A stretch of DNA of 64,000 bases from Paenisporosarcina sp. FSL H8-0542 (GTDB lineage Bacteria; Bacillota; Bacilli; Bacillales_A; Planococcaceae), in contig NZ_CP152050.1 of NCBI RefSeq assembly GCF_038632915.1, positions 1,395,001 through 1,459,000 of the forward strand. Direction: 5' to 3'. Below are positions 1 to 64,000 of the stretch, piece after piece. The translations under genes and the position numbers were made by a program. The notes beneath the pieces were generated by a model. It searched no databases. It saw only the letters and a list, made by a program, of their open reading frames with translations, and was not told the DNA's origin. Position 1 is the first letter of the stretch. Each line of letters starts with the position of its first letter.

Positions 1-609
1 ATCAGCACGGTATCTCCGACTGTCGGAAAAGAACTTGCAAAAAATGCAGTTAAAGCCTTAATTTTCGCTTCTATTGGGATTATCATTTACACAGCATTCC
101 GATTTGAATGGAAAATGGGGATATCAGCAATATTAACTCTTTTATACGATGCATTCTTCATGGTAGCGGTATTCAGTATTTTCCGCTTGGAAGTGGATGT
201 TACCTTTATTGCGGCAATCTTAACGATTGTAGGTTACTCGATTAATGATACAATCGTGACATTTGACCGTATTCGTGAAAACATGAAACGCTCGAAGAAA
301 ATCGAGACAGAAGAAGAACTTGCAACAATTGTTAACAAGTCACTTCGCCAGACACTTGGACGATCCGTTAACACGGTTTTAACTGTTGTCATGGTTGTAG
401 TCGCATTATTGCTATTCGGTGCAGAATCCATTCGTAATTTCTCACTGGCTTTACTTATCGGTTTAATTTCCGGTACGTATTCTTCAATCTTCATCGCTGC
501 ACAGCTTTGGTTCGTGTTCAAAAAACGCGAATTGAAAAAACGTGGAACAATTGATGTTGAAGAAGATGAGAACAAGAAAAAATGGGGTTCTGACGAGCCT
601 GTCGTATAA
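1..609 (+). CDS. secDF: Protein translocase SecDF, SecF-like C-terminal end (5' truncated by window)
   Basis: The reading frame is open from base 1 and ends in TAA at 607-609, so only the last ~202 residues are here. Several hydrophobic segments alternate with short loops, and the stretch containing YSINDTIVTFDRIRENM is the SecF-family signature in the last membrane domain. SecD/SecF assist the Sec translocon in the membrane, using the proton gradient to pull exported proteins across. Whether SecD and SecF are fused, as in Bacillus, cannot be seen because the 5' part is outside the window; the fusion is inferred from synteny with the following yrvD-recJ-apt-relA block. The tail after the last helix is short and charged (acidic and lysine-rich). 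Confidence 0.93.
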   Translation: MSTVSPTVGKELAKNAVKALIFASIGIIIYTAFRFEWKMGISAILTLLYDAFFMVAVFSIFRLEVDVTFIAAILTIVGYSINDTIVTFDRIRENMKRSKKIETEEELATIVNKSLRQTLGRSVNTVLTVVMVVVALLLFGAESIRNFSLALLIGLISGTYSSIFIAAQLWFVFKKRELKKRGTIDVEEDENKKKWGSDEPVV

Positions 610-635
610 CAAGCACGTAATGTTTATAAATAATG

Positions 636-676
636 AGGAACAGGGTATAGATAACTATGCTCTGTTCCTTTTTTTT
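636..676 (+). terminator. Rho-independent terminator after secDF
   Basis: AGGAACAG (636-643) pairs with CTGTTCCT (662-669), with further pairing inside the loop, followed by an unbroken T run to 676. Confidence 0.85.
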
Positions 677-723
677 GTGTATTATGGAACAACCAATATT
701 TTGAATACTGAGGAGGGAACTGG

Positions 724-1146
724 ATGAAATTTCAATGGTCTTTATTATTTGCACTTATTTTTGCAGTGGTTGTTGCCATTTTTGCAGTCGTCAATGTGGA
801 TACGGTACCGGTCAATTACGTCTTCGGCACCGCCCAATGGCCACTCATTTTAGTTATTTTAGGGTCAGCCTTATTAGGAGCACTTGTGAGTGGATCAGTC
901 GCCATTTACCGTTCATTCGTATTTCAGCGTCGAGTGAAGCAGCTGGAGAAAGATAATACAGTAAAAGAATCACTGATTGCGGCACAGCAAAATGAAATCT
1001 CGGCTTTAAACAAAAATTTACCTGTTCGTTACCAGGATGCACATTTGGCTAATGAAGATACCAATAGCGAAACTAAAGTACACCCACCGATTAGCGAACG
1101 CGATATTAAAAATGCTACAAAAGCAGATGTACGTTCTACTAGTTAA
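724..1146 (+). CDS. yrvD: LapA-domain (DUF1049) membrane protein, YrvD-like
   Basis: A 140-residue protein with two N-terminal transmembrane segments (roughly residues 4-24 and 40-62), a short basic stretch (FQRRVKQLEKD) that probably starts a coiled coil, and a polar, probably unstructured tail. This is the layout of the LapA/YtxB-like DUF1049 family, whose role in Firmicutes is not established; in E. coli LapA/LapB regulate lipopolysaccharide synthesis, which does not apply here. The ATG follows GAGGGAACTGG. The position between secDF and recJ matches B. subtilis yrvD. A terminator follows directly, so it seems to be a single-gene unit. Confidence 0.8.
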   Translation: MKFQWSLLFALIFAVVVAIFAVVNVDTVPVNYVFGTAQWPLILVILGSALLGALVSGSVAIYRSFVFQRRVKQLEKDNTVKESLIAAQQNEISALNKNLPVRYQDAHLANEDTNSETKVHPPISERDIKNATKADVRSTS

Positions 1147-1153
1147 GTTGAAT

Positions 1154-1180
1154 GAAGCGCTCATTATGAGTGCTTTTTTT
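1154..1180 (+). terminator. Terminator after yrvD
   Basis: A compact hairpin, AAGCGCTCA with TGAGTGCTT around a 3-base loop (one G-T pair), followed by seven T. Confidence 0.85.
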
Positions 1181-1244
1181 GTTGTTGCCAACTAGTTAGA
1201 GGTTTAGTTGGAACATCATATTTAAACGTAAGATAGTTGAAGAA

Positions 1245-1272
1245 TTACAGAGCTGACGAGATACGTTATAAT
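1245..1272 (+). promoter_or_regulatory. Putative sigma-A promoter for recJ-apt
   Basis: TTACAG at 1245-1250 and a perfect TATAAT at 1267-1272 are separated by 16 bp. Transcription would start about 20 bases before the recJ start codon. This is a pattern match only. Confidence 0.5.
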
Positions 1273-1297
1273 GGTATTTATGAGGAAGTGACTAAAG

Positions 1298-3652
1298 ATG
1301 ATTGAATCAAAAAAGAGATGGCGTATGGAAAGACCAGATGACCAAATCGTTCAACATTTAAAAGAAGCATTGAATTTACCGACTGTATCTGCGAAACTTC
1401 TAGCGTCTCGCGGATTTTCTGATGTCAACAAAACGAAAGCGTTTTTACATATGGACGAATCATCCATGCATGATCCGTTTTTATTGCACGATATGGATAA
1501 AGCAGTGGAGCGTATTAAAAAAGCAATTGCCGACGAGGAAATGATTTTGGTATACGGCGATTACGATGCAGATGGTGTGACGAGTACTTCTGTCATGATG
1601 ACTGCGCTCCAACAACTGAATGCCAATGTAATGTTTGCCATTCCAAATCGATTTGTTGATGGCTATGGTCCGAGTGAACGATTATTTAAAGAAGCATTTG
1701 AAGATGGTGTGAGTCTCATCATTACGGTGGATAACGGAATCTCAGGCATCAATGAAATTCAATTAGCCAAGGAATTAGGTATGGACGTTATTGTAACCGA
1801 TCACCATGAAGCAGGTGAGATTCTACCACCTGCTGATGCCATTATTCATCCAAGACATCCTCTGGGAAGTTATCCTTTCGGAGAATTAGCGGGTGTCGGT
1901 GTAGCCTTTAAAGTGGCACATGCTTTACTCGGTGAAGTGCCGAAAGAACTGTTGGAACTTGTTGCGATCGGGACAATAGCCGACCTGGTTTCTTTGCATG
2001 ATGAAAATCGATACTTTGTACAAGCAGGCATTAAACAATTGCGGATGTCAAAAAGACCGGCAATCAAGGCATTGTGTCAGATTGCAGGCACTGAACAAAA
2101 TCAAATCAACGAAGAGACGATTGGCTTTATGTTCGGTCCACGCATAAATGCATTAGGTCGATTGGCGGATGCAGGTCCAGGTGTCGATATGTTTTTGACA
2201 ACAGATTCTGTGGAAGCGGCATCCCTTGCGAAAGTATTGGACACGCATAATAAAGAACGACAGGGCATAGTCAGCCAAATGACCGAAGAAGCCATCGCGA
2301 TGGTGGAATCAGGTGATATTGGAAAAAATCCATTGGTGATCGTCGTAGCGAAAGAAGGTTGGAATCCTGGAGTAGTTGGAATTGTTGCGTCCCGCTTGGT
2401 TGAAAAGTATTACCGCCCAACAATCGTGCTTGGTCTCGATTCAGAAAAGGGAATTGCTAAAGGTTCCGCACGAAGTATTGAGGGTTTCCACTTATATAAT
2501 GAACTTGCTAAAAATCGTGATATTTTGCCTCATTTTGGAGGACATCCAATGGCAGCAGGTATGACCCTGCCATTAGAAAAAGTTACGGATTTGCGTACTA
2601 GATTACTAGAGCAAGCCGAGCAGTCATTAACTGAAGAAGATTTACTACCTGTTCAACAGATCGATATTTCCATCAACCTCGAAGAAATTGATTTGTCGAC
2701 AATTGAGTCACTGAAACAACTAGGCCCGTTCGGTATGGATTTTCCAAAGCCGATGTACTGTATTGAAAACGTCAATATTTCGTCCATGAGAAAAATAGGC
2801 GCCAATCAAAATCATGTGAAAATGGAGCTCGCTGATGGTCCACTGACGCTCGATGCTGTAGGCTTCAGCAAAGGCCATCTGGCAGATGAAATGACGCCAG
2901 GGGTCGCTGTGTCATTTATTGGGGACTTGCAAATCAATGAGTGGAACGGTCGCAAGAAACCGCAATTCATGATTGAAGATGCGAAAACGGATGAATGGCA
3001 ACTATATGACATACGTGGGATTCGACAAGTAAATAGATGGCATCAGATGATTCTGCCTGACAATACATTGTATCTTGCGTTCCATCAATCAACGGTTCAT
3101 CATTTTCAATCGTTATTGAATGCTGATATTAAGTTGATTTCCAAAGCACAATCTTTACCGGACGCGAAACCATATATCGTTTTGCTTGATATTCCGGAAC
3201 AGGAAGAAGTATTGGAAAATGTTTTGACACATGTACAACCGAAACGGATTTATGCTCATTTTTATGCTCCAGAATCCACTTATTTTGAAGGAATGCCTAG
3301 CCGCGATCACTTTAAATGGTATTATGGATTTTTGGCTAAACGTCCTTCATTCGATTTGCAACAACACGCGAAAGATCTTGCCAAACATAAAGGATGGAGC
3401 GAAAGTACATTATTTTTCATGACAGAGGTGTTTTTTGACCTTGGTTTTGTTAAAATAAACAGTGGACGAATTGACCTGCAGGAAACAGTGGATAAACGCG
3501 ACCTTGCAGAGTCGACGATATATCAAATGCGCGAGAAAAAGATGCAGCTTGAACAAAAGCTTTTATATGCGCCATATATGGAATTAAGACAATGGTTTGA
3601 TGCCCGCTTAGCCGAGCAGACCGTTCCTGAGGAGGAGCAAGTATGGATTTAA
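1298..3652 (+). CDS. recJ: Single-stranded-DNA-specific 5'-3' exonuclease RecJ
   Basis: The protein has 784 residues, the normal length for Bacillales RecJ (about 786 in B. subtilis). It degrades single-stranded DNA 5' to 3' in recombinational repair and mismatch correction. The DHH-family metal motifs are visible: [12 protein letters not shown] near residue 86 and VTDHHE near 168, then the DHHA1 region with GGHPMAAGM near residue 416, and an OB-type and extended Firmicutes C-terminal domain. The ATG at 1298 has GAGGAAGTG upstream. The gene overlaps apt by 10 bp, so the two are translationally coupled, as in B. subtilis. Confidence 0.97.
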
Positions 3653-4155
3653 AGCAATATGTAACAATAGTGGAAGATTGGCCGAAACCAGGTATCCGTT
3701 TTAAAGATATTTCAACAATCATGGATAATGGTGAAGCTTACAAATATGCAACTGATCAAATCGTGGAATATGCGAAAGAAAAGAACATAGATATGATAGT
3801 TGGTCCTGAAGCACGTGGATTTATTATCGGTTGTCCGGTCGCTTATGCGATGGGTAAAGGGTTTGCTCCTGTTCGTAAAGAAGGGAAATTACCTCGTGAA
3901 GTAATTCGTGCGGAATATGACCTTGAGTATGGAACGAACGTCCTGACGATGCATAAAGATGCGATTAAACCGGGTCAACGTGTCATGATTTGTGACGACT
4001 TGCTTGCAACGGGTGGAACGGTCGAAGCAACAATCAAGCTCATCGAACAAATGGGTGGAGTGGTTGCGGGATGTGCATTCCTAATTGAGTTAACTTACCT
4101 CGATGGACGCGAAAAATTAAAGGGCTACGACATTTGCACTTTGATGCAATATTAA
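3643..4155 (+). CDS. apt: Adenine phosphoribosyltransferase
   Basis: A protein of 170 residues, standard for Apt, which makes AMP from adenine and PRPP in purine salvage. The PRPP-binding motif is seen as [13 protein letters not shown] (about residues 109-121), and the family signature [10 protein letters not shown] lies near residue 55. The start lies inside the end of recJ, with GAGGAGGAGC as ribosome binding site. Apt, RecJ and RelA are neighbours in many Bacillales. Apt keeps adenine from accumulating and feeds nucleotide pools sensed by the stringent response. Confidence 0.97.
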
Positions 4156-4163
4156 GGTTGAAA

Positions 4164-4195
4164 GAAGATGAACTAATCAAGTTCATCTTTTTTTT
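4164..4195 (+). terminator. Terminator after apt
   Basis: AAGATGAACT pairs perfectly with AGTTCATCTT across a short loop and is followed by a T run. It separates recJ-apt from relA. Confidence 0.85.
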
Positions 4196-4334
4196 ATTAA
4201 AAAGTATGTTGATTTTTTGAATGACCATATAATAAAAGACAATATCTTGTAGCATTTAGGGTGCAAGAAGTGTTTATCTAATATACAATAGTCTTTACAT
4301 ATATTCGAAAGTGAATGGAGTCTAGTGATTCGAC

Positions 4335-6530
4335 ATGGCGAAAGACCAAATATTTACAGCTGAAGAAGTGTTCGCACTTGTCGCTACGTACATGAATGAC
4401 AAAAACGTGCAATTTGTCAAAAAGTCGTATGAAATGGCGGAGCATGCTCATCGAGAACAGTTCAGAAAATCAGGAGAGCCTTATATTATTCATCCGATTC
4501 AAGTGGCGGGGATATTGGCAGAACTTCAAATGGATCCTGCAACAGTAGCTGCAGGTTTTTTACATGATGTCGTAGAAGATACGGATATCCATAGAGATGA
4601 CATCGTTCGCGAATTCAGTGAAGAAGTGGCGATGTTGGTGGAAGGTGTCACCAAGTTAAGTAAAATTAAATTCATGTCGAAAGAAGAACAGCAAGCGGAA
4701 AATCACCGCAAAATGTTCGTGGCGATGGCACAGGACATTCGTGTCATTTTAATTAAATTGGCTGATCGATTGCACAATATGCGCACATTGAAATTCCAAC
4801 CTGTTGAAAAGCAAAGGCTTAAAGCAAGTGAAACGCTGGAAATTTTCGCGCCCCTGGCACACCGACTTGGGATTTCCACAATCAAATGGGAACTAGAAGA
4901 CATTTCGTTGCGCTATTTAAATCCCCAGCAATACTACCGCATCGTGAATTTGATGAAACGAAAACGCAATGAGCGTGAAGACTACTTGAACAATGTGATG
5001 GTCGATATTAAAAGTGAGCTTGAAGACGTTGAAATCGAAGCGGATTTATATGGCCGACCAAAACATATTTACAGTATTTATAAAAAAATGGTCCTGCAAA
5101 ACAAGCAGTTTAACGAAATCTATGATTTGCTTGCCGTACGAATAACAGTCGAAAGTATTAAAGACTGTTACGCAGTTCTAGGCATTATCCATACACTTTG
5201 GAAGCCGATGCCTGGACGTTTCAAAGATTATATTGCCATGCCAAAACAAAATTTGTATCAGTCACTCCATACAACGGTCGTTGGTCCTCAAGGAGATCCT
5301 TTGGAAGTACAAATCCGGACAGCAGAGATGCATCGCATCGCTGAATACGGGGTTGCTGCACATTGGGCATACAAAGAAGGCAAAACAGTGGAGTCTTCTA
5401 ATAAATCGGTTGATTCGAAGCTCACATGGTTCAGGGAAATTTTGGAGTACCAAAATGAGTCCTCGAATGCAGAAGAATTTATGGAATCTCTTAAATTCGA
5501 TTTATTCTCGGATATGGTTTATGTATTTTCTCCAAAAGGGGATGTAATGGAGCTTCCTGCAGGTTCGGTTCCCATTGATTTTGCTTTTCGCGTGCATTCC
5601 GAAATCGGTAACAAGACCATCGGTGCAAAAGTAAACGGAAAAATGGTGCCACTTGATACGAAGTTGCAAACAGGTGATATCGTAGAGATATTAACTTCCA
5701 AGCAATCATTTGGACCTAGTCGAGATTGGCTGAAAATCGCCCAATCCTCACAAGCCAAAAATAAAATAAAGCAGTTCTTCAAAAAACAAGTTCGTGATGA
5801 CAATGTCCATAAAGGGCATGAAATGATTGAAAAAGAAATAAAAGCACAAGAGTTTGATATTAAAGAAGTATTAACGAATGAAAATATCAAACGCGTATGT
5901 GAAAAGTTCAATTTCACGAGCGAAGAAGATATGTATGCAGCAGTAGGATTTAACGGCATTACTGCACAGCAGGTAGTAAACCGTCTGGCAGAGAAAATGC
6001 GTAAGATACGTGATCAGGAAGAAGCTTTAGAGAAAATCACTAAAGAAATGCACACGCCAACTATTCGAAAAGCAACCGAATCAGGTGTTATTGTCAAAGG
6101 AATCGACAACTTGCTTATCCGCTTATCCCGTTGCTGTAGTCCGGTTCCGGGTGATGAAATCGTCGGTTTTATTACAAAAGGCCGCGGGGTTTCAGTTCAT
6201 CGAGACGATTGCCCGAATGTGCAGGATGCAACAGGGAATGAACGTATAATTGACGTTGAGTGGGGACAGCCAACGACGGCGACGCGTAAGGAATATCAAG
6301 TCGATATTGAAATTTCCGCTTTCGATCGTCCTGGTTTATTGAACGAAGTGATGCAAGTGGTGAATGAAGCGAAAACTAATATTTCAGCAGTCAGTGGTAA
6401 AGCAGATCGCGATAAGATAGCTACCATCAATATGACCATAATGATTACAAATATTGCACATTTACACAAAATTGTTGAACGAATTAAACAAATTCCAGAT
6501 ATTCATTCCGTACAACGAATGACGAATTGA
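4335..6530 (+). CDS. relA: Bifunctional (p)ppGpp synthetase/hydrolase, RelA/SpoT family
   Basis: The 731-residue long RSH enzyme makes (p)ppGpp from ATP and GTP/GDP on starved ribosomes and hydrolyses it otherwise. Domains in order: HD hydrolase with FLHDVVEDT near residue 75 (the HD pair is intact, so hydrolase should be active), the synthetase with [13 protein letters not shown] near 238, TGS near 395-455 ([13 protein letters not shown]), the conserved cysteine region [13 protein letters not shown] near 600, and a C-terminal ACT domain. The ATG at 4335 is the natural start; the upstream spacer holds a TATAAT at 4228-4233 without a good -35. dtd follows after 10 bp and probably shares the transcript. 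Confidence 0.97.
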
Positions 6531-6540
6531 GGGTTTAGTT

Positions 6541-6981
6541 TTGAAAGTCGTATTACAGCGAAGTTTAGAAGCAAAAGTTACAGTTAATGGGGAAGTCACC
6601 GGGCAAATCGATAAAGGTTTGGTTCTGCTAGTGGGCATTACCCATGAAGATACCGAAGAAGATGTTCGCTATGTAGCAGAAAAAGTGGCGAATCTTCGTT
6701 TGTTTGAAGATGAAACCGGGAAAATGAATCTATCCATTTTTGAAGCAGGTGGCTCTATCTTATCCGTTTCCCAATTTACACTTTATGGAGATACTAGAAA
6801 AGGCAGAAGACCGAGCTTCAGTGAAGCGGCCAAACCCGATATCGCGAAGCCGCTTTGGGATTTATTTAACGAACAACTTCGTAATTTGAATTTACATGTC
6901 GAAACAGGCGTCTTTGGCGCAATGATGGATGTATCTTTGACGAATGATGGTCCCGTGACATTGATTGTGGAATCAAAATAA
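6541..6981 (+). CDS. dtd: D-aminoacyl-tRNA deacylase
   Basis: A 146-residue protein that hydrolyses D-aminoacyl-tRNAs (and glycyl-tRNA-Ala) in the cytoplasm. Family motifs are visible: the N-terminal [32 protein letters not shown] (the active-site SQFTL motif near residue 78) and the C-terminal [11 protein letters not shown] motif (the cross-dimer Gly/Pro motif, here with T-N-D-G-P-V-T). The start is TTG at 6541, preceded by GAGGGTTTAG at the end of relA. The linkage to relA is conserved in Bacillales. Confidence 0.96.
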
Positions 6982-6985
6982 ATAG

Positions 6986-7048
6986 AAAACACCCTTTATC
7001 AATACGAAACCATATCATATGGCTCGCAGTTGAAAAGGGTGTTTTTTT
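6986..7048 (+). terminator. Terminator after dtd with a nested hairpin
   Basis: AAAACACCCTTT (6986-6997) pairs perfectly with AAAGGGTGTTTT (7034-7045), followed by T. The long loop contains a second palindrome, CCATATCATATGG (7010-7022), so the structure has an extra arm. Confidence 0.8.
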
Positions 7049-7075
7049 ATTTGGCTATGGTTGTTAATGTTTATT

Positions 7076-7205
7076 CGTACATTTGCTTTTGCCACATGTT
7101 CCGCATGAGCCAATAAGTAATGAAAACCACCAACTTGTGGGTCTCACGCTTCAAAAGTGCTGCGCCTTCGGTTACTCGTCGCAAAGAGTGTGGTCAAACT
7201 ACCTT
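7076..7205. repeat. Dispersed intergenic repeat, copy A
   Basis: About 130 bp with two recognisable modules. The first runs from CGTACATTTGC through TTCCGCATGAGCCAA to ACTTGTGGGTCTCA. The second contains GGTTACTCGTCGCAAAG and ends in TGGTCAAACTAC. The same two modules in the same order recur at 29706-29830, the first in reverse orientation at 35270-35349, and the second three times at 14611-14724. There is no coding potential. It marks the left edge of the accessory block. Confidence 0.75.
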
Positions 7206-7270
7206 TAAAATCTATAGAGGATAGATGATTTTAATTTACGCGAAAATTATCCAAATTATGGACATTTATA

Positions 7271-7295
7271 GTAAAATAATAATTTATTGTTTTAC
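7271..7295. promoter_or_regulatory. 25-bp palindrome, candidate operator of the HTH mini-operon
   Basis: Left arm GTAAAATAATAA (7271-7282) and right arm TTATTGTTTTAC (7284-7295) are inverted repeats matching at 11 of 12 positions around one central base. It ends 12 bp before the -35 box of the following operon, which encodes a Cro/C1-type regulator, so autoregulation is a reasonable inference. Confidence 0.5.
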
Positions 7296-7307
7296 GATAA
7301 AAAAGTA

Positions 7308-7336
7308 TTGACTAAGAATGTGTCGTCGATTATTCT
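7308..7336 (+). promoter_or_regulatory. Sigma-A promoter of the DUF2975-HTH-DUF3955 operon
   Basis: TTGACT at 7308-7313 and TATTCT at 7331-7336 are separated by 17 bp, about 30 bp ahead of the first start codon. Confidence 0.65.
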
Positions 7337-7367
7337 AACATTAGAAAGTTGAGAAGAAGGTGAGTCA

Positions 7368-7847
7368 TTGAAACAGAAGGAATTAGCAAAGTGGTTAAAA
7401 ATAATTATTGTATTTTGCTGGTTATTTGGTTTAATGTTCTGTGTCTATTTTGGACCAGAAACAGGGAAGAATATATTGTTAGATTCTGATCCCTTAAAAG
7501 AGCTATATAAACCTTTAATTGCTTATATTTGGATAACTGGCATTCCTTACTTTTTTGCTTTATGTATAGGCTGGAGTATCTGTTCAGATATTAATGTAGG
7601 CAACGATTTTACATTAAAAAATGCAAATAGGTTAAAGCGTATAAGTGTTTTAGCAATGATAGAAGGAGTTTTATATGTTATCGCACTGCTTTATGTATTT
7701 ATTAGTGGTAACTACAACACTAATCTATTAATGATTCTTTTGCTTATTCTATTTTTTGCAGTTGTTATTTCTGTATTTACTTCTTTACTTTCTTATTTAA
7801 TGCGTAAAGCAAGTGATATAAAGCAGGATAACGAATTAACGATTTGA
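7368..7847 (+). CDS. DUF2975 family four-helix membrane protein
   Basis: A protein of 159 residues with four strong hydrophobic segments (about 10-27, 50-68, 92-111 and 120-141) and polar ends, so an integral membrane protein with no enzymatic motif. Length and layout match the DUF2975 family (B. subtilis YoaS type), which is typically encoded next to a small Cro/C1-type regulator, as here. The start is TTG at 7368 with AAGAAGGTGAG upstream. Its stop codon (7845-7847) overlaps the ribosome binding site of the next gene, implying coupled translation. Function is unknown. Local base composition is more AT-rich than the flanking housekeeping genes. Confidence 0.75.
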   Translation: MKQKELAKWLKIIIVFCWLFGLMFCVYFGPETGKNILLDSDPLKELYKPLIAYIWITGIPYFFALCIGWSICSDINVGNDFTLKNANRLKRISVLAMIEGVLYVIALLYVFISGNYNTNLLMILLLILFFAVVISVFTSLLSYLMRKASDIKQDNELTI

Positions 7848-7855
7848 GGTGTAAC

Positions 7856-8059
7856 ATGGTTATCATAGTTAATCTTGATGTAATGCTGGCAAAGAGGAAA
7901 ATGAGTGTTACTGAATTATCGGAAAAGCTTGGTATCACAATGGCAAACGTCTCAATTTTAAAAAATGGAAAAGCAAAAGCAATTAAGTTTTCAACATTAG
8001 AGAAAATATGTGAAGTATTAGACTGTCAGCCAGGTGATATTTTGGAATATAAAAAATGA
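7856..8059 (+). CDS. Small Cro/C1-type (XRE) transcriptional regulator
   Basis: A 67-residue protein consisting of a single helix-turn-helix domain: KRKMSVTELSEKLGITMANV and ILKNGKAKAIKF form the helices, and CEVLDCQPGDILEY is the typical last helix and tail of the YozG-like subgroup. The ATG at 7856 is chosen because GAGGTG lies just ahead of it (spacing is short, 4 bases); a TTG at 7844 would add four residues without a better site. It probably regulates its own operon, perhaps through the palindrome at 7271-7295. Confidence 0.8.
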   Translation: MVIIVNLDVMLAKRKMSVTELSEKLGITMANVSILKNGKAKAIKFSTLEKICEVLDCQPGDILEYKK

Positions 8060-8089
8060 TTAAACTAACTTTTATGGAGGAAAAATGAT

Positions 8090-8308
8090 ATGAAGAAAAA
8101 ATATTTTATCGCATCAACACCAATTTTTTTAGGAGTAATCTGCTTTATTGCTAAGGCTATCATTGGAAGTAATATAGCACCGGACGGTACCCTAGAAGAG
8201 CCCTTCTTCTTAATCCCAATTGGATTCTTATTGTTCTTCTTAGGGATTGTTTCTTTAATTGGAATGGCACTAGTTTCAATGATGAAAAAAACTCAAGTTT
8301 CGAACTAA
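8090..8308 (+). CDS. DUF3955-like small membrane protein
   Basis: A 72-residue protein with two transmembrane segments (about 5-25 and 42-64) joined by a short polar loop. Size and topology fit the DUF3955 family, found beside DUF2975/XRE genes in Bacillales; this assignment is from memory of the family and not a search. It has a strong ribosome binding site (TGGAGG) and is the third gene of the unit. No function can be inferred beyond a small membrane component of this set. Confidence 0.6.
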   Translation: MKKKYFIASTPIFLGVICFIAKAIIGSNIAPDGTLEEPFFLIPIGFLLFFLGIVSLIGMALVSMMKKTQVSN

Positions 8309-8401
8309 TAATGTTTATTCCTGAATGAACATTTCGTTTTATAAAAAAGTTTGATTAAAATTCACTTAGAATCCTTTAATCGAAAAGGAAATGAAAAGAA
8401 A

Positions 8402-8446
8402 AAAAGCCATTTTGATTATTCTTTTTTCAAAATGGCTTCTTTTTAT
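8402..8446 (+). terminator. Terminator after the DUF2975-HTH-DUF3955 unit
   Basis: AAGCCATTTTGA pairs with TCAAAATGGCTT, followed by a T-rich tail. The A run on the 5' side means it could also stop transcripts from the convergent amylase gene. Confidence 0.75.
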
Positions 8447-8548
8447 TTTTCGTAAAACATGGGTTCGCGCGATGCTTTTAATCAAATTTCCTTTACTATC
8501 CTTTTATATCAATACCCTAATTGAATATGTCTTTTGTATAGAATTAGT

Positions 8549-8622
8549 TAAACGATGTTGTTGAAGTAAGGGAATCGATACCAAATAAAATTAAATCAAC
8601 ATATTCGGTTAATAGAGCTTTT
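8549..8622. repeat. About 75-bp direct repeat, copy 1 (3' side of amylase gene)
   Basis: This starts AAACGATGTTGTTGAA, contains AAGGGAATC and AAATCAACA, and ends in AATAGAGC. It lies directly against the amylase stop codon and matches 10425-10500 in the same orientation. With the terminator at 8402-8446 and AT-rich sequence it fills the spacer between the mini-operon and the amylase gene. Confidence 0.65.
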
Positions 8623-8623
8623 A

Positions 8624-10387
8624 TTAAACAGCGTAAAATTCTACTATTTTAAAATCATATGGCATTAGCTGAATTTGTGGTGATGACTCGCTTGTAACTA
8701 TTTTTTCATCTGTCCATAGATTTTTCAACGAGTTATTTTTTATCTCATATGGAATGTGATAAGTCTGAGTTGAATTTGTAGGGTTAATCAGTACGAAAAC
8801 ATTCCTGTCATCCATATATCTTCGGTAAACGACAAGATTACTTTCAACCCAGTTCATAAACTGGAAATGACCATCATTGGCGAGCAATGGATGTTGTTTT
8901 CGTAACGAAATGCATTTTGTCACATGAGCTAGAAGGTCCGTATTCTGTTTCTCTTCAACCCATTCCATGCAAGCTCTACAGCCAGGGTCTTTTCCACCCG
9001 TCATGCCAATCTCGTCCCCATAGTACATACAAGGTGACCCCATGAATGTATACATCAGTAAATAAATCAGTTTGACGCGTTTTACATCGTCCTGACACTC
9101 CGTAAGTATTCTCGATGTGTCGTGGCTGCCCACCAAATTGAACGTGACGTTCATCACATTAGTTGGATAGCTTTGTAGAACAGTAGTCATTGAGTCCATA
9201 AACTCAGTAGCAGATATGGTCTGACTGGCCAGTAGTTGCAATACATTAGTAGCGAACGGATAGTTCATTACGGCATCGAATTGATCACCGTTGAGCCAAG
9301 GCATGGCATCATGCCATACTTCCCCAAGAATATAGACATCAGGTTTTTCGTTACGGACGACATTTCGGAAATCACGCCAAAATTGGTGATCCACTTCGTT
9401 GGCAACGTCCAGGCGCCAGCCGTCAATATCAAACTCTTTTATCCAGTAAGCAGCAACATCCAGCAAATATTTTTTTACTTTAGGGTTCTGTGTATTCAAT
9501 TTGGGCATTTGGGAAACAAATGCAAATGCTTCGTAATTTGGACGATCTCCTTCCTGCAAGGGAAGACTGTGCGGATAGAACCAGTTTACGTATTCTGAAC
9601 CCCTTCCTTTTTCTAATACGTCCTGGAAGGGAGGGAAGTAGTAACCACAATGATTGAAAACAGCATCCAACATCACTTTGATTCCACGGGCATGACATGC
9701 CTCGACCAAGTTTCTGAAATCTTCTTTCGTTCCGAATTGAGGATCAATCGAAAAATAATCAATGGTGTCATATTTATGGTTGGATGGTGCAGTGAAAATT
9801 GGTGTAAAATAAATGCCGTTTATGCCGAGTTTTTCTAAGTAATCAAGTTGTTGCTCGACACCATGCAGATCGCCACCAAAGAAATTGTTGGTTGATGGTT
9901 CAGTTTCTCCCCATTGTTGAACGTCTTTCGGATTGTTTAATTTGTTTCCGTTGAAGAAACGGTCTGGAAAAATTTGATACCATACCGTATTTTTCACCCA
10001 TTCCGGAGAATCAAACAGCTCTGACTTATGGAGGTAGGGGAAGCAGAAATAATAGCCACAATCATATATGATTTCTTCATGAAATCCTTTTTCCGATAAA
10101 ACAACGGTTTCTTCGTTCGAGTGCAGTTCAAATCCGTACCGAATTCTACGGTGAGGGGGACTGATATTTACTTCCCAGTAATCGAACAATGCATCAGTTG
10201 CGCATATGAATACATCTGCTCGTTGAAAAATCCATTTGTCATTTTCCCAAATATATGGATCGCCATAAATAAGGTCGATCCGTTTAACATCCGCTTTTTT
10301 TGTGCGAATCCTTATGCAAAGAGTGTCCTCGTCAAGAATAAAGGAGTAATTATTCCCTGGTCGGTGAAAAATTGCCGAACGTTCCAT
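8624..10387 (-). CDS. GH13 maltogenic amylase / neopullulanase / cyclomaltodextrinase-type glycosidase
   Basis: A 587-residue protein with no signal peptide, so cytoplasmic. The first ~120 residues resemble the CBM34 domain of GH13 subfamily 20 enzymes. The catalytic (beta/alpha)8 barrel follows with all four conserved regions: DAVFNH near 242, GWRLDVANEVDH (nucleophile Asp near 326), ILGEVWHD (acid/base Glu near 355) and LVGSHDT (Asp near 422). Such enzymes cut maltodextrins or cyclodextrins taken up by the cell. The start has AAGGTGG upstream on the minus strand. It is transcribed away from the maltodextrin importer and its regulator, which fixes the pathway. The exact substrate preference cannot be read from sequence. 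Confidence 0.9.
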   Translation of the reverse strand: MERSAIFHRPGNNYSFILDEDTLCIRIRTKKADVKRIDLIYGDPYIWENDKWIFQRADVFICATDALFDYWEVNISPPHRRIRYGFELHSNEETVVLSEKGFHEEIIYDCGYYFCFPYLHKSELFDSPEWVKNTVWYQIFPDRFFNGNKLNNPKDVQQWGETEPSTNNFFGGDLHGVEQQLDYLEKLGINGIYFTPIFTAPSNHKYDTIDYFSIDPQFGTKEDFRNLVEACHARGIKVMLDAVFNHCGYYFPPFQDVLEKGRGSEYVNWFYPHSLPLQEGDRPNYEAFAFVSQMPKLNTQNPKVKKYLLDVAAYWIKEFDIDGWRLDVANEVDHQFWRDFRNVVRNEKPDVYILGEVWHDAMPWLNGDQFDAVMNYPFATNVLQLLASQTISATEFMDSMTTVLQSYPTNVMNVTFNLVGSHDTSRILTECQDDVKRVKLIYLLMYTFMGSPCMYYGDEIGMTGGKDPGCRACMEWVEEKQNTDLLAHVTKCISLRKQHPLLANDGHFQFMNWVESNLVVYRRYMDDRNVFVLINPTNSTQTYHIPYEIKNNSLKNLWTDEKIVTSESSPQIQLMPYDFKIVEFYAV

Positions 10388-10424
10388 TCCAACACCACCT
10401 TATGTTTATTTTATATGCTCTGAT

Positions 10425-10500
10425 AAACGATGTTGCTGAAAGAAAGGGAATCTTTATCCCTTTAATTCAAAATCAACACAAAAAGTTAACAGAGCCAATT
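10425..10500. repeat. About 75-bp direct repeat, copy 2 (5' side of amylase gene)
   Basis: AAACGATGTTGCTGAA, AAGGGAATC, AAATCAACA and GTTAACAGAGC are conserved in order with copy 1 at 8549-8622. Relative to the amylase it lies in the promoter/leader region, so the same sequence occurs both upstream and immediately downstream of that gene. Confidence 0.65.
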
Positions 10501-10602
10501 TAAAAACTTCGTCTCAGATTAACAAAACAATTCAATCAATTCAATCCCTATTAACTTTATTGTTCTGAAAATGAGACATCCAGTCAACTAAAAAATTTCC
10601 TT

Positions 10603-10613
10603 TAACGATTGTT
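10603..10613. promoter_or_regulatory. Candidate maltodextrin-regulator site (motif AACAATCRTTA, inverse copy)
   Basis: TAACGATTGTT is the reverse complement of AACAATCGTTA, and with one more base on the left and two on the right it forms the near palindrome TTAACGATTGTTAA (10602-10615). Further copies lie at 10638-10648, 10714-10724 and 14810-14820, all upstream of the importer or its LacI-type regulator. Confidence 0.4.
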
Positions 10614-10624
10614 AAAAATAGTTA

Positions 10625-10652
10625 TTGTAAAATTAGAAACAATCATTATAAT
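10625..10652 (+). promoter_or_regulatory. Putative promoter of the maltodextrin importer operon
   Basis: TTGTAA at 10625-10630 and a perfect TATAAT at 10647-10652 are spaced 16 bp. The -10 region overlaps the AACAATCATTA motif (10638-10648), and a cre-like site begins about 15 bp downstream, a layout that suits repression. Confidence 0.5.
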
Positions 10653-10666
10653 TAAAACTATATTTG

Positions 10667-10680
10667 TGCAATCGCTTTCA
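10667..10680. promoter_or_regulatory. CcpA cre-like site 1
   Basis: TGCAATCGCTTTCA matches the catabolite-responsive element consensus TGWAANCGNTNWCA at all but the third position. It sits just past the predicted transcription start of the importer operon. Confidence 0.55.
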
Positions 10681-10740
10681 CAAGTTTAAAAGATTCGGAA
10701 AAGGTCTTTTGAAAACAATCATTATTTTTTTAAAAAGAGA

Positions 10741-10754
10741 TGATAGCGTTTTCA
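10741..10754. promoter_or_regulatory. CcpA cre-like site 2
   Basis: TGATAGCGTTTTCA matches the cre consensus at all but one fixed position. A LacI-family half-site pair, TGCAAACGGTTGTA, follows at 10777-10790, so the leader holds at least three candidate repressor sites. Confidence 0.55.
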
Positions 10755-10826
10755 TTTTTGCGAGTTTTTAGATTTGTGCAAACGGTTGTATAGGTGAGTG
10801 TTCAAAAAGATATTAGGAGGGTCATG

Positions 10827-12116
10827 ATGAAGAAAAGTTTATTTTTAATGATGCTTGTTCTTTTATTAGCAATGCTCGGCGCTTGTGCACCTGATCGTGC
10901 AGAAAATCCAGAAACTGACGGTAAAGACTCAGATGGCAAAGACGTGGCTGAAGAGCCTAAACCAGAGAAACTTGTAATCTGGGAAGATGTTGACAAGTCA
11001 AAAGACTGGTTACCAGCTGCTATCGAATCTTTCGAAAAAGAGTATGGTATCAAAGTTGAATTTAAAGAGTTGAATATGGCTGATAAAATCCGTGATCAAT
11101 TACGTCTAGATGGTCCAACAGGAAATGCTCCAGACGTTGTAACTCTTCCTCATGACCAAATCGGCCAAGTTGTAACTGAAGGACTTATTCAAGAAATTAA
11201 AGTTGAAGATTCAGTATTAAAAACATATAGCGAATCTTCAATTACTGCTCAAATGTATGATGGAAAACTTTTCGGTCTTCCTAAAGCAACAGAAACACCA
11301 GTATTTATTTATAACAAGGCATTAATGGAAAAAGCTCCTGAAACAATGGATGAGCTTTATACATTCTCTAAAGATTTCACAAAAGGTGAAAACTACGGAT
11401 TCCTTGCACTTTGGGATAACTTCTACTTTGCACACGGTGCGATTGCAGGTATGGGTGGATATGTGTTCAACGAAGGCGAAGAAGGTCTTGACCGTAAAGA
11501 TATTGGCTTGAACAATGAAGGCGCTGTAGAAGGTGCTGCATACATTCAAAAATGGTACACAGAAGGATTATTCCCTAAAGGTATCATCGGTGAAACTGGC
11601 GGCGCTGCAATGGACGGCCTATTTAACGAAGGTAAAGTTGCTGCAGTTATGAACGGACCTTGGGCATTCCAAGGAATGAGAGATGCAGGAGTTGACATCG
11701 GAATTGCTCCAATGCCAACACTTCCTAACGGAGAGCATGTTAAAACATTCATGGGTGTTAAAGGATGGCACGTAACGAAGTTCACGAAAAATCCTTACTG
11801 GGCAACAAAACTTATCGAACACTTGTCTAATGATGAAAACTCGAAAGCTCGTTTTGAAGCAGTTTCAGAAATTCCTGCTAACGTAGCATTAGTTGAAGAT
11901 CCAATTATTGCTGACAATGAAGGCGCTAAAGCAGTAGCTGTTCAATCTCAATACGCAGTGCCAATGCCAAACATTCCAGAAATGGGCGAAGTTTGGGGAC
12001 CAATGGCTTCTGCACTTCAAACTGTGGCTACAGGTAAATCTGAACCACAAGCAGCTTTGGACGAAGCTGTTAAAACTATCAAAACTAACATTGAAACAAA
12101 TCACCCAGCGAAATAA
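10827..12116 (+). CDS. mdxE: Maltodextrin ABC transporter substrate-binding lipoprotein
   Basis: A 429-residue family 1 (MalE-type) solute-binding protein. The N-terminus is a lipoprotein signal: MKKSLFLMMLVLLLAMLGAC with lipobox LGAC, so it is anchored outside the membrane. The body contains VIWEDVDKSKDW, the APDVVTLPHDQIGQ region and FNEGKVAAVMNGPWA, all typical of maltose/maltodextrin binders. ATG 10827 is preferred over ATG 10824 or the distant upstream start because AGGAGGG then has normal spacing. The sequence encodes no transport ATPase nearby; a shared MsmX-type ATPase elsewhere is expected from what is known of B. subtilis. Confidence 0.9.
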   Translation: MKKSLFLMMLVLLLAMLGACAPDRAENPETDGKDSDGKDVAEEPKPEKLVIWEDVDKSKDWLPAAIESFEKEYGIKVEFKELNMADKIRDQLRLDGPTGNAPDVVTLPHDQIGQVVTEGLIQEIKVEDSVLKTYSESSITAQMYDGKLFGLPKATETPVFIYNKALMEKAPETMDELYTFSKDFTKGENYGFLALWDNFYFAHGAIAGMGGYVFNEGEEGLDRKDIGLNNEGAVEGAAYIQKWYTEGLFPKGIIGETGGAAMDGLFNEGKVAAVMNGPWAFQGMRDAGVDIGIAPMPTLPNGEHVKTFMGVKGWHVTKFTKNPYWATKLIEHLSNDENSKARFEAVSEIPANVALVEDPIIADNEGAKAVAVQSQYAVPMPNIPEMGEVWGPMASALQTVATGKSEPQAALDEAVKTIKTNIETNHPAK

Positions 12117-12126
12117 TACTTGCTAA

Positions 12127-12310
12127 GTGTGTCTCCCAAAATCTACTCCGATGCCTGAGAAAGTTAATCGGTTACAACCACCTGCCATAGCTTCTTACCG
12201 TGGATATGGTAGAGATTTGGGTAGCATATCACGCTGGTATCAAAATGCTAGGAAAAGACATGGGCGGTATCCTTCATTCCGGAGGGTATTGCCTATCCTT
12301 TTATTTATCC
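12127..12310 (+). other. Hairpin-rich spacer between binding-protein and permease genes
   Basis: The 306-bp gap between the mdxE stop and the mdxF start holds several potential stems: CCGAT with ATCGG near 12149-12172, TACC with GGTA, AGCAT with ATGCT, and GGCGGTATCC with GGGTATTGCC (about 12264-12296) followed by TATCCTTTT. The last looks like a terminator or a transcript-end stabiliser. Such an element would lower permease expression relative to the binding protein, as the malE-malF repeats do in E. coli. It does not match a riboswitch class I can name. A 74-codon open frame across it lacks a ribosome binding site and is not called. Confidence 0.45.
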
Positions 12311-12316
12311 TATTAA

Positions 12317-12345
12317 TTACAGTTTTTCGAATAGCATACTATAAG
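12317..12345 (+). promoter_or_regulatory. Possible internal promoter before mdxF
   Basis: TTACAG (12317-12322) and TATAAG (12340-12345) with a 17-bp spacer, placed after the hairpin at about 12264-12296 and about 78 bp before the chosen mdxF start. Pattern match only. Confidence 0.35.
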
Positions 12346-12422
12346 TATTGAAAACTACAATTACCGATTGTGATACATACTCAACACTTTCTTCTATGCT
12401 GAAAAAGGAGGCCAAAGCCCGA

Positions 12423-13709
12423 ATGGAAGGTTTAACAACTGCTACTCATCATCGAAGAAATGCCACATTGCTCTCCATCATTCCTGGATTCGGACAGTTT
12501 TACAATAAGCAATTTATTAAAGGAATGATCTTTTTAATTTTAGCGGCATCGTTTGCCATCGTTTTTTCTGAGTTTTTAGGAGTAGGTTATTGGGGCATTG
12601 TCACTTTAGGGGAAATTGCTGGATTAGATAATTCAGTATTCCTGTTAATCGATGGCATCATTGCTTTAATTATCACCATCATGGGTCTATGTGTATATGC
12701 GTTTAATTTATATGACGCTTACCATAACGGAAAGAAACGTGATCTAGGTGAATCGGTAAACTCGGTAAGACAGCAATACCATAACTTAATAAATAATGGA
12801 TTTCCCTACTTAATGATCTCACCAGGATTCTTCCTCTTGATTTTTGTTGTTATTTTCCCAATATTATTTGTCATACTTTTGGCATTTACCAATTACGATT
12901 TGTACCATTCACCACCAGGAAATTTAGTGGACTGGGTTGGATTCCAAAACTTTATTGATATTTATAAACTGGACATTTGGAGAAAAACATTCTTTGCTGT
13001 ACTTGCTTGGACCATTGTATGGACTTTCGTTGCTACAACTTTCCAAGTAGCTTTAGGGATCTTCCTAGCGATTCTTGTTAATCAAAAGGATTTGAAAGGA
13101 AAAGCAATCATTCGTACAATCATGATTTTACCGTGGGCTGTTCCATCGTTCATCACAATATTGATTTTCTCGGGTATGTTCAACGAAACTTTCGGTGTCA
13201 TCAATAAATCCATCCTTCCCTTAATTGGGCTGGAAGCTGGGTTGCCTTGGATGACGAATGAAATGTGGACGAGATTTGCGTTAATTATGATTCAGACATG
13301 GTTAGGATTCCCGTTCATTTTTGCGATGACAACAGGGGTTCTTCAATCCATTCCTGATGAATTGTATGAAGCAGCAAATGTGGACGGCGCATCCATCATG
13401 CAAAAGTTCTTCTCGATTACGTTGCCGTTAGTGTTGTATGCGACGGCGCCAATTATCATTACTCAATATACATTCAATTTTAATAACTTTAACGTTATTT
13501 TCCTGTTCAACGGGGGAGGTCCTGCGATTCCGAGCCAAAATGCCGGGGGTACCGATATCCTCATATCCTGGATCTATCGTTTGACCATGACCAGTGCACA
13601 ATACGGAAAAGCGGCTGCTGTCACCATGATTCTTTCAATCATTGTCATCTCCGTAGCGTTGTGGCAATTTAAACGCACGAAATCTTTCCAAGAGGAGGAT
13701 ATGATGTAA
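12423..13709 (+). CDS. mdxF: Maltodextrin ABC transporter permease, MalF type
   Basis: A 428-residue integral membrane protein. Short N-terminal helices (LLSIIPGFGQFYNKQ leads into the first membrane pair) precede a cytoplasmic loop and the six-helix permease core. The EAA loop that docks the ATPase is visible as YEAANVDGA near residue 315. The ATG at 12423 has AAGGAGG 11 bases upstream; longer versions from TTG 12348 or ATG 12396 remain open and lack a better site. It pairs with the next gene to form the channel for maltodextrins delivered by the lipoprotein. Confidence 0.9.
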   Translation: MEGLTTATHHRRNATLLSIIPGFGQFYNKQFIKGMIFLILAASFAIVFSEFLGVGYWGIVTLGEIAGLDNSVFLLIDGIIALIITIMGLCVYAFNLYDAYHNGKKRDLGESVNSVRQQYHNLINNGFPYLMISPGFFLLIFVVIFPILFVILLAFTNYDLYHSPPGNLVDWVGFQNFIDIYKLDIWRKTFFAVLAWTIVWTFVATTFQVALGIFLAILVNQKDLKGKAIIRTIMILPWAVPSFITILIFSGMFNETFGVINKSILPLIGLEAGLPWMTNEMWTRFALIMIQTWLGFPFIFAMTTGVLQSIPDELYEAANVDGASIMQKFFSITLPLVLYATAPIIITQYTFNFNNFNVIFLFNGGGPAIPSQNAGGTDILISWIYRLTMTSAQYGKAAAVTMILSIIVISVALWQFKRTKSFQEEDMM

Positions 13710-13710
13710 C

Positions 13711-14553
13711 ATGAGTAATAAAAAAAGCAGAATCATCCGCCTCACGTTATCTTATTTAGCTATTTTAGCGATGGTTGCCGTTGTTGTGTATCCATTGCTA
13801 TGGGTTATTGGATCTTCATTTAATCCAGGTCAAAGTTTATCAGGATCAAAAATGTTTCCCGATAATCCAACATTCAAACATTATGATTTCTTGTTTGATA
13901 CAGAGAAATCCAATTACCTTCTTTGGTATTGGAATTCCATGAAAATAAGTGTCATTACGATGGTTTTAACGGTTATCTCTGTGTCATTTACAGCTTATGC
14001 CTTTTCACGATACCGTTTCTATGGAAGAAAGAACGGCTTGCTGACATTTTTAATCCTGCAAATGATTCCAAACTTTGCAGCATTAATCGCAATTTTCGTA
14101 TTAGCCATCCGTACAGGTTTGATTGATACTCATTTTGGATTAATTCTTGTGTATGTAGGTGGACAAATACCGATGAATACGTATCTGATGAAAGGTTATT
14201 TGGACACCATTCCTAGAGAACTGGATGAATCTGCAAAAATGGATGGTGCCGGTCATATGCGCATCTTCTTCCAAATTGTTATGCCTTTGGCTAAACCAAT
14301 CATTGCAGTTGTTGCATTGTTCTCGTTCATTGCACCTTTGGGTGATTTCATCCTCGCACGGATTTTACTACGCGATGATCAGAAATTTACACTTGCAGTA
14401 GGGCTATACGAAATGGTGGCCAAGCAGTTTGGTAATGAATTCACAAAGTTCGCAGCAGGTGCAGTATTAGTTGCAATTCCTATCGCGATTCTGTTCTTGA
14501 TGTTCCAAAAATATTTCGTATCTGGTCTAACAGCAGGCGGGACAAAAGGTTAA
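13711..14553 (+). CDS. mdxG: Maltodextrin ABC transporter permease, MalG type
   Basis: A protein of 280 residues, the standard MalG length, with six membrane segments and the EAA-type loop DESAKMDGA near residue 173. The first helix begins near residue 10 (LSYLAILAMVAVVVYPLLW). The start codon follows the mdxF stop by one base, with AGGAGGATATG as ribosome binding site inside mdxF, so expression is coupled. No malK-like ATPase follows; the next 320 bp hold tandem repeats and then the regulator gene. Confidence 0.92.
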   Translation: MSNKKSRIIRLTLSYLAILAMVAVVVYPLLWVIGSSFNPGQSLSGSKMFPDNPTFKHYDFLFDTEKSNYLLWYWNSMKISVITMVLTVISVSFTAYAFSRYRFYGRKNGLLTFLILQMIPNFAALIAIFVLAIRTGLIDTHFGLILVYVGGQIPMNTYLMKGYLDTIPRELDESAKMDGAGHMRIFFQIVMPLAKPIIAVVALFSFIAPLGDFILARILLRDDQKFTLAVGLYEMVAKQFGNEFTKFAAGAVLVAIPIAILFLMFQKYFVSGLTAGGTKG

Positions 14554-14610
14554 TACCCATGTTTAATTTGAATTTTTTATTAAAAGTTATGGAATCCGCG
14601 ACAAAAAAAC

Positions 14611-14724
14611 CTGCTTCTGCGGTTACTCGTCGCAAAGGTTTGGACCAACTGCTCCTGCGGTTACTCGTCGCAAAGGTTTGGACCAACTGCTCTTGCGGTT
14701 ACTCGTCGCAAAGATTATGGTCAA
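14611..14724 (+). repeat. Three tandem 38-bp repeats
   Basis: Units run 14611-14648, 14649-14686 and 14687-14724, each with the core GCGGTTACTCGTCGCAAAG. Units 1 and 2 differ at a single base; unit 3 diverges at its end into the TGGTCAAACTAC tail seen in repeats A and B. The array fills most of the gap between mdxG and the regulator. No separate T-tailed terminator for the importer operon was recognised, so the array's own weak hairpins may serve that role. Confidence 0.8.
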
Positions 14725-14809
14725 ACTACATTTTTGGATTTTGGTTCTTTATGAGACGAAATCAAAAAATAACCACTTGAATATTAATTATTTTGTAAAT
14801 TAATTCGTC

Positions 14810-14820
14810 AACAATCGTTA
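14810..14820. promoter_or_regulatory. Candidate regulator-binding motif overlapping the malR -10 region
   Basis: AACAATCGTTA runs into TATAAT (14819-14824), exactly as AACAATCATTA runs into TATAAT upstream of the importer. The shared arrangement suggests the LacI-type protein controls both its own gene and the importer. Confidence 0.4.
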
Positions 14821-14875
14821 TAATAGATTTATATGAATTATGGTTATGAAGTTCTTAAAGAGAGGATGAGGAGCT

Positions 14876-15910
14876 TTGGCCATCACAATCAAAGACGTTG
14901 CCAAACTATCAAATGTGGCACCTTCAACCGTGTCGAGGGTCATTGCGAATAACCCTCGAATCAGTGAAAAAACTAAAATTAAAGTAAGAGCTGCTATGGA
15001 TGAGCTAGGCTATCATCCGAATTTTATCGCTCGCAGTTTAGCTAATCAGTCAACAAGAGTCCTTGGATTGGTTTTGCCAAACTCAACAGATGTATTCTTC
15101 CAGAATCCATTTTTCCCGACAGTATTGAGAGGGTTAAGTGACGGAGCAAATGAACGACATTATGCCTTGCAGATCAATACGGGAAATACAGATGAAGAGA
15201 TTTTTGACGGGGTTGTACAAATGGTGCAGGGTGGCCGTGTTGACGGAGTCATCCTTTTATATTCCCGGATTGAAGACAAGGTCTTGAATTATTTGAGAGA
15301 AAGAAATTTTCCTTTTGTCGTAATAGGAAAACCGTTTAAAGATGTGGAGCAAATTACATATGTAGATAACGATAACTATAAAGCGACAAAAGAAGCGACG
15401 AGTTACTTGCTGAGCCTGGGTCATAAACAAATAGGTTTTATTGGTGGAGATCTGAACTTCGTGGTGACGGTCGAGCGGTTACTTGGTTTTGAAAAAGCTC
15501 TAGGTGAAGCTGGTCTTCAAAGCAACGACGATTATATTATACACAGTCAGTTTTTACGTGAAGGTGGGCAAGAGGCTATTGGGAAGCTCATCAATCTGGA
15601 AGAACCTCCTACCGCTTTGGTGGTGGCTGATGATTTAATTGCACTTGGCGTTTTGAATACATTGTTGGAAATGAATATTTCCGTCCCTGAAGACATGTCG
15701 ATCATCAGCTTCAATAATGTGCTTTTTACTGAACTGTCCCATCCACCTTTAACCTCAGTTGATATCAATATTTTCGAAATCGGCTATCAGGCGGCAAAAA
15801 GTATGATTCAACTATTGGAAAATCCAAATGAACCAGTTAAGAGGATCATAGTGGACCATGAAATCATTAAACGTTGCTCATGTTCTGAAAGCACAAAAAA
15901 ATATCTGTGA
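14876..15910 (+). CDS. malR: LacI-family transcriptional regulator, probable maltodextrin repressor
   Basis: A 344-residue protein with the LacI-type N-terminal DNA-binding domain (TIKDVAKLSNVAPSTVSRV, residues 4-22, followed by a hinge helix around residues 50-60) and a periplasmic-binding-protein-like effector domain (GLVLPNS, GFIGGD, ALVVADDLIALGVL). The start is TTG at 14876, giving MAITIKDVA with GATGAGGAG just upstream; this is the only start that keeps the complete HTH. Location after the importer genes and shared motifs at both promoters point to control of maltodextrin uptake. The inducer (maltose or a maltodextrin) is inferred from context. Confidence 0.88.
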   Translation: MAITIKDVAKLSNVAPSTVSRVIANNPRISEKTKIKVRAAMDELGYHPNFIARSLANQSTRVLGLVLPNSTDVFFQNPFFPTVLRGLSDGANERHYALQINTGNTDEEIFDGVVQMVQGGRVDGVILLYSRIEDKVLNYLRERNFPFVVIGKPFKDVEQITYVDNDNYKATKEATSYLLSLGHKQIGFIGGDLNFVVTVERLLGFEKALGEAGLQSNDDYIIHSQFLREGGQEAIGKLINLEEPPTALVVADDLIALGVLNTLLEMNISVPEDMSIISFNNVLFTELSHPPLTSVDINIFEIGYQAAKSMIQLLENPNEPVKRIIVDHEIIKRCSCSESTKKYL

Positions 15911-15926
15911 TCTTTAAAGAAATGAT

Positions 15927-15965
15927 AAAAAAGCTCGTCCAGAATTTATTGGACGAGCTTTTTTC
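15927..15965. terminator. Bidirectional terminator between malR and the amidase gene
   Basis: AAGCTCGTCC (15931-15940) and GGACGAGCTT (15951-15960) form a perfect 10-bp stem, with A run on the left and T run on the right, serving both convergent genes. Confidence 0.9.
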
Positions 15966-17533
15966 TATTCCAATTGATCATCGAAATAATTGACGACTCC
16001 ATTGTAAATGCCCAAAGATGCTTGTTCTCTGAATTGTTCAGTCGTCACTGCACGTTCTTCTGATGGATTACTCAGGAAACCAAGTTCAATCAAGATCGCT
16101 TGCTGACGATTTTCTCGCAGTACAAGATAATTTCCAGGCTGAGCACCGCGGTCACGCAAGGAAATTGTGTTCCCAAGGGATCGATGGACACTTTGAGCAA
16201 GTCCTTTTTGATAGCCATGCATGTAATAAGTAGTGAACCCATTAATCGCACTGCTGTCGGTTGCGTCATAATGAACACTGATAAAAGCATCTGCAGCGAG
16301 TTGATGGCCGATAGCCACGCGTTTTCGTAAGTCAACATAGACATCGGAATCGCGTGTCATGACGACATTGGCACCTGCAGACTGTAATTTGCTTGCCAAA
16401 AGTTCAGATGTGCGAAGTGTAATCCCTTTTTCATCCGTCCCTCTGGCTCCTGTAGTGCCGTGATCATTTCCACCATGCCCAGGATCGACAACGATGGTTA
16501 ATCCATTTAATGTGCCTTTTTTACGTGTTGATTCTGATTTCTGTTGGTGTGTTTCTTTTTCAGAGGCATCGGTAGAGATTACCCAATTGGCAACATAGCC
16601 TTTCGTGCCATTTGGCGTGATTACTTCGTACCAATCTCCAGTTTGTCCGATTGTTTCAAATGATTCGCCAGCATTTGCACGATAGACGACTTCACCCGAT
16701 GTGTCAGGAGTGGAACGCAAATTCGTACCATTGTATACAATAAAGATATTTTTGATTTTCGTTTTTTTACTACCTTGTTCTTGTTTCGGCTTCTCGGAAG
16801 AAGCAGTACTGGCAGTCGTAGTCAACGTTCCATAAAAAGAATAGACCCAGCCATGTTCATTAGGTGAAAGTTCGATATTCACCCAATTGTGTTGTTTTTC
16901 AATAATTTTAAATCGTTCCCCTTTATTGACGTTGGCAACTTTTTTTGCTGTTAAATCTGGTTTGGAACGGACGTTAAGACTATCAACTGAAACTTCGAAC
17001 TGATTTTCTTTCTTCGCGCTTTGCTTTGAAGGCTTAGAATCGTTTGTTTGAACCGTTATGTATTCTTTCGCAACAAAACCTTTAACTTGATTAAAGGAAA
17101 TCTCAACCCATTTTCCATGATCAGTCAACAGTGTCGCTTGATCGCCTGCAGAAAGTTTTGCTAGGACTGCTGCATCAATCGAAGGTTGGGAACGGACATT
17201 CAATCTGTCTACTTTAGAAACAACAAGTTGTCCGGTCGCTTGTTTCTTTTCACCCAATTGCTTCGTGTACCAAGATGCAACCCATCCCTCAGAAGTTCCA
17301 CGACGAACCTTTAACCAATCACCCTGTTGTTCAAGAACTAGCATTTGATCGCCCATGTTCATAGAAGCAATAATCGGATAGGCAAGTCCCGGTCCTGAAC
17401 GTAAATGTAAATTTGATACAGTCGACTGGACATTTTCACCTTCAGCTTGTATAGATGAAGGTAGGATAAGAGATAATAATAAAAATAGTGCTACTAAAAT
17501 TTGCCCATTTTGTCGAAGTTGAAATTTTGTCAT
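15965..17533 (-). CDS. N-acetylmuramoyl-L-alanine amidase with four SH3b domains (YrvJ-like)
   Basis: A 522-residue secreted cell-wall hydrolase. After a signal peptide (FLLLSLILPSSIQA, cleavage near residue 30) come four bacterial SH3 domains at about 34-93, 105-166, 178-235 and 257-320, each with an N/H-LRS-x-P or NVRS-x-P signature, then a linker and an Amidase_3 domain from about 346 (VVDPGHGG zinc histidine region near 352, SVHYD, and the catalytic IELGFLSN near 481). It cleaves the bond between MurNAc and the stem peptide. ATG 17533 is chosen because AAAGGAGGG lies directly upstream; a start 21 bp earlier lacks a site. Synteny matches B. subtilis yrvJ ahead of hisS. Confidence 0.92.
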   Translation of the reverse strand: MTKFQLRQNGQILVALFLLLSLILPSSIQAEGENVQSTVSNLHLRSGPGLAYPIIASMNMGDQMLVLEQQGDWLKVRRGTSEGWVASWYTKQLGEKKQATGQLVVSKVDRLNVRSQPSIDAAVLAKLSAGDQATLLTDHGKWVEISFNQVKGFVAKEYITVQTNDSKPSKQSAKKENQFEVSVDSLNVRSKPDLTAKKVANVNKGERFKIIEKQHNWVNIELSPNEHGWVYSFYGTLTTTASTASSEKPKQEQGSKKTKIKNIFIVYNGTNLRSTPDTSGEVVYRANAGESFETIGQTGDWYEVITPNGTKGYVANWVISTDASEKETHQQKSESTRKKGTLNGLTIVVDPGHGGNDHGTTGARGTDEKGITLRTSELLASKLQSAGANVVMTRDSDVYVDLRKRVAIGHQLAADAFISVHYDATDSSAINGFTTYYMHGYQKGLAQSVHRSLGNTISLRDRGAQPGNYLVLRENRQQAILIELGFLSNPSEERAVTTEQFREQASLGIYNGVVNYFDDQLE

Positions 17534-17599
17534 AAAATCCCTCCTTTTGTACATTGTAAAGACTGTTGGCTGAAAAAACTATAGCTTTCTGAAAAAAGG

Positions 17600-17628
17600 T
17601 TGACATCTCAAACGACAGTCATTAAGAT
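17600..17628 (+). promoter_or_regulatory. Putative promoter of the hisS-aspS T-box transcript
   Basis: A perfect TTGACA at 17600-17605 is followed after 17 bp by TAAGAT (17623-17628). A TATAAT also occurs at 17633-17638 but is 27 bp from the TTGACA box and has no other good -35. Confidence 0.5.
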
Positions 17629-17644
17629 AAGGTATAATCTGAAT

Positions 17645-17918
17645 CAAACAAATTGCCAATGACCAAGAAAGTAGCTGTTTAATACGCTGTTAAGAGAGGG
17701 AAAGACGTGGCTGGAATCTTTCCTACAGAAGCACTCAGTGAACAACACTTGGTAGGTTTTTCGTCGAAATACCCTCGCGGTGCAGTAGGCGGAAACGGAA
17801 CCGGTCGTTATCCGGATTGAGAGGACACAAGTTTTTTGTGTCAATTAGGGTGGAACCGCGGAAGCTAACATTAGCTCTCGTCCCTTGCGTTTTTGCGCAA
17901 GGGGCGGGAGCTTTTTAT
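17645..17918 (+). ncRNA. T-box leader controlling hisS-aspS
   Basis: The T-box sequence AGGGTGGAACCGCGG is at 17847-17861. Downstream is the terminator hairpin (GCTCTCGTCCCTTGCG with GCGCAAGGGGCGGGAGC, then TTTTT), and upstream a structured Stem I region. The likely specifier is the histidine codon CAC at 17746-17748. Uncharged tRNA-His would pair with the specifier and the T-box bulge and allow read-through into hisS. Because aspS overlaps hisS, both synthetases should respond to histidine starvation. The specifier position is inferred, the T-box itself is clear. Confidence 0.92.
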
Positions 17919-17943
17919 ATTGTCAATGAAAGGAGACATTAAT

Positions 17944-19236
17944 ATGTCGATTAATGTGCCAAGAGGAACAAAAGATTTACTGCCAGGTGAAACAGAAAAG
18001 TGGCAAGCAGTTGAAGAATTAATTCGGGATACGTGTCGGTTGTTTCAGTATAAAGAAATCCGTACACCTATTTTTGAACATACTGAACTGTTCACGCGAA
18101 GTGTAGGAGATACGACAGATATCGTACAAAAAGAAATGTACACGTTTACCGACAGAGGCGACCGCTCCTTAACTTTACGCCCTGAGGGAACAGCATCAGT
18201 CGTACGTTCATTTGTAGAAAATAAATTATTCGGACTGCCTAATCAACCGGTTAAATTATATTACATGGGTCCGATGTTCCGATATGAGCGTCAACAAGCG
18301 GGTCGCTACCGTCAATTCGTACAATTCGGCGTTGAAGCAATCGGAAGTAAAGATCCAGCAATTGATGCTGAAGTCATGGCACTTGCTATGAATGTCTATA
18401 AAAAAGCAGGATTGAAGAAAATTAAATTGGTTCTCAATTCTTTAGGTGATACAGAAAGCCGACAAGCTCACCGTGATGCATTAATTGCTCACTTTGCTCC
18501 TCACATCCAAGAGTTTTGTTCGGACTGTCAAAACCGTCTGCAAAAAAATCCACTTCGTATTCTTGATTGCAAAGTAGACCGTGAGAATCCATTAATGGGT
18601 ACAGCTCCTCAATTACCGGACTACTTAAATGAAGAATCTCTAACTTATTTTGAAAAAGTAAAATACTACCTTGATATTTTATCGATTAAATATGAACTCG
18701 ATCCGAATTTAGTACGTGGTCTTGATTATTACAATCACACAGCTTTTGAAATCATGAGTGAAGGTGAAGGCTTTGGCGCAATAACGACTCTTTGTGGCGG
18801 TGGCCGTTATAATGGGTTAGTCGAAGAACTAGGTGGACCAGATTCTCCTGGGATTGGCTTTGGAATGAGTATCGAACGATTATTATTGGCATTGGAAGCA
18901 GAAGGTGAATCGTACACAAATAACGAATCCCTCGACGTTTATGTGGTAGCAATGGGTGAAGCTGCGAAAGATAAAGCCGTTTCATTCGTTTCCCAACTTC
19001 GTCAAAACAATATTTCAGCGGAAATGGATTACTTAGACCGTAAAGTGAAAGCGCAAATGAAATCGGCAGATCGTCTGAACGCAAAATTCTCAGTAGTTAT
19101 CGGAGATAATGAACTGGCAACGGGCAAAGTTTCACTGAAATATTTAGCAAATGGTACGCAGCAGGAATTGGCATTCGATGAAATTGTTGAACAATTTGAA
19201 GAAATCGCAACTAGAGCAATGGAGGAATTAGCATGA
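17944..19236 (+). CDS. hisS: Histidine--tRNA ligase
   Basis: A class II aminoacyl-tRNA synthetase of 430 residues. Motifs are visible: the N-terminal [11 protein letters not shown], motif 2 [15 protein letters not shown] near residue 109, the histidine-binding [12 protein letters not shown] near 258, and motif 3 GFGMSIERL near 304, followed by the anticodon-binding domain. ATG 17944 follows AAAGGAG at normal spacing; an upstream in-frame extension starting at 17893 would lie inside the T-box terminator and is wrong. The last four bases overlap aspS (ATGA). Confidence 0.97.
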
Positions 19237-21020
19237 CAAAACGTACACATCCATGTGGAGAAGTAGCAGAACAGGCAATTGGGCAACAAGTCGTATTAAA
19301 AGGATGGGTTCAAAAAAGACGTGATTTGGGCGGATTGATTTTCGTGGATCTTCGCGACCGTTCGGGCATCGTACAAATTGTTTTCAACCCGGACATTTCC
19401 CAGGAAGCGTTGGCTATCGCAGACAAATTACGTAATGAGTTTGTCGTTGAAGTGAGCGGGGAAGTAGTTGCCCGTCAAGAATCACAAGTGAATCCTAACA
19501 TGGTAACGGGACGTATCGAAGTTCAGGCAAATCTTGTGACCATTGTTAATGAAGCGAAAAATCCACCATTTGCGATTGAAAACCAAACAGATGTCAGCGA
19601 AGACTTACGATTGAAATATCGTTATTTAGACCTTCGCCGTCCGGTAATGTATGAAACATTTAAAATGCGTTCAGAAGTAACAAAATCGATTCGACGATTC
19701 CTCGATGAAGAAACATTCCTTGAAGTGGAAACACCAATCCTTACGAAATCAACACCGGAAGGAGCACGTGACTATTTAGTACCAAGCCGTGTGCATGACG
19801 GGGAATTTTACGCATTGCCACAATCACCTCAATTGTTCAAACAAATGCTGATGGTGTCAGGCTTTGAAAAATACTACCAGATTGCGCGTTGTTTCCGCGA
19901 TGAAGATTTACGTGCAGACCGTCAACCTGAATTTACTCAAATCGACATGGAAATGAGCTTCATGTCAATGGAAGATATTCTTGAAATGAACGAACGCATG
20001 ATGAAGAAAATGATGAAAGACGTCAAAGGCATTGAAATTGAAACGCCTTTCCGACGCATGAAATACACAGAGGCAATGGATCGATTCGGTTCTGATAAAC
20101 CTGATGTCCGTTTTGGTCTTGAACTTCAGGACGTATCAGCATTGGTTGCGGATTCTTCATTCAAAGTATTTGCTGGTGCCGTTGAAAATGGTGGCCAAGT
20201 GAAGGCAATCAATGTCAAAGGGTCAGCTGACAACTATTCACGAAAAGATATCGATGCGTTAGGTGAGTTTGCCGGTCGCTATGGTGCGAAAGGTCTTGCT
20301 TGGTTAAAAGTCGATGCAGAAGGATTGAAAGGACCAATCGCTAAATTCTTTGAAGGTGAAGCAGGCGAGAAATTAGTTCAAACACTAAGCGCTGAAGCGG
20401 GAGATTTATTGTTGTTTGTTGCAGACAAAAAATCGGTTGTTGCCGATGCTTTAGGTGCGCTTCGCATGAAATTAGGAAAAGAACTTCAATTGATCGATGA
20501 AAGCAAATTTGCTTTCTTATGGATTATTGATTGGCCGTTATTTGAATATGACGATCAGGAAGGTCGTTATTATGCAGCTCACCATCCATTCACGATGCCT
20601 TTCGTTGAAGACATCGAATTAATGGATACGGACCCAGCAAGCGTCCGCGCACAAGCCTATGACTTAGTGTTAAATGGTTATGAGCTAGGTGGCGGATCAC
20701 TGCGTATTTATGAACGTGATGTGCAAGAAAAAATGTTCAGTATTCTTGGTTTTTCTCAGGAAGAAGCGACAGCTCAGTTCGGCTTTTTGCTTGAAGCGTT
20801 TGAGTATGGAACACCTCCGCACGGTGGTATTGCATTAGGATTGGACCGATTAGTTATGTTATTGGCTGGTCGCACAAACTTACGTGACACAATTGCTTTC
20901 CCTAAAACTGCGAGTGCAAGCGATATTTTAACAAAAGCACCAAGCCCAGTCTCGGAAGAACAATTGAAAGATTTATCATTGGCAATCAGTATTCAGAAAA
21001 ATCTAAAATCAGGTGAATAA
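19233..21020 (+). CDS. aspS: Aspartate--tRNA ligase
   Basis: A protein of 595 residues, the bacterial-type AspRS length, with an N-terminal OB-fold anticodon domain ([20 protein letters not shown]), class II catalytic core split by the bacterial GAD insertion, and motifs [28 protein letters not shown] (motif 2) and [13 protein letters not shown] (motif 3). It starts inside the end of hisS, so the two are translationally coupled under the T-box. Whether it is discriminating or also charges tRNA-Asn was not determined from sequence. Confidence 0.97.
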
Positions 21021-21025
21021 GAGGC

Positions 21026-21054
21026 TTGAATTTCTAAAATAGATATGATAGGAT
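21026..21054 (+). promoter_or_regulatory. Putative promoter of the 6S RNA
   Basis: TTGAAT (21026-21031) and TAGGAT (21049-21054) with 17-bp spacing, placing transcription start at about 21061, right at the first base of the RNA's closing stem. Confidence 0.55.
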
Positions 21055-21059
21055 ACTTG

Positions 21060-21297
21060 TAACACGAATCCTGATGTGTTCGTTAATTGCCAATCGCTTT
21101 TGACCGAACAATAATATCGTCGGGAATCCTCCTTTTATAATGGCTAACATGCCCCCAGGGGACGTTATAAGTTGTAAAGTGGATACCCACCTGCTGTGTG
21201 CGGGTTCAAAACGATACGCTTCATAATGACGGCACGATTGGGATTCGTCCTACATTATGAATAATCCCTCTAGCTTGTTTCAAGCTAGAGGGTTTTT
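21060..21297 (+). ncRNA. bsrB: 6S RNA (BsrB/SsrS type)
   Basis: The RNA lies between aspS and tcdA, the same location as bsrB in B. subtilis. Ends pair as ACGAATCC (21064-21071) with GGATTCGT (21241-21248), enclosing a long, partly paired rod with an unpaired centre, the hallmark of 6S RNA, which mimics an open promoter and sequesters the sigma-A RNA polymerase holoenzyme. The coordinates include the 3' terminator, a perfect 12-bp hairpin CCCTCTAGCTTG/CAAGCTAGAGGG (21266-21292) plus T run. The mature RNA probably ends near 21255. No open reading frame competes. Confidence 0.85.
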
Positions 21298-21344
21298 AAT
21301 GATTACAATCCCGACTAAAACGATATAGATTGTGAGGACAACAT

Positions 21345-22106
21345 ATGTTACACCAATTTTCACGAAATGAATTAGCCATAGGTACTGAAGGTGTCGACCT
21401 GCTAAAAAACACGACAGTCGCTATTTTGGGTGTTGGAGGCGTAGGTTCTTTTGCTGCGGAAGCATGTGCCAGAAGCGGCATCGGGAAAATCATCCTCGTT
21501 GATAAAGACAATGTAGATATTACAAATATCAATCGCCAATTGGTTGCTTATACATCAACAGTAGGACGCTCGAAGTCCGAAGTAATGAAGGAACGAATTT
21601 TGGACATCAATCCTGCATGTGAAGTACATGATTTGCACATGTTCTATACAGAAGAAACATACGAAGAATTCTTCAGCCATAACTTGGATTACGTGATTGA
21701 TGCTTCTGATACTATCATTTACAAAATACATTTAATGAAAGAATGTCTGGCTCGAGGCGTCAAAGTCATTTCAAGTATGGGGGCAGCAAATAAAACAGAC
21801 CCTACACGATTCAAAATTGCTGATATTTCTAAAACACATACGGATCCTTTGGCAAAAGTGATTCGTTCAAAACTTCGTAAAGAAGGAATCTATAAAGGAA
21901 TTCCTGTTGTTTTTTCTGACGAAAGCCCGATTGTCGTTCGAGAAGATGTGGTGGAAACAGTTGGTAAGCCAGATGCGAAAATTCGTAAGGCAAAAATGCC
22001 ACCATCGTCGAACGCATTCGTACCGTCTGTTGCCGGATTAGTGGCAGCAAGCTGGGTTATTAACGATATTACTAAAGAAATTCCGGTAAAACGCGTACGT
22101 TCTTAA
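21345..22106 (+). CDS. tcdA: tRNA threonylcarbamoyladenosine dehydratase (cyclic t6A37 synthase)
   Basis: A 253-residue E1/ThiF-type protein (B. subtilis YrvM). It uses ATP to cyclise N6-threonylcarbamoyladenosine at position 37 of tRNAs decoding ANN codons. The nucleotide-binding GVGGVGSFAAEACARSGIG (residues 28-46) and DKDNVDITNINRQ are typical, and the later SMGAANKTDPTR matches the TcdA subgroup. ATG 21345 follows GTGAGGAC. It probably has its own promoter downstream of the 6S terminator. Confidence 0.93.
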   Translation: MLHQFSRNELAIGTEGVDLLKNTTVAILGVGGVGSFAAEACARSGIGKIILVDKDNVDITNINRQLVAYTSTVGRSKSEVMKERILDINPACEVHDLHMFYTEETYEEFFSHNLDYVIDASDTIIYKIHLMKECLARGVKVISSMGAANKTDPTRFKIADISKTHTDPLAKVIRSKLRKEGIYKGIPVVFSDESPIVVREDVVETVGKPDAKIRKAKMPPSSNAFVPSVAGLVAASWVINDITKEIPVKRVRS

Positions 22107-22120
22107 TTAATTTGAGAAGG

Positions 22121-22153
22121 CGACCCTTCAAGTTAAACTGGGGTGGTCTTTTT
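22121..22153 (+). terminator. Terminator after tcdA
   Basis: GCGACCC and GGGTGGTC form an imperfect stem followed by six T. Confidence 0.6.
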
Positions 22154-22172
22154 TCTTGTGATGAATTAGGTG

Positions 22173-22250
22173 ATAGGGGCAACTTTTGTGCGGAATGGGG
22201 CAACTCTCGAGCGAATAGGGGCAACTTTCACGTTTATAGGGGCAACTAAC
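22173..22250. repeat. Array of four GGGGCAACT cores at exact 21-bp spacing
   Basis: GGGGCAACT begins at 22176, 22197, 22218 and 22239, every interval exactly 21 bp, most units preceded by ATA. Sequence between cores is variable. Both strands are open across it, and the minus strand reads as a VAPI-type heptapeptide repeat, but no ribosome binding site supports translation. It lies in the convergent gap between tcdA and rarA. Confidence 0.8.
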
Positions 22251-22281
22251 CAATTTCCTCCTAATTCTTCACCACAACACA

Positions 22282-22320
22282 TAAAAAGACCTGAACCGCT
22301 CGCTGGCGATTCAGGTCTTC
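22282..22320 (-). terminator. Terminator of rarA
   Basis: AAGACCTGAA (22286-22295) pairs with TTCAGGTCTT (22310-22319); on the minus strand a T run follows. The stem overlaps the last codons of rarA. Confidence 0.8.
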
Positions 22321-23600
22321 TTTCCTTTAAATGATTCCAACTTCTGATAAATACCCGCAAGTTTCTTTTCTTCGCCCGCGAGCACCGGATTGTAATACTT
22401 CGAACCAATCAAATTGTCAGGCAGATAGGTTTGATTGACCCAACCGCCAAATGATCCAATCGGTGTGTTGTGCGGATATAAATATCCTTCGTGTCCGAGT
22501 GCAGCTGCTCCTGCATAATGTGTATCTTTCAGATGGTTCGGGATATCGCCAACTTTTCCGGCATGAATGGAAGCAATGGCAGCATCAATTGCTTTATAAG
22601 CTGAATTGGATTTCTCCGATAAACACATTTCCACGACAGCATTTGCCAACGGAATGCGAGCTTCCGGCAACCCCAATCGTTCAGCTGCCTGGATGCTCGC
22701 AAGAACGTGCGCACCTACGGCTGGATTTGCAACGCCGATATCTTCGTATGCCATGACAAGAAGGCGTCTCGAGACTGCTACCAAATCACCATTTTCAAGT
22801 AAATGAGCCAAGTAATACATGGCCGCATTGACGTCACTTCCGCGCACGGATTTTTGCAATGCAGATAACAAATTATAAAAATGAGACCCTTTTTTATCCC
22901 CGAACACGCCGATGCGATCGACGAGATTTTGAAGCAAAGCATCGTCTACTACAACCACGCCATCTTCATCGTCAGACGCGGAAACGACAGATTCAAGCAG
23001 AGTCAAAGCTTTTCGGGCATCACCATTTGCCGCTTCTGCGATTTTCATTTGCTGTTCTTCAGAGATATTAATCTTTTGTCGGCCCAGGCCGCGTTTGTCG
23101 TCTTGTAATGCGCGTTGTATCAATACCAATAAGTCTTCAGCCGTCAAACGTTTCAGTTGTTTGATTTCACCGCAACGGGAACGGATAGCCGGGTTTACAT
23201 CATGAAATGGATTTTCCGTTGTGGCACCAATCAATACGATTGCGCCGCTTTCAACATGGGGGAGCAAAGTATCTTGCTGTAATTTATTGAAACGATGGAT
23301 CTCATCAAGGAATAACAGAACTTTTCCTGTTACGCGTGACTCAGCCACCACTTCTTCTATATCTTTCTTGCCTGAGCGTGTCGCATTAAGTGCGATGAAA
23401 GAAAGATTGCTAGTACCGGCAATGGCATAAGCTAGGGACGTCTTGCCGATTCCCGGCTCACCGTATAACAACATTGAAGGGACATGGCCGTTCGCAATCA
23501 TTTTATATAAAGGTGTGTGTTTTCCGATTATGTCTTGCTGACCAGCGATTTCATCCAATTTTTGCGGTCTCATTCGATAAGCAAGTGGTTCGTTTTGCAT
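22311..23600 (-). CDS. rarA: Replication-associated recombination protein A (RarA/MgsA AAA+ ATPase)
   Basis: A protein of 429 residues related to clamp-loader ATPases, acting at stalled forks with SSB. Walker A GEPGIGKTS near residue 46, Walker B LLFLDEIHRFN near 95, sensor 1 GATTENP and the conserved PLAYRMRP N-terminus are all visible, followed by the MgsA C-terminal tetramerisation domain (VRGSDVNAAMYYLAHLL). It starts divergently from cymR, as in B. subtilis (yrvN). Confidence 0.95.
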   Translation of the reverse strand: MQNEPLAYRMRPQKLDEIAGQQDIIGKHTPLYKMIANGHVPSMLLYGEPGIGKTSLAYAIAGTSNLSFIALNATRSGKKDIEEVVAESRVTGKVLLFLDEIHRFNKLQQDTLLPHVESGAIVLIGATTENPFHDVNPAIRSRCGEIKQLKRLTAEDLLVLIQRALQDDKRGLGRQKINISEEQQMKIAEAANGDARKALTLLESVVSASDDEDGVVVVDDALLQNLVDRIGVFGDKKGSHFYNLLSALQKSVRGSDVNAAMYYLAHLLENGDLVAVSRRLLVMAYEDIGVANPAVGAHVLASIQAAERLGLPEARIPLANAVVEMCLSEKSNSAYKAIDAAIASIHAGKVGDIPNHLKDTHYAGAAALGHEGYLYPHNTPIGSFGGWVNQTYLPDNLIGSKYYNPVLAGEEKKLAGIYQKLESFKGKKT

Positions 23601-23734
23601 CGTGAGTACCTCCTAAATTCGTACATTTGTTCTCTAGTATACGTGTTACCGGTCGAAAAGTCATTTCACAGGCGATTGGTCGGAAATGTGATATACTATG
23701 TAGATGATTTTAAGGATTATACGGGGTGAATAAC

Positions 23735-24154
23735 GTGAGAATTTCGACAAAAGGTCGATATGGATTAACGATTATGATAGAGCTAGCCAAACAATTTGGA
23801 GAAGGTCCAGTACCTCTCCGTCAAATAGCATCAGACAATGATTTATCGGAAGCTTATTTAGAACAATTGGTTTCACCGCTTCGTAATTCTGGCCTAGTTA
23901 AAAGTGTTCGCGGAGCACACGGTGGATATATGCTTTCAAAGCCACCTCATTTAATTTCTGCCGGTGATGTCATCCGAGTACTGGAAGGACCGATTCAACC
24001 GGTGGAAGGCATTGAAAATGAAGCTCCTCCTCAACGAGAATTGTGGCTTCGCATTCGTGATGCCGTAAAAACCGTTCTGGATACTACAACGATTGAAGAT
24101 TTAGCTAAATTCAGTGACACGTCATCAGATGACGGATACATGTATTACATTTAA
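23735..24154 (+). CDS. cymR: Rrf2-family cysteine metabolism repressor CymR
   Basis: A 139-residue Rrf2 regulator. The winged helix (RISTKGRYGLTIMIEL, then DNDLSEAYLEQLVSPLRNSG) is closely similar to CymR, which represses cystine uptake and sulfur-assimilation genes together with CysK. It lacks the three-cysteine cluster of IscR, so it is not an Fe-S protein. GTG 23735 is chosen (MRISTKGRYG), with GGGGTGA upstream, against a GTG nine bases earlier that overlaps that site. It is next to iscS and mnmA, the cysteine-consuming tRNA thiolation pair. Confidence 0.93.
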   Translation: MRISTKGRYGLTIMIELAKQFGEGPVPLRQIASDNDLSEAYLEQLVSPLRNSGLVKSVRGAHGGYMLSKPPHLISAGDVIRVLEGPIQPVEGIENEAPPQRELWLRIRDAVKTVLDTTTIEDLAKFSDTSSDDGYMYYI

Positions 24155-24204
24155 GTGTGCGTTCAAAAAACGATTTTTGAACAACCTTTAAAAAGGAGTT
24201 CGAC

Positions 24205-26489
<2,285 letters not shown>

Positions 26490-26507
26490 TGAACGAGGAG
26501 TGAGAAG

Positions 26508-27164
26508 ATGAAAGAATTGGAACTTGGCATTGCAGCCATTCAAAACAAAGATTATGAACAAGCTGTTGTTCATTTCAATAATGCAATTGAAGAAGAGCCG
26601 AATAACCCACTTGGATATATTAACTTTGGAAACTTACTGGCACGCATGAATGAAACAGAACGTGCTGAACGCTTCTTCCAAAAGGCTATTACTCTGGATG
26701 AAAAAGCAGCGACAGCTTTTTATGGATTGGCTAATTTATATTACGAGCAGGAACGTTACGAAGAAGCGGCGAAGCTTTATGAGAAATCGATTCAGTTTGG
26801 CATTCAAGGTGCTGACGCTTACTTCATGTTAGGGAAATGCTTCGAACGATTGGGGAACCCTAAACTTGCACTGCCTTATTTACAGCGTGCAGCTGAACTT
26901 GAGCCAACAGATGTACAAATCCGCTTGTCTTACGGCATCGGATTGGCAGCTCTTGAAATGTTCAAGGAAGCTGAACCAGAATTTATGTATGTCATTCATG
27001 AAGACTTGAACAATGCAGATGCCCACTACAATTTGGGCGTTTTGTACGCTGTCTCCACAGACCGCACAAATGATGCGTTGTATCATTTGAAACAGGCGTA
27101 TACGTTGCAACCGAATTTCGAACAGGCACGTTATGTGTACGACATGATTGCATTAAGTCAATAA
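26508..27164 (+). CDS. TPR-repeat protein (YrrB-like)
   Basis: A protein of 218 residues built almost entirely of about six tetratricopeptide repeats (for example NPLGYINFGNLLARMNETE, AATAFYGLANLYYEQERYEE, ADAYFMLGKCFERLGNPK). It has no signal or membrane segment, so a cytosolic scaffold for protein contacts. The corresponding B. subtilis gene lies in the same place between mnmA and recD2. Partners are unknown. The gene is closely packed in the same transcript (19 bp after mnmA, 21 bp before recD2). Confidence 0.9.
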   Translation: MKELELGIAAIQNKDYEQAVVHFNNAIEEEPNNPLGYINFGNLLARMNETERAERFFQKAITLDEKAATAFYGLANLYYEQERYEEAAKLYEKSIQFGIQGADAYFMLGKCFERLGNPKLALPYLQRAAELEPTDVQIRLSYGIGLAALEMFKEAEPEFMYVIHEDLNNADAHYNLGVLYAVSTDRTNDALYHLKQAYTLQPNFEQARYVYDMIALSQ

Positions 27165-27185
27165 CCATTCTAGGAGGCGACAGCT

Positions 27186-29630
27186 TTGCCAAATCAAATC
27201 GATTTATTTCAACAAGAAGCGATGTATATTACAGGCAAACCTGTCGTCACCATTTTTCATAATGCCACTAACTTATTCTCCATCGTGAAACTTAAAATCA
27301 ACGAAACAAATTCTACATATGAAGATAAAGAAATCATTGTAACCGGCTACTTCCCACCTTTGATGAATGAAGAAGCGTATCGTTTTACAGGCCAGATCAA
27401 ACAGCATCCAAAATACGGAACGCAGTTTCAAGTGGAAACTTTCTCAAAAGATGTACCGGAGACCGAACAAGGCATCATTCATTATTTGTCGAGTGATTTG
27501 TTTCATGGAATTGGACGTAAAACGGCCGAAACGATTGTCAAGAAACTTGGGAAAGATGCAATCCGAATCATTTTGGATGACCCTGAAGCACTTGACTCCG
27601 TTCCACGACTTGCCAAAGAGAAAAAAGAAACCATTCGTATGACGCTTGAGCAAAACCTCGGCTTGGAACGTGTCATGATTCAATTAAATGAATGGGGATT
27701 TGGTCCACAACTGGCGATGAGGATTTACCAGACCTACCGTGAGGAAACGATAGACGTGTTGATGAAAAATCCGTTTCGACTGATTGAAGACGTGGAAGGC
27801 ATCGGTTTTCACCGTGCGGATGAACTGGGTTCCAAACTTGGTATGACCGGTAAACACCCAGACCGAATCAAAGCGGCCGTTTTCCATTTATTGAACGCTG
27901 CTTCGCTCAGTGAAGGACATGTTTATTTGCATGCGGAGCATATTTTACCGAGCGTTAAGCAATTGCTGGAGTCCAGCCAATTTGAAGAAGTCCCGTACGA
28001 TGCGATTTCAACAGCATGCATGGAACTAGTCGAGGAAGGAAAATTGGCTGGGGAAATGTCGCGGTTCTATTTGCCTTCGCTATATTTTTCCGAAGTGGGC
28101 ATCGCTTCCAAACTGGAAACGTTGATTCAGGAACAACAAGAACGAACAGGTTTCCCGACTTCTGAAATTCGAAAAGCGCTCGGCGAAGCTGAAGAAAGAC
28201 TAGGTGTTTCATATGCTGAGACGCAAATAGCTGCTATTGAACTCGGGATGAATGCATCCGTCATGCTACTGACAGGTGGGCCAGGTACAGGGAAGACAAC
28301 CGTCGTCAGGGGACTTGTGGAAGTTTACGCTGAATTGCATGGTCTGACGCTCGATCCAAAAGAATACGCAAAAAAACAGGAACCATTTCCGATTATTTTA
28401 GCGGCACCAACTGGAAGGGCTGCAAAACGTTTGAATGAATCAACGGGTCTCCCATCCATGACAATCCATCGTCTACTTGGATTCACTGGCCAGGAAAAAG
28501 AGGAAGAAACAGAACGGGACATCAAAGGCAACCTGATTATTATCGATGAAATGTCGATGGTTGACACATGGCTTGCCCATCAATTATTAAAGGCAATTCC
28601 TGAAGGGGCACAAGTCATATTCGTAGGTGACCAGGATCAATTGCCTCCTGTGGGACCAGGTCAAGTTCTGAAAGACTTGCTTGCGTCTAAGAGGATTCCG
28701 ACAGTGGAACTGACGGACATTTATCGTCAATCTGCCGGATCGTCCATAATTGAACTTGCCCATCAAATGAAAAAAGGCCAGTTACCGACCAATTTAATCG
28801 ACAAAACGAGCGATCGTTCTTTCATTAAAGCTGGGCCGGAACAAATCGCAAAAGTGGTTGAACAAGTCATCAAAAGTGCCTTAGCAAAAGGTCATACGAT
28901 AAAAGAATTGCAAGTGCTCGCACCGATGTATAAAGGTCCTGCTGGGATTGATGCACTTAATAAAATGATTCAGGAAATGGTCAATCCGAATGACACGAAG
29001 AAACGCAAGGAAATTGTGTTCGGTGAAACGATCTATCGCATAGGTGATAAAGTGCTGCAACTCGTCAATCAGCCGGAAAGCCAAGTGTATAACGGGGATA
29101 TGGGCGAAGTGATCAGCATTTCTAAAGCCAGTGAAAATGTCGAAAAGCAGGACATGTTGATCGTTTCATTCGAAGGGATAGAAGTGACCTATCAGCGTAA
29201 TGATTTAGGACAGTTGACGCTTGCTTATTGTTGCTCAATTCATAAATCTCAAGGCAGTGAGTTCCCGATTGTCATCATGCCAGTCGTTCGCAGTTACATG
29301 AAAATGCTGCGACGCAATTTACTGTACACAGGAATAACACGTGCTAAAAACTTCCTCATTTTGTGTGGAGACGCTGAAGTCTTTAAATTTGGCATTGAGC
29401 GCAATGATGATTTGGCAAGACTGACTTCATTGAAGGAAAGATTGAGTGAAGAGGCAGTGTCTGTGACTGAACCAACTGTCGAGAACGAAGACAATGAAGT
29501 TACTGATGAACTTATAGAGGGAAACGACCAGGAAATTTCATTGACGGCCTCCAACCATTTGACGATTCATCCTTTAGTTGGCATGAACGGCACCACGCCT
29601 TATGACTTTTTAGAAAAAATTGCTGAATGA
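27186..29630 (+). CDS. recD2: ATP-dependent 5'-3' DNA helicase RecD2
   Basis: An 814-residue superfamily 1B helicase without RecBC partners, involved in replication fork progression and mismatch repair control in Bacillus. After an N-terminal OB/HhH region (GIGRKTAETIVKKLG) come Walker A LTGGPGTGKTTVV near residue 359, Walker B IIDEMSMVD, motif III VGDQDQLPPVGPG and the C-terminal motif CSIHKSQGSEF. The start is TTG at 27186, the only site with AGGAGG in front. It has a slightly longer acidic tail than the B. subtilis protein. Confidence 0.95.
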   Translation: MPNQIDLFQQEAMYITGKPVVTIFHNATNLFSIVKLKINETNSTYEDKEIIVTGYFPPLMNEEAYRFTGQIKQHPKYGTQFQVETFSKDVPETEQGIIHYLSSDLFHGIGRKTAETIVKKLGKDAIRIILDDPEALDSVPRLAKEKKETIRMTLEQNLGLERVMIQLNEWGFGPQLAMRIYQTYREETIDVLMKNPFRLIEDVEGIGFHRADELGSKLGMTGKHPDRIKAAVFHLLNAASLSEGHVYLHAEHILPSVKQLLESSQFEEVPYDAISTACMELVEEGKLAGEMSRFYLPSLYFSEVGIASKLETLIQEQQERTGFPTSEIRKALGEAEERLGVSYAETQIAAIELGMNASVMLLTGGPGTGKTTVVRGLVEVYAELHGLTLDPKEYAKKQEPFPIILAAPTGRAAKRLNESTGLPSMTIHRLLGFTGQEKEEETERDIKGNLIIIDEMSMVDTWLAHQLLKAIPEGAQVIFVGDQDQLPPVGPGQVLKDLLASKRIPTVELTDIYRQSAGSSIIELAHQMKKGQLPTNLIDKTSDRSFIKAGPEQIAKVVEQVIKSALAKGHTIKELQVLAPMYKGPAGIDALNKMIQEMVNPNDTKKRKEIVFGETIYRIGDKVLQLVNQPESQVYNGDMGEVISISKASENVEKQDMLIVSFEGIEVTYQRNDLGQLTLAYCCSIHKSQGSEFPIVIMPVVRSYMKMLRRNLLYTGITRAKNFLILCGDAEVFKFGIERNDDLARLTSLKERLSEEAVSVTEPTVENEDNEVTDELIEGNDQEISLTASNHLTIHPLVGMNGTTPYDFLEKIAE

Positions 29631-29647
29631 TAAATATGAACCTTGAA

Positions 29648-29678
29648 AAAACACACATGTAAAACGTGTGTTTTTTTT
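29648..29678 (+). terminator. Terminator after recD2
   Basis: ACACAC pairs with GTGTGT (extended by an imperfect ATGTAAAAC loop), followed by eight T. Confidence 0.75.
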
Positions 29679-29705
29679 GGCTCTTTAACACCGTATGATT
29701 GATTA

Positions 29706-29850
29706 TCGTACATTTGCGCTGGCCGCACGTTCCGCATGAGCCAACAAGCATGAAAACCATAGACTTGTGGTCTCATTCTCCGAAAGTGCTGCTCCTGCGG
29801 TTACTCGTCGCAAAGAATATGGTCAAACTCCTTTGACCATATTCTTTCTT
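29706..29850. repeat. Dispersed intergenic repeat, copy B, with a perfect 16-bp hairpin
   Basis: Both modules of copy A are present in the same order (CGTACATTTGC, TTCCGCATGAGCCAA, ACTTGTGG, then GCGGTTACTCGTCGCAAAG). The tail AAAGAATATGGTCAAA (29812-29827) is repeated as a perfect inverted copy at 29832-29847 around a CTCC loop. The rest of the gap to the HAD gene (29851-30111) is AT-rich and shows no recognisable gene or promoter. Confidence 0.75.
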
Positions 29851-30111
29851 GCGGTATGCTAGTTGCAAATGAACTCTTCGTATTTAGGTTTTCTACAGTT
29901 GTTAATCATATTTTATATGGTAAGGAATCTGCTCCAAAAACATTTGCTACAGTTTCTGTTTCTGTTTCTGCATCGCTACGCTAGCTTCGAAACATGAAAG
30001 TGCGTTGCATCAATTGGAAAGTTTACATACCTAAGCCTTTTTATTTTATAAGTCAATTTAGATAAACATCAATTAGCCGAGAAAATAAAATCTTAAAAGA
30101 GGGTGTGCATG

Positions 30112-30762
30112 ATGATAAAAGCAGTTATTTTCGATTTTGATGGGCTGATTATTGATACAGAGACGGTATGGTTTGAAGCGTATAAGGCAGCGTTGTATCA
30201 ATTCGAGGTGAATTTGACCATTGAACAGTTTGCGTTAGTGATTGGTACTGATGATACTGTATTGGATAAATATATTGTGGACAATATAAAAGAGTTGTCC
30301 ACTATTTCTGAGGTCAGAGAATTGGCATCCCAACGATTTCATGAAAAGATTGGTCAGCCAATTTTAAGAGACGGTGTAGAAGATTATTTAATTGCAGCTA
30401 AAGAAGCGAGCCTTAAAATAGGATTGGCTTCCAGTTCAAAAAGAAGTTGGGTAGAAAATTATTTAACTCAGCTTGGTATTCTTCATTATTTTGAAGTAAT
30501 CAAGACGAGTGATGATGTTTCAACTGTTAAACCAGATCCAGAACTTTATCTGCAAGCCATTGAATCATTGGGTGTGAAACCAGAGGAAGCTGTCGCTTTT
30601 GAGGATTCATTGAACGGTTTGAAGGCAGCACGTGCGGCAGGTTTGAAATGTGTGATTTTCCCAAATCCGGTAACAACCAATTTAGTGTTTGAAGATTACA
30701 ATCTTAGGTTGTCTTCGATGGCAGATCAATCTTTGGATCTCCTTCTGAAAGAGTTACTATAG
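30112..30762 (+). CDS. HAD-superfamily phosphatase / phosphoglucomutase-like hydrolase
   Basis: A 216-residue protein of HAD subfamily IA with a small cap. Motif I is FDFDGLIIDTET (nucleophile Asp at about residue 8), motif II LASSSKRSW, motif III with Lys in VKPDPELY and motif IV FEDSLNGLKAA, so it should be a Mg-dependent phosphohydrolase or beta-phosphoglucomutase-like enzyme. It resembles B. subtilis YhcW. ATG 30112 gives the usual MIKAVIFDFDG start; ATG 30109 and GTG 30103 are alternatives. It stands alone, flanked by repeat B and the alaS leader, which suggests an accessory insertion. The maltodextrin locus elsewhere in the window does not prove a sugar-phosphate substrate. Confidence 0.85.
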   Translation: MIKAVIFDFDGLIIDTETVWFEAYKAALYQFEVNLTIEQFALVIGTDDTVLDKYIVDNIKELSTISEVRELASQRFHEKIGQPILRDGVEDYLIAAKEASLKIGLASSSKRSWVENYLTQLGILHYFEVIKTSDDVSTVKPDPELYLQAIESLGVKPEEAVAFEDSLNGLKAARAAGLKCVIFPNPVTTNLVFEDYNLRLSSMADQSLDLLLKELL

Positions 30763-30836
30763 AAATAACAGCCTTACCTCTCGTCAAGATGAAAATATTA
30801 AAATTGAGTAAATTGCATGCACTTAATAAAAGTCAA

Positions 30837-30865
30837 TTGACACATGCGTAATTGTTTTTTATAAT
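30837..30865 (+). promoter_or_regulatory. Consensus sigma-A promoter of the alaS transcript
   Basis: Perfect TTGACA (30837-30842) and perfect TATAAT (30860-30865) with the optimal 17-bp spacer. Confidence 0.85.
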
Positions 30866-30877
30866 TCTAACAAATGA

Positions 30878-31106
30878 ATGAAAACGTTGATGGAGAAAGT
30901 ACATTTGAGAAGCTTGCAAAAGAAAGAGGTTCCTTGGCTGAAAGAACCTTCAAGTGGATGTTATGGAAAGCTACTCCTGAGTGCAGCTAATCACTGCCGT
31001 AAGCCGCGTTAAGGCATAATCGAGAGACAGCAAATTCGTTTGCTGTAACTAGGGTGGTACCGCGAATTGAAGCCTTCGTCCCTTTTTTAGGGATGAGGGC
31101 TTTTTC
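30878..31106 (+). ncRNA. T-box leader of alaS
   Basis: The T-box AGGGTGGTACCGCG is at 31051-31064, and the terminator hairpin (AGCCTTCGTCCCT with AGGGATGAGGGCT, then TTTTT) at 31070-31106. Stem I and the K-turn-containing region precede them. A likely specifier is the alanine codon GCT at 30970-30972. Uncharged tRNA-Ala should disrupt the terminator and permit alaS expression. Unusually, the terminator is followed by nearly 250 more bases before alaS. Confidence 0.92.
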
Positions 31107-31198
31107 TATTGTCTAAGCTTTAAGGACCAGCTCTTCCCCGTAGCGCCAGCAGGCTTCTTGACTCACGACTCAAAAGGTCGGTGTCTAGTTTTACAGGC

Positions 31199-31277
31199 CA
31201 ATCCGCTCTTAAGCTTCACATCTTCATTCGAAAACGCGTTTTCGGATTCAGATGCTCCAGCACCAGAGTCGGATTAG
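31199..31277. repeat. Imperfect ~80-bp inverted repeat between the T-box and alaS
   Basis: The centre is the perfect 16-bp palindrome CGAAAACG/CGTTTTCG (31229-31244). Pairing continues outwards through CATC/GATG and AATCCG with CTCT against AGAG and CGGATT. The flanking sequence 31110-31200 (GTAGCGCCAGC, GGTGTCTAG) resembles intergenic repeats I recall from Planococcaceae genomes, an unverified impression. The element lengthens the alaS leader and is not part of the T-box. Confidence 0.6.
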
Positions 31278-31353
31278 AGCAGCCTGTTCAACATTTCATG
31301 GTGTCAAGCTGAATCAGCGCTTTATGCTTTTAAAATTGAAGGAGGAATATTTG

Positions 31354-33981
31354 ATGAAAACTGCAGCAGAAATCCGTCGCATGTATTTAGACTTTTTCAT
31401 TGAAAAAGGTCATGCACTAGAACCAAGTGCACCACTTGTACCAATTAACGATAACTCACTACTTTGGATCAACAGTGGTGTGGCAACGTTGAAGAAATAT
31501 TTTGATGGACGTGTAATTCCTGACAATCCACGCATCACGAATGCACAAAAATCAATTCGTACGAATGACATTGAAAATGTCGGTAAAACAGCTCGTCATC
31601 ATACATTCTTTGAAATGTTAGGAAACTTCTCGATCGGTGAATACTTTAAAAAAGAAGCGATTCACTGGGCTTGGGAATTTCTAACGGATAAGAAATGGAT
31701 CGGATTTGACCCGGAATTATTATCGATTACAGTTCACCCGGAGGATGAAGAAGCATACGTAATCTGGCGCGACGAAATCGGAATTCCAGAAGCTCGCATC
31801 ATCCGCTTAGAAGGGAACTTCTGGGATATCGGAGAAGGTCCAAGTGGTCCAAACTCGGAAATTTTCTACGACCGTGGCGAGAACTATGGCAACGATATGA
31901 CGGATCCGGAAATGTACCCAGGCGGAGAAAACGACCGTTACTTGGAAATCTGGAACTTGGTGTTCTCTGAATTCAACCATAACCCAGATCACACGTATAC
32001 GCCGCTTCCAAAACAAAACATCGATACGGGTATGGGTCTTGAACGTATGGCATGTGTTGTGCAAAATGTACCAACGAACTTCGATACAGATCTATTCATG
32101 CCGATCATTCGAAAAACCGAAGAAGTATCGGGTAAAACGTATGGCAATGGTGGTGCAGATGATTTAGCGTTTAAAGTCATTGCAGACCATACACGTACGG
32201 TTGCTTTTGCAATTGGTGACGGCGCACTTCCTTCAAATGAAGGCCGGGGCTATGTATTACGTCGATTATTACGCCGTGCAGTACGTTTTGGTAAAAATCT
32301 AGGAATTGACCGTCCATTCATGTTCAACCTAGTACCGATTATTGGCGAAATCATGAAAGATTTCTATCCAGAAGTCGAAGCGAAACAAGAGTTCATTATG
32401 CGCGTTATTAAAAATGAAGAAGAGCGCTTCCACGAGACATTACAAGACGGCCTTGGCATTTTGTCTAATGTTATTTCAACGCAGCAAGCAGCTGGACTGT
32501 CAATCATTCCAGGAAGCGATGCTTTCCGTTTGTACGACACATACGGTTTCCCTGTCGAGTTGACGGAAGAATATGCAGAAGAAGTAGGCATGACCGTTGA
32601 CCATGAAGGCTTCAAAGCTTCACTGGAAGCTCAGCGTACACGTGCTCGTTCAGCTCGTAAAGATGTTGATTCCATGCAGGTGCAGTCAGAAGTATTAGGG
32701 AATATTAAAGAAGAAAGTCAATTTATTGGTTACGATACAATGGCCGTTTCTTCAAAAGTTCTGGTTATTGTAAAAGATGGAGAGCTTGTCAAGCTTGCAC
32801 AAGAAGGCGATGAAGTAAAAGTCGTACTTGACCAAACGCCTTTCTATGCAGAAAGTGGCGGACAGATTGCCGATCACGGAACAATTGAAAATGATTTATT
32901 CAAAGGATTTGTGAAAGATGTCCAAAAAGCACCAAATGGTCAAAATCTTCATACCGTAGTGATTGAATCAGGAGAGCTTTCAGTTGAAGCTGACGTAACA
33001 GCAACAGTCGATCAGACAATGCGCAAATCAACGGTCAAAAACCATACAGCGACACATTTATTACATCAAGCGTTAAAAGATGTGCTTGGGACACATGTTA
33101 ATCAAGCAGGTTCTTACGTTGGTCCTGATCGCTTACGTTTTGACTTCTCTCATTTCGGTCAAGTAACAAAAGAAGAATTGTTAACTATTGAACAACAAGT
33201 GAACGAGAAAATTTGGGAAGACATTCAAGTAGTTACAGGCTATCATGGTATCGATGAAGCGAAACAAATGGGTGCGATGGCACTGTTCGGTGAAAAATAT
33301 GGCGATATCGTACGAGTCGTTTCAATTGATCAATACTCACTTGAACTTTGTGGTGGATGTCACGTAAGCAATACTTCACAAATCGGCTTCTTCAAGTTAG
33401 TAAGTGAAAGCGGAATTGGCGCAGGTACACGTCGTATCGAAGCAGTTACAGGCAAAGCCGCATACCAGCTTGTTAAAGAAGAAGAGAGTATCCTAGAAGA
33501 AGCAGCTGCAGCTTTGAAAGCAAATATAAAAGATGTAGTGGCTCGCGTTCAAGGCTTACAACAGGAACTTCGCCAAGTTCAACGTGAAAATGAATCATTA
33601 TCAGCAAAAATTGCAAATAGCCAAGCATCTTCGATTTTGGAGAAGGCTCAGCAAATTGATGGTGTAACGGTATTGTCTGCACGTGTTCAAGCAAAAGACA
33701 ACAACCAACTGCGTCAAATGATGGATGATTTAAAAACGAAGATGAATGAAGCGGTTATCGTCCTTGGAGCTTCAGAAGGCGACAAGGTAATGTTAATTGC
33801 TGGTGTCACAAGTGATTTATCAGGTGGAAAATATCATGCTGGAAATATCGTAAGAGTTGTTGCCGAACAGTGCGACGGCAAAGGTGGCGGTCGTCCCGAT
33901 ATGGCAATGGCTGGTGCGAAAGATTCGTCGAAACTTGATGGAGCTTTACAATCTGTGTATGATTATGTCAAATCCGTTTAA
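31354..33981 (+). CDS. alaS: Alanine--tRNA ligase
   Basis: A protein of 875 residues, normal for AlaRS. It has a class II catalytic core ([22 protein letters not shown] motif region near residue 65, MGLERM), an editing domain with [11 protein letters not shown] near residue 565 and the zinc-binding CGGCH near 665, and a C-Ala domain with GGGRPDMA near 848. The ATG at 31354 follows AAGGAGGA; the 34-residue in-frame upstream extension comes from the inverted-repeat leader and is rejected. It mischarges and edits Ser/Gly, needed for accurate translation. Confidence 0.97.
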
Positions 33982-34071
33982 TAAAAAGTTGAAATCGGTT
34001 ATACTTAACAAGTAACAAAAATATGCTTGTACAAGACAATCAGATTTTACTCCGAAAGCGAGGTGCTGATC

Positions 34072-34338
34072 ATGAGTTCATTTGACAAGACAATGAAGTT
34101 TAATTTTCCGGAAGAGTCCATGGAACAAGAAGTGAAGCAAGTTATGCTTCATGTCCATTCGGCGCTTGAAGAGAAAGGGTATAACCCAATCAATCAAATT
34201 GTCGGCTACTTACTTTCGGGTGATCCGGCATATATTCCTCGCCACCAGGATGCACGAAATTTAATCCGTAAGCTTGAACGTGATGAAATCTTAGAAGAAC
34301 TTGTAAAGTTCTACATCAAGAAGAATAACGAGGCATAA
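34072..34338 (+). CDS. IreB-family regulatory phosphoprotein (UPF0297, YrzL)
   Basis: A protein of 88 residues, matching the UPF0297 family: [15 protein letters not shown], then [20 protein letters not shown]. In Enterococcus, IreB is a substrate of the Ser/Thr kinase IreK and influences cephalosporin resistance. The N-terminal FDKTMKF region holds the conserved phosphorylatable threonine by family knowledge. The ATG at 34072 has GCGAGGTG upstream. It forms the conserved ireB-ruvX-yrzB trio with spacers of 3 and 6 bp. Confidence 0.92.
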
Positions 34339-34341
34339 GTT

Positions 34342-34767
34342 ATGAGAGTAATGGGCTTGGACGTTGGGACGAAAACAGTTGGTGTTGCAATCAGTGACGC
34401 TTTCGGTTGGACCGCCCAAGGGATCGAAACCATCAAAATTGATGAAGCAAATGAAAAATTCGGATTGGAACGTATTGCCGAGTTGATGAAGTTGCACGAA
34501 GTATCATCGTTTGTGGTAGGATATCCGAAAAACATGAACAATTCGATTGGACCACGTGCCGAAGCTTCTGAACGCTACGCGGAATTATTGCGTCAAACGT
34601 TTGAAAAACCCGTTTATCTTTGGGATGAACGCTTAACGACATCCGCTGCGGAAAAAATGCTTATCAGTGCTGACGTCAGTCGGAAAAAACGTAAAGAAGT
34701 CATTGATAAAATGGCTGCAGTTATGATTTTACAAGGCTATCTAGATAGTCAATCTATTAAGAGGTGA
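34342..34767 (+). CDS. ruvX: Holliday junction resolvase-like protein RuvX (YqgF)
   Basis: A 141-residue RNase H-fold protein. The catalytic acids are in [12 protein letters not shown] (near residue 5), [12 protein letters not shown] (near 92) and [14 protein letters not shown] at the C-terminus. The family takes part in pre-16S rRNA 5' end processing in E. coli and is a candidate Holliday junction resolvase in others; either role is possible here. Three bp from ireB. Confidence 0.94.
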
Positions 34768-34773
34768 TTACCC

Positions 34774-35067
34774 ATGGACCACGGACAACAAAATATTACA
34801 GTTGTAGATGACAACGGTAACGAACAACTATGTGAAGTACTATTTACATTTGAATCAGAAGAATTCAGCAAATCTTACGTTCTTTACTACCCATTGGGTG
34901 CTGAAGAAGACGAGAACGAAGAAATTGAAATTCATGCTTCTGCTTTCACACCATCTGAAGACGGTAAAGACGGCGAATTAATGCCGATCGAGTCAGACGA
35001 AGAGTGGGCAATGATCGAAGAAATGTTAAACACTTTCTTGGAAGAGGAAGAAGAAGACGAAGAATAG
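34774..35067 (+). CDS. DUF1292 family protein (YrzB)
   Basis: A 97-residue, very acidic protein containing the DUF1292 pattern ([28 protein letters not shown] is split over strands; then [10 protein letters not shown]). The C-terminus is a run of glutamate and aspartate. It always travels with ireB-ruvX in Firmicutes; function is unknown. It is the last gene of the alaS-ireB-ruvX-yrzB group before a terminator. Confidence 0.9.
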
Positions 35068-35077
35068 AAATTATTTC

Positions 35078-35120
35078 AAAACACAGCATGTTTCCCTTAT
35101 GGGACAGGCTGTGTTTTTTT
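35078..35120 (+). terminator. Terminator after yrzB
   Basis: AACACAGC pairs with GCTGTGTT, with an inner TGTTTCCC/GGGACA pairing, followed by seven T. Confidence 0.85.
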
Positions 35121-35151
35121 ATTTGTTCAGTTAGCTAAACTGTTGCAAACA

Positions 35152-35349
35152 AGACGCCTTGCATGCAAAGGAACGAAGGTTAAAAACGCCACGTCCTACT
35201 CCTGCGGTAACTCTTCGCAAAAAAAAAATTGTGACAACACCTTCATGACCCACTTCATGTGGGCCTAAGCGTGAAGAATGAGACCCACAAGTATGTGGTT
35301 TTCATACTTGTTAGCTCATGCTGAACATGTGGCTAGCGCAAAATTACGA
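35152..35349. repeat. Mosaic intergenic repeat, copy C
   Basis: This combines pieces found separately elsewhere. AAAGGAACGAAGG with the ACACCTTCATGACC and TGTGGGCCT parts resembles 55072-55145, CTCCTGCGGTAACTCTTCGCAAA resembles the second module of copies A and B, and 35270-35349 is the first module in reverse (GAGACCCACAAG, then GCTCATGCTGAACATGTGGC). No coding frame is supported. Confidence 0.7.
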
Positions 35350-35404
35350 TAGTAGAGTTAGAAATGAAAGTACGAAACATATTAGTAGAGAAAGCGTTCC
35401 TATT

Positions 35405-35440
35405 AGGCAGAATGATGAATATACATTCTGCCTTTTTCTT
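35405..35440 (+). terminator. Terminator-like hairpin with no gene directly upstream
   Basis: AGGCAGAATG (35405-35414) and CATTCTGCCT (35424-35433) form a perfect 10-bp stem followed by TTTTCTTTT. The yrzB terminator lies 285 bp upstream, so this one either backs it up, insulates mltG, or ends an unrecognised short transcript. Confidence 0.7.
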
Positions 35441-35488
35441 TTGTCTAAATATCTTGTATAATAAATGTCAGATAGAGGGGGGTAACCC

Positions 35489-36607
35489 GTGGAAAACGAA
35501 ACAAAAAAAGATATTATGTTTAATCGTATGAAAGAAAAGAAAAAAGAAGTGAAAATTGTCAGACGTATCGTGCTTGCAATTGTTCTTATTGTATTGATTG
35601 GTGGAGGAATAACTGCTTACAGTGGATACAAATATGTAAAAAGCGCATTGCAGCCAGTTGATGAAAAGTCGGAAGAAATCATTCCAGTCAAAGTCGAAAT
35701 TGGTTCGAACCTCGATTCGATTGCAGCGCTACTCGAAAAAAAAGGAATCATTAAAGATGCGCGGATCTTCAAATATTATGCGAAGTTCAATAATGAATCA
35801 GATTTCCAAGCGGGTGATTATGGCCTTAGCAAATCTATGACATTAGACGAATTAATCGAGAGTTTGAAAACTGGTAAAGTATACAGAGAACCAGTCTTCT
35901 CGATGACGATTCCAGAAGGACGCACCCTGGAAGAAATAGCTGCGAGAGTTGAAGAAAAAACATCGTATACGTCGAAGGAGTTTATGGACCTGGTGACAAA
36001 CCCGGATTTCATTGATCAAATGATTGGCAAATACCCAACCATTTTATCAGATGAAATTAAAGGGCCAGATTTACGCCACGCATTGGAAGGCTATTTATTC
36101 CCAGCGACCTATGCGTATTATGAAGAAAAACCTTCATTGGAATCCATCGTAGATCAGATGTTGAAAAAGACAGCGAACGTCTTAACACCTTACACAGAAG
36201 TCCTTGCAGAGAAGCAAAAGTCTGTACACTGGTTGATGACATTTGCCTCATTGCTTGAAGAAGAAGCGACAGCTGATACTGACCGTGAAATGATTGCAAG
36301 TGTTTTCAATAACCGTATGAAAGAGAAAATGCCTTTACAAACAGACCCAACAGTTCTATATGCACTTGGTGAACATAAGGACCGAGTATTATATAATGAT
36401 TTAGAAATTGATCATCCATACAATACGTATAAAATTCAAGGATTGCCTCCAGGTCCGATTTCTAATCCTGGAACCCAGTCCATTGAAGCCGTACTGAATG
36501 CACCGGAATCCGAGAACTTTTATTTCCTTGCTGATAAAGAAGGAGTCAATCATTTCTCGAAAACGTATGACGAGCATTTAGCAAAAATTGAACAATATTT
36601 ACGTTAA
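35489..36607 (+). CDS. mltG: Endolytic murein transglycosylase MltG
   Basis: A 372-residue membrane-anchored enzyme. A short cytoplasmic basic N-terminus, one transmembrane helix (about 27-47), a LysM-like region, then the YceG domain with the catalytic glutamate in ASLLEEEA (near residue 253), QTDPTVLYALG and YNTYKIQGLPPGPISNPG. It cuts nascent glycan strands near the membrane and sets chain length. The start is GTG at 35489 behind a G-rich site (GAGGGGGGTAA). It corresponds to B. subtilis yrrL. Confidence 0.93.
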   Translation: MENETKKDIMFNRMKEKKKEVKIVRRIVLAIVLIVLIGGGITAYSGYKYVKSALQPVDEKSEEIIPVKVEIGSNLDSIAALLEKKGIIKDARIFKYYAKFNNESDFQAGDYGLSKSMTLDELIESLKTGKVYREPVFSMTIPEGRTLEEIAARVEEKTSYTSKEFMDLVTNPDFIDQMIGKYPTILSDEIKGPDLRHALEGYLFPATYAYYEEKPSLESIVDQMLKKTANVLTPYTEVLAEKQKSVHWLMTFASLLEEEATADTDREMIASVFNNRMKEKMPLQTDPTVLYALGEHKDRVLYNDLEIDHPYNTYKIQGLPPGPISNPGTQSIEAVLNAPESENFYFLADKEGVNHFSKTYDEHLAKIEQYLR

Positions 36608-36638
36608 TCGTGACAAGATTGTCACCATTATCACTGAA

Positions 36639-36671
36639 AGAAGGGAAGGCTATCGCTTTCCTTCTTTTTTT
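36639..36671 (+). terminator. Terminator after mltG
   Basis: GAAGGGAAGGC with GCTTTCCTTC forms a stem followed by seven T. A small perfect hairpin, GTGACAAGATTGTCAC (36610-36625), precedes it. Confidence 0.75.
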
Positions 36672-36720
36672 ATGATAAGATGGGGTGTAATTTTTGTGCG
36701 TTAAAGGAGTTAAACTGGAC

Positions 36721-37356
36721 ATGAAAACTTCACAATCCTACATTACTTCACATATTAAGCAACGCCCTGTTTTACTGTCGAATATGGAACAATTCGCTAA
36801 AGAACAACATATTCCAATCATGGAAATTGTGGCGATTGAATCACTTCTTCAATTTCTTCGACTGCAACAGCCGAAATCCATCTTGGAAATCGGTTCGGCC
36901 ATTGGGTATTCAGCCATTCGCATGGCTTTGGCTCTACCTGAAACAGTCATGACGACAATTGAAAAAGATGAGGGTCGTTTTCAATTGGCTTCTACCTACA
37001 TAAAACAGGCTGAATTGACCGAACGAATTCAACTTTTACACGGCGATGCACTGGAAATCGATATAAACCATTTTAAACTTGGTCAGTATGATGCGCTATT
37101 CATTGATGCTGCAAAAGGTCAATATCAACGATTTTTTGACAAGTATTCACCACTCGTTCCTAGCGGTGGTGTTATTTATTGTGATAACATGCTGATGCAC
37201 GGTTTTACGGAAATTGATATTCAAGATGTGCCTAGAAGAAAACGAACGATGGTCCGTAATTTGCAACAGTTTACGACCTGGCTGATGAATCACGAAGAAT
37301 ATGAAACATCATTCCTGCCTATTGGTGATGGCATTACGATTAGTATAAAGAGGTGA
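36721..37356 (+). CDS. trmR: tRNA 5-hydroxyuridine methyltransferase TrmR
   Basis: A 211-residue O-methyltransferase family 3 protein. SAM-binding motif ILEIGSAIGYSAIRMA near residue 59, metal-binding DAAKGQYQRFF and CDNML follow. B. subtilis TrmR (YrrM) methylates 5-hydroxyuridine to 5-methoxyuridine at tRNA position 34. The two U32-family genes directly downstream make the hydroxyl precursor, so the assignment is supported by context. ATG 36721 follows AAAGGAG; the upstream in-frame extension is rejected. Confidence 0.92.
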   Translation: MKTSQSYITSHIKQRPVLLSNMEQFAKEQHIPIMEIVAIESLLQFLRLQQPKSILEIGSAIGYSAIRMALALPETVMTTIEKDEGRFQLASTYIKQAELTERIQLLHGDALEIDINHFKLGQYDALFIDAAKGQYQRFFDKYSPLVPSGGVIYCDNMLMHGFTEIDIQDVPRRKRTMVRNLQQFTTWLMNHEEYETSFLPIGDGITISIKR

Positions 37357-37361
37357 CTCGC

Positions 37362-38291
37362 TTGAAAAAACCAGAATTACTTGTAACTCCGCAGTCTGTA
37401 GAACATTTACAACAATTGATAGACGCTGGAGCAGACGCATTTTTAATTGGGGAACAACGATTTGGTCTGCGATTAGCAGGTGAGTTTACAATTGGTGATA
37501 TTGAAAAATCAGTTACACTCGCTCATGCTGCGAACAAAAAAGTATATGTGGCAATGAACGCGCTCTATCATAATGAGCGTGTCGAAGCATTAGGTCCATA
37601 CATGGAACAACTGGCTACATTCGGAGTGGATGGCATTACGTTCGGTGATCCAGCTGTTGTCATGGCGAAACGTGAAACAGGTATCGAAATTCCACTTCAC
37701 TGGAATACCGAAACGACTGCAACAAACTGGTTCACTGCTAACTATTGGGGGAAACGCGGTGCCAATCGAGCTGTGCTGGCGAGAGAGTTAAGCATGGAAG
37801 AAGTCATTGAAATTAAAGAAAACGCAGAAGTTGCTGTAGAAGTGCAAGTTCATGGTATGACTTGTATGTTCCAATCGAAGCGTTCATTGCTTGGAAACTA
37901 TTTCTTGTATCAAGACAAAGCGATGGAAATTGAAAATCGTGCGAACAACAAAAACATGTTTTTACATGATAAAGAACGCCACAATAAATATCCGATTTAT
38001 GAGGATGCTAACGGGACGCATATTTTTAGTCCAAACGACATGTGTATCATTGATGAGTTGAACGAGCTCATTGATGCTGGTGTTGATTCGTTTAAAATTG
38101 ATGGTGTATTGCAAGAGGTAGACTATGTAACGAAAGTGACTAGTCTTTATCGTCAAGCGATTGATGCGTATATGGTCTCACCAGAAACGTACGATCAAAT
38201 TAAAGATGAATTATTAACGGAAATTGAAGAAATGCAACCGTCACTTCGACCACTCGATACCGGCTTCTTCTTCAAAGAAACCGTGTATTAA
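37362..38291 (+). CDS. trhP1: U32 family tRNA hydroxylation protein TrhP1 (YrrN)
   Basis: A 309-residue peptidase-U32-like protein. It keeps the barrel (ADAFLIGEQRFGLRLAGEF) and the HGMTCMFQSKRSLLGNYF region but carries fewer cysteines than its neighbour. In B. subtilis the YrrN/YrrO pair is needed for prephenate-dependent hydroxylation of U34. TTG 37362 follows AAAGAGGTGA at good spacing and is preferred to GTG 37353, which lies inside that site. Its start region is 5 bp after trmR. Confidence 0.88.
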   Translation: MKKPELLVTPQSVEHLQQLIDAGADAFLIGEQRFGLRLAGEFTIGDIEKSVTLAHAANKKVYVAMNALYHNERVEALGPYMEQLATFGVDGITFGDPAVVMAKRETGIEIPLHWNTETTATNWFTANYWGKRGANRAVLARELSMEEVIEIKENAEVAVEVQVHGMTCMFQSKRSLLGNYFLYQDKAMEIENRANNKNMFLHDKERHNKYPIYEDANGTHIFSPNDMCIIDELNELIDAGVDSFKIDGVLQEVDYVTKVTSLYRQAIDAYMVSPETYDQIKDELLTEIEEMQPSLRPLDTGFFFKETVY

Positions 38292-38308
38292 GGAAGGGGA
38301 GAATCAGC

Positions 38309-39586
38309 ATGGCATTACTTCAACATGACCGAATTAGTGAAATCATTGATGGCAAACGCGTCATTGTTAAAAAGCCAGAACTCCTTGCTCCTGCAGGAGA
38401 TCTTGAAAAGCTGAAAATCGCTGTTCATTACGGTGCGGACGCTGTGTTTATTGGTGGCCGTGAATTTGGACTTCGTTCAAATGCAGGTAACTTTTCAATA
38501 GATGAAATGCGACAAGCAGTTGAGTTTGCGAACGGCTATGGTGCGAAAATTTATGTCACGACAAACATTTTTGCACATAACGAAAATATGTATGGTTTGG
38601 CAACATACTTAAAAGATATTGAATCAGCAGGTGTGACAGGCATTATCGTCGCAGATCCATTAATTATCGAAACATGTCGTCAAGAAGCGCCTAAGCTCGA
38701 AATTCATTTAAGTACACAACAATCTTTATCAAACTGGAAAGCAGTTCAATACTGGAAAGATGAAGGTTTGCACCGCGTTGTTCTTGCCCGTGAAACGAGC
38801 GGCGACGAAATTCAGGAAATGAAAGAAAAAGTCGATATAGAAATCGAAGCTTTCATTCACGGAGCTATGTGTATCGCTTATAGTGGCCGCTGTACGTTGT
38901 CGAATCATATGACAGCACGTGACTCAAACCGTGGTGGATGTTGCCAGTCCTGTCGATGGGATTACGATTTGTACGAAGTAAACGAAGGCGAACAGCAACC
39001 TTTATTCAGTGAGGGTGACGCGCCATTTGCCATGAGTCCAAAAGACTTGAAACTAGTCGAATCCATCCCACGTATGATTGAACTTGGCATCGATTCACTG
39101 AAAATTGAAGGTCGCATGAAATCGATTCATTACGTAGCTACCGTTGTCAGTGTCTACCGTAAAGTAATCGATGCGTATTGCGCAGATCCCGAGAACTTTG
39201 TGATAAAACGCGAATGGCTTGAAGAACTCGAAAAATGCGCGAACCGTGATACGGCAACTGCTTTCTTTGAAGGTGAACCAACATATGAAGAGCAAATGTA
39301 TGGTGTCCATGGCAGAAAGACAACGACAGATTTTATAGGTCTTGTTCTGGATTATAATGAAGAAACAAAAATGGTCACATTGCAACAACGGAATTACTTT
39401 ACAAAAGGGCAAGAAGTGGAATTCTTCGGCCCAGATATTGAAAATTTCCGGATGACCATTACAGAATTATGGGATGAAAAAGGAATGGAATTGGATGTTG
39501 CACGCCATCCGTTGCAAATCGTTCGTTTCAAATCCGACACCCCTTTAAGACCAAATAACATGATGAGAAAGGAGCTTGTACGATGA
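38309..39586 (+). CDS. trhP2: U32 family tRNA hydroxylation protein TrhP2 (YrrO)
   Basis: A 425-residue U32 protein with the full cysteine signature: [18 protein letters not shown] then [13 protein letters not shown] near residues 190-215, thought to bind an Fe-S cluster, and a C-terminal U32 extension (about 330-420). It acts with TrhP1 to convert U34 to ho5U, using prephenate as a cofactor source in E. coli homologues. A good AAGGGGAG site lies ahead of the ATG. It overlaps udk by 4 bp. Confidence 0.92.
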
Positions 39587-40221
39587 CATTTAAGCGCCCG
39601 CTTGTTATTGGTATTGCTGGTGGCTCTGGTTCAGGGAAAACAAGTGTTACCAAGGCAATTTATGACGTTTACAAAGAAAAATCCGTAGTCGTAATCGAAC
39701 AAGATTATTATTATAAAGATCAAAGCCATCTAAAATTTGAAGAGCGACTTGCTACAAACTATGATCATCCTTTGGCTTTCGATACAGATTTGTTAATTGA
39801 ACATATTCATCAACTTTTGAATCGTAAAGCAATCGAAAAACCTGTGTATGATTATGCAGTTCACACTCGTGCAGACGAAACGATTGTAATTGAGCCACAG
39901 GATGTTATTATATTGGAAGGTATTTTGGTTCTCGAAGATGAGCGCTTACGAGATTTGATGGACATCAAATTGTTTGTCGATACGGACTCGGATTTACGCA
40001 TCATTCGTCGTATAATGCGCGACATCAATGAACGGGGCCGTTCCATCGAATCGGTTGTGGAACAGTATTTATCTGTCGTACGTCCGATGCATAACCAATT
40101 TATCGAACCGACGAAAAGATATGCAGATATCATTATTCCAGAAGGTGGCCAAAACCAGGTTGCCATTGATTTAATGGTTACAAAAATTAAAACAATTCTT
40201 GAATCTGATATCATTGTGTAA
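39583..40221 (+). CDS. udk: Uridine kinase
   Basis: A protein of 212 residues, standard for bacterial Udk, which phosphorylates uridine and cytidine with GTP or ATP. The P-loop [13 protein letters not shown] is at residues 10-22, and [12 protein letters not shown] and the [12 protein letters not shown] substrate region are conserved. It starts four bases inside trhP2 (ATGA overlap) with AAAGGAGC upstream, so it belongs to the trmR-trhP1-trhP2 transcript. Confidence 0.96.
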
Positions 40222-40330
40222 TATGATATTGAAAGACTGACAAAATTATCTAATTACTTAGCCGCATATTTATAAGATGCGAGTCATAGTATTTTTATTA
40301 GTTAGCAAGTAGTTGAAGGAGTGAAATACA

Positions 40331-40807
40331 TTGTCAACAGAAAAACAATACCCTATGACTGCTGCTGGAAAGCAGAAATTAGCGGACGAACTAGAATTCT
40401 TGAAAACGGTTAAACGTAAAGAGGTTGTTGAACGTATTAAAATTGCACGTAGTTTCGGTGACTTATCCGAGAACTCTGAGTATGATTCTGCTAAAGAAGA
40501 CCAAGCATTCGTTGAAGGACGTATCTCAACTTTAGAATCAATGATTCGCAATGCGGTCATTATTGCAGAAGACGAGCAAAATAACGACATCGTATCCCTT
40601 GGGAAAACGGTTTCCTTTATTGAAGTTCCAGACGGAGAAGAAGAAACATACACTATCGTTGGTTCAGCTGAAGCAGATCCAATGGAAGGTTTGATTTCAA
40701 ATGATTCTCCAATCGCGAAAAGCTTAATTGGCCGTTCGGTTGGAGATCAAGTAAAAGTATTGACTCCTGGCGGCGAAATGGACGTCAAGATTGTATCAAT
40801 CAATTAA
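40331..40807 (+). CDS. greA: Transcription elongation factor GreA
   Basis: A 158-residue protein with the N-terminal coiled coil ([33 protein letters not shown] with the acidic tip) and the C-terminal FKBP-like domain ([20 protein letters not shown]). It stimulates transcript cleavage by backtracked RNA polymerase. The start is TTG at 40331 behind AAGGAGTG. The usual neighbour order udk-greA is kept. Confidence 0.96.
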
Positions 40808-40812
40808 TAATC

Positions 40813-40849
40813 AAAATCCACTCCTGCATCTTGGGAGTGGATTTTTGTT
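40813..40849 (+). terminator. Terminator after greA
   Basis: AAAATCCACTCC (40813-40824) pairs with GGAGTGGATTTT (40834-40845), followed by T. It has the A and T tracts of a bidirectional element. Confidence 0.85.
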
Positions 40850-40885
40850 TTTTCGGGGAATAGTAAAATTAGGAGATAATTGTTA

Positions 40886-40955
40886 GTTGCTCCGAAACTG
40901 AGGAACTTTATCTAAAAACTATTAAAACTGCTCCCAAATCACCAAAATTGCTCCA
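40886..40955. repeat. Degenerate TTGCTCC array
   Basis: GTTGCTCC (40886), ACTGCTCCC (40927) and ATTGCTCC (40947) recur with spacings of about 20 and 41 bp, i.e. a ~20.5-bp period with one lost unit. In reverse the core reads GGAGCA-A/G-T, close to the GGGGCAACT core at 22173-22250. The rest of the 268-bp greA-yrrS gap shows nothing else recognisable. Confidence 0.45.
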
Positions 40956-41076
40956 AAACATCTCTACGCCAAAAAATCAGCCGAAACCTTATCCAAATGA
41001 AACATTTCCTTAACACATTCGTCTAATTTGTAATCAACATTTATGTTATCATGCTGTATATAAGGGGGAGTACGCA

Positions 41077-41772
41077 TTGGCAAATACACAGCGTCGATAT
41101 ACCTCGAGAAGTAATCGGCCAAAAAAACCAAGCACGAACACAATATTAAATGCACTTATAGGGATCGTCATTGTCCTTATTATCATTACTGCCGGATTTA
41201 TTTTCATCGGAAATGACGATGAACCTGAAAAAGCTGACAGCACGAAAGACACCGAGTCTGCAGAAACGGCAGATGGCTCAGAAGCTGAAGAAGATGTTGA
41301 TCCTGAAGACCAAATCGGTTCTGAACCAATTGCAGAAGAAGAGGCAACAGAAGACAGCGAATCATCTGAAGAAGAAGCTACTGAGGAAGAATCTACAACA
41401 ACTGAAGATTCAACAACTGGTGGCACCGTAACTTCTACACCGTCTGATGATCCACTCGTTTCTGAACGAATCGTTAACACGGGCTGGAAGCCGGTAGGCA
41501 CATCACAAACTGGCGAACATACATCTGTATATACCGAGGGGCATGTGGACTGGGATGAGAAACTAAAAGCAATGGCATATACAACAGGCTTAGCTGCGGA
41601 CAATATGATTGTATGGCGTATTGAAAACGGGGGAAGTCCTCAGAAATCCATTGGGGTTGTATCCTCAAATGATAAAAAAGAAAAATATCGTGTGTATTTA
41701 GAGTGGGTGGACGGTGAAGGCTGGAAACCTGAAAAAATGGAGACTTTGAAAACATTGGACGGCGCCTATTGA
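41077..41772 (+). CDS. YrrS family protein (DUF1510)
   Basis: A 231-residue single-pass membrane protein. A short basic cytoplasmic end is followed by a transmembrane helix (about 25-46), a long low-complexity Glu/Ser/Thr-rich linker (about 50-122) and a C-terminal DUF1510 domain outside the cell (NTGWKPVGTSQTGEHTSVY, KYRVYLEWVDGEGWKPE). In B. subtilis, YrrS sits next to a penicillin-binding protein gene and is sporulation-linked; no pbp gene is present here. TTG 41077 follows AAGGGGGAG. Confidence 0.88.
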   Translation: MANTQRRYTSRSNRPKKPSTNTILNALIGIVIVLIIITAGFIFIGNDDEPEKADSTKDTESAETADGSEAEEDVDPEDQIGSEPIAEEEATEDSESSEEEATEEESTTTEDSTTGGTVTSTPSDDPLVSERIVNTGWKPVGTSQTGEHTSVYTEGHVDWDEKLKAMAYTTGLAADNMIVWRIENGGSPQKSIGVVSSNDKKEKYRVYLEWVDGEGWKPEKMETLKTLDGAY

Positions 41773-41790
41773 CTTTCGGCGCCGCTTTTA
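41760..41790 (+). terminator. Terminator overlapping the end of the YrrS gene
   Basis: CGGCGCC (41760-41766) and GGCGCCG (41778-41784) form a GC-rich stem that contains the stop codon in its loop, followed by TTTT. Confidence 0.75.
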
Positions 41791-41890
41791 TTATTTTAAG
41801 GGAAGTGTTTTTGCTCGAGACTAAATACGAAGCTTGTTCGAAAGTACATGTATCCAATGATTTATCAAACAGAAAAGAGGCGGAAACTAT

Positions 41891-42583
41891 ATGAAATTAG
41901 CAGTAATTGGCGCAATGGAACAAGAAGTTGAAGCGTTACGTTCGGCAATTGAAAATCCACAAACAACGGTTATCGCAAATAGTGAATTTACTGAAGGTAC
42001 ATATGCAGGGCATGACGTTGTGCTGCTGCGAAGCGGTATCGGTAAAGTAAACGCAGCCATGTCAACGACCATTTTACTTCAACATTTCAAACCGGATGCT
42101 GTAATCAATACAGGTTCAGCTGGTGGCTTTGATGCAGAACTAGAAGTGGGAGCAGTCGTTATTTCGGATGAAGTACGTCACCACGATGTGGATGTAACAG
42201 CTTTCGGCTATGAAATGGGACAAGTACCACAGCTTCCTGCAGCTTTCACAACAGACGCTAAGCTTCGTAAGCTTGCGGAAGAGGCAGTGGAAGAAATAGG
42301 CCAACATCAATATGCAACGGGCCTAATTGCTACAGGAGATTCATTCATGAACGATCCTGTGCGTGTTGAAAGCGTGCGTAATCATTTCCCTCACATGAAG
42401 GCGGCTGAAATGGAAGCGGCTGCTGTAGCGCAAGTGTGCCACCAATTCGACGTACCATTTGTTGTGATTCGTGCACTGTCTGATATTGCAGGGAAGGAAT
42501 CATCCATCAGTTTTGATGAATTCTTGCCTACAGCTGCAAAACATTCGACACAAATCGTTTTACATGTAATTAGTAAATTATAA
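41891..42583 (+). CDS. mtnN: 5'-methylthioadenosine/S-adenosylhomocysteine nucleosidase
   Basis: A 230-residue nucleoside phosphorylase-fold enzyme. It has MEQEVEAL with the catalytic glutamate, GIGKVNAA, the [10 protein letters not shown] purine/ribose site near residue 172 and SDIAGKES with the catalytic aspartate near 196. It removes adenine from MTA and SAH in the activated methyl cycle. AGAGGCGG lies ahead of the ATG. Its stop is 13 bp from the convergent sigK stop. Confidence 0.96.
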
Positions 42584-42596
42584 GCAAGTTTCCGTG

Positions 42597-43346
42597 TTAA
42601 AATAGAGATTGATTGTTGGAGGCTCTTTCGATATCCAGTGAATCGAGAGAGTTTTTTTCATGTTTAAACAATTGATACAACTTTACGAGTGCTCGCTTTT
42701 CGATGCGGGAAACGTAACTTCTTGAAATATTCAATTGCTTGGCGATTTGTTTTTGAGTCATTGGTTCAAATTGATGTAACCCATATCTACGCTCAATAAT
42801 TTCAATTTCGCGTTTCTCCAATTTGTCCAAGTGCCGGTAAAGTCTTGCCATCTGTTCTTTTTGTTCCAGTGTTTGTTGTGCAGTGTCTTCGTCAGTTTGC
42901 AGGAGATCTGTAATTTGGAGTGAATGGCCATCTTTATCCGTGCCAATCGGTTCGTAGAGAGAGACATCTTTTTGGACTTTTTTCTGGGAACGTAAATGCA
43001 TGAGAATTTCATTTTCTATGCAGCGGGCGGCGTATGTCGCGAGGCGGGTCTTTTTATCTGGTGTATAACTTGCTACGGCTTTCATTAAACCGATTGTACC
43101 GATCGAAATATAGTCATCGAGTTGTTCATGCTTTGGATGGAATTTTTTGACGATATGTGCAACGAGTCGCATATTCCGTTCAATTAATTCGTGTTTGGCT
43201 TCTTCATCACCGGCTAAGCAACGCTCTACATATATGGCTTCTTCTTCTTGGGATAGGGGCTTTCTAAATGCCTGACCTTTCAGGTAACCTAGGACTGCCG
43301 GAATTTCAATCCATAATTGCAGGACGGCAGACAATAAACCACTCAT
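42597..43346 (-). CDS. sigK: Sporulation sigma factor SigK (pro-sigma-K), uninterrupted
   Basis: The 249-residue mother-cell sigma factor drives late spore-coat genes. The first 20 residues (MSGLLSAVLQLWIEIPAVLG) are a hydrophobic pro-sequence, followed by Tyr21 as at the B. subtilis maturation point (YLKGQAFRKPLS). Regions 2 (NMRLVAHIVKKF, YISIGTIGLMKAVASY, TYAARCIENEILMHLRS) and 4 (RRYGLHQFEPMTQKQIAKQL, ISRSYVSRIEKRALVKLYQLF) are complete in one frame, so no skin-type insertion is present. ATG 43346 is chosen because GGAGGTG precedes it and the pro-sequence then has the expected length; the open frame further upstream runs into a sigma-E-like promoter. Confidence 0.93.
   Translation of the reverse strand: MSGLLSAVLQLWIEIPAVLGYLKGQAFRKPLSQEEEAIYVERCLAGDEEAKHELIERNMRLVAHIVKKFHPKHEQLDDYISIGTIGLMKAVASYTPDKKTRLATYAARCIENEILMHLRSQKKVQKDVSLYEPIGTDKDGHSLQITDLLQTDEDTAQQTLEQKEQMARLYRHLDKLEKREIEIIERRYGLHQFEPMTQKQIAKQLNISRSYVSRIEKRALVKLYQLFKHEKNSLDSLDIERASNNQSLF
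42623..42658 (+). terminator. Terminator of mtnN inside the sigK 3' coding end
   Basis: CTCTTTCGAT (42623-42632) pairs with ATCGAGAGAG (42642-42651) at 9 of 10 positions, followed by seven T on the plus strand. It is read by mtnN transcripts and overlaps the last SigK codons. Confidence 0.7.
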
Positions 43347-43377
43347 GCTGATGAGCACCTCCATGTCGTCTTTTGTC

Positions 43378-43406
43378 ACTATATGTTAACGACATAAAAA
43401 GCATGA
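43378..43406 (-). promoter_or_regulatory. Sigma-E-like promoter of sigK
   Basis: On the minus strand TCATGCT (43406-43400) and CATATAGT (43385-43378) are 14 bp apart. This fits the sigma-E consensus (KMATATT, 14 bp, CATACANT) at most positions. sigK is sigma-E and SpoIIID dependent in B. subtilis. Confidence 0.5.
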
Positions 43407-43433
43407 AAAAAACGACCACAATTTGCGGTCGTT
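43404..43433 (-). terminator. Terminator of pssA
   Basis: AACGACC (43411-43417) and GGTCGTT (43427-43433) form a stem with a T run on the minus strand. Confidence 0.75.
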
Positions 43434-43971
43434 ACACTTTTTTCAAAGTAAAAGTACTAATCATCAATACAGCCAAAATGAGCACGAGGAACATATAAAA
43501 AACTGGTGAAAACAGGGACAATCCAAAATAAGAAAGCGTCAGTATAGTACCGGCAGCAGTAATTGGGAGACCAGTAAAGTAGCCATTCGAATCCATTATA
43601 TTGAAACGTGCCAAACGAAAAGCTCCGCTGGCAATATAAATGATGGTGATGACCATTCCGGCTGTTCCAAATTCAAATAAATCAACCATGTATATGAGAA
43701 TCGCTGGGGCAACGCCGAATGAGATGATATCGCTCATGGAATCGAGTTGTTTTCCGAGTTCCGATTCTTGACCTAATTTACGAGCAACCATCCCGTCGAA
43801 ACGATCCAGTAATGCTGCGATAAATATAAACAGAACACTATAGCTATATGATTCGTTTAATGTGGTCATTATGGAAGCACCACCAAAAGATAAATTCCCG
43901 ATGGTGATCATATTTGCTGCATGTGCTTTCATTTTTTTGATTGTGTGATCCACTCGATGCATTAAAAACAA
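43432..43971 (-). CDS. pssA: CDP-diacylglycerol--serine O-phosphatidyltransferase
   Basis: A 179-residue membrane enzyme that makes phosphatidylserine. The CDP-alcohol phosphatidyltransferase motif is complete: DRFDGMVARKLGQESELGKQ with the following LDSMSD (DxxDG...AR...G...D...D) near residues 56-82. Six membrane segments are predicted by eye. The start is TTG 43971 with AAGGAGTG 9 bases upstream; ATG 43962 is 18 bases from that site and less likely. It is divergent from psd, which converts its product. Confidence 0.93.
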   Translation of the reverse strand: MFLMHRVDHTIKKMKAHAANMITIGNLSFGGASIMTTLNESYSYSVLFIFIAALLDRFDGMVARKLGQESELGKQLDSMSDIISFGVAPAILIYMVDLFEFGTAGMVITIIYIASGAFRLARFNIMDSNGYFTGLPITAAGTILTLSYFGLSLFSPVFYMFLVLILAVLMISTFTLKKV

Positions 43972-44062
43972 TGGACGACACTCCTTCTTGTGTAAAGTAT
44001 TAGTTCATTATACTTCTTTCAACTAAAAAAAGGTAGAACATATTTAGAAGAGGTGGGATAAC

Positions 44063-44845
44063 GTGAAACAGAAAGTTTACCAAACGCTTATTGAATTGAC
44101 GAATGGCAAATGGTCTTCCGTGGCAATCCAGAAATTCGCCAAATCTTCTTGGAGTCGAAAAGTGATTCCATCTTATATACGTACATACGGAATACAGATG
44201 CAGGAAGTTTCACAAACTATCGAATCATTTCCGACATTGCATGACTTTTTCATCCGAAAAATTGATGCACAGCACCGTCCCATTGCAGAAGGAGATATGG
44301 AAGTGGGAAGTCCTGTTGATGCAAAAGTTGAATCCATTGGGCAAATATCATCCACTGGAACATTTTTAGTGAAGGAAAAGTCGTATACCCTAACGGACCT
44401 GCTTGGAAATGTTGACCTTGCCTCACAATATGTTGGCGGGACTTATATGGTATTGTATTTAAGCCCTGCTGATTATCATCGAATTCATAGTCCGGTTAAT
44501 GGACATGTTAAAAAACAAATGACACTTGGGAAAAAATCATACCCTGTGAATCAGGCCGGATTGTCTTATGGAAAAACCCCAATTAGCGGAAACTATCGAC
44601 AAGTCACGCATTTGGTTTGTTCAAATCAAAAAAACTGTGCAGTTATCAGTGTGGGTGCCATGTTTGTAAACTCAATTGAAATGACCAATACATCACGGGA
44701 TTGGATAAAAGGCGAGGAAATAGGGTATTTCACGTTTGGTTCCACGGTTGTATTACTATTTGGAAAAGATGCTTTTCAAAAGGATTCGTCATTGACACCC
44801 GGCAGTCGGGTGCGAGTGGGTGAGAAAATCGGGAGTATGTTATAA
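44063..44845 (+). CDS. psd: Phosphatidylserine decarboxylase
   Basis: A 260-residue proenzyme. The self-cleavage site is visible as FGSTVVLLF (the LGST-type motif, here FGST) near residue 227, where the serine becomes a pyruvoyl group. SPADYHRIHSP (catalytic histidine region) and GAMFVNSI are conserved. It makes phosphatidylethanolamine from PssA's product at the membrane. The pssA/psd pair is divergent over a 91-bp gap, whereas the two are adjacent in one operon with ybfM in B. subtilis. Confidence 0.94.
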   Translation: MKQKVYQTLIELTNGKWSSVAIQKFAKSSWSRKVIPSYIRTYGIQMQEVSQTIESFPTLHDFFIRKIDAQHRPIAEGDMEVGSPVDAKVESIGQISSTGTFLVKEKSYTLTDLLGNVDLASQYVGGTYMVLYLSPADYHRIHSPVNGHVKKQMTLGKKSYPVNQAGLSYGKTPISGNYRQVTHLVCSNQKNCAVISVGAMFVNSIEMTNTSRDWIKGEEIGYFTFGSTVVLLFGKDAFQKDSSLTPGSRVRVGEKIGSML

Positions 44846-44882
44846 TCATTAGAGAAAAATAGGTTGAACGGAGTGTGTCACG

Positions 44883-45404
44883 GTGTATAAAAAATTTTTA
44901 CCGAGCGAATTTGTGAAAAGTGTATTCGACATTTCGCCACAACGATTGCTTGATAAAGGAATTCGAGGAATCATAACGGATCTGGATAACACGTTAGTTG
45001 AATGGGACCGTCCTGATGCGACACCCAAACTTGTGAGCTGGCTAAAGAGTATGAAAGACGCAGGAATTCAAGTGACGATTGTTTCGAATAATAACGAGAT
45101 GCGAGTGAAATCATTTGCAGATCCACTTGGCATTCCTTTCATTTATAAAGCACGTAAACCGATGGGCAAAGCATTTCGTAAAGCACTTCAACAAATGGAT
45201 GTTAAACGTGAAGAAGTGGTAGTAATCGGCGATCAGCTCCTGACGGATGTTGTCGGAGGAAATCGCATCCATTTACATACGATTTTAGTATTGCCTGTAG
45301 CAAAATCGGACGGATTTTTCACGCGTTTCAATCGATTGGTTGAAAGACGAATTTTCAAGTCGTTAAAAAGAAGAGGCTATGTAACTTGGGAGGAAGAAGT
45401 TTGA
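44883..45404 (+). CDS. yqeG: YqeG family HAD IIIA-type phosphatase
   Basis: A 173-residue HAD-superfamily protein. Motif I is ITDLDNTLVEWD (nucleophile Asp near residue 36), motif II IVSNNNEMR, Lys in YKARKPMGKA and motif IV VVIGDQLLTDVVGGN. The relative PGPase in mitochondria dephosphorylates phosphatidylglycerophosphate, but the role of bacterial YqeG is not settled. GTG 44883 follows GGAGTGTG. It heads the conserved yqeGH-aroE-yhbY-nadD-yqeK-rsfS-yqeM operon and overlaps yqeH by 4 bp. Confidence 0.93.
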   Translation: MYKKFLPSEFVKSVFDISPQRLLDKGIRGIITDLDNTLVEWDRPDATPKLVSWLKSMKDAGIQVTIVSNNNEMRVKSFADPLGIPFIYKARKPMGKAFRKALQQMDVKREEVVVIGDQLLTDVVGGNRIHLHTILVLPVAKSDGFFTRFNRLVERRIFKSLKRRGYVTWEEEV

Positions 45405-46504
45405 CAACTATACCAACTTGTATCGGATGCGGTACTCAAATACAAACAGTAGATCTAAAGGAACCTGGATATGCACCACAATCATCACTGGAAAAAGAAG
45501 TGATTATTTGCCAGCGTTGTTTCCGTTTGAAAAATTACAATGAATTGCAGCCTGTGTCATTAACGGATGATGATTTCCTTCGTATTTTGAACAGTCTTGG
45601 CAATGAACAAGGTCTGATCGTGAAAATCGTCGATATTTTCGATTTCAACGGAAGCTGGTTACCAGGTTTGCACCGTTTTGTAGGAAACAATCCAATCTTA
45701 CTGGTTGCGAATAAAGTGGATCTATTGCCGAAATCAGTGAAAAAACATCGCGTCATACAGTGGTTGCAGCAGGAAGCGAAGAAATTGGGATTGAAGCCTG
45801 TCGATGTCATGTTAGTCAGTGCCCATAAAGGAACTGGAATGGTGGAAGCGATGGAAGCAATAGATCGTCTTCGTGAAGGCAAAAATGCGTATGTAGTTGG
45901 TTGTACGAATGTTGGAAAATCAACTTTCATCAACCGTATCATCAAGCAGGTGACAGGTGAAAAAGAAGTGATTACAACTTCACATTTCCCTGGAACAACA
46001 CTTGATTTAATTGAAATTCCATTGGATGACAATCAATCACTTTATGATACGCCAGGTATTATCAATCATCATCAAATGGCGCATTTCCTTGACTCATCTG
46101 AACTAAAATGGATAACACCTAAAAAAGAAATCAAACCGAAAATTTTCCAGTTAAATTCAGGACAAACCTTATTCCTTGGAGGCCTTGCAAGATTTGACTT
46201 CATTCAAGGAGAACGTTCGTCGTTTACGGTTCATATATCGAATGATTTAAATATTCACCGTACGAAACTTGAGAATGCTGATGCTTTGTATGCGGAACAT
46301 TTAGGTGGAATGCTTGCACCGCCTTCTGCCGAATTTAAAGAGAATTTCCCGCCACTTGTACGACACGAGTTTTCTGTTAAAGCAGGTAAGACGGATATCG
46401 TGTTCTCCGGATTGGGCTGGATTACTGTTAACCAACCGAACGTGGTCATTGCAGCATATGCTCCTAAAGGAGTAGAAATTCAAGTTCGTCCATCATTGAT
46501 TTAG
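45401..46504 (+). CDS. yqeH: Ribosome biogenesis GTPase YqeH
   Basis: A 367-residue circularly permuted GTPase needed for 30S subunit assembly. A four-cysteine zinc finger (CIGCG near residue 6 and CQRC near 34) comes first, then G4 NKVDLLP near 109, G1 GCTNVGKSTF near 169 and G3 DTPGI near 215, the permuted order G4-G5-G1-G2-G3. The TTG at 45401 overlaps the yqeG stop and has GGGAGGAAG in front; an in-frame ATG-type extension starting 15 bp earlier is less likely. Confidence 0.95.
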   Translation: MTTIPTCIGCGTQIQTVDLKEPGYAPQSSLEKEVIICQRCFRLKNYNELQPVSLTDDDFLRILNSLGNEQGLIVKIVDIFDFNGSWLPGLHRFVGNNPILLVANKVDLLPKSVKKHRVIQWLQQEAKKLGLKPVDVMLVSAHKGTGMVEAMEAIDRLREGKNAYVVGCTNVGKSTFINRIIKQVTGEKEVITTSHFPGTTLDLIEIPLDDNQSLYDTPGIINHHQMAHFLDSSELKWITPKKEIKPKIFQLNSGQTLFLGGLARFDFIQGERSSFTVHISNDLNIHRTKLENADALYAEHLGGMLAPPSAEFKENFPPLVRHEFSVKAGKTDIVFSGLGWITVNQPNVVIAAYAPKGVEIQVRPSLI

Positions 46505-46516
46505 GGGGCGACTGAC

Positions 46517-47359
46517 ATGAAAAAATGGTACGCGGTCATTGGGGATCCCATTTCTCATTCGATGTCGCCAAGCATGCACAGCAAGTGGTTTGCCGATTTA
46601 TCCATCGATGCCACTTATATTCCTGTGCATGTAAAGAAAGACAAGCTAGTTAATGCCGTCGAGTCACTTAAATGTTTAGGAGTGAGTGGTTGGAACGTAA
46701 CCATTCCACATAAAGAAGCCATCGTCCCACTGCTGGATCATATTGATACGACAGCGGCCTTAATGGGCGCAGTCAATACGGTAGTGGTGGAAGAGGATGG
46801 TTCACTGACAGGATATAACACGGATGGCATCGGCTTTGTCAATTCGCTTGAAGAAGCGATGGGTGCAAATCTTAAAGATGTGCCCATCTTAATTATTGGT
46901 GCTGGTGGCGCTGCAAGAGGGATAGCCTTCGCACTGAAAGCTCAAGGATATGTCCATATTTCCTGCGCAAACCGTACAATCGAATCTGCGGAACGATTAA
47001 TTAATGATATAGATGGTGATCGTGCGATGTCACTTTCACAAGCTGAATCACAACTTGCACTGTTTCAAATCATTATCCAGACAACGCCTGCAGGCATGAA
47101 AACATCTAAAGTGGACAAGCCAATGTCACTTGAAAATGTAACATCTTCAGCAATTGTTGCGGATATTGTGTATAATCCATTATTGACGCCTTTTTTGGCG
47201 GAAGCAAAAGATCGAGGAGCACGTTGTTTAAATGGCGTTGGGATGTTTGTACATCAAGGAGCATTCTCATTTCAAAAGTGGACAAATCGCAAACCTGATA
47301 CGAAACAAACGATAAAGCAAGTCGAGCAAACACTAGGAGGTCCACATGTTAACAGGTAA
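46517..47359 (+). CDS. aroE: Shikimate dehydrogenase
   Basis: A 280-residue NADPH enzyme reducing 3-dehydroshikimate in aromatic amino acid synthesis. GDPISHSMSPSMH (substrate site, residues 9-21), NVTIPHKE with the catalytic lysine, NTDGIGF, and the Rossmann motif GAGGAARGIAFAL near residue 128 are visible. GGGGGCGAC precedes the ATG. It overlaps yhbY by 14 bp. Confidence 0.96.
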   Translation: MKKWYAVIGDPISHSMSPSMHSKWFADLSIDATYIPVHVKKDKLVNAVESLKCLGVSGWNVTIPHKEAIVPLLDHIDTTAALMGAVNTVVVEEDGSLTGYNTDGIGFVNSLEEAMGANLKDVPILIIGAGGAARGIAFALKAQGYVHISCANRTIESAERLINDIDGDRAMSLSQAESQLALFQIIIQTTPAGMKTSKVDKPMSLENVTSSAIVADIVYNPLLTPFLAEAKDRGARCLNGVGMFVHQGAFSFQKWTNRKPDTKQTIKQVEQTLGGPHVNR

Positions 47360-47645
47360 ACAAAAACGTTTTTTACGTAGTCAAGCACATCATTTAAGCC
47401 CTATTTTCCAAGTTGGAAAAGGCGGAGTGAATGAACATATGCTGAAACAAATTCAAGAAGCTTTAGAAGTTCGTGAACTGATTAAAATTAGTATTCTGCA
47501 AAATTGTGAAGACGATAAGCAAGAAGTAGCTGAGCAATTAGCAAAGGGAACAAAAGCAGAACTTGTTCAGTTAATCGGCTTGACTGTCGTATTATACAAA
47601 GCTTCTAAAAACAACAAAAAAATCGAATTGCCGACAAGAGGCTAA
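47346..47645 (+). CDS. yhbY: Ribosome assembly RNA-binding protein YhbY
   Basis: A 99-residue CRM-domain protein (B. subtilis YqeI) that binds precursor large-subunit RNA. The opening LTGKQKRFLRSQAHHL and the KGGVNEHMLKQIQEALEVRELIK region match the family, with the GKGG RNA-binding loop near residue 25. AGGAGGTCC inside the end of aroE is its ribosome binding site. Confidence 0.95.
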   Translation: MLTGKQKRFLRSQAHHLSPIFQVGKGGVNEHMLKQIQEALEVRELIKISILQNCEDDKQEVAEQLAKGTKAELVQLIGLTVVLYKASKNNKKIELPTRG

Positions 47646-47647
47646 CG

Positions 47648-48214
47648 ATGAAAAAAGTGTGCATTTTTGGTGGAACATTCAATCCTCCACATATTGGACA
47701 TTTAATCATGGCAAATGAAGTGTTTCATGCACTGGATTTCGATGAACTTCGATTCATGCCGAACGCTAAGCCTCCACATAAAGAAGCATCGCATCTGGCA
47801 ACTGGTGAACAAAGACTGCAAATGCTGCAGCTTGCCACCAAGCCATTTTCTTATTTTCAAGTGGAGCCTCTTGAGATTGCAAGAGGTGGCTTATCGTATA
47901 CGTTTGATACGATGACAGAATTGACATCCCGTGAACCTCAAACACATTTCAGTTTTCTGATTGGTGCTGATATGATTTCTTCTTTGGACAAGTGGTATAA
48001 AATTGATGACCTGGTCGAAAAGGTCCGATTAATCGGTGTACGGCGTCCAGGTTATGATGAACGCTCTGATTATCCAGTGACGTTAATCGATGCACCGTTG
48101 ATTGATTTATCCTCCACTGCGCTACGCAACCGGTTCAAAGAAGGAAAAGATGTATCATTGTTAATTCCAGAAAATGTACAAACTTATATTCGTCAGGAGA
48201 AATTGTATGAATAG
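47648..48214 (+). CDS. nadD: Nicotinate-nucleotide adenylyltransferase
   Basis: A 188-residue nucleotidyltransferase that adenylates nicotinate mononucleotide in NAD synthesis. The HIGH-type GGTFNPPHIGHL motif (residues 8-19) and the C-terminal SSTALRNRF motif (near 158) are intact. It starts two bases after yhbY. It overlaps yqeK by 8 bp. Confidence 0.96.
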   Translation: MKKVCIFGGTFNPPHIGHLIMANEVFHALDFDELRFMPNAKPPHKEASHLATGEQRLQMLQLATKPFSYFQVEPLEIARGGLSYTFDTMTELTSREPQTHFSFLIGADMISSLDKWYKIDDLVEKVRLIGVRRPGYDERSDYPVTLIDAPLIDLSSTALRNRFKEGKDVSLLIPENVQTYIRQEKLYE

Positions 48215-48776
48215 AGATGATTTGATAAATGCTATACGTACGCGGATGCCTGAGAAACGAGTTGTGCATACTTTAGGAGTAATGGATACAGCTATTCGAT
48301 TAGCGAATGTGTATGGCGTATCTGAAAAAGATGCAGAGCTTGCGGCAATTTTACATGATGTCGTGAAATTTGCGGATAGGGAATGGATGAAACAAACCAT
48401 TATCGATCAACAGATGGATCCAACCCTCTTGAATTTTCATCATGAATTGTGGCATGCCCCAGTCGGTGCAATTGTCGCTCAGCAGGAATTTGGAGTGTCA
48501 AATCAGGATGTATTGAACGCGATTTGCTACCATACTACTGGCCGTGCAAACATGACGGATCTTGAAAAAATAATTTATTGTGCCGATATGATAGAACCGA
48601 ATCGTCAATTCACTGGAGTTGAAGATTTAAGACAACAGGATGAACTGGGACTGAACGCGTTAATGAAAGCTTGTGTCCAACGTTCGATTCAATTTTTATT
48701 GCAAAAAAATCAACCGGTATATCCGGATTCCATTCATTGTTATAATGATTTGGTTACACGAAAGGAAAATGACTGA
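48207..48776 (+). CDS. yqeK: YqeK family HD hydrolase (symmetrical diadenosine tetraphosphatase)
   Basis: A 189-residue HD-domain protein: metal ligands in RVVHTLGVMDTA (near residue 19), AAILHDVVKF (HD near 50) and the later CYHTTGR and CADMIEPNR. Characterised homologues hydrolyse Ap4A to two ADP. ATG 48207 follows GTCAGGAGA and lies inside nadD; a longer in-frame version is rejected. Coupling to nadD is consistent across Firmicutes. Confidence 0.93.
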   Translation: MNRDDLINAIRTRMPEKRVVHTLGVMDTAIRLANVYGVSEKDAELAAILHDVVKFADREWMKQTIIDQQMDPTLLNFHHELWHAPVGAIVAQQEFGVSNQDVLNAICYHTTGRANMTDLEKIIYCADMIEPNRQFTGVEDLRQQDELGLNALMKACVQRSIQFLLQKNQPVYPDSIHCYNDLVTRKEND

Positions 48777-49127
48777 ATGACAGTTCCAACTTTACTAGAG
48801 GTTGCTTATAAAGCAGCAGATGACAAACGTGCAGAAGATATCGTCGTATTGAATATGAAAGGTGTATCTTTGCTTGCCGATTACTTTATTATTTGTCACG
48901 CAAATTCTGACCGTCAAGTGCAGGCAATTGCAAAAGAAATGGCAGAACAGGCAGGCCAATCCGGTTTTGATGTAAAACGTTTAGAAGGCTATGACGCAGC
49001 TCGTTGGGTATTAGTGGACATGGGCGACGTAGTTGCGCATGTATTCCATAAAGATGAACGTGCATTTTATAACTTGGAACGTTTATGGGGAGATGCACCA
49101 ATCATCTCTGTAGACTTAGAAGCGTAA
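48777..49127 (+). CDS. rsfS: Ribosome silencing factor RsfS
   Basis: A 116-residue protein of the RsfS/Iojap family. It binds uL14 and blocks subunit joining under starvation. The family pattern is visible in ADYFIICHANSDRQVQAIAKE and the GYDAARWVLVDMGDVVAHVF region with the conserved D-W...D-V-H-F series. It starts directly after the yqeK stop and shares one base with yqeM (TAATG). Confidence 0.95.
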   Translation: MTVPTLLEVAYKAADDKRAEDIVVLNMKGVSLLADYFIICHANSDRQVQAIAKEMAEQAGQSGFDVKRLEGYDAARWVLVDMGDVVAHVFHKDERAFYNLERLWGDAPIISVDLEA

Positions 49128-49864
49128 TGACTAGCTATAAAGAGTTTGCACACATTTATGATGCATTAATGACGGATATTCCTTACGACAAATATGTCGA
49201 AAAGGTTATTTCGAATGTTGAAAATGTGAAAGGTAAATCTTTATTAGATATTGGGTGTGGAACTGGAGTCCTGTCTGCGAAATTTGCAGAACAGGGTTTT
49301 CTTGTTCAAGCCGTCGATTTGTCTGAGGAAATGCTGGCAATTGCAGCTGACCGCTTTCAAAAGCAGGGGATATCTATTCCGTTATTTCATGTCTCTATGA
49401 CTGATTTGGACGGATTCGAAGAAATTGATGTAGCTGTTCTATCGATTGATTCGTTAAATTACCTGGAAGAGGAAGCGCAAGTTCTTCAGACGTTGCATGG
49501 CATTCATGAATCGCTCGCAGCAGGTGGACAACTGTTCTTTGATGTTCATTCTGTTTATAAAATGGATGTATTATTTTTAGACGGTCCATTTACATATGAA
49601 GATGAGGACGTTGCATATATCTGGCACACGGAACCAGGCGAGTATCCACACTCTGTTTATCATGATTTAACTTTCTTTATGAAAAATAAGATCGGTTCAT
49701 ACGACCGTTTTGAAGAAAGTCATTTTCAACGTTCTTATGATGTAAAAGAATATCTATCATTCTTGCAGCAAGCAGGATTTTCGGAAATTAAGGTAACTGC
49801 AGACTGGGCGAATGAGTCACCTGAAGAAAACAGTGAACGAATCTTTTTCCACGCCATTAAATAG
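49127..49864 (+). CDS. Class I SAM-dependent methyltransferase YqeM
   Basis: A 245-residue methyltransferase with motif I LLDIGCGTGVLSAKFA near residue 40 and the FAHIYDALMTDIPYDKY start typical of YqeM. The substrate is unknown. The ATG at 49127 overlaps the rsfS stop; there is no separate ribosome binding site, so termination-reinitiation is likely. It is the last gene of the yqeG operon. A longer in-frame version starting at 49085 inside rsfS is rejected. Confidence 0.9.
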   Translation: MTSYKEFAHIYDALMTDIPYDKYVEKVISNVENVKGKSLLDIGCGTGVLSAKFAEQGFLVQAVDLSEEMLAIAADRFQKQGISIPLFHVSMTDLDGFEEIDVAVLSIDSLNYLEEEAQVLQTLHGIHESLAAGGQLFFDVHSVYKMDVLFLDGPFTYEDEDVAYIWHTEPGEYPHSVYHDLTFFMKNKIGSYDRFEESHFQRSYDVKEYLSFLQQAGFSEIKVTADWANESPEENSERIFFHAIK

Positions 49865-49980
49865 TTTCCATTGCTTTTCACATAAGACTTTCCAATAATG
49901 AGCAATTCGTTTATAGTATGGATAACTCCATAAGAATTGCTCCCTGTAGGAAAGGATGACCCAATCTGATTCTTGCATGG

Positions 49981-50610
49981 ATGAAAAAACATACGAATAA
50001 AGCAGTGCTTGTAAGTGCAGGTATTATTTTATTTGTAGTACTGTTTAAACCTTTTTCAAACGAGCAGGCGCCCCCACTTGCCGATACGCTCGAAACCATT
50101 CAAACCCCCATCCCAAATACAATTCCAACTGAAGAACTGAACGAATCGGAAGAACCTGACATCGAAATAAATGAAGTGGTTGTCGTTGATGTAAAAGGAC
50201 AAGTCCTGACACCTGGCGTTTATACATTAACTCATGGAAGTCGTGTATTGGATGCCATTCAGCTTGCAGGAGGCATGTTGCCATCCGCTGATGAAAAAGC
50301 ATTGAACTTGGCTGCGAAACTGACCGATGAAATGGTGATTTATGTACCATTGATTGGCGAAAAGGACGTAGCGACAACTATTTCGACAACACCAGATTCA
50401 ACTAGAGAAAAATCTACTATTATTAATATCAATACTGCCGATGAAATGACCTTAATGACACTTTCAGGTATCGGTCCTTCCAAGGCGAAGGCAATTCTTG
50501 CATACCGGGAAGAAAAAGGACTTTTTCAATCGATTGAAGACTTAAAAGAAGTTTCTGGAATCGGAGATCAAACTTTTGAGCAACTGAAAGATTTCATTTC
50601 GGTTAAATAA
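49981..50610 (+). CDS. comEA: Competence protein ComEA
   Basis: A 209-residue DNA receptor: one N-terminal membrane anchor (about 8-24), a linker, an SLBB-type domain (VVVDVKGQVLTPGVYTL near residue 60) and a C-terminal double helix-hairpin-helix (LSGIGPSKAKAILAYREEKG near 160, then VSGIGDQTFEQL). It binds double-stranded DNA at the cell surface for transformation. The ATG at 49981 has its purine-rich site (AGGAAAGGATG) 22 bases upstream; a CTG at 49966 would be better spaced, so the start is uncertain. B. subtilis has comER divergent here; it is absent. Confidence 0.92.
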   Translation: MKKHTNKAVLVSAGIILFVVLFKPFSNEQAPPLADTLETIQTPIPNTIPTEELNESEEPDIEINEVVVVDVKGQVLTPGVYTLTHGSRVLDAIQLAGGMLPSADEKALNLAAKLTDEMVIYVPLIGEKDVATTISTTPDSTREKSTIININTADEMTLMTLSGIGPSKAKAILAYREEKGLFQSIEDLKEVSGIGDQTFEQLKDFISVK

Positions 50611-50622
50611 AACCATATTCAA

Positions 50623-50652
50623 TTGACGATTCAAACGTGTTCCTACTAAACT
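50623..50652 (+). promoter_or_regulatory. Possible promoter of comEB-comEC
   Basis: TTGACG (50623-50628) and TAAACT (50647-50652) with an 18-bp spacer in the 73-bp gap between comEA and comEB. Weak match; no ComK box was recognised. Confidence 0.35.
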
Positions 50653-50683
50653 AGATAAGAGTTTACAATCAGGGGGCGTTTTT

Positions 50684-51265
50684 ATGGAGCGAATAACATG
50701 GGACCAATTCTTTATGGCACAAAGTCATTTACTGGCGCTTAGAAGCACATGTACAAGATTAGCGGTAGGTGCAACGATTGTACGGGATAAGCGAATCATG
50801 GCAGGTGGATATAACGGATCAATTTCCGGTGGCGATCATTGCATCGATCAAGGATGTTACGTTGTGGATCATCATTGTGTCCGTACAATTCATGCAGAAA
50901 TGAATGCCTTGTTGCAATGTTCAAAATACGGCATATCAACTAATGAAGCGGATTTGTACGTGACTCATTTCCCTTGCCTTCCTTGCACAAAATCAATTAT
51001 TCAGTCAGGAATCCGACGTTTATATTACGCGAAAGATTATAAAAACAGTGAATATGCCATTCAATTACTTGCCCAGTCAAATATTGAAGTCGTGCATGTA
51101 TCTTTCGATGAACGGAAAATTGATTTCTTAAGCGATCAGAAAATCACTTTGTATTTGGACATGCTTCATAAGTTAAGAGAGAAGGGTGTTCCTGCAGAAG
51201 AACTGGCTTCATATGAAGCGCAGGTGAATGAGTTATTTGGCAAAACCATTGGAACCAACGCCTAA
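50684..51265 (+). CDS. comEB: dCMP deaminase family protein ComEB
   Basis: A 193-residue zinc deaminase. The zinc site is HAEMNALLQ (near residue 71) with PCLPCTKSII (near 99), and the extra cysteine pair region GGDHCIDQGCYVV matches the dCMP deaminase group. By family it makes dUMP from dCMP; in the comE operon it is not required for transformation. GGGGGCG lies ahead of the ATG. Confidence 0.93.
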   Translation: MERITWDQFFMAQSHLLALRSTCTRLAVGATIVRDKRIMAGGYNGSISGGDHCIDQGCYVVDHHCVRTIHAEMNALLQCSKYGISTNEADLYVTHFPCLPCTKSIIQSGIRRLYYAKDYKNSEYAIQLLAQSNIEVVHVSFDERKIDFLSDQKITLYLDMLHKLREKGVPAEELASYEAQVNELFGKTIGTNA

Positions 51266-51288
51266 TCTATATTGCCGTCGCAGCCATA

Positions 51289-53562
51289 GTGTCAACCAGC
51301 GCGGCAATCGGCTCCATCCAACTTCTTTTTTTACATGCCCCACTTATTCTATTATTTGTACGTAATCGATTTAAGATATTCTTTTTATTAAGTTATGTAG
51401 CAGTGGCTATTTTTTTCTTTTTGCATGCACAAGACAAATTGACGCATGATTCACATGAAGTCGCTCAAGAAGATGTTTATACCTGGACTTCGATTCATAC
51501 AATAAAAGGCTCCAAATTAAGAGGATTCGCAATATCTGAGGGAAAACAAAAATGGTATATTGTGTATACTTTTGATTCAGAAGAAGAGAAAATCAAATTC
51601 TTGAATCAGTCGTTGACAGATGCAGTATTCAAGATAACGGGACAAATAACACCTGTCCCAATGCCAGCCCATGAGTATGCGTTTGATATGCAAACCTACT
51701 TAACAAGCCATGGGGCAACAGGGATGTTGTCGGCTAGCACAATGGTACAGGTTTCTCAGCCAGATGGAATAATCGGCTGGATTGCCAATCAGCGATTTCT
51801 CATGGAAAAGCATATAGACAAGCATTTTCCACTTTCACTTCAAGCAGAAGCCAAAGCACTTTTACTTGGCTTAAGAGATGACGTTGACCCAAAGGAGAAT
51901 CGCGCCTATCAAATACTTGGCATCACGCATTTGTTTGCCATTTCGGGTCTTCATGTAGCGTTTCTGACATATATCTTTTATCAATCCCTTCTTAGATTGT
52001 CCATTCGTAAAGAAGTCGCCGTATGGTGTTTAATCGTCTGTTTGCCAGTCTATGCATGTTTAGTTGGTGGGGCTCCTTCAGTGTGGCGTGCGGTCGGTGT
52101 CGTGGAAATTCTATTACTTTCAAAGCAACTCCACAAAAGACTGGCAGTCGTTGATGCTTTCGCAATCAGTTTGCTTATTTTTATTTACCTGCAACCGGGG
52201 GTATTACTCCAGGTAGGATTTCAATTGTCTTATGGAGCCGCCACGGTATTGCTTTTTTCTTCCCCATTTCTACAAGCACAAACAAATGTTTTCAAGCAAT
52301 CTTTTTGGATTACTTTTCTCTGTCAAATTGGGGTTGCACCAATCCTTCTCTATCACTTTTACGAAATTTCTCTTTCCTCTTTTGTAGTCAATCTTTTGTT
52401 TGTGCCACTCTTTTCCGTCATTATTTTACCGTTTAATTTAGTGCTGTTTAGTTTATCGTTTTTCTTCCTTTCTTTAACCGATTTCCTGTTCATTTTGTAT
52501 GAACCGTTAAGAATGGCTTTGACGAGTTTCATTCTAAAACTAGCCTCCATTCCACATCAGCTGTGGAATCCAGGCAAACTATCGAACTGGCAGATGGTTG
52601 TGGCCTTTATTGGTGTGGTCGCTACTTTTTTTGTTCTGGAGCTTCAACACGCTAAGAAAAGACTCATTTTGACATTAGGTTTGCCGATTGCCATCATTCA
52701 AGGTTCTTCTTATTTCGATTCAGCGATTGAAGTGTCATTCCTTAACGTCGGGCAAGGGGATGCAACCCTTATTGAACTTCCGCATCGACAAGGGGTCATT
52801 CTGGTTGATTCGGGAGGATTATTGAGGTTTGATCAAGCAGCTTGGAAACTATCAGGCACACCATTTGAAATAGGAAGGGAAGTAATTGTACCTTTCTTGA
52901 AAGGAAGAGGCATTCAAACAATTGATACGTTTATTTGGACACATGCGGATAGTGATCACATTGAAGGCGCCGAAGAAATATTGGAGGAAGTGAAGGTAAA
53001 AGAAGTCCATGTGACACCTGGCGCTATTGCTGAAAATACATTGCAACACGCGGTACAAACTGCTTTGGCTATGAAAATACCGATTAAAGAACAAATGACG
53101 GGAAGTGGATTCCGAATAAGGAATACACAGTTTACTTATGTATCGCCACAGGATACTACGTATGAAGGAAATGATGATTCGCTCGTACTATACTTGAAAC
53201 ATGATTTGTTTACAGCGTTGTTTACAGGAGATTTAGAACAGGATGGGGAAGAGGATTTACTGAAGGTTTATGGAGGAATACAAAATATCAACCTATTAAA
53301 AGCAGGACATCATGGTAGTAAAACTTCCAGTTCTGAAGCGTTTTTACAAAAGCTACAACCACGGCTCACCATTTTTTCAGCAGGTCAAAACAACCGTTAC
53401 GGGCATCCAAATCATGAAGTGGTCGAAAGGTTCAAGGAATTACAATTACCGACTATGACAACAGCGGAAGTTGGCACTATTCATGTCCGTTATGAAAAGG
53501 AAGCAATGACCGTGCGGACGTCATTCGAAAAAAACATAAAAAAAAGAGACCTTTCACAATGA
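51289..53562 (+). CDS. comEC: DNA internalisation-related competence protein ComEC
   Basis: A protein of about 757 residues that forms the inner-membrane DNA uptake channel. It has an N-terminal DUF4131-like region, the multi-helix Competence domain (GITHLFAISGLHVAFLTYIF near residue 207) and a C-terminal metallo-beta-lactamase domain (FLNVGQGDATLIELPH near 484, THADSDHIEGA near 545, KAGHHGSKTSSSEAF near 671) that probably degrades one strand. The GTG at 51289 is only the first standard start; the frame is open further upstream and hydrophobic (LIYIAVAAIV), so translation may begin near 51262-51271 at a non-standard codon. Confidence 0.92.
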   Translation: MSTSAAIGSIQLLFLHAPLILLFVRNRFKIFFLLSYVAVAIFFFLHAQDKLTHDSHEVAQEDVYTWTSIHTIKGSKLRGFAISEGKQKWYIVYTFDSEEEKIKFLNQSLTDAVFKITGQITPVPMPAHEYAFDMQTYLTSHGATGMLSASTMVQVSQPDGIIGWIANQRFLMEKHIDKHFPLSLQAEAKALLLGLRDDVDPKENRAYQILGITHLFAISGLHVAFLTYIFYQSLLRLSIRKEVAVWCLIVCLPVYACLVGGAPSVWRAVGVVEILLLSKQLHKRLAVVDAFAISLLIFIYLQPGVLLQVGFQLSYGAATVLLFSSPFLQAQTNVFKQSFWITFLCQIGVAPILLYHFYEISLSSFVVNLLFVPLFSVIILPFNLVLFSLSFFFLSLTDFLFILYEPLRMALTSFILKLASIPHQLWNPGKLSNWQMVVAFIGVVATFFVLELQHAKKRLILTLGLPIAIIQGSSYFDSAIEVSFLNVGQGDATLIELPHRQGVILVDSGGLLRFDQAAWKLSGTPFEIGREVIVPFLKGRGIQTIDTFIWTHADSDHIEGAEEILEEVKVKEVHVTPGAIAENTLQHAVQTALAMKIPIKEQMTGSGFRIRNTQFTYVSPQDTTYEGNDDSLVLYLKHDLFTALFTGDLEQDGEEDLLKVYGGIQNINLLKAGHHGSKTSSSEAFLQKLQPRLTIFSAGQNNRYGHPNHEVVERFKELQLPTMTTAEVGTIHVRYEKEAMTVRTSFEKNIKKRDLSQ

Positions 53563-53577
53563 GAAGTCTCTTTTTTT
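53538..53577. terminator. Bidirectional terminator between comEC and yqzM
   Basis: AGAGAC (53545-53550) and GTCTCT (53566-53571) form a stem with an A run on the left and a T run on the right, overlapping the comEC stop. Confidence 0.75.
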
Positions 53578-53579
53578 GC

Positions 53580-53714
53580 TTATTTTGTAATGAAGTCAAT
53601 TACAGTCGCAATGGTGAAAATCGCTGCAAAGAAAACAAAAGATACAACGAAACCAATACCCGAGTCAACCACATCGTTACGTCTGGTTTGGACATTCTTT
53701 TCAAATTCGTTCAT
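53580..53714 (-). CDS. yqzM: YqzM family small membrane protein
   Basis: A 44-residue protein, below usual length cut-offs. It begins MNEFEKNVQTRRNDVVDSGI and has one transmembrane segment (GFVVSFVFFAAIFTIATVID, about residues 20-39). Sequence and position (opposite strand between comEC and holA) match B. subtilis YqzM. A strong AGGAGGGG lies ahead of the ATG. Function unknown. Confidence 0.9.
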   Translation of the reverse strand: MNEFEKNVQTRRNDVVDSGIGFVVSFVFFAAIFTIATVIDFITK

Positions 53715-53879
53715 TGCTACCCCTCCTAATTCAAATTAATTATAAGTGATTGCTTCGAAAAAATCTATAAACAACAAGTTTTTTTCCGTGATTTCAGCTG
53801 AATGACACATTTTGTTCAAACACCAGTGAATTTCGATTTGATGTATAATGGAAATGAAGTGTGTAAGAGGAGGTTCTTC

Positions 53880-54890
53880 ATGTTCTCAAGTGTTTGGAAA
53901 AAGATTCAAAAAGGCGAATTCAGTCCGATTTACTTGCTAGTCGGCACAGAGCATTACTTTTTTGACGAAACTATCCGTCGTCTGAAAGAATCACTGAATA
54001 AAGCCGGAGAAACGGATATATTGATGTTTGATTTAGATGAAGTTCCCGTTCAACATGTTATTGAAGAAGCGGACACCATTCCGTTTTTTACAGAGCGTAA
54101 ATTAATTATTGCCAAGAATGCCTCTTTTTTAAAAGCGACAGAAAAAGGAAAAGAAAAAATAGATCATGATTTGAAGTCATTTGAAAGTTGGGTTCAGCAT
54201 CCATCTGAAACGGCCATCACAGTTTTCATTGCTCCTTATGAAAAATTGGACGAGCGAAAAAAAGTGACAAAGTTGATGAAGGATAAGGCTTTGTTGCTGG
54301 AAGCGAAACCTCTCGAAGGAAACGACTTATCAGTCTGGGTGCAATCAACAGTCTCCCAGGAAAGCAAAAGCATGACGGATGATGCCATTGCCCGTTTGAT
54401 TGAGACAGTAGGTCAGGACCTTGTTCAGTTGCAGTCCGAAATACATAAAATGGCGACGTATGTAGGAGAAGAATCCGAAATCACGAAAGATGTCGTGGAG
54501 TTGCTGATGACCCGCACATTAGAACAGGATGCGTTCCAGTTACTGAATGCATACTTGCGAGGTGATACAACCACCGCATTGACGGTATACCATGACTTAT
54601 TAAGGCAAAAAGAAGAACCGATCATGCTGACCGCATTGCTGGCTTCCCAAATTCGCTTGATGTCGAATGTTCGGTACCTGCAAAAGAAAGGCTATCATGC
54701 ACAGGCAATAGCGAAACAATTAAAAGTCAATCCGTATCGCGTCAAATTAATTGTAGAAAGCAGACAGCAAGTAGGAGAAGAACGTTTGCTCGAAGTGTTA
54801 CACCGTCTCGCTGGTGCTGATTACCAATTAAAAACAAGTAGCGGCCGACGTGAACGGATTCTGGAATTATTTTTAATGAATCGGTTATAA
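53880..54890 (+). CDS. holA: DNA polymerase III subunit delta HolA
   Basis: A 336-residue clamp-loader subunit that opens the sliding clamp. The N-terminal FSPIYLLVGTEHYFFDETI, the middle AAA+-like region (KLMKDKALLLEAKPL) and the C-terminal collar domain (AIAKQLKVNPYRVKLIVES) match the family (B. subtilis YqeN). ATG 53880 follows AGAGGAGG. The 26-residue upstream open frame is rejected because it contains the likely promoter -10 (TATAAT at 53844-53849). Confidence 0.94.
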   Translation: MFSSVWKKIQKGEFSPIYLLVGTEHYFFDETIRRLKESLNKAGETDILMFDLDEVPVQHVIEEADTIPFFTERKLIIAKNASFLKATEKGKEKIDHDLKSFESWVQHPSETAITVFIAPYEKLDERKKVTKLMKDKALLLEAKPLEGNDLSVWVQSTVSQESKSMTDDAIARLIETVGQDLVQLQSEIHKMATYVGEESEITKDVVELLMTRTLEQDAFQLLNAYLRGDTTTALTVYHDLLRQKEEPIMLTALLASQIRLMSNVRYLQKKGYHAQAIAKQLKVNPYRVKLIVESRQQVGEERLLEVLHRLAGADYQLKTSSGRRERILELFLMNRL

Positions 54891-54894
54891 GACA

Positions 54895-54937
54895 ATGGAC
54901 TTGAATCGTGATTAAAGCGAATCAAGTCCATTTTTTA
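54895..54937 (+). terminator. Terminator after holA
   Basis: ATGGACTTGAATCG (54895-54908) pairs with CGAATCAAGTCCAT (54918-54931) at 13 of 14 positions, followed by TTTTTT. Confidence 0.85.
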
Positions 54938-55017
54938 TGGGAAAAGGATGGAGAGAATTTCAAGTCTGAGAATATTGTCGTTTTGACTTCTGAAACTAAC
55001 AAGTCTCTTGATAGTAA

Positions 55018-55180
55018 AGGAACCTGCGACACTCCTGCGGAAAAACGGGCTGTCAAGACCCTCAGTGAGGACAAAGGAACGAAGGCTAAGAACACCACCT
55101 CGTATGGCAACACCTTTGTGACCAACATCCTGTTGGCCTGAGGAGGCTTGCCAGTTCGTCCTTGGAAAGGGGGCGTGATT
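55018..55180. repeat. Dispersed intergenic repeat, copy D
   Basis: This contains ACTCCTGCGG, AAAGGAACGAAGGCTAAG, ACACCTTTGTGACC and TGTTGGCCTGAGG, a pattern related to the left part of copy C (35152-35262). It fills the gap between the holA and rpsT terminators; neither strand has a supported gene. Confidence 0.65.
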
Positions 55181-55231
55181 CCCACTTTTTTTATAAATCA
55201 TAAGAATAGTTAACTAATAATGGGCTTAAGA

Positions 55232-55270
55232 CAAAAAAAGACCGGATTCGTCAATCGAATCCGGTCTTTC
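55232..55270 (-). terminator. Terminator of rpsT
   Basis: AAGACCGGATTCG and CGAATCCGGTCTT form a perfect 13-bp stem with a 5-base loop; the run of A at 55233-55239 is the T tail on the minus strand. Confidence 0.9.
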
Positions 55271-55276
55271 ATATCA

Positions 55277-55525
55277 TTACGCTTTTTTCATTAATTGAGC
55301 TTTTTTACGAGCCGCAGTGTTTTTATGAATTAATCCTTTAGAAGCTGCTTTATCTACTTGCTTGATAGCAGATTGTAAAAGTTCTTTTGCGTTTTCTTCG
55401 TTGTTAAGAGAAGCATTTTCAGCTTTCTTAACTGCTGTACGCATTGTAGACTTCGTGTGAGAGTTTTGTGCGTTAGCAGAAGCATTCGTTTTTACACGTT
55501 TGATTGCAGATTTGATGTTTGGCAT
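55277..55525 (-). CDS. rpsT: 30S ribosomal protein S20
   Basis: An 82-residue, lysine- and alanine-rich helical protein ([33 protein letters not shown]) that stabilises 16S rRNA. ATG 55525 follows the strong AGGAGGTGA; three extra in-frame residues upstream overlap that site. It lies between holA and gpr, as in B. subtilis, on the opposite strand. Confidence 0.96.
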
Positions 55526-55646
55526 ATCTTTCACCTCCTATAAAAGGTCCGAGATCAAGAGATTCTCGAGTTTAAGCGTTAATGCGCGTTTATTAGGCGC
55601 TGTTTGCTTTAAGTATTAGATCAGTATTATCAATACAACAAGCATT

Positions 55647-55675
55647 ATTTTAGCAAACCAAAAGTTAAATTGCAA
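55647..55675 (-). promoter_or_regulatory. Sigma-A promoter of rpsT
   Basis: On the minus strand TTGCAA (55675-55670) and TAAAAT (55652-55647) with a 17-bp spacer. It leaves a leader of over 100 bases, room for S20 autoregulation. Confidence 0.6.
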
Positions 55676-55689
55676 TAGATTCACGCAAA

Positions 55690-55721
55690 GAATATTTACT
55701 TGACACCTTGGGCAAACTTTT
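55690..55721 (+). promoter_or_regulatory. Forespore-type (sigma-F/G) promoter candidate of gpr
   Basis: GAATA (55690-55694), 16 bp, then GGCAAACTTTT (55711-55721), which matches the sigma-F/G -10 pattern GGNRAANANTW at most positions. gpr is transcribed in the forespore in Bacillus. Confidence 0.4.
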
Positions 55722-55737
55722 TCTTGAGGTGATATGG

Positions 55738-56787
55738 ATGAATATACGTAATCTAATGCGGACTGATTTAATCGATGAAGCAACCGAAGTGGTTCAGCAT
55801 CGAACGGAAAAAGAGAAAGATACATTATATGAAACGCCTGGGATTCAAATGAATGAAGAGCGTAAAGGTCGTGTTCATATAACCCATATTGAAACGGATG
55901 CAAATGGGGCAGAGTCAATAGGTAAAAAAGCTGGAACATATATTACTTTATCCGTTCCAACTTTAACTGCTGAAGATGACGAAGGATTCAAGGAACTTGA
56001 GCAACAATTTATTCAATCATTGGAAGATATTCATAAACAAATTAATTTGACGGCACAATCTAAAGTACTGGTAATCGGATTAGGAAATCGGACGATTACA
56101 CCGGATGCAATCGGTCCTTTGGCAATCGACCGTTTTCATGAAGCAATGTTCCATTTTCCATTTGAAACAGGACAAGTTTTATTTTATGCACCGGGTGTAA
56201 CAGGTCAAACCGGTTTGGAAACGGGTGAGTTTGTTAAAGCGATCTCTGAGCATGTCAAACCAGATTTGATTTTGATTATTGATGCATTAGCAGCACGTAA
56301 TCAAGATCGCCTATGTAAAACCATTCAGCTGACAAATACCGGTATCCACCCAGGTTCGGGTGTAGGCAATGCGCGAAGTGAAATTTCATTTGAATCATTA
56401 GGAGTTCCTGTAACTGCTATCGGTGTGCCAATGGTTGTGGATGCGCCAGTGCTAGTTGTGGATGCGATTGAAACAGTATTCAAAGTGATTTCATCCCAAA
56501 TCGGGGAGACGACGAAACCATCTTCAGCCCTATCAGTAGGATCATGGCTTAGAAGCTCAGATGAACCCGTAAATGTTGAAGCCATCAAGCCGATTTTCGG
56601 TGAATGGGCAGGGTGGTCAAGCGAAGAAATCCGAGGACTATTGCAGGAAGTTTTGCCCCCTCATCATCAACAATTATTTGTTACGCCAAAAGAAACAGAT
56701 ACGTGGGTTGTGAGGCACGCAGAAATGATTCAAGCGAGTGTAACGAAATGGCTACAGGAGGATGTTTTTAGTTCTAATCAACCCTGA
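55738..56787 (+). CDS. gpr: GPR endopeptidase (germination protease)
   Basis: A 349-residue aspartic-type protease that degrades small acid-soluble spore proteins at germination. The N-terminal prosequence ends near RTDLIDEA, resembling the autoprocessing site. [18 protein letters not shown] near residue 110 and [19 protein letters not shown] near 180 hold the conserved acidic residues, with [11 protein letters not shown]-like [11 protein letters not shown] after them. ATG 55738 follows CTTGAGGTGAT. spoIIP follows by 32 bp, the usual order. Confidence 0.95.
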
Positions 56788-56819
56788 TCCTACGTAAGTT
56801 GTAGGAGGAGGGGTGTACA

Positions 56820-57644
56820 ATGCGCAAAACATTGCAGAAAGTCATGAGTTTCTATCTTTTTTTATTTTTAATGCCAATATTAATGATTAAGCTCCCCATG
56901 CTGGCGTTTGGAACAACGGCTTCAGAAAAAGTTGAAACTCGACCGGTTGCATATGCAGCAAACACGAAAGAAATCACAAATGATTCCACAAAAGAAAACA
57001 CAGTGAATACCACAGCTCACCCAATTAAAGTCTTGCTGTATTTCACACATATTCAGGAATCGTACCAACCGATTGTCGAAAAAAAACTAGGCCTGAAAGC
57101 AGTTAATTATCACCCTACTGCCAACATATCTAACGTAAGTGACCTTGTTGTCCAGCATTTTAGTTTAAATGGGGATTCAGTTGACGTGCTGCAGTTTGAC
57201 AAAATGAATAATATGCAGATTAGCGGTGCATATACAAAAATCCGACCATATTTGCAAAAGCAGTTAGCAGGAAATCACTATGATGTTCTACTGGATGTTC
57301 ACCGTGATTCCATCAAACGCGAAAAGACAACAATACAGTCCAATGGCACGTCATATGCGAGAATGTCTTTTGTTGTAGGGGCCGAACATGCAAACTATAA
57401 ATTGAATGAAGCCTTTGCCAAAGCAATTTCTGATGAGGTAAATGCGATGGTTCCTGACATCTCAAAAGGGGTGTTGGCTAAAACCCGGGATACCGGGAAT
57501 GGGATATATAACCAAGACCTATCAAGCCACTCTCTTCTAGTTGAACTGGGTGGAATCGAGAACACGGAAGAAGAAATCAATCGGACCATTTCCATCCTGA
57601 CAAAGGCAATTTCCAACTTCTTTGAAGAGACGCCTGAAACCTAA
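56820..57644 (+). CDS. spoIIP: Stage II sporulation protein P (shorter than usual)
   Basis: A 274-residue membrane-anchored amidase/endopeptidase of the DMP complex that drives engulfment. It has an N-terminal membrane segment (about 9-31), then a SpoIIP domain with YFTHIQESY near residue 78, LLDVHRDS near 158 and [10 protein letters not shown] near 240, the zinc and catalytic residues. It is about 125 residues shorter than the B. subtilis protein, mostly by lacking the linker between anchor and catalytic domain. AGGAGGGGTG lies ahead of the ATG. Confidence 0.92.
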
Positions 57645-57706
57645 CATTGATGAAAGACATGTTCACTGCTATAATTCTAGATAGTTTAATTAGGAGTGGA
57701 CATTGC

Positions 57707-59530
57707 ATGAATCGAGAAGAACGTAACAAACGCCAACAGAATATCCGAAACTTTTCAATTATCGCCCATATCGATCACGGTAAATCAACATTAGCCGATC
57801 GAATTTTAGAGCAAACCAAAGCATTGACTTCAAGAGAAATGAAAGCTCAACTTCTCGATTCAATGGATTTAGAACGTGAACGTGGAATTACGATTAAATT
57901 GAATGCTGTACAACTAAACTATCGCGCTAAAGACGGCGAAGATTACACGTTCCATTTAATCGACACACCAGGACACGTCGATTTCACATATGAAGTATCC
58001 AGAAGTTTAGCTGCCTGCGAAGGGGCTATTCTTGTTGTAGATGCAGCACAAGGAATCGAAGCACAAACATTGGCTAACGTTTATTTGGCGTTAGATAATG
58101 AACTTGAAATTTTACCGGTCATCAATAAAATTGATTTACCGGCAGCTGATCCAGAACGCGTTCGCGGAGAAATTGAAGAAGTCATTGGTCTTGATGCTTC
58201 TGAAGCTGTACTTGCTTCCGCAAAAGCTGGGATTGGTATTGAAGACATCTTAGAACAAATCGTTGCTAAAGTGCCTGCACCTACTGGTGATCCCGAAGCA
58301 CCTTTAAAAGCGCTTATCTTTGATTCTCTTTACGACCCGTACCGCGGAGTAGTAGCGTACATACGTGTCATGGAGGGGACGGTCCGCCCTGGGGACAAAA
58401 TCCGCATGATGGCAACCGGAAAAGAATTTGAAGTGATTGAAGCGGGTGTGTTTACGCCGAAGGCAACACTTCGTGACGAATTGACTGTAGGAGACGTAGG
58501 TTTCCTAACTGCAGCAATCAAAAATGTTGGAGATACACGTGTAGGGGATACAATCACACATGTTGCAAATCCGGCAACTGAATCCTTACCTGGTTACCGT
58601 CGATTGAACCCGATGGTGTATTGTGGTTTGTACCCAATTGACACGTCTAAATATAATGACTTACGTGATGCTCTTGAAAAACTTGAGCTAAATGACGCGG
58701 CATTACAATTTGAGCCAGAGTCTTCTCAGGCACTTGGTTTTGGATACCGTTGTGGATTCCTTGGACTTCTTCATATGGAAATCATTCAAGAACGTTTGGA
58801 ACGCGAATTCAACATTGATTTAATTACGACTGCTCCAAGTGTAATTTACGATGTTCATATGACGGATGGTCAGATTAAAAAAGTGGACAACCCATCGATG
58901 ATGCCGGACCCACAAAAAATCGACCGCATCGAAGAGCCATATGTTAAAGCTACCATCATGGTACCGAACGATTTCGTAGGTGTGGTGATGGAACTTTGTC
59001 AAAAGAAACGTGGTAATTTCATGACGATGGATTACATCGACAAAACGCGTGTAAGCATTATTTATGAAGTACCACTTTCTGAAGTCGTGTACGATTTCTT
59101 TGACCAATTGAAGTCAGGAACGAAAGGCTATGCGTCATTTGACTATGAATTGATCGGATACAAACCTTCAAAACTTGTGAAGATGGATATCCTGTTGAAT
59201 GCAGAACAAGTGGATGCTTTAAGCTTTATAGTTCATAATGACTTTGCCTACGAACGCGGAAAAATTATTGTTGAGAAATTAAAGAAATTGATTCCAAGAC
59301 AACAATTTGAGGTGCCGATACAAGCAGCAATTGGACAAAAAATTGTCGCTCGTTCGACAATCAGTGCAATCCGTAAAAACGTTCTTGCAAAATGTTATGG
59401 TGGAGATATTTCACGTAAACGTAAACTTCTTGATAAACAAAAAGAAGGTAAGAAGCGTATGAAACAAGTAGGTTCAGTTGAAGTACCACAAGAAGCGTTC
59501 ATGGCTGTATTGAAGATGGACGAAGATTGA
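57707..59530 (+). CDS. lepA: Elongation factor 4 (LepA)
   Basis: A 607-residue translational GTPase that acts on ribosomes under stress or during assembly. G1 AHIDHGKST near residue 20, G2 ERGITIK, G3 DTPGHVD and G4 NKIDLP are intact, and the LepA-specific C-terminal domain ([19 protein letters not shown]) is present. ATG 57707 follows TAGGAGTG; a longer open frame upstream is rejected. The gpr-spoIIP-lepA-hemW-hrcA order is standard for Bacillales. Confidence 0.97.
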
Positions 59531-59596
59531 TCAAATAGGTTTGTTAATGGAGGCTACTAGTTGGCCTCCTTTTTCTATAAGAAAGAAGGAAATGCC

Positions 59597-60736
59597 ATGA
59601 TTAAAGGAGCTTATATTCATATTCCTTTTTGTCATCAAATTTGTCACTACTGTGATTTCAACAAAGTGTTCTTTAAGAATCAACCGGTAGACGAGTATAT
59701 CGAAACACTCGGCATGGAAATGAAGATGTTTGTTGAAAAGTACAAAGATCATTTACATATGGATACGATTTTTCTGGGTGGAGGAACACCTACAGCGCTG
59801 AGTGCGGATCAATTGGAAAGATTGTTCGAACTCATCAAACAACATATCCCGATGCAACATGTGCAGGAATTCACATCTGAAGCAAATCCAGATGAACTGA
59901 CACACGACAAATTAGTTGTCATGAAGAACAATGGGATTAACCGTTTGAGCTTAGGTGTACAAAGTTTCGATGCGGATATACTAAGTCGCTTAGGTCGCAC
60001 TCATTCAAACGAACATGTTTACAAAACCATTCAAATGGCTAAAGATATCGGCTTCACCAATATCAGCATTGATTTGATGTACGGCCTTCCGGGGCAAACA
60101 ATGGACCAGTGGAAATATACACTGGACAAAGCGCTTGAACTGGATTTACCGCACTACTCCGCATATTCATTAATCGTCGAACCAAAGACGGTTTTTTATA
60201 ATTTGATGACAAAAGGCAAATTGATTTTGCCGGGCGAAGACTTGGAAGCGGATATGTATGACGTGTTAATGACTGAAATGAAATCAAGAGGCATTCACCA
60301 ATACGAAATCAGTAATTTTGCAAAGCCAGGTTTCCATTCGAAACATAACAATCTGTATTGGGACAATGTAGAATACGCAGGATTTGGTGCTGGGGCACAT
60401 GGATACGCCTTAGGAAATCGCTATGCAAATATTGGTCCGATTAAAAAATATATGGACGCACTAGTAAGTAGAGAGTTTCCGGTGAATTCCATTCATGAAG
60501 TGACAGCTGTTGAAAGAATGGAAGAAGAAATGTTTTTGGGCTTACGAAAAGTTGCAGGAATCAATAAAAACAGCTTTGAAGAAAAGTTCGGCAAATCATT
60601 GGAAGAAATGTATGGACAAGTACTATCCAAGCATGTTGCAAGTGGCTCCATGATTAGCAACGAAGATAGCGTCGCTTTAACTCGAAAAGGAAGATTTATC
60701 GGAAATGAAATTTTCCAATCTTTTTTAATGGAATAA
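59597..60736 (+). CDS. hemW: Heme chaperone HemW (radical SAM)
   Basis: A 379-residue radical SAM protein often misnamed coproporphyrinogen oxidase. The CxxxCxxC cluster site is CHQICHYC (near residues 15-22) and GGGTPTAL binds SAM. It lacks the extra N-terminal residues of true HemN, so the heme-chaperone role is the better reading. ATG 59597 follows AAGAAGGA. Confidence 0.93.
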   Translation: MIKGAYIHIPFCHQICHYCDFNKVFFKNQPVDEYIETLGMEMKMFVEKYKDHLHMDTIFLGGGTPTALSADQLERLFELIKQHIPMQHVQEFTSEANPDELTHDKLVVMKNNGINRLSLGVQSFDADILSRLGRTHSNEHVYKTIQMAKDIGFTNISIDLMYGLPGQTMDQWKYTLDKALELDLPHYSAYSLIVEPKTVFYNLMTKGKLILPGEDLEADMYDVLMTEMKSRGIHQYEISNFAKPGFHSKHNNLYWDNVEYAGFGAGAHGYALGNRYANIGPIKKYMDALVSREFPVNSIHEVTAVERMEEEMFLGLRKVAGINKNSFEEKFGKSLEEMYGQVLSKHVASGSMISNEDSVALTRKGRFIGNEIFQSFLME

Positions 60737-60744
60737 ATAATCGT

Positions 60745-60770
60745 ATCCGTTGACTTTAGTCAACGGATTT
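60745..60770 (+). terminator. Hairpin after hemW
   Basis: ATCCGTTGAC (60745-60754) and GTCAACGGAT (60759-60768) form a perfect 10-bp stem, but only three T follow, so termination may be partial. Confidence 0.6.
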
Positions 60771-60789
60771 GATAATTTATGTATGAGTA

Positions 60790-60816
60790 TTAGCACTCGC
60801 AAGAGATGAGTGCTAA
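60790..60816. promoter_or_regulatory. CIRCE operator of the hrcA-grpE-dnaK operon
   Basis: TTAGCACTC and GAGTGCTAA separated by 9 bases, a perfect match to the CIRCE consensus. HrcA binds here and represses the operon until heat stress titrates GroE. Confidence 0.97.
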
Positions 60817-60830
60817 CAGAGGTGATAATA

Positions 60831-61865
60831 ATGTTAACGAACCGACAATTGCTCATATTGCAAGTAACAGTTGATGACTTCATTGAGACCGCTCAACCAG
60901 TGGGATCAAGGCAGCTTTCCAAAAAAGAGGAAGTGCCGTTCAGTCCTGCGACGATTCGAAATGATATGGCTGATTTAGAAGATTTAGGTTATTTGGAAAA
61001 AACGCATACGTCGTCAGGTCGCATTCCTTCTGAAAAAGGATATCGATTTTATGTTGACCATTTACTTACGCCTCAACTTGCTTCATCAGATGACATGCAG
61101 CAAATTCAATCTGTCTTCCAGGAAAGAATTACTGAGACGGAACAAGTAATTCAAAAAACGGCCATGATATTGTCCGAATTAACGAGTTATACATCGATTT
61201 TGCTCGGACCTGATGTGCGTAAACACCGAGTTAAAAGATTTTCGATTGTTCCTTTAACCAATGATTCGGCAGTCGCAATCATCATAACGGATTCTGGTCA
61301 TGTTGAAAATCGATTGTTCCAATTGCCGCAAGGTCTGACAGCATCTGATATTGAAAAGATGGTAAACATCTTAAATGAACAGCTGACCGGTGTTCACTTG
61401 CATGAACTTCAACGTGTGCTTGAAAAAGAAGCGGCCGCTTTGTTAAAACAGCATATTGGTCGTTACGGTGAACTCATGGCTTCATTTGGCGCAGCTATCT
61501 CGAGCCCACATGAAGAAAAAGTATTCTATGGCGGCAAATCCAAACTGCTTCATCATCCAGAGTTCAGTGACCTCCAGAAGGCTCGCGGCTTAATTACGAT
61601 GATGGATCAAGCTAATCAAATTTCAACTTTGTTTTCACCGAACCAAGCGGGTATTCACATTCGCATCGGTTCTGAGAATAACCTTTTGGAAATGGAAGAA
61701 TGTAGTGTCATTACAGCATCCTATACCATTGGGGAAGAACAAATGGGCTCCATAGCTATTATTGGCCCAACTAGAATGGATTATCGACGAGTTGTCACTT
61801 TACTGGATGTCATGAGTGGCGATCTGTCTCGTGAACTTACTCGCATTTTGCGTGGTTCACGATAA
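60831..61865 (+). CDS. hrcA: Heat-inducible transcription repressor HrcA
   Basis: A 344-residue repressor with the N-terminal winged helix (LTNRQLLILQVTVDDFIETA, FSPATIRNDMADLEDLGYL, HTSSGRIPSEKGYRFYVD). ATG 60831 gives the conserved start and has AGAGGTGATA upstream; a longer frame from 60810 would overlap the CIRCE and is rejected. It controls its own operon. Confidence 0.97.
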   Translation: MLTNRQLLILQVTVDDFIETAQPVGSRQLSKKEEVPFSPATIRNDMADLEDLGYLEKTHTSSGRIPSEKGYRFYVDHLLTPQLASSDDMQQIQSVFQERITETEQVIQKTAMILSELTSYTSILLGPDVRKHRVKRFSIVPLTNDSAVAIIITDSGHVENRLFQLPQGLTASDIEKMVNILNEQLTGVHLHELQRVLEKEAAALLKQHIGRYGELMASFGAAISSPHEEKVFYGGKSKLLHHPEFSDLQKARGLITMMDQANQISTLFSPNQAGIHIRIGSENNLLEMEECSVITASYTIGEEQMGSIAIIGPTRMDYRRVVTLLDVMSGDLSRELTRILRGSR

Positions 61866-61882
61866 AGAAGGAGGAACTAAAC

Positions 61883-64000
<2,118 letters not shown>

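Follow-up and report, generated by a model that had tools for sequence, protein, structure and literature searches.

A conserved hairpin behind the binding-protein gene of a Bacillales maltodextrin importer operon and its probable part in setting subunit proportions

Introduction

What is the role of a long, structured spacer that separates the binding-protein gene of a sugar importer from its permease gene? The question is raised by a locus of Paenisporosarcina sp. FSL H8-0542 (genome size, 3.63 Mb), which lies within a 64,000-nucleotide stretch of contig NZ_CP152050.1, referred to here as the window. An initial annotation had reported a 306-bp spacer between mdxE and mdxF, and this spacer is real: 306 nt (12117–12422) extend from the stop codon of the binding-protein gene to the permease ATG at 12423, and the ribosome binding site noted ahead of mdxF is found as AAGGAGG at 12405–12411 (+ strand).

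The mdxE-like binding-protein gene (10794–12116, + strand), listed as an open reading frame from a GTG codon with a lipoprotein signal behind this codon, scores 508.5 bits against the NCBIfam model GanS (cut-off 700) and 212.6 bits against MalE (cut-off 291). The mdxF-like permease frame (12423–13709, + strand) scores 231.6 bits against MalF (cut-off 392). NCBIfam assigns the three importer genes to maltose/maltodextrin or galactooligosaccharide importers, with every score under the curated cut-off, so that mdxE and mdxF serve here as family-level names. A cyclomaltodextrinase/maltodextrin-glucosidase-like gene adjoins the importer genes on the opposite strand and a LacI-type regulator gene lies downstream of them, both with NCBIfam scores under cut-off. 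The window permease shares 99.8% identity with its counterpart in Paenisporosarcina sp. HGH0030, of the same species, and 97.4% with the one in P. quisquiliarum. Elsewhere in the window, an Rfam search locates two T-box leaders (17650–17888 and 30878–31086), one 6S RNA (21065–21248), and two Bacillaceae-1 RNAs (35164–35263 and 55070–55136).

The same place in the maltose importer operon of E. coli, between malE and malF, holds REP hairpins, copies of a multicopy repeat, which are thought to give more binding protein. Unlike these, the spacer of the window finds in its own genome, besides itself, just five short partial matches (18–27 bases, E up to 1), and a REP-like repeat, for which many genomic copies would be expected, was rejected.

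The Spacer Hairpin and Its Tail

The whole spacer folds with −79.5 kcal/mol and a z-score of −2.47, a value equalled by 3 of 100 shuffles. Its strongest stem, previously placed at about 12264–12296 and described as followed by a T-rich tract, belongs to a core hairpin at 12260–12296 (+ strand) with 16 base pairs, six of them G-C, which is proposed here as a weak internal terminator and a protector of the binding-protein mRNA 3′ end. AAAAG/CTTTT pairing lengthens this core into an extended hairpin (12253–12302, + strand; −24.8 kcal/mol), in which an A-tract (12253–12257) is paired with a U-tract (12298–12302). In the ensemble of the whole spacer, the mean pair probability of the core is 0.986 in the window, and it ranges from 0.94 to 0.99 over three close genomes. 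The tail, CCTTTTATTTATCC (12297–12310, + strand), is T-rich, weak, and interrupted, with a longest T run of four located behind TATCC; the window thus lacks the five or more U directly 3′ of the stem that mark a canonical intrinsic terminator (CCTTTTATTT). The core hairpin is the sole terminator-like site on the + strand within 10500–16000, and as five such sites occur region-wide against 4.5 expected, the scan by itself is no evidence.

No Rfam family matches the spacer at its gathering score; with the E limit relaxed to 5, the search gives three matches of chance level, two of which overlap the spacer on the minus strand (E 2.8 and 3) and lie far under their gathering scores. A 66-codon frame within the spacer (12151–12351), open in two strains and with a basic and hydrophobic product, was considered as a small membrane protein and discarded, as no ribosome binding site is seen and the frame is broken in P. 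quisquiliarum.

Conservation of the Hairpin among Relatives

Comparison with related loci drew on two sources. By protein search, the permease occurs in 34 of 261 family genomes. These supplied 30 loci, the window's included, and a further 80 named loci are the best-ranking ones among at least 490 in public genomes. Ten of the best 80 repeat genomes already present among the family loci and were dropped; 100 spacers remained, 30 from family loci and 70 from the best 80 named loci. The binding-protein gene lies upstream of the permease in 30 of 30 family loci and in all of the best 80 named loci; in two loci (L036 and L037), the binding-protein gene occurs twice, the second copy standing between the stop codon of the first and the permease, ahead of the hairpin.

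A hairpin of −15 kcal/mol or lower is present in 99 of these 100 spacers, against 68 of 500 shuffles, and one of −20 kcal/mol or lower in 90, against 8 of 500; the median of the best hairpins is −23.7 kcal/mol compared with −11.0 in shuffles, where the choice of the best hairpin covers the initial 330 nt of the spacer and often falls on a second one in spacers of the Rossellomorea type. Of this type, loci L084–L086, L089, L092, L093, L095, and L097 carry a second long hairpin of about 52 nt (TTCAAGGGCTTTTTAAGG...CTTAAAAAGCTCTTGAA) behind the first, and variants of it occur in L096 and L098. In four other Paenisporosarcina genomes, the distance from the stop codon to the core hairpin is just 17–87 nt, compared with 146 nt in the window. 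Bacillaceae-1 RNA elements (RF01690) reside within the mdxE–mdxF spacer in two Psychrobacillus-group genomes (L043, 1348–1414; L044, 2853–2919 and 3004–3069, in locus coordinates).

The stem is also largely kept in sequence across many genera. A related stem with the consensus AGCGGTACCTC-loop-GAGGTACTGCT is matched as a pattern in 47 of the best 80 named loci, compared with 1 of 1600 shuffles; the remainder of these loci, 1,228,618 strand-bases without the spacers, contains seven matches. Some of the remaining 33 carry visible variants of the stem, other non-matching loci use a different one, as in Psychrobacillus and Chryseomicrobium, and a few spacers, such as both from Peribacillus, show no clear stem near mdxE.

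Covariation in an alignment of related mdxEF spacers had been put forward as a check on the structure, and the hairpin does covary. The alignment contains 35 hairpins, namely 34 of the 47 pattern-matched loci plus the window; the 13 omitted comprise L073, replaced by the window, and near copies. Base pairing is found in 93.4% of cells, and 62 cells carry changes on both sides of a pair, where shuffles average 24.1 and none of 500 reaches that count. Sliding the partner columns lowers the count to 22 or fewer. Both-side changes occur in 7 of 14 pairs, a less telling figure (5.7 in shuffles, equalled by 60 of 500). Kinship among the 35 sequences inflates both counts. Because the pattern fixes the core letters, the invariance of the core is partly a product of selection, and covariation comes mainly from the outer and loop-side pairs.

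Terminators from the same genomes served as controls. By eye, the stem of the rpsO terminator, AAGCGGGA...TCCCGCTTTT, stays constant throughout the same genera (21 genomes), its arms being kept as are those of the window hairpin, whereas the stems of the rpsT terminator differ among genera; stem conservation alone therefore says little for or against an additional function, and its reading as a sign of protein binding is weakened by these controls. The loop length differs among relatives, which speaks against a DNA operator with fixed spacing. The covariance model of the hairpin also matches elsewhere, and several of the few matches inspected resemble ordinary terminators, for example one 3′ of tRNA-Leu in the window's genome.

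The rpsO and rpsT terminators differ from the window hairpin in their end-of-gene position and strong U-tracts, and the same holds for tail strength in the wider sample. A T run of at least five within 12 nt follows 15 of 21 rpsO and 18 of 22 rpsT terminators (22 of the same genomes), figures that are if anything low since the misses (6 of 21 and 4 of 22) result partly from counting at the outer stem. Such a run follows only 10 of the 100 spacer hairpins (70 from the best 80 named loci), a tally in which, for ten rows (L044, L053, L078, L081, L099, L100, L105, L118, L122, and L127), the hairpin taken by the script was truncated or not clearly the one nearest the binding-protein gene. In the same 100, the median stem energy is −23.2 kcal/mol, against −17.7 for rpsO and −21.1 for rpsT. 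The spacer hairpins thus combine a strong stem with a weak tail, and 59 of the 100 show no T run longer than three, e.g., AAATAATG in Neobacillus sp. DY30.

A Weak Terminator or a Barrier to Exonucleases

Literature entries on mdxE/mdxF, on the malE–malF REP, and on binding-protein stem-loop stoichiometry contain, judged by the entries, no apparent description of this spacer, and a single paper from the same fields, Wu et al. 2022 (PMC9045158), deals with the mechanism. That paper describes weak, U-poor internal terminators behind the binding-protein genes of ABC importers. It lists 191 stem-loops with energies from −38.3 to −10.1 kcal/mol; 62 of these, assigned to Type III, have a U-rich tract that pairs beyond a gap of one to two bases, and termination of 20.7–96.1% was measured for the tested stem-loops in reporter assays from Ruminiclostridium. 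Similar to these, the window hairpin is located right behind the binding-protein gene that heads the importer genes and before a translocator gene, and it has a long stable stem with an energy inside the published range, a U-poor tail, and, by eye, a U-tract paired after a short unpaired stretch as in Type III. In contrast to the GC-rich Clostridia stems of Wu et al. 2022, the Bacillales stem of the window has a G-C share of 6 of 16 pairs, though it reaches −24.8 kcal/mol. According to that study, terminator stems seem not to be conserved in sequence, whereas the Bacillales stem is kept across genera, and an extra 125-nt fold lies upstream in the window's lineage. A figure legend in a Listeria paper (PMC2860498) marks a putative terminator.

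Immediately behind the binding-protein gene, the spacer probably carries an intrinsic terminator that is weak and leaky. RNA polymerase arriving from upstream of this gene would reach a long hairpin that is stable but has only a weak U-tract, and there a fraction of the transcripts would stop while the remainder would continue into the permease genes. The stopped transcripts would carry a strong 3′ hairpin and should also withstand exonucleases, and the level of binding-protein mRNA would exceed that of permease mRNA. The likeliest effect of the hairpin is that binding protein is produced in excess of permease. The first description of the spacer as terminator-like and structured agrees with its z-score and with the conserved, covarying hairpin, and appears to fit the published mechanism; the predicted excess of binding protein over permease is consistent with the same hairpin and mechanism.

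The low G-C share of the window stem counts against the terminator reading and fits a different one, in which the hairpin is a processing site or a block to 3′ exonucleases, and the binding-protein part of the mRNA outlives the permease part with no termination, as in the malE–malF REP region of E. coli. Strong stems whose T runs never exceed three, in 59 of the 100 spacers (70 from the best 80 named loci), favour protection or processing over termination in those spacers, and the discussion of Wu et al. 2022 (PMC9045158) also links stem energy to the stability of the upstream transcript. However, the window tail is T-rich and paired with an A-tract, the kind that the same paper puts among working terminators, and protection and termination can operate jointly; for the window, a role without termination is rather unlikely, albeit one to be taken seriously.

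On the terminator reading, the arrangement is an ordinary one that has already been described, and the understanding of the mechanism is unchanged. The hairpin itself is real and conserved, fits a known kind, and probably helps to set the proportions of the subunits. The maltodextrin importers of Bacillales would join other operons whose subunit ratio is probably governed by a weak terminator 3′ of the binding-protein gene, and the covarying alignment of 35 hairpins could be used as a test set for relating stem strength and U-tract length to read-through.

Internal Promoter and Switching RNA

Neither a promoter nor a switch is supported as a reading of the spacer. An internal promoter, TTACAG-17-TATAAG, had been proposed, which would yield additional permease mRNA. 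TATAAG agrees with TATAAT at five of six positions, and the alternative reading at the same place, ATTACA-18-TATAAG, reaches 9/12, the best two-hexamer score in the spacer; TATAAG is kept in three of seven Paenisporosarcina spacers, those of P. quisquiliarum and of both genomes of the window's species. However, TTACAG (12317) agrees with TTGACA at only two of six positions, the best score of the spacer is equalled by 63% of 300 shuffles and is not above chance, and TATAAG is absent from the four other Paenisporosarcina spacers, which leaves the promoter highly improbable. The promoter scan requires a final T in the −10 hexamer, so TATAAG is unlisted there. Upstream of the binding-protein gene, a promoter-like site at 10625 scores 10/12, better than the best of the spacer, and a cre/LacI-like palindrome lies near it at 10667; by the same scan, promoter-like sites in the region as a whole are no commoner than in shuffles.

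Between the stop codon and the hairpin, in one Paenisporosarcina branch, lies a potential Y-shaped RNA fold of 125 nt (12117–12241, + strand), which consists of an outer stem and hairpins at about 12148–12171 and 12182–12212 and can form a three-way junction. Its 36 pairs include five with both-side changes among three sequences, equalled in 1 of 500 shuffles, and its z-score is −5.0 in P. quisquiliarum, −2.2 in the window, and −0.8, no better than chance, in strain HGH0030. The covariance model of the fold finds it only at this locus, in three of nine genus genomes and three of 121 family genomes (121 of the 261, under stricter filters), the own genome included in both counts, and it has no match in plasmid and phage collections. 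The fold may be a decaying structured insertion or a young regulatory RNA; that it is a lineage-specific RNA tuning the termination frequency at the older hairpin or the stability of the binding-protein mRNA is highly improbable. A different single-copy insert, with no match in the window's genome, occupies the same place in three genomes of another genus.

Of the alternative pairings suggested within this region, CCATA/TATGG is kept in the three sequences with one compensating change (UA to GC), but TACC/GGTA shows no both-side change and, although retained through a wobble pair in HGH0030, is lost in P. quisquiliarum, so that the two conserved, mutually exclusive pairings of a switching RNA are not found. 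The switching RNA left open by the initial annotation is not supported, and a fold that senses a ligand or factor and governs the terminator is highly improbable, despite the both-side changes and the z-scores of P. quisquiliarum and the window, given the lost pairing, the narrow distribution of the fold, its chance-level z-score in HGH0030, the hairpin pair probability of 0.94–0.99, the lack of Rfam matches overlapping the fold at E up to 5, and the finding that no ungapped upstream stretch complements the hairpin, as an anti-terminator would, beyond shuffles.

Further Elements in Related Spacers

Other elements appear in the spacers of relatives. In L031, L033, L065–L068, and several Psychrobacillus-group loci, the ribosome binding site of the permease gene can be masked through a CTTTCTCC...GAAAGGGGAGG arrangement. 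The mean unpaired probability of the Shine–Dalgarno sequence is 0.00–0.30 in those relatives, compared with 0.45 in the window, where a weaker form lies at 12388–12411; sequestration of the ribosome site is thus strong in several relatives but weak in the window. LacI-type operator-like palindromes (GCAAACGNTTGC or GCAAGCGTTTGC), not found in the spacer of the window, are located inside 13 of 110 spacers scanned, 11 from the best 80 named loci (L064, L075, L078, L087, L099, L106, L108, L111, L136, L138, and L139) and 2 from the 30 family loci (L049 and L051). They lie mostly 3′ of the hairpin, and their presence suggests that these relatives have an additional point of control ahead of mdxF.
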